From NCBI GenBank assembly GCA_016789485.1, contig JAEURE010000062.1, positions 1 to 10,822 on the forward strand: a stretch of DNA of 10,822 bases, written 5' to 3'. Both the position numbers and the translations under genes were made by a program. Source of the stretch: Anaerolineales bacterium (GTDB taxonomy: Bacteria; Chloroflexota; Anaerolineae; Anaerolineales; Villigracilaceae). Position 1 is the first letter of the stretch; each line of letters opens with the position of its first letter. Below, piece by piece: positions 1 to 10,822 of the stretch. Below the pieces are notes generated by a model, which saw only the letters and a program-made list of their open reading frames with translations, was not told where the DNA came from and did no database searches.

Positions 1-566
1 CTGCGCTGCCGAATTGCACCATCCTGCAGCCTTGCAGTGCCGAAGAGACTCGCATGGCAATGGATTACGCTGTGAACAAAACCGATGACGTGATTGCCTT
101 GCGCCTCATCATCGGACCCAGTCCGCGCCGGATTGCGCTCCCGGCTGGGTATGAGTTCAAGCCCGGGCAAGGCTGTCAACTTACAGCGGGGAAAGACGCG
201 GTCATGTTTGCGTATGGACCCGTCATGTTGCACGAAGCACTTCTCGCCAGCGAACTCCTCGCCGAGCGCAGATTCGGTTTGAGCATCATAAATATGCCTT
301 GGCTCAATCGCGTGGATGTGAAGTGGCTGACTGAAGTCCTCAAGCCGTACTCAAACATCTTCATGCTCGAAGATCATCACCCCGCTGGCGGTTTGATGGA
401 TAACATTCTCACGGCTTGTAGCGAGCATGGTTTGTTGAACGGCAAGCAGATGATCAAATTTGCTGTCGAAGGATATCCTGCCTGTGGTACACCACAACAA
501 GCGTTGGCGTTCCATGAGTTGGACGGATTGTCACTGTCCAAGCGCGTGATGAAGTATTGCGGTTAA
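1..566 (+). CDS. Transketolase C-terminal region (partial, 5' end outside window)
   Basis: The frame is open from the first complete codon at position 3 to the TAA at 564-566, giving 187 visible residues; the Met at position 54 is internal, not the start. The opening residues (LPNCTILQPCSAEETR) match the end of the thiamine-diphosphate pyrimidine-binding domain of transketolases, where the usual text is 'ilqP.da.Et'. The remainder is a Transketolase_C-type domain, including a segment that carries LEDHHPAGGL (codons 366-395), typical of the C-terminal domain of transketolase, DXS and E1-beta proteins. Transketolases move two-carbon ketol units between sugars using ThDP and Mg2+. In polysaccharide clusters the enzyme is often split into N- and C-terminal subunits, so this may be the small subunit of such a pair, with the partner upstream. 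The substrate is unknown. Whether the gene is split or full length cannot be seen here. Confidence 0.88.
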   Translation, partial: ALPNCTILQPCSAEETRMAMDYAVNKTDDVIALRLIIGPSPRRIALPAGYEFKPGQGCQLTAGKDAVMFAYGPVMLHEALLASELLAERRFGLSIINMPWLNRVDVKWLTEVLKPYSNIFMLEDHHPAGGLMDNILTACSEHGLLNGKQMIKFAVEGYPACGTPQQALAFHELDGLSLSKRVMKYCG

Positions 567-569
567 TGA

Positions 570-1979
570 ATGTCTGAAATAAAGATTGGTATTCCCCTGC
601 ACGGCAAGATGGCCGCGCGTGCTTTCCATCAACCTTCCTTTCGTGAACGGTTGAAAGAAGGCGGATTCAGACCGCTGTATTTCCTTAGCCCTGTTTATTA
701 TCGGTCTTTCGACTTTGATCCCGAACAGTATTTTGAATTGCAGGTGGAACAATACGACAAGCAATATCAGAAGCATTTCTTATTACAACAATTAAGGATG
801 ATGCGTCGCTTTGTAGTGGTAACAGATACAACCGACTTGCGTTTTAGGGAGATGGTCGAAGGTAAATTGTTTGATGCAACATTATTGGGCATGTCGGCTC
901 AAATGACCTATGTAAGTCTTTTGCGCCGAATCCCAGGAATGGGAAGGCTGCTGGCATGGATGGAGAGAAAGTTCTATCTCACTCATGCCCATGACAAACA
1001 CTTTAAGGAGAATCATATACAGTGCGTTTTGACTCCTGGGATGGGAAATTTCAACTTCTGGAATGAGGGTAATTTTGCTCTTGAAGCCCAGCGTATGGGA
1101 ATCCCGGCTTTTGCCGCCATCACCAACTACGACAATATCGTAAACATGGGCTACCGTGGATTTAATCCTGCCTGTCTAGCAGTGTGGAGCAAGCAAATGG
1201 CGGATGAAGTTATTAAACTACATGGATATCCTGCGAACAAGCTGGAGGTTATCGGCGCGGTTCAATATGATCGTTTCATGCAGTCTTTACCTGCTAGCCG
1301 TGAAGAATTCCTGAGATCGATAAATCTTGATCCATCCAAAAAGACCATCTTCTTCGCAGGCGGAGTAAACATCAATCACTATTTTGAGATATACCGCCTG
1401 TTTGTTGAAGAAAAAAGCCGTATCTGGAAAGGGGCGTTCAACTTTGTTGTTCGCCCGCAACCTCATGGCAAGCTTTTGGATTCTCCTGGTTGGCGGATAA
1501 TGGAGAAATTATTTACTCAAGAAGGGGTGTATGTGTCCAATCCGGGCTCTGTGGATGCGAGCGGCGATCGCGCTCTTGAGCTTCGGCTAGATTTAGGGTT
1601 GGATGAAGGCCCCGATGAGTTAAGTTGCCTGCTTCGATATAGTGATGTGTTGGTGAACAACTTCTCCACCATGGGGTTGGAGGCGGCGATCTGCGATTTG
1701 CCCACCATTCACATTGGCTACGACGCATATACCTTTGGGGTGAGATTCGCCGTAACAACAGGGTTTCAACAACGAATGACTCATAATCGCAGGGAGTTGC
1801 GCTTAAAAGCCTCGAAAGTGGCTAAAAACGAAAAGGAATTGTTAACATATATTGAGCAGTACCTGAATGACCGCAGTCTCGATCGCGAATCGCGCCGCGA
1901 ATATGCTGTTTCCGAATGTGGCGAACTGGATGGGCAGGCAACCTCACGCCTTACCGCAATGATAAAACATCGTTTGTGA
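570..1979 (+). CDS. GT-B-like surface carbohydrate glycosyltransferase (CDP-glycerol glycerophosphotransferase-like)
   Basis: This 469-residue protein begins three bases after the previous stop; no strong Shine-Dalgarno sequence is visible, and no other start is better. It has no signal peptide or clear membrane span. The middle part carries ITNYDNIVNMG (around residues 184-194), then a stretch ending in HGYPANKLEVIGAVQYDRF (from H218). This corresponds to the 'SWDNLT.KG ... HG.P...V.VTGA..FD.F' pattern that I associate with GT-B-like proteins of surface carbohydrate clusters. The C-terminal half has SDVLVNNFSTMGLEAAICDL (from S358), which resembles the donor-binding loop of CDP-glycerol transferases and related GT-B enzymes. 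The likely role is transfer of a sugar or polyol-phosphate unit onto the growing glycan at the cytoplasmic face. Donor and acceptor cannot be read from the sequence. The GT-B fold call is fairly firm; the precise activity is inference. Confidence 0.68.
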   Translation: MSEIKIGIPLHGKMAARAFHQPSFRERLKEGGFRPLYFLSPVYYRSFDFDPEQYFELQVEQYDKQYQKHFLLQQLRMMRRFVVVTDTTDLRFREMVEGKLFDATLLGMSAQMTYVSLLRRIPGMGRLLAWMERKFYLTHAHDKHFKENHIQCVLTPGMGNFNFWNEGNFALEAQRMGIPAFAAITNYDNIVNMGYRGFNPACLAVWSKQMADEVIKLHGYPANKLEVIGAVQYDRFMQSLPASREEFLRSINLDPSKKTIFFAGGVNINHYFEIYRLFVEEKSRIWKGAFNFVVRPQPHGKLLDSPGWRIMEKLFTQEGVYVSNPGSVDASGDRALELRLDLGLDEGPDELSCLLRYSDVLVNNFSTMGLEAAICDLPTIHIGYDAYTFGVRFAVTTGFQQRMTHNRRELRLKASKVAKNEKELLTYIEQYLNDRSLDRESRREYAVSECGELDGQATSRLTAMIKHRL

Positions 1980-1987
1980 TCTGTTTT

Positions 1988-1991
1988 GGAG
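1988..1991 (+). promoter_or_regulatory. Ribosome binding site (GGAG) for the first methyltransferase
   Basis: GGAG lies five bases upstream of the ATG at 1997. It decides the start of the methyltransferase: the frame is open further upstream to 1916, but that part overlaps the preceding gene and is not needed by the protein fold. Confidence 0.7.
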
Positions 1992-1996
1992 AAAAA

Positions 1997-2770
1997 ATGG
2001 AAGAATTAAAATCGTTATTTGACCAAGGCAAATGGTATCACTGTTTTCGGCATGAGGGCTTGGTATCCAACGGCGCGTATGATATTGAGAAATATATTTC
2101 CTCTTACGGTTTTGAGAAGGATTACGCCGGCAAATCCGTTTTGGATGTCGGCAGTTCGGACGGATATTTTTCGATCTGGATGAAAGAACATAGCGCTGCT
2201 CGTGTCTGCGCTGTCGATTCGAATAAATATGACGGCTCGCTCGCCATCGAAGCTTCCAACTTTAATGTAAAGAATTACGAAAAGAAATACGCACAATATG
2301 CCGATGATTACGCTAAATTCCAACAGGTGTATGAGAAATTTGGGTTAAGAAATTCAAATAAATTGCTGTTGATGGCGAAATTGAGATCCCTCGAAGTGGA
2401 ATTCCAGAATGGCACAATCTACGATCTTACACCCTACGGTGAATTTGATCTGGTTATGTGCAATGATCTGTTGGAACACCTGAGAGACCCGATCACTGCG
2501 ATTGAGCAGCTTTACTTCGCGACAAAGGAGAAATGTATTATCACTGTTTCCTCTGCCATGAAAACCAATTGGTTCAATAGAAAACAGACATTACTGACAT
2601 ATCTAGGACACGTCTCGGGTGGCTCGTTTTACAGCTTGTCTGAAGGAAGCGCAATTGCCATGTGTAAGGCTGCGGGCTTCAGAGATGTGCATATTGCCAG
2701 CCGTTTCGATATGGAAAACCGAATGCACCACGTTGCCAATCCTCATTTTGTTCTTCATGCATTCAAATAA
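1997..2770 (+). CDS. Class I SAM-dependent methyltransferase, CmoB-like N-terminus
   Basis: The protein has 257 residues starting at ATG 1997, which follows a GGAG ribosome site. SAM-binding motif I is VLDVGSSDGYF (residues 48-58), followed by the acidic ribose-binding residue D74 in CAVDSN. A later LVMCNDLLEHLRDP is the usual 'D.i...vlEH..dp' element of Methyltransf_11-type enzymes. The N-terminus (GKWYHCFRHEGLVSNGAYDI) resembles the 'WYH...l..g..T.G.yD' segment of tRNA carboxymethyluridine synthase CmoB and the related Methyltransf_9 group. CmoB itself is a tRNA enzyme of about 320 residues that uses carboxy-SAM. This protein is shorter and sits inside a glycan operon, so sugar or glycan methylation is the more likely job. 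An insert of about 60 residues, rich in Lys and Tyr, separates the cofactor motifs and could form the acceptor site. The target is unknown. Confidence 0.8.
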   Translation: MEELKSLFDQGKWYHCFRHEGLVSNGAYDIEKYISSYGFEKDYAGKSVLDVGSSDGYFSIWMKEHSAARVCAVDSNKYDGSLAIEASNFNVKNYEKKYAQYADDYAKFQQVYEKFGLRNSNKLLLMAKLRSLEVEFQNGTIYDLTPYGEFDLVMCNDLLEHLRDPITAIEQLYFATKEKCIITVSSAMKTNWFNRKQTLLTYLGHVSGGSFYSLSEGSAIAMCKAAGFRDVHIASRFDMENRMHHVANPHFVLHAFK

Positions 2771-2777
2771 ACGGAAA

Positions 2778-3470
2778 ATGAATTCCTATATTCCGCCCCG
2801 CTCTAAATTCTGGAAGGTAGAAGGGTATGTCACCTATCGACGTTTGTGGCTTGATTTCTGTCTGAGTGCCTTCGCCGATGAAATGCGCGGCGCAGTGTTA
2901 GATCTTGGCGGCAAACGTGAGAACAAACGTGGGGCATTCCAGCCGCCGGAAAAACTTGCCCGGTCCTGGCAATACATCAATCTTGATTGGGAAACCCACC
3001 CCAACATCTTTGCAGATGTCGCCCGCATTCCCCTCCAAGCAGAAAGCGTAGACTGCATCCTCTGTACTGAAGTGTTGGAACATCTCCCCGACCCACAGAC
3101 ATGCGTGGATGAAATTCAACGCCTCCTTCGTAACGATGGGCTGGTCTTCGTTTCCACACCTTTTTTTTACCCGGTTCATGCCGATCCCTACGACTTTCAA
3201 CGTTTTACCGAAGATGGACTTCGCCATTTGTTCCGCGAGTTTAAATCTGTGGAGGTCTATCGCATGGGTGGATATGCCGGGGTGCTGGGGCTTCTGTGTG
3301 AATTGGGTATCCCTGGCGAGGAAGGAAACTCATTGGTTAGTAAGTTCCTGCGTTGGGTGCTGAAATGGATTTCGCGTTTGCTTTGTTGGCTTGATCTTTC
3401 GGCCTACAGCAACGAAAACACGAATCGGCAGAAATTCACTACTGGCTACTTTCTTAGAGCTGTTCGATAA
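2778..3470 (+). CDS. Class I SAM-dependent methyltransferase (Methyltransf_11 type)
   Basis: This 230-residue protein starts at ATG 2778, seven bases after the previous stop. The frame is open upstream to 2619, but that part lies entirely on the previous gene; the only preceding hint of a ribosome site is CGGA, which is weak. Motif I is AVLDLGGKRENKRG (from about residue 39), an atypical glycine loop followed by a basic run. An acidic residue follows in YINLDWE (D70), then CTEVLEHLPDP (96-106), the motif-II region of Methyltransf_11 enzymes. HADPYDFQRFTEDGLRHLF (from H134) is a segment often seen in sugar or glycan methyltransferases of this group ('P.H..P.Dy.RfT..gl'). The C-terminal part contains a Trp- and Leu-rich stretch (SKFLRWVLKWISRLLCWLDL) that may lie against the membrane. 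It probably methylates a glycan hydroxyl or terminal sugar, but the acceptor is unknown. Confidence 0.8.
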   Translation: MNSYIPPRSKFWKVEGYVTYRRLWLDFCLSAFADEMRGAVLDLGGKRENKRGAFQPPEKLARSWQYINLDWETHPNIFADVARIPLQAESVDCILCTEVLEHLPDPQTCVDEIQRLLRNDGLVFVSTPFFYPVHADPYDFQRFTEDGLRHLFREFKSVEVYRMGGYAGVLGLLCELGIPGEEGNSLVSKFLRWVLKWISRLLCWLDLSAYSNENTNRQKFTTGYFLRAVR

Positions 3471-3474
3471 AGGA
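3469..3474 (+). promoter_or_regulatory. Ribosome binding site (AAAGGA) overlapping the preceding stop codon
   Basis: AAAGGA begins inside the TAA stop of the previous methyltransferase (3468-3470) and lies 12 bases before the ATG at 3487. This is longer than usual, but it is the best site for that start and couples the two genes. Confidence 0.45.
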
Positions 3475-3486
3475 TTAATAGTAATA

Positions 3487-4287
3487 ATGACTAACAGCAG
3501 ATTAAATCGTGATGGGAATCGTACTGTGGAAGATGGTCGCCTGGTCTATTATCACAAATCGGCTAATCAGGGCTACTGGGAGGATTTATGGTTTAAGGAA
3601 ATAACAAGTGAATATTACAAACCCTATCTAGCTGGAAAACTTGCTTATTTTGACCGGATATTTAAACGTCACCTTCCTCCAAATGGTGAGATCTTTGAGG
3701 CGGGATGTGGCACAGCGCAGCTTGTCACTGCACTAAAAGCAAATAATTACAATTGCTTTGGTTTGGACTATGCCTTCAAAGCCATGCAAAAAGCCAAGCA
3801 AATCGTGGATGGTTTACGCCTGGTTTGCGGTGATATAACAGCTTTGGGTATTTCAAACAATGCCTTCGATGCCATCATTTCAATTGGAGTTGTGGAGCAC
3901 CGTCGCGCAGGTCCCGATGTATTTTTGCAGGAAATGCGTCGTATATTAAAACAAGGCGGGGTATTGTTAATTTCTGTGCCCTATTTCAACGATTTGCGTC
4001 GCTGGCGTGCCAAGCGTGGTGCCTACCAAGATGATGTGACCGGGTTGGAATTTTATCAATATGCATTTACCCGCGAAGAGTTTTGCCGCATTCTTGAAGC
4101 GAACGGCTATGAGATCGAGGCTATCTATTCCTATGCTCACCAGAATACTCTTTCGCAGGAATTGCATTGGTTAAAGAAAATCCCTGCATTTTTCAACAAA
4201 CTTATTATGCGTATTAGCAAATATATTCCTTATGTGAATTCGGATTGGGGACACATGCTGATGGTTGCTGCCAGGAAAAAGGTATAA
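3487..4287 (+). CDS. Class I SAM-dependent methyltransferase
   Basis: This protein has 266 residues starting at ATG 3487. The frame is open back to 3391, but those codons overlap the previous gene. Motif I is FEAGCGTAQL (residues 70-79), an E-x-G-x-G loop. D94 in FGLDYAF is the acidic ribose-binding residue, GD at 105-106 the adenine-side motif, and ISIGVVEH (121-128) the motif-II strand, followed by MRRILKQGGVLLISVPYFN, the standard Methyltransf_11 post-motif. The N-terminus YYHKSANQGYWEDLW is reminiscent of small-molecule and glycan methyltransferases that carry a 'W' acceptor-side segment. By-hand counting gives about 42% GC for 3601-3900, compared with about 57% for 10141-10380, so this gene may have a different history from the SDR end of the cluster. 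A glycan target is inferred from context only. Confidence 0.82.
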   Translation: MTNSRLNRDGNRTVEDGRLVYYHKSANQGYWEDLWFKEITSEYYKPYLAGKLAYFDRIFKRHLPPNGEIFEAGCGTAQLVTALKANNYNCFGLDYAFKAMQKAKQIVDGLRLVCGDITALGISNNAFDAIISIGVVEHRRAGPDVFLQEMRRILKQGGVLLISVPYFNDLRRWRAKRGAYQDDVTGLEFYQYAFTREEFCRILEANGYEIEAIYSYAHQNTLSQELHWLKKIPAFFNKLIMRISKYIPYVNSDWGHMLMVAARKKV

Positions 4288-4300
4288 CGCGGATACATAT

Positions 4301-5269
4301 ATGAAGTTCGGGCTGACTGACTCTGCCTCTGATCTATTTGCTATTGCCATGGGATTATTCACTTCGGCAGACCTATCTATTTTTCATGAATTTGAACCAC
4401 CTCCAACCGGGGGCGGGCATCAGTTTCTACGAGCGCTTTGGAAGCAGGCAAAAGTGAAGGGTTTGCGTGTGGAGAATAACGCCATCTCACGGACCACACG
4501 TGCGTGTTTGTTCAACTCGTTTAACTTCCGCACTTCGCGTTTGGAGCGCCTTAGGCGGCGCGGAGTTCTATACATCCATCGTGTCGATGGCCCTGTTGAC
4601 GTTTATCGCGGGCAGAATGAAGGTGTCGATCAGCATATTTATTCTGTGAATCAAAAATTTGCCGATAAAACCATCTTCCAGTCGCGCTATAGTATGGAAA
4701 AACATACCGAACTCGGCATGGAATTCAAGAATCCAACGGTTATTATGAACGCGGCAGACCCTGAGATTTTCCATTCGCGCGGGCGAATCGAATTCTCGCA
4801 GAATCGCAAGACGCGCCTGATCGCTTCCAGCTGGTCGGATAATGTCAATAAAGGTGCGGCGGTTTATCAATGGCTGGATGAGCATTTGGATTGGGCCAGC
4901 TTCGAGATGACCTTTGTGGGACGCAGCACTGTGACTTTCAAAAACATCCGTATGATGCCTGCTGTCGATTCTTTCCGCATGGCGGAGCTGTTTCGGCAGT
5001 ATGATATTTATCTCACTGCTAGTCGTAATGACCCATGCTCGAATTCGCTCATCGAGGCGTTGACTTGTGGGATGCCTGCTGTTTATTTGAAGAGCGGCGG
5101 TCACCCCGAAATTGTAGGCGGCGCGGGAGCGGAATTTGATGAGGCGGAGGAAATACCTGAATTGCTGGAGCAGGTCATAGGCCAGTATGAAGCGTTTCAG
5201 TCGCGGATTTCCATTCCGTCCATCCAGGATATCAGCGAACAATACTTAAAGGTTTTGGAATTGATCTAA
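4301..5269 (+). CDS. Glycosyltransferase family 4
   Basis: This protein has 322 residues from ATG 4301, 13 bases after the previous stop. An upstream in-frame ATG at 4265 overlaps the previous gene, and a later Met at 4349 is also possible. The N-terminus carries FHEFEPPPTGGGHQFL (from F28), a glycine-rich acceptor-side loop characteristic of one GT4 subgroup, then HRVDGPVDVYRG (93-104). The C-terminal Rossmann domain has LIASSWSDNVNKGA and SRNDPCSNSLIEALTCGMP (241-259), followed by SGGHPEIVG. D244 and E252 form a D-x7-E version of the GT4 E-x7-E donor motif. It is a retaining GT-B enzyme that should add a sugar from a nucleotide donor at the cytoplasmic membrane face. Sugar identity is unknown. 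It overlaps the next gene by one base (TAATG), which indicates translational coupling. Confidence 0.86.
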   Translation: MKFGLTDSASDLFAIAMGLFTSADLSIFHEFEPPPTGGGHQFLRALWKQAKVKGLRVENNAISRTTRACLFNSFNFRTSRLERLRRRGVLYIHRVDGPVDVYRGQNEGVDQHIYSVNQKFADKTIFQSRYSMEKHTELGMEFKNPTVIMNAADPEIFHSRGRIEFSQNRKTRLIASSWSDNVNKGAAVYQWLDEHLDWASFEMTFVGRSTVTFKNIRMMPAVDSFRMAELFRQYDIYLTASRNDPCSNSLIEALTCGMPAVYLKSGGHPEIVGGAGAEFDEAEEIPELLEQVIGQYEAFQSRISIPSIQDISEQYLKVLELI

Positions 5270-6357
5270 TGAAATCATTTGTGCAAGGTGTTGCAAAAAA
5301 CATCATTCGCGCTGTTTCGTGGACGTGGAAGCCGTATTCGCGTTTGATTCTATACGGTGATGATGCAGGCTGGGTGCTTGATTGGGAGATGCGCGAGTTG
5401 CGTGCGATTTGCGCGCAACTGGGCGTGCCTGTGGTTAAACCACTATGGAAACATGCTTATGCGCCGCAATCAATTTTTTTCTCGAACCAGTTCTTTCTTC
5501 AAAGGGAGGATTGGCTTGATTTATTGCCTCACCGCATCGGTCTTGCTTATTTTCACGGATTGCCACAAACAGGTGATGAAGATTTTGATGAGGTGTATCG
5601 CAGATTGCAAAAAAATCATAAAAGAATTTCGCGCATTCAGGTTTCACATACCGAAATGCGCAATGCGATCCTGCAAACTGGCATTGAACCGTCGAAGGTA
5701 TTTCTTATTCCCATTGGAATCAATACGGATTTCTTTCCGTTTTGCAATGATGACATGAAGCGTACTGCCCGCGCTGAATTGGGCATTCCACAATCTGCAT
5801 TTGTGATTGGATCCTTCCAAAAAGATGGCGTAGGGTGGGGTGACGGTATGGAGCCGAAATTGATCAAGGGTCCTGATATATTTGTGAGTACAATGAAACG
5901 GTTGAAGGAAGATATCCCTGAATTGTTTGTTCTGCTTTCAGGCCCCGCACGTGGGTTTGTGAAGAAGGGGTTGGATGAAGCTGGAATTCCCTATTGGCAT
6001 GGGTATGTCAAATCCTATCCTGATATTGCAACGATGTTCCATGTATTGGATTTGTATGTGGTGGCGTCGCGGCAGGAGGGCGGACCAAAGGCAGTTTTGG
6101 AGAGCATGTCCAGTGGTGTGCCGTTGGTGACGACGCGCGTGGGTCAGGGGATGGATTTGGTGAAGCACGGCGAAAATGCGTTCATGACTGATGTGGAGGA
6201 CGTGGACGCGCTCGCTTCATACGCCCTTCAAGTGTATCGCTCGACCCCAGCCGATCTTCAGCCGATGCTTGCGGCGGGGCGTAAGACTGCCGAAGCCAAT
6301 AGCTATGAGAGTCAGATTCCGCTCTGGGCGGAATTTATGAAAGGATTTGTGAAATGA
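5269..6357 (+). CDS. Glycosyltransferase family 4
   Basis: This 362-residue protein has a start that shares one base with the previous stop; TTGGAA eight bases upstream may serve as ribosome site. The N-terminal ~30 residues are basic and aromatic without a cleavage site, suggesting membrane contact. The GT-B halves join near IPIGINTDFF (from about residue 145), the common 'vipnGvD...F' linker of GT4 enzymes. The donor side shows KGPDIFVSTMKRL and LLSGPARGFVKKGL, then SRQEGGPKAVLESMSSGVPL with the classic E270-x7-E278 motif, and TTRVGQGMDLVKHGENAF, which resembles 'tdvGg..eiV.dg.ng'. The likely action is transfer of a hexose-type unit onto a lipid-linked or growing glycan. The 4-base overlap with the next methyltransferase (ATGA) suggests the two act in consecutive steps. 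Confidence 0.88.
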   Translation: MKSFVQGVAKNIIRAVSWTWKPYSRLILYGDDAGWVLDWEMRELRAICAQLGVPVVKPLWKHAYAPQSIFFSNQFFLQREDWLDLLPHRIGLAYFHGLPQTGDEDFDEVYRRLQKNHKRISRIQVSHTEMRNAILQTGIEPSKVFLIPIGINTDFFPFCNDDMKRTARAELGIPQSAFVIGSFQKDGVGWGDGMEPKLIKGPDIFVSTMKRLKEDIPELFVLLSGPARGFVKKGLDEAGIPYWHGYVKSYPDIATMFHVLDLYVVASRQEGGPKAVLESMSSGVPLVTTRVGQGMDLVKHGENAFMTDVEDVDALASYALQVYRSTPADLQPMLAAGRKTAEANSYESQIPLWAEFMKGFVK

Positions 6358-7097
6358 GTTCCTTCATTCAAAAGGCATCTTATTATTTATTTCCCCGCCC
6401 GTTGCGCCGCTTTATCGTCAAATCCATGATCAGCGCGGAGCAGCAGTCTGCAAATCCGCGTGAAGCGGTCAAGTGGCTGTTGGGCATTTATGACTACGTC
6501 AATTATGAGATCGATGCGCAATGCAAACGCTGGGGAGACGGTGTTCACATTAAGCATGAGATCATGGATGGCATCCATTCGTTCTTTTACGAACGCATTG
6601 AGAAGAATGATAACGTCCTTGATCTTGGCTGCGGATATGGCGCGCTGGCATATGCCATTGCCGTTCACGCGGATGCAAAGGTAATGGCGATAGATTTTGA
6701 CGTAGAGCAAATTAAATTCGGGGAAAAGCGTTTCAGTCATCCGAATATTCAATTTGTGGTCGGGAATGTGTTTACCGATATTCCTGAAAACGGTTCATTC
6801 GATGTCATCGTCCTTTCCAGCGTGCTGGAACATTTGAAGAACCGTCCCGAATTTCTCAAAGACCTGACGATGCGTTTTAAACCGAAGAAACTCCTCATCC
6901 GCGTGCCGACGTTTGAGCGTAATCTTGTCGCCGCACTCAAAAAGGAACTAGGCTTGTTTCCATATACTGATGACACGCACGAACTGGAGTATTCCAAAGA
7001 CATCTTTTATGATGAAATGAAACAAGCTGGGGTCAACGTGATTCATTTTGAGATTCGCTGGGCGGATATTTGGGCAGAGTGTATTCCTTCCGCTTAA
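6354..7097 (+). CDS. Class I SAM-dependent methyltransferase
   Basis: This protein has 247 residues. The ATG overlaps the preceding TGA by four bases, and a good AAAGGA site lies at 6340-6345, eight bases upstream. Motif I is the textbook NVLDLGCGYGALAYAIA (from about residue 87, with D90, G92, G94 and G96), followed by D114 in AIDFD, and VIVLSSVLEHLKN (E139-H140) as motif II. This is a Methyltransf_11/25-type fold. The N-terminal 70 residues include a basic aromatic stretch (SYYLFPRPLRRFIVKSM) that may hold it at the membrane. It is placed between two GT4 genes and is probably co-translated with the first, so it most likely methylates the sugar added by a neighbouring transferase or caps the chain. 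It is not closely similar to the three methyltransferases upstream beyond the common fold. Confidence 0.85.
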   Translation: MSSFIQKASYYLFPRPLRRFIVKSMISAEQQSANPREAVKWLLGIYDYVNYEIDAQCKRWGDGVHIKHEIMDGIHSFFYERIEKNDNVLDLGCGYGALAYAIAVHADAKVMAIDFDVEQIKFGEKRFSHPNIQFVVGNVFTDIPENGSFDVIVLSSVLEHLKNRPEFLKDLTMRFKPKKLLIRVPTFERNLVAALKKELGLFPYTDDTHELEYSKDIFYDEMKQAGVNVIHFEIRWADIWAECIPSA

Positions 7098-7099
7098 AG

Positions 7100-8260
7100 A
7101 TGAAACGTACCTTTCTCAACGTACTCAAACGACTTTTTCCGTTTTTTTTTCGAGTTGTGTTCGGTTTGCGTGATTGGGTGAAGAGCATCCCTGCATGGAT
7201 ACAACTTTCCGTGCTTCAAAAAAGCGGAGATGGTATTGCGGTTTCTTATCTCAGTTCACGCTTTCCCAAGCCGCCTATAAGCCGCAACGAGTTCGCGCAT
7301 GGCGGCGCAGTCAAGTTGACCTACCTTGCGGAAAATTTCCCGCATCATTTTCCTGTGGCAAACCTGTTGTATGCTGTTAGTAGCGTTGCACATCCTTTGC
7401 AAATGGAAATTCTCCAAACAGCAAAACACAAGGAATTGCAGATCGTTGTCAATCAAAACGGTGTTGCCTTCCCTGCATGGGACGGCGCAAATTATGAAGC
7501 GTCGAACCGGCCCTTGAAGCGCATCATCGCCTTTGCGGACTTCATTATCTATCAAAGTCAATTTTGCAAAGACAGCGCGGAACGATACATCTCCCCGCCG
7601 ACCGTGCCGCATGAAATCATTTACAACCCTGTGGATACCCGCCTCTTCTCACCCGAAGCCTGCCCGGCGAGACCCGCAGCCTTGACCTTGCTTTTGGGCG
7701 GCAACCAATACGAAAAGTACCGCCTTGAACTGGCGTTGCAAACGCTCAAAGCGATTCACCGTGATGTGCCAAATGCAAAGTTGATCGTCACTGGTAACCT
7801 CTGGCTTCCACGCCATGAAGCCGAAGCATGGACAACGCAAGCCCTGCATGAGATGCAATTGACGGAACATGTTACCTTCACGGGAACCTATGCCCAAAAG
7901 GATGCGCCTGCTTTGTATTCACAGGCTCACCTTTTGCTCCACACCAAATATGCCGACCCGTCTCCAGGTTTGGTCTTGGAGGCGATGGCACTAGGAATGC
8001 CTGTTGTCTATTTGAATAACGGCGGTGTTCCAGAATTGGTCGGGGATGCGGGAATCGGCGTCCATGTGGAACATGATTGGGACAGAATCAATCTGCCAAA
8101 TCCGCAGGCAATGGCAGATATGGTGATGCAAATCTATGTCCGCCGCGAAGAATTTTCGCAGAAGGCACGTCAACGCGCGGCGGATTTGTTCTCGCTGGAA
8201 AAGTTTGTAGAAAGGCATAAAGAAATTTTTGAGAAGGTTTTAGGTGACAGTCACCTTTAA
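7100..8260 (+). CDS. Glycosyltransferase family 4
   Basis: This 386-residue protein starts at ATG 7100, two bases after the previous stop. A TTG at 7070 in the same frame overlaps the previous gene and is less likely. The N-terminus is basic and phenylalanine-rich, with a run of nine Ts at 7142-7150, and may contact the membrane. Mid-protein NPVDTRLFSP is the GT4 inter-domain linker. The donor-binding domain shows LTLLLGGNQYEKYR, AKLIVTGNLW, and KYADPSPGLVLEAMALGMPV with a D286-x7-E294 version of the E-x7-E motif, then YLNNGGVPELVGDAG. This is the same C-terminal arrangement as the GT4 at 4301-5269. The last residues, GDSHL, are encoded by the left arm of a perfect palindrome whose centre is the stop codon, so the natural C-terminus may have been altered by that element. 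The donor is unknown. Confidence 0.87.
   Translation: MKRTFLNVLKRLFPFFFRVVFGLRDWVKSIPAWIQLSVLQKSGDGIAVSYLSSRFPKPPISRNEFAHGGAVKLTYLAENFPHHFPVANLLYAVSSVAHPLQMEILQTAKHKELQIVVNQNGVAFPAWDGANYEASNRPLKRIIAFADFIIYQSQFCKDSAERYISPPTVPHEIIYNPVDTRLFSPEACPARPAALTLLLGGNQYEKYRLELALQTLKAIHRDVPNAKLIVTGNLWLPRHEAEAWTTQALHEMQLTEHVTFTGTYAQKDAPALYSQAHLLLHTKYADPSPGLVLEAMALGMPVVYLNNGGVPELVGDAGIGVHVEHDWDRINLPNPQAMADMVMQIYVRREEFSQKARQRAADLFSLEKFVERHKEIFEKVLGDSHL
7142..7150 (+). repeat. Homopolymer run of nine Ts inside a glycosyltransferase start region
   Basis: Nine consecutive Ts encode Phe15-Phe17 near the N-terminus of the GT4 protein. Runs of this length can slip during replication or transcription, which would shift the frame early in the gene. 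Confidence 0.8.
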
Positions 8261-8274
8261 GGTGACTGTCACCT
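8242..8274. repeat. Perfect 33-base palindrome with nested palindromic arms (REP-like or regulatory hairpin)
   Basis: The left arm AGGTGACAGTCACCTT (8242-8257) and right arm AAGGTGACTGTCACCT (8259-8274) are exact reverse complements around one central T (8258). Each arm contains its own inverted repeat, GGTGAC-x-GTCACC. The stop codon TAA (8258-8260) of the upstream GT4 gene lies at the centre, and the next ATG follows eight bases after the palindrome. As RNA it could form one long hairpin or two small ones. No T tract follows, so it is not a standard intrinsic terminator. It may be a REP-like mobile repeat, an operator, or an mRNA stability or attenuation hairpin. The sequence alone does not decide between these. 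Confidence 0.9.
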
Positions 8275-8282
8275 CTGTCAAC

Positions 8283-9173
8283 ATGAAACTTTCCGTCATC
8301 ATTTGCACCCGCAACCGCTTCGACGATTTCACGAAGACCCTTCCATCCATCGCCGCGCAAACCCGCCTGCCCGATGAGTTGGTCGTCGTTGATTCGTCGG
8401 ATGAGAAAAAATTGGAAACACACCTCGAAGCAGTACAAACGCCCTTTCCCATTCACTATTTCCATACCGCACCTGGGCTGACGCTTCAGCGCAACCACGG
8501 CATCCGTGAAAGCGTAGGCGACCTGCTTTTCTTCTTCGATGACGATGTAGATTTGGATGCAAACTATCTCGCCGAAGTGGAAAGTGTATTTGCGAATGAT
8601 GTGAAGAAAACCATCGGCGCAGTCGGCGGGAAGATTGTGAACAGTCCACCGCAGACCGTTCGCCTGAAATTTGAGACATTTCTCTTTGGTTTGATTCGCA
8701 TGATCTTCGGCGTAGTCGGAACCCGCAACGGGAAATTCTATCCCTCTGGTATGCCATCACATCCACGCCCGTACCAGCCCAGCGGATTCATCGAATGCCT
8801 CTCAGGCTGTTGCATGGCGTTTCGGCGAGAAGTGTTCGAGAAAGCCATATTTGATGAAAACCTCGCTCGCTACGGCTTGATGGAAGATGTGGATATCTCC
8901 AAACAAACGATGGATGCTGGCTATAAAATCTGGTATCAAACCTCCGCAACCCTCGTACACAACGAAAGTACGATGAACCGCCTCAACATCCAGCAGTGGG
9001 CGGAGATGAGCGTGGTCAATTATGATTACCTGTTTCGCAAGAGTTGGGCTCGTGACGCATGGCGTTGGTTGTTTTATTATTGGGCGCTGCTTGGTTTGTT
9101 TGTTGTCAATTTTCACAGCCTTAAAGGCTTGAAAGGTACGTTCAACGGCGTGAAGAAAGTTTTCGGTAAATGA
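8283..9173 (+). CDS. Glycosyltransferase family 2
   Basis: This protein has 296 residues starting at ATG 8283, immediately before LSVIICTRNRFDD, the canonical GT2 first strand. The frame extends upstream to a GTG at 8244, but those 13 codons lie in the palindrome. GT-A features are clear: VVDSSD at the nucleotide side, LQRNHGI, the metal-binding FFFDDDVDLD (D86-D88), LSGCCMAFRREVFE (from about residue 173, with paired Cys176-Cys177), and the ED acceptor motif MEDVDIS (E201-D202). A likely membrane-associated hydrophobic segment spans about 262-282 (WLFYYWALLGLFVVNF), and a shorter hydrophobic patch near 130-143 may also touch the bilayer. It is an inverting sugar transferase working at the cytoplasmic face; the donor is not identifiable. 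No clear ribosome site lies before the ATG, and the hairpin may influence its translation. The end overlaps the next gene by four bases. Confidence 0.88.
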   Translation: MKLSVIICTRNRFDDFTKTLPSIAAQTRLPDELVVVDSSDEKKLETHLEAVQTPFPIHYFHTAPGLTLQRNHGIRESVGDLLFFFDDDVDLDANYLAEVESVFANDVKKTIGAVGGKIVNSPPQTVRLKFETFLFGLIRMIFGVVGTRNGKFYPSGMPSHPRPYQPSGFIECLSGCCMAFRREVFEKAIFDENLARYGLMEDVDISKQTMDAGYKIWYQTSATLVHNESTMNRLNIQQWAEMSVVNYDYLFRKSWARDAWRWLFYYWALLGLFVVNFHSLKGLKGTFNGVKKVFGK

Positions 9174-10090
9174 AACGCACACTCATCACAGGTATTTCTG
9201 GTTTCGTCGGCACGCATTTGCGAGACGAACTGATCCGCACGGGTTGGCAGGTCTTTGGATTTGATATTCGCCCCACGGGGGAGAACGTCTTCGTTGGCGA
9301 CCTTTCTGACCGTGCGGCGCTGGCCCATGCCGTAGCGGATTGCCAACCCGATGCCGTCTTCCACCTTGCAGGAATTATAAAATCTGCGGACAGTGAAGCC
9401 TATTACAGGTCTAATTTGTTTGGGACGTTGAATCTTCTTGATGCAATCATGCAAATGGAGAAACGCCCCAAGGTGGTGCTGGCGAGTTCCAGTGCGGTTT
9501 ATGGGCTGACCAAGAGTGCGCGACCCATTACCGAGCGTTCACCCTTGCGCCCCATCACCGAGTATGCTATGAGCAAGATCGCACAGGAGACTGCAGCGTT
9601 GCGGTATCATTACGCGTTCGGGTTGGATGTGGTTGTCGCGCGGATGTTCAACCTGCTCGGACCTGGTCAATCGCCAGACCTGGCATGTTCGGCGTTTGCG
9701 CGTCAGATCGCGTTGGCTGAGATCTCAGAGCAAAATGAAATTGTCACCGGCAACCTCGATGCCAAGCGTGATTTTGTGGATGTACGTGACGCGGCACGTG
9801 CCTTTGCTTTGCTCGCAGAAAAAGGCGAAGCCGGGCAGACCTATAACGTCTGTTCGGGGAACTCGGTGGCGATCCAGCAATGTTTGAGTGAGATGATGCT
9901 CAGGTCGAAGAAGCAGTTATCGGCTAGGCTTGATCCGGCGCGAGTTCAAAAGAACGATGTGCCTGTGCAGGTTGGAAGTTTCCAGAAGGTGCACAAGGCT
10001 GTGGGTTGGAATCCGCGCATTCCTCTAAATGAATCTTTAGTAGACTTGCTCAATGATTGGCGTGAGCGGGTCAAAGTGGAGGCAAAATGA
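9170..10090 (+). CDS. Extended SDR NDP-sugar reductase/epimerase, Rmd-like (GDP-6-deoxy-D-mannose reductase family)
   Basis: This 306-residue protein is translationally coupled to the GT2 gene by an ATGA overlap. The NAD(P)-binding loop is TGISGFVG (G8-x-x-G11-x-x-G14), followed by D44 in GDLSD. Catalytic residues are visible as S106-S108 in ASSSAVYG and Y132-x3-K136 in EYAMSK. The C-terminal part reads QIALAEISEQNEIVTGNL, DAKRDFVDVRDAARAF, YNVCSG, DPARVQKNDVPVQVGS and a final WNPRIPLNESLVDLLNDW. This order matches GDP-4-keto-6-deoxy-D-mannose reductase (Rmd), which makes GDP-D-rhamnose. A 4-epimerase or another 4-keto-sugar reductase is the alternative. It would supply a deoxysugar donor to the neighbouring glycosyltransferases. 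No GDP-mannose 4,6-dehydratase gene is in view. Confidence 0.78.
   Translation: MKRTLITGISGFVGTHLRDELIRTGWQVFGFDIRPTGENVFVGDLSDRAALAHAVADCQPDAVFHLAGIIKSADSEAYYRSNLFGTLNLLDAIMQMEKRPKVVLASSSAVYGLTKSARPITERSPLRPITEYAMSKIAQETAALRYHYAFGLDVVVARMFNLLGPGQSPDLACSAFARQIALAEISEQNEIVTGNLDAKRDFVDVRDAARAFALLAEKGEAGQTYNVCSGNSVAIQQCLSEMMLRSKKQLSARLDPARVQKNDVPVQVGSFQKVHKAVGWNPRIPLNESLVDLLNDWRERVKVEAK
10078..10082 (+). promoter_or_regulatory. Ribosome binding site (GGAGG) for the LegB-like gene
   Basis: GGAGG lies four bases upstream of the ATG at 10087, within the end of the preceding reductase gene. It is the strongest Shine-Dalgarno match in the window and supports that start. Confidence 0.75.
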
Positions 10091-10822
10091 AGTGGAACGG
10101 TAAAAAAGTTTTGGTCACCGGCGCAGGCGGATTTATCGCCAGCCATTTGGTGGAACATTTGGTGCGTGAAGGCGCGCAGGTGCGCGGTTTTGTGCGTTAC
10201 AACTCGCGCAATGATCTCGGTATGTTGAAGTGGCTTGCGCCTGAAATTCTTTCGCAACTGGAGATCATGCAGGGCGACCTGCGTGATAACGAAGCGGTGC
10301 GCAATGCCGTGCGCGGCGTGGACACGGTCTTTCATCTCGGCGCGTTGATCGCGATACCGTATTCGTATGTGAACCCGCGCGAAGTGATTGATGTGAACAT
10401 CATGGGCACGCTCAATGTTTTGATGGCGGCGCGCGATTTTGGAACACGACGCGTGGTGCATACCTCCACGAGCGAGGTGTATGGCACAGCGCAATATGTG
10501 CCGATTGACGAGAAGCATCCCTTACAGGGACAGTCGCCTTATTCTGCCAGCAAGATCGGTGCGGACCGCATCTCTGAAAGTTTTTATCGTTCGTTTGAAA
10601 CACCGGTGGTTACACTGCGTCCGTTCAATACGTTTGGTCCGGGTCAGTCCATGCGTGCGGTTATCCCGACTATCATCGTGCAGGCGCTCACTCGCAATGA
10701 AGTCAAACTTGGTAGCCTCGAGCCTTCGCGTGATTTTACGTTTGCCAAAGATACTGCCAATGGCTTTGTGAAAGTTGCTGAAGCCGAAGGCGTGTTGGGC
10801 GAAGAGATCAACCTCGGCAATG
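10087..10822 (+). CDS. LegB-like NAD-dependent NDP-sugar 4,6-dehydratase (partial, 3' end outside window)
   Basis: This gene opens with a four-base overlap of the previous stop and runs off the edge after 245 complete codons. VLVTGAGGFIASHL (from residue 8) is the NAD-binding loop, with Ala18 where the third glycine usually stands. VFHLGALIAIPYSYVNP (from residue 81) and HTSTSEVYGTAQYVPIDEKH (125-144) are characteristic of the LegB/EDH_00030 dehydratase subfamily. Y152 and K156 in SPYSASKIGAD are the catalytic pair, and TLRPFNTFGPGQS and SLEPSRDFTF follow as expected. LegB-type enzymes remove water from GDP- or UDP-N-acetylglucosamine, giving a 4-keto-6-deoxy intermediate for bacillosamine-, legionaminic- or related amino-sugar routes. 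Full-length members are about 320-330 residues. Family membership is firm; the exact substrate is inferred, and downstream genes would settle it. Confidence 0.84.
   Translation, partial: MKWNGKKVLVTGAGGFIASHLVEHLVREGAQVRGFVRYNSRNDLGMLKWLAPEILSQLEIMQGDLRDNEAVRNAVRGVDTVFHLGALIAIPYSYVNPREVIDVNIMGTLNVLMAARDFGTRRVVHTSTSEVYGTAQYVPIDEKHPLQGQSPYSASKIGADRISESFYRSFETPVVTLRPFNTFGPGQSMRAVIPTIIVQALTRNEVKLGSLEPSRDFTFAKDTANGFVKVAEAEGVLGEEINLGN

Follow-up and report, generated by a model that had tools for sequence, protein, structure and literature searches.

A 33-nt nested palindrome at a glycosyltransferase gene junction as a probable RAYT-linked mobile repeat in Anaerolineales

TIRtrons/TIRYTs were described as RAYT-like genes located between long inverted repeats unrelated to the GTAG REPs; according to the available text of that study, some of these TIRs are self-complementary and some form repeat families, and double palindromic TIRs are named in a figure legend (Di Nocera 2013, PMC3733652). 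In the available part of another study (Quentin 2018, PMC6006769), TnpAREP subclasses 2.2, 2.4, 2.5, 2.7, and 2.8 were associated with GT[AG]G REPs, subclass 2.6 and class 3 with atypical structures, and subclasses 2.1 and 2.3 with no REP. For Escherichia coli TnpAREP, the GTAG motif was reported as crucial, and single-strand excision and joining were attributed to this HuH tyrosine enzyme, as far as the accessible portion of PMC8266576 goes. The element described here is similar to the REPINs with RAYTs of Bertels and Rainey (2011, PMC3116915, available part) in that an inverted doublet of palindromic units forms one hairpin, is dispersed, and is tied to RAYTs. Searches of the open literature with GTGACAGTCAC returned no paper on bacterial repeats, as judged by title; RAYT with Chloroflexi returned PMC3733652 and PMC6006769 alone; nested palindromes with transposase returned plant work only; and REPIN with RAYT and further terms returned nothing published since 2020. 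Because the search covered the open literature alone, we make no claim that the architecture is unpublished.

In the window (the whole 10,822-nt stretch of DNA that was analyzed), an inverted-repeat search returned two 16-nt arms (8242–8257 and 8259–8274) that were 100% complementary, with no mismatch and 1 nt between them (Table 1). A single further inverted repeat, with 10-nt arms, was listed within 100 bases of the palindrome. Both GGTGAC-A/T-GTCACC 13-mers were exact. When folded as single-stranded DNA, the hairpin (15 bp and a 3-nt loop) reached −16.8 kcal/mol (z = −7.3), and 0 of 200 shuffles were as good. The longest odd-palindrome arm was 16 nt in the window, versus a maximum of 11 and a mean of 6.7 when the window was mononucleotide-shuffled 200 times, confirming that the 33-base palindrome is real and far beyond chance. 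The GT4 stop codon TAA (8258–8260) starts on the symmetry center (8258), and the GT2 ATG (8283–8285) lies eight bases beyond the element, which ends at 8274. The original prediction of a perfect 33-base nested palindrome, improbable by chance, with the stop codon at its center and an eight-base gap before the next ATG, was therefore accurate on all these points. In-frame GTG codons of GT2 at 8244 and 8262 fall within the element; GT2 homologues begin at ATG.

Table 1. Position of the palindromic element, its parts, and the adjoining genes in the window.
Feature	Position	Strand	Basis
Palindromic element of 33 nt (15-bp stem, 3-nt loop)	8242..8274		Exact inverted repeat; predicted hairpin; core shared with other genomic sites and relatives
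Arm 1, AGGTGACAGTCACCT, itself an odd palindrome	8242..8256		Sequence; exact 13-mer
Loop of 3 nt	8257..8259		Fold
Arm 2, AGGTGACTGTCACCT, reverse complement of arm 1	8260..8274		Sequence; exact 13-mer
GT4 codons and stop apparently derived from the element (GDSHL-TAA)	8243..8260	+	Such an end in 0/10 homologues
GT4-type glycosyltransferase gene, upstream neighbor	7100..8260	+	PF00534, PF13692
GT2-type glycosyltransferase gene, downstream neighbor	8283..9173	+	PF00535; ORF list; junctions of relatives

The palindrome is a member of a dispersed repeat family. Searching the source genome and its relatives for the 13-base core, as the original prediction had advised, yielded five exact 13-mers in the source MAG (G000; 2.83 Mb in 477 contigs, 75% complete) and the single 13-mer in 33 of 61 genomes (reversed control, one match in each of five genomes). 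With up to two mismatches, the single 13-mer was hardly more frequent in G000 than its reversed control (74 versus 53), and for this reason family counts rest on doublets. These were defined by the pattern GTGACWGTCACY-N3..11-RGTGACWGTCAC, which demands no pairing between arms; the reversed pattern served as a control. Doublets were found in 41 of the 61 genomes, including G000 with five (control, 0/61). By group, they occurred in 35 of 37 genomes of the genus (0–31 per genome) and in six of the 24 others of the order. In a phylum-wide sample, 16 of 400 genomes had a doublet, and 15 of these were among the 25 genomes of the window's own family. Viral contigs gave 0 matches to the strict doublet, and the plasmid collection gave just two 29-base matches, at E = 1. 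The elements were mainly extragenic: 11 of 30 were wholly within an ORF of at least 150 aa, versus a fraction of 0.707 for positions drawn at random from these loci, a crude measure based on mechanical ORFs.

Some family members showed other arrangements. In G054 (C583 and C9), doublets were paired 77 bases apart, and in C583 the pair recurred after 615 bases. Wider forms, in which the starts of the two arms were 45–53 bases apart, were observed in L040, L041, and L025, and the T/A order of the centers was reversed in L025. Two contigs of the source MAG (C246 and C463; L007 and L016) had common flanks in opposite orientation, both with the palindrome and with different loops; they are possibly a duplicated region or two assembly variants.

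GT4 orthologues with 78–85% identity were found in eight same-genus genomes. In six of them (L178, L179, L180, L181, L183, and L184), the GT4/GT2 junction was uninterrupted, and the GT2 ATG either overlapped the GT4 stop or directly abutted it (for example, VLNS-TGATGAAA). An alignment of the GT4 C-terminus, also advised at the outset, showed the GDSHL end in 0 of 10 homologues (these eight and two with 57–58% identity). Given the uninterrupted junctions and the absence of GDSHL from the homologues, the insertion appears to have supplied five codons and the stop, so that, going by the sequence, GT4 would have received GGT GAC AGT CAC CTT TAA from the element. The bases to the right of the element differed from those of the relatives at the junction. 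The two remaining orthologues (L182 and L185) had other, unrelated palindromic inserts at the same junction, and the L182 insert also rewrites the GT4 end; we noticed from these inserts that the junction seems to be a tolerated landing place.

Empty sites were also present at a second locus (G000:C423), which was compared with its genus-mates (rows L277 to L289). Among these rows, the full element was found in G000 alone. One arm was retained in L278 and L279, and no palindrome was present in L281, L283, and L286. Another palindrome occurred in L282, L284, and L285, with GTAG-like ends in L285, and other inserts occurred in L280, L287, and L289; L288 does not reach the site. Neither site, the one in the window nor C423, showed a target-site duplication, although their flanks have diverged, and no exact cut points were seen.

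In relatives, copies of the palindrome flank RAYT genes. A Pfam Y1_Tnp search gave matches in 56 of 61 genomes (among the matches listed), and 40 Y1 loci were read from the matches listed, mostly frames of approximately 140–290 aa, with most IS200-like frames and those of 510–600 aa left out. Seven of the 40 encoded proteins 62–100% identical to the reference copy of G010, and the palindrome lay on either side of all seven genes, in some cases as a degenerate or single-arm copy. Not all of these flanks were intact: L080 had a single arm downstream, and L082 and L106 had mismatched copies, with wider spacing in L106. The other 33 Y1 loci had no doublet of the GTGAC family and none was flanked on both sides; among them, L088 had one exact arm at a distance of approximately 3 kb, and single arms with one mismatch occurred in L112 and L116. 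The linked RAYT protein has the HYH and YIHxNP motif columns in the alignment, scored above the cut-off for PF01797, and matched in a profile search the solved relative TnpArep 4er8 (E = 1.6e-7). All 12 aligned RAYT members matched NF047646 (REP_Tyr_transpos) at E = 0.001 or better, the G010 protein scoring below the curated cut-off (59.6 versus 80 bits). In Pfam, Y1_Tnp was the only domain found in the G010 protein, with no C-terminal HTH domain.

Same-genus genomes with the RAYT had more doublets (median 15, n = 6: 31, 15, 14, 16, 15, and 2) than those without (median 5, n = 31; one-sided P = 0.009). The 75% complete source MAG gave no match to a G010-type RAYT, and no such RAYT was found beside the palindrome there. 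At least 12 doublets each were counted in G014, G018, G021, G029, and G031, which have no RAYT of at least 62% identity; outside the genus, G042 had 22 doublets with a weak RAYT match and G054 had 12 with no RAYT match at E = 0.001. Judging from these counts, repeats can be numerous where no cognate RAYT is visible, several of these genomes being incomplete.

Further observations concerned the Y1 loci. A gene beside the RAYT, between two palindrome copies, was present in L079 (2124–2678, 184 aa) and L081 (823–1371, 182 aa); the two are alike by eye, the L079 copy had no Pfam match, and the gene is possibly a passenger. Other Y1 transposase genes of the genus (L113, L114, L115, L116, L168, L110, and L112) had their own, different palindromes (for example, AGGTCACGCTTCAAGCGTGACCT and GTCACGTCTGTGACGTGAC), with GTAG-like ends near L112. 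Many genomes (for example, G000:C477) had an additional frame of approximately 510–610 aa with a Y1_Tnp domain; in L090, the sole copy of this kind that was read, no such palindrome was found within the stretch.

The arrangement extended to more distant RAYTs. Named genomes were scanned with an alignment of 12 RAYTs, and the best 80 of at least 537 relatives were kept. Hairpins with a stem of at least 12 were found within 200 bp of the gene in 46 of these 80 loci (on both sides in 30), versus 29 of 1086 pieces taken from these loci as controls; the other 34, some of which lie close to contig ends, lacked a hairpin of this kind over that distance. GTGAC-type elements lay near the gene in L197–L200 (67–82% identity) and L210 (56%), and no hairpin was found in L201, L203, and L206 (58–59%). 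The loop was 3 nt in 69 of 92 hairpins of the RAYT-near regions. In 38 loci, 65 elements had a 3-nt loop and a stem of at least 13, and their arms averaged 5.98 of 7 internal pairs, versus 1.85 when shuffled. A copy lay within the RAYT frame, at approximately +199 to +235 and with the frame unbroken, in 11 of the 80 loci. Among 60 GTGAC elements, G and T were rare at the two places before the A-R foot. A 5′ GT[AG]G tag at the hairpin foot was looked for and was nearly absent (GTAG or GTGG at 4 of 138 ends of RAYT-near 33-mers); the element is therefore no canonical GTAG REP. Records with nested arms were labeled Chloroflexota, Cyanobacteria, Marinimicrobia, and others, although MAG labels may be wrong. 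The RAYT set included cyanobacterial loci with 33-mers (L245, L250, L251, L253, L257, and L268). Small dispersed repeats of cyanobacteria are reportedly very small and mobile, going by the title of a 2008 work by Elhai, and the likeness to these loci is one of title alone.

Arm letters and RAYTs diverged together. Near related RAYTs, the arms ranged from GTGACAGTCAC via GTGCAATGCAC and GTGCCAGGCAC to ACCTCCGAGGT, ACTTCCGAAGT, and AGAAACCCGGTTTCT, and the letters included GTGAC.GTCAC, GTGCA.TGCAC, GTGCC.GGCAC, ACCTC.GAGGT, ACTTC.GAAGT, and others. Arm distance was correlated with RAYT distance (Mantel rho = 0.592, 0 of 5000 permutations), and the median arm difference rose from 1/15 below a protein distance of 0.3 to 9/15 at 0.55–0.65. 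We tentatively suggest that an unnamed, widespread RAYT branch uses a minimal tag-free REPIN with a fixed 15-3-15 layout and nearly self-palindromic arms, the letters of which would be a recognition code co-evolving with the transposase. The correlation could also stem from linked common descent without recognition.

We consider it very probable (approximately 85%) that the palindrome is a RAYT-linked, nonautonomous mobile repeat that inserted between GT4 and GT2 and gave GT4 a new ending, and we interpret it as a REPIN/TIR-like element that is very compact and untagged. A REP/MITE-like repeat that jumped in and supplied GDSHL and the stop had been one of the readings first offered, and it is borne out by the dispersed copies, the RAYT linkage in relatives, and the empty sites. 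The covariation along the hairpin, described below, and the joint divergence of arms and RAYTs also speak for the mobile repeat. The element would consist of two 15-nt mini-palindromes in inverted orientation, separated by a 3-nt spacer and pairing into one 15-bp hairpin. Its cognate enzymes would form a clade of REP-associated tyrosine (Y1/HuH) transposases, which occurs in genomes of the same genus and also outside it, and a RAYT of this clade is presumably, or was once, present in the source lineage. The RAYT would cut and join the hairpin as single-stranded DNA, as an analogy with E. coli TnpAREP and IS200/IS605 suggests. A copy would have inserted between GT4 and GT2 of the glycan operon, in place of a tight or overlapping stop/start junction, and would have left GT4 with the ending GDSHL-stop. 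Its likely local effect is that two closely coupled genes were separated, a change that the host tolerated.

It is very improbable that the element is instead an RNA hairpin that was retained because it modulates translation or stability between GT4 and GT2. A strong RNA hairpin is predicted at the junction (−33.8 kcal/mol for 93 nt, z = −4.6) and two other species have other palindromes there, but the element is absent from six of the eight close orthologues, and an RNA role would be a side effect and not the origin. No promoter- or terminator-like site was found at the element, which has no U tail; the window had no match in Rfam; and the predicted access to the GT2 start region was about equal with and without the element (0.41 and 0.36). 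The earlier proposal of an RNA hairpin tuning the downstream genes was not supported by these results. A hairpin hiding the GT2 start was suggested by the MFE and unsupported by pairing probabilities. An effect of the predicted hairpin on GT2 is possible but unsupported.

Highly improbable is a tandem operator, in which each 13-mer palindrome would bind a dimeric regulator and the copies would mark a regulon. Each arm is near-palindromic and some copies are directly upstream of a start codon (L008, L013, L027, and L028), but copies flank RAYT genes, the sites vary among close relatives, and the letters covary along the long hairpin. Of the 60 cells formed by the outer and inner end letters of 30 doublets from the pattern search, 57 were paired along the 33-nt hairpin, versus 8 of 60 within arms, and 10,000 partner permutations gave at most 43 of 60 paired cells. 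When all 54 doublets read were used, partly chosen for symmetric arms, the values were 99 of 108 and 22 of 108, respectively. The arm centers were A followed by T in 29 of the 30 doublets and had the opposite order in the remaining one, complementary every time. Base changes thus keep the long hairpin and not the symmetry of each arm, which is evidence against the operator that the original prediction had listed. Since within-arm pairing is rare, the window copy, in which both arms are symmetric, belongs to a minority within the family.

Imperfect palindromes are made perfect by template switching, and such correction could help to keep the arms matched and could account for part of the covariation; the covariation therefore marks the unit and is no proof of selection. 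That the palindrome arose in place by this route, without insertion, is scarcely credible, being hard to hold with an identical 29-nt core (GTGACAGTCACCTTTAAGGTGACTGTCAC) at several sites in G014, G062, and other genomes and with junctions of relatives that contain no seed of it.

Read as a RAYT-linked mobile repeat, the lone palindrome attests to a repeat system of this kind in Anaerolineales, in which transposases and palindromes form a natural series of pairs. Insertion of the repeat probably rewrote a gene end and unlinked two tightly coupled glycan-operon genes; different palindromes occupy this junction in two other species. If the recognition-code reading is true, a comparison of RAYT pairs could reveal the residues that recognize particular bases when the GTAG guide is absent. 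The system bears on how RAYTs handle palindromes lacking GTAG, the motif described as crucial for E. coli TnpAREP in the available text of PMC8266576.

Compared with the available part of PMC3116915, in which simulated REPIN doublets were 71 and 110 bp long, the element is 33 nt in total with a 3-nt spacer, has no GTAG tag, and has few copies per genome (0–31 in the genus); the single arms of L278 and L279 resemble remnants. The RAYTs share the HuH and Y---NP motifs with the TnpAREP proteins in the available text of PMC6006769. In that text, subclass 2.8 has, as here, NHYH and a length near 199, a likeness judged by motif and length, and part of subclass 2.1 has F[QE] and YIHxNP, also as here, a likeness judged by motif; the C-terminal HTH of subclass 2.1 was not found in the G010 RAYT. 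In-frame REP copies inside the gene, described in that text for 2.4 and some 2.8, correspond to the 11 of 80 named loci noted above, although GT[AG]G ends are typical of the REPs in 2.4 and 2.8, in contrast to the untagged 33-mers here. As in the TIRtrons/TIRYTs of the available part of PMC3733652, a RAYT-like gene lies between inverted repeats unrelated to GTAG REPs. The GGGGWSAS motif given there is absent from the GTGAC arms, and the 15-3-15 nested architecture may be among the double palindromic TIRs named in that part of Di Nocera 2013.
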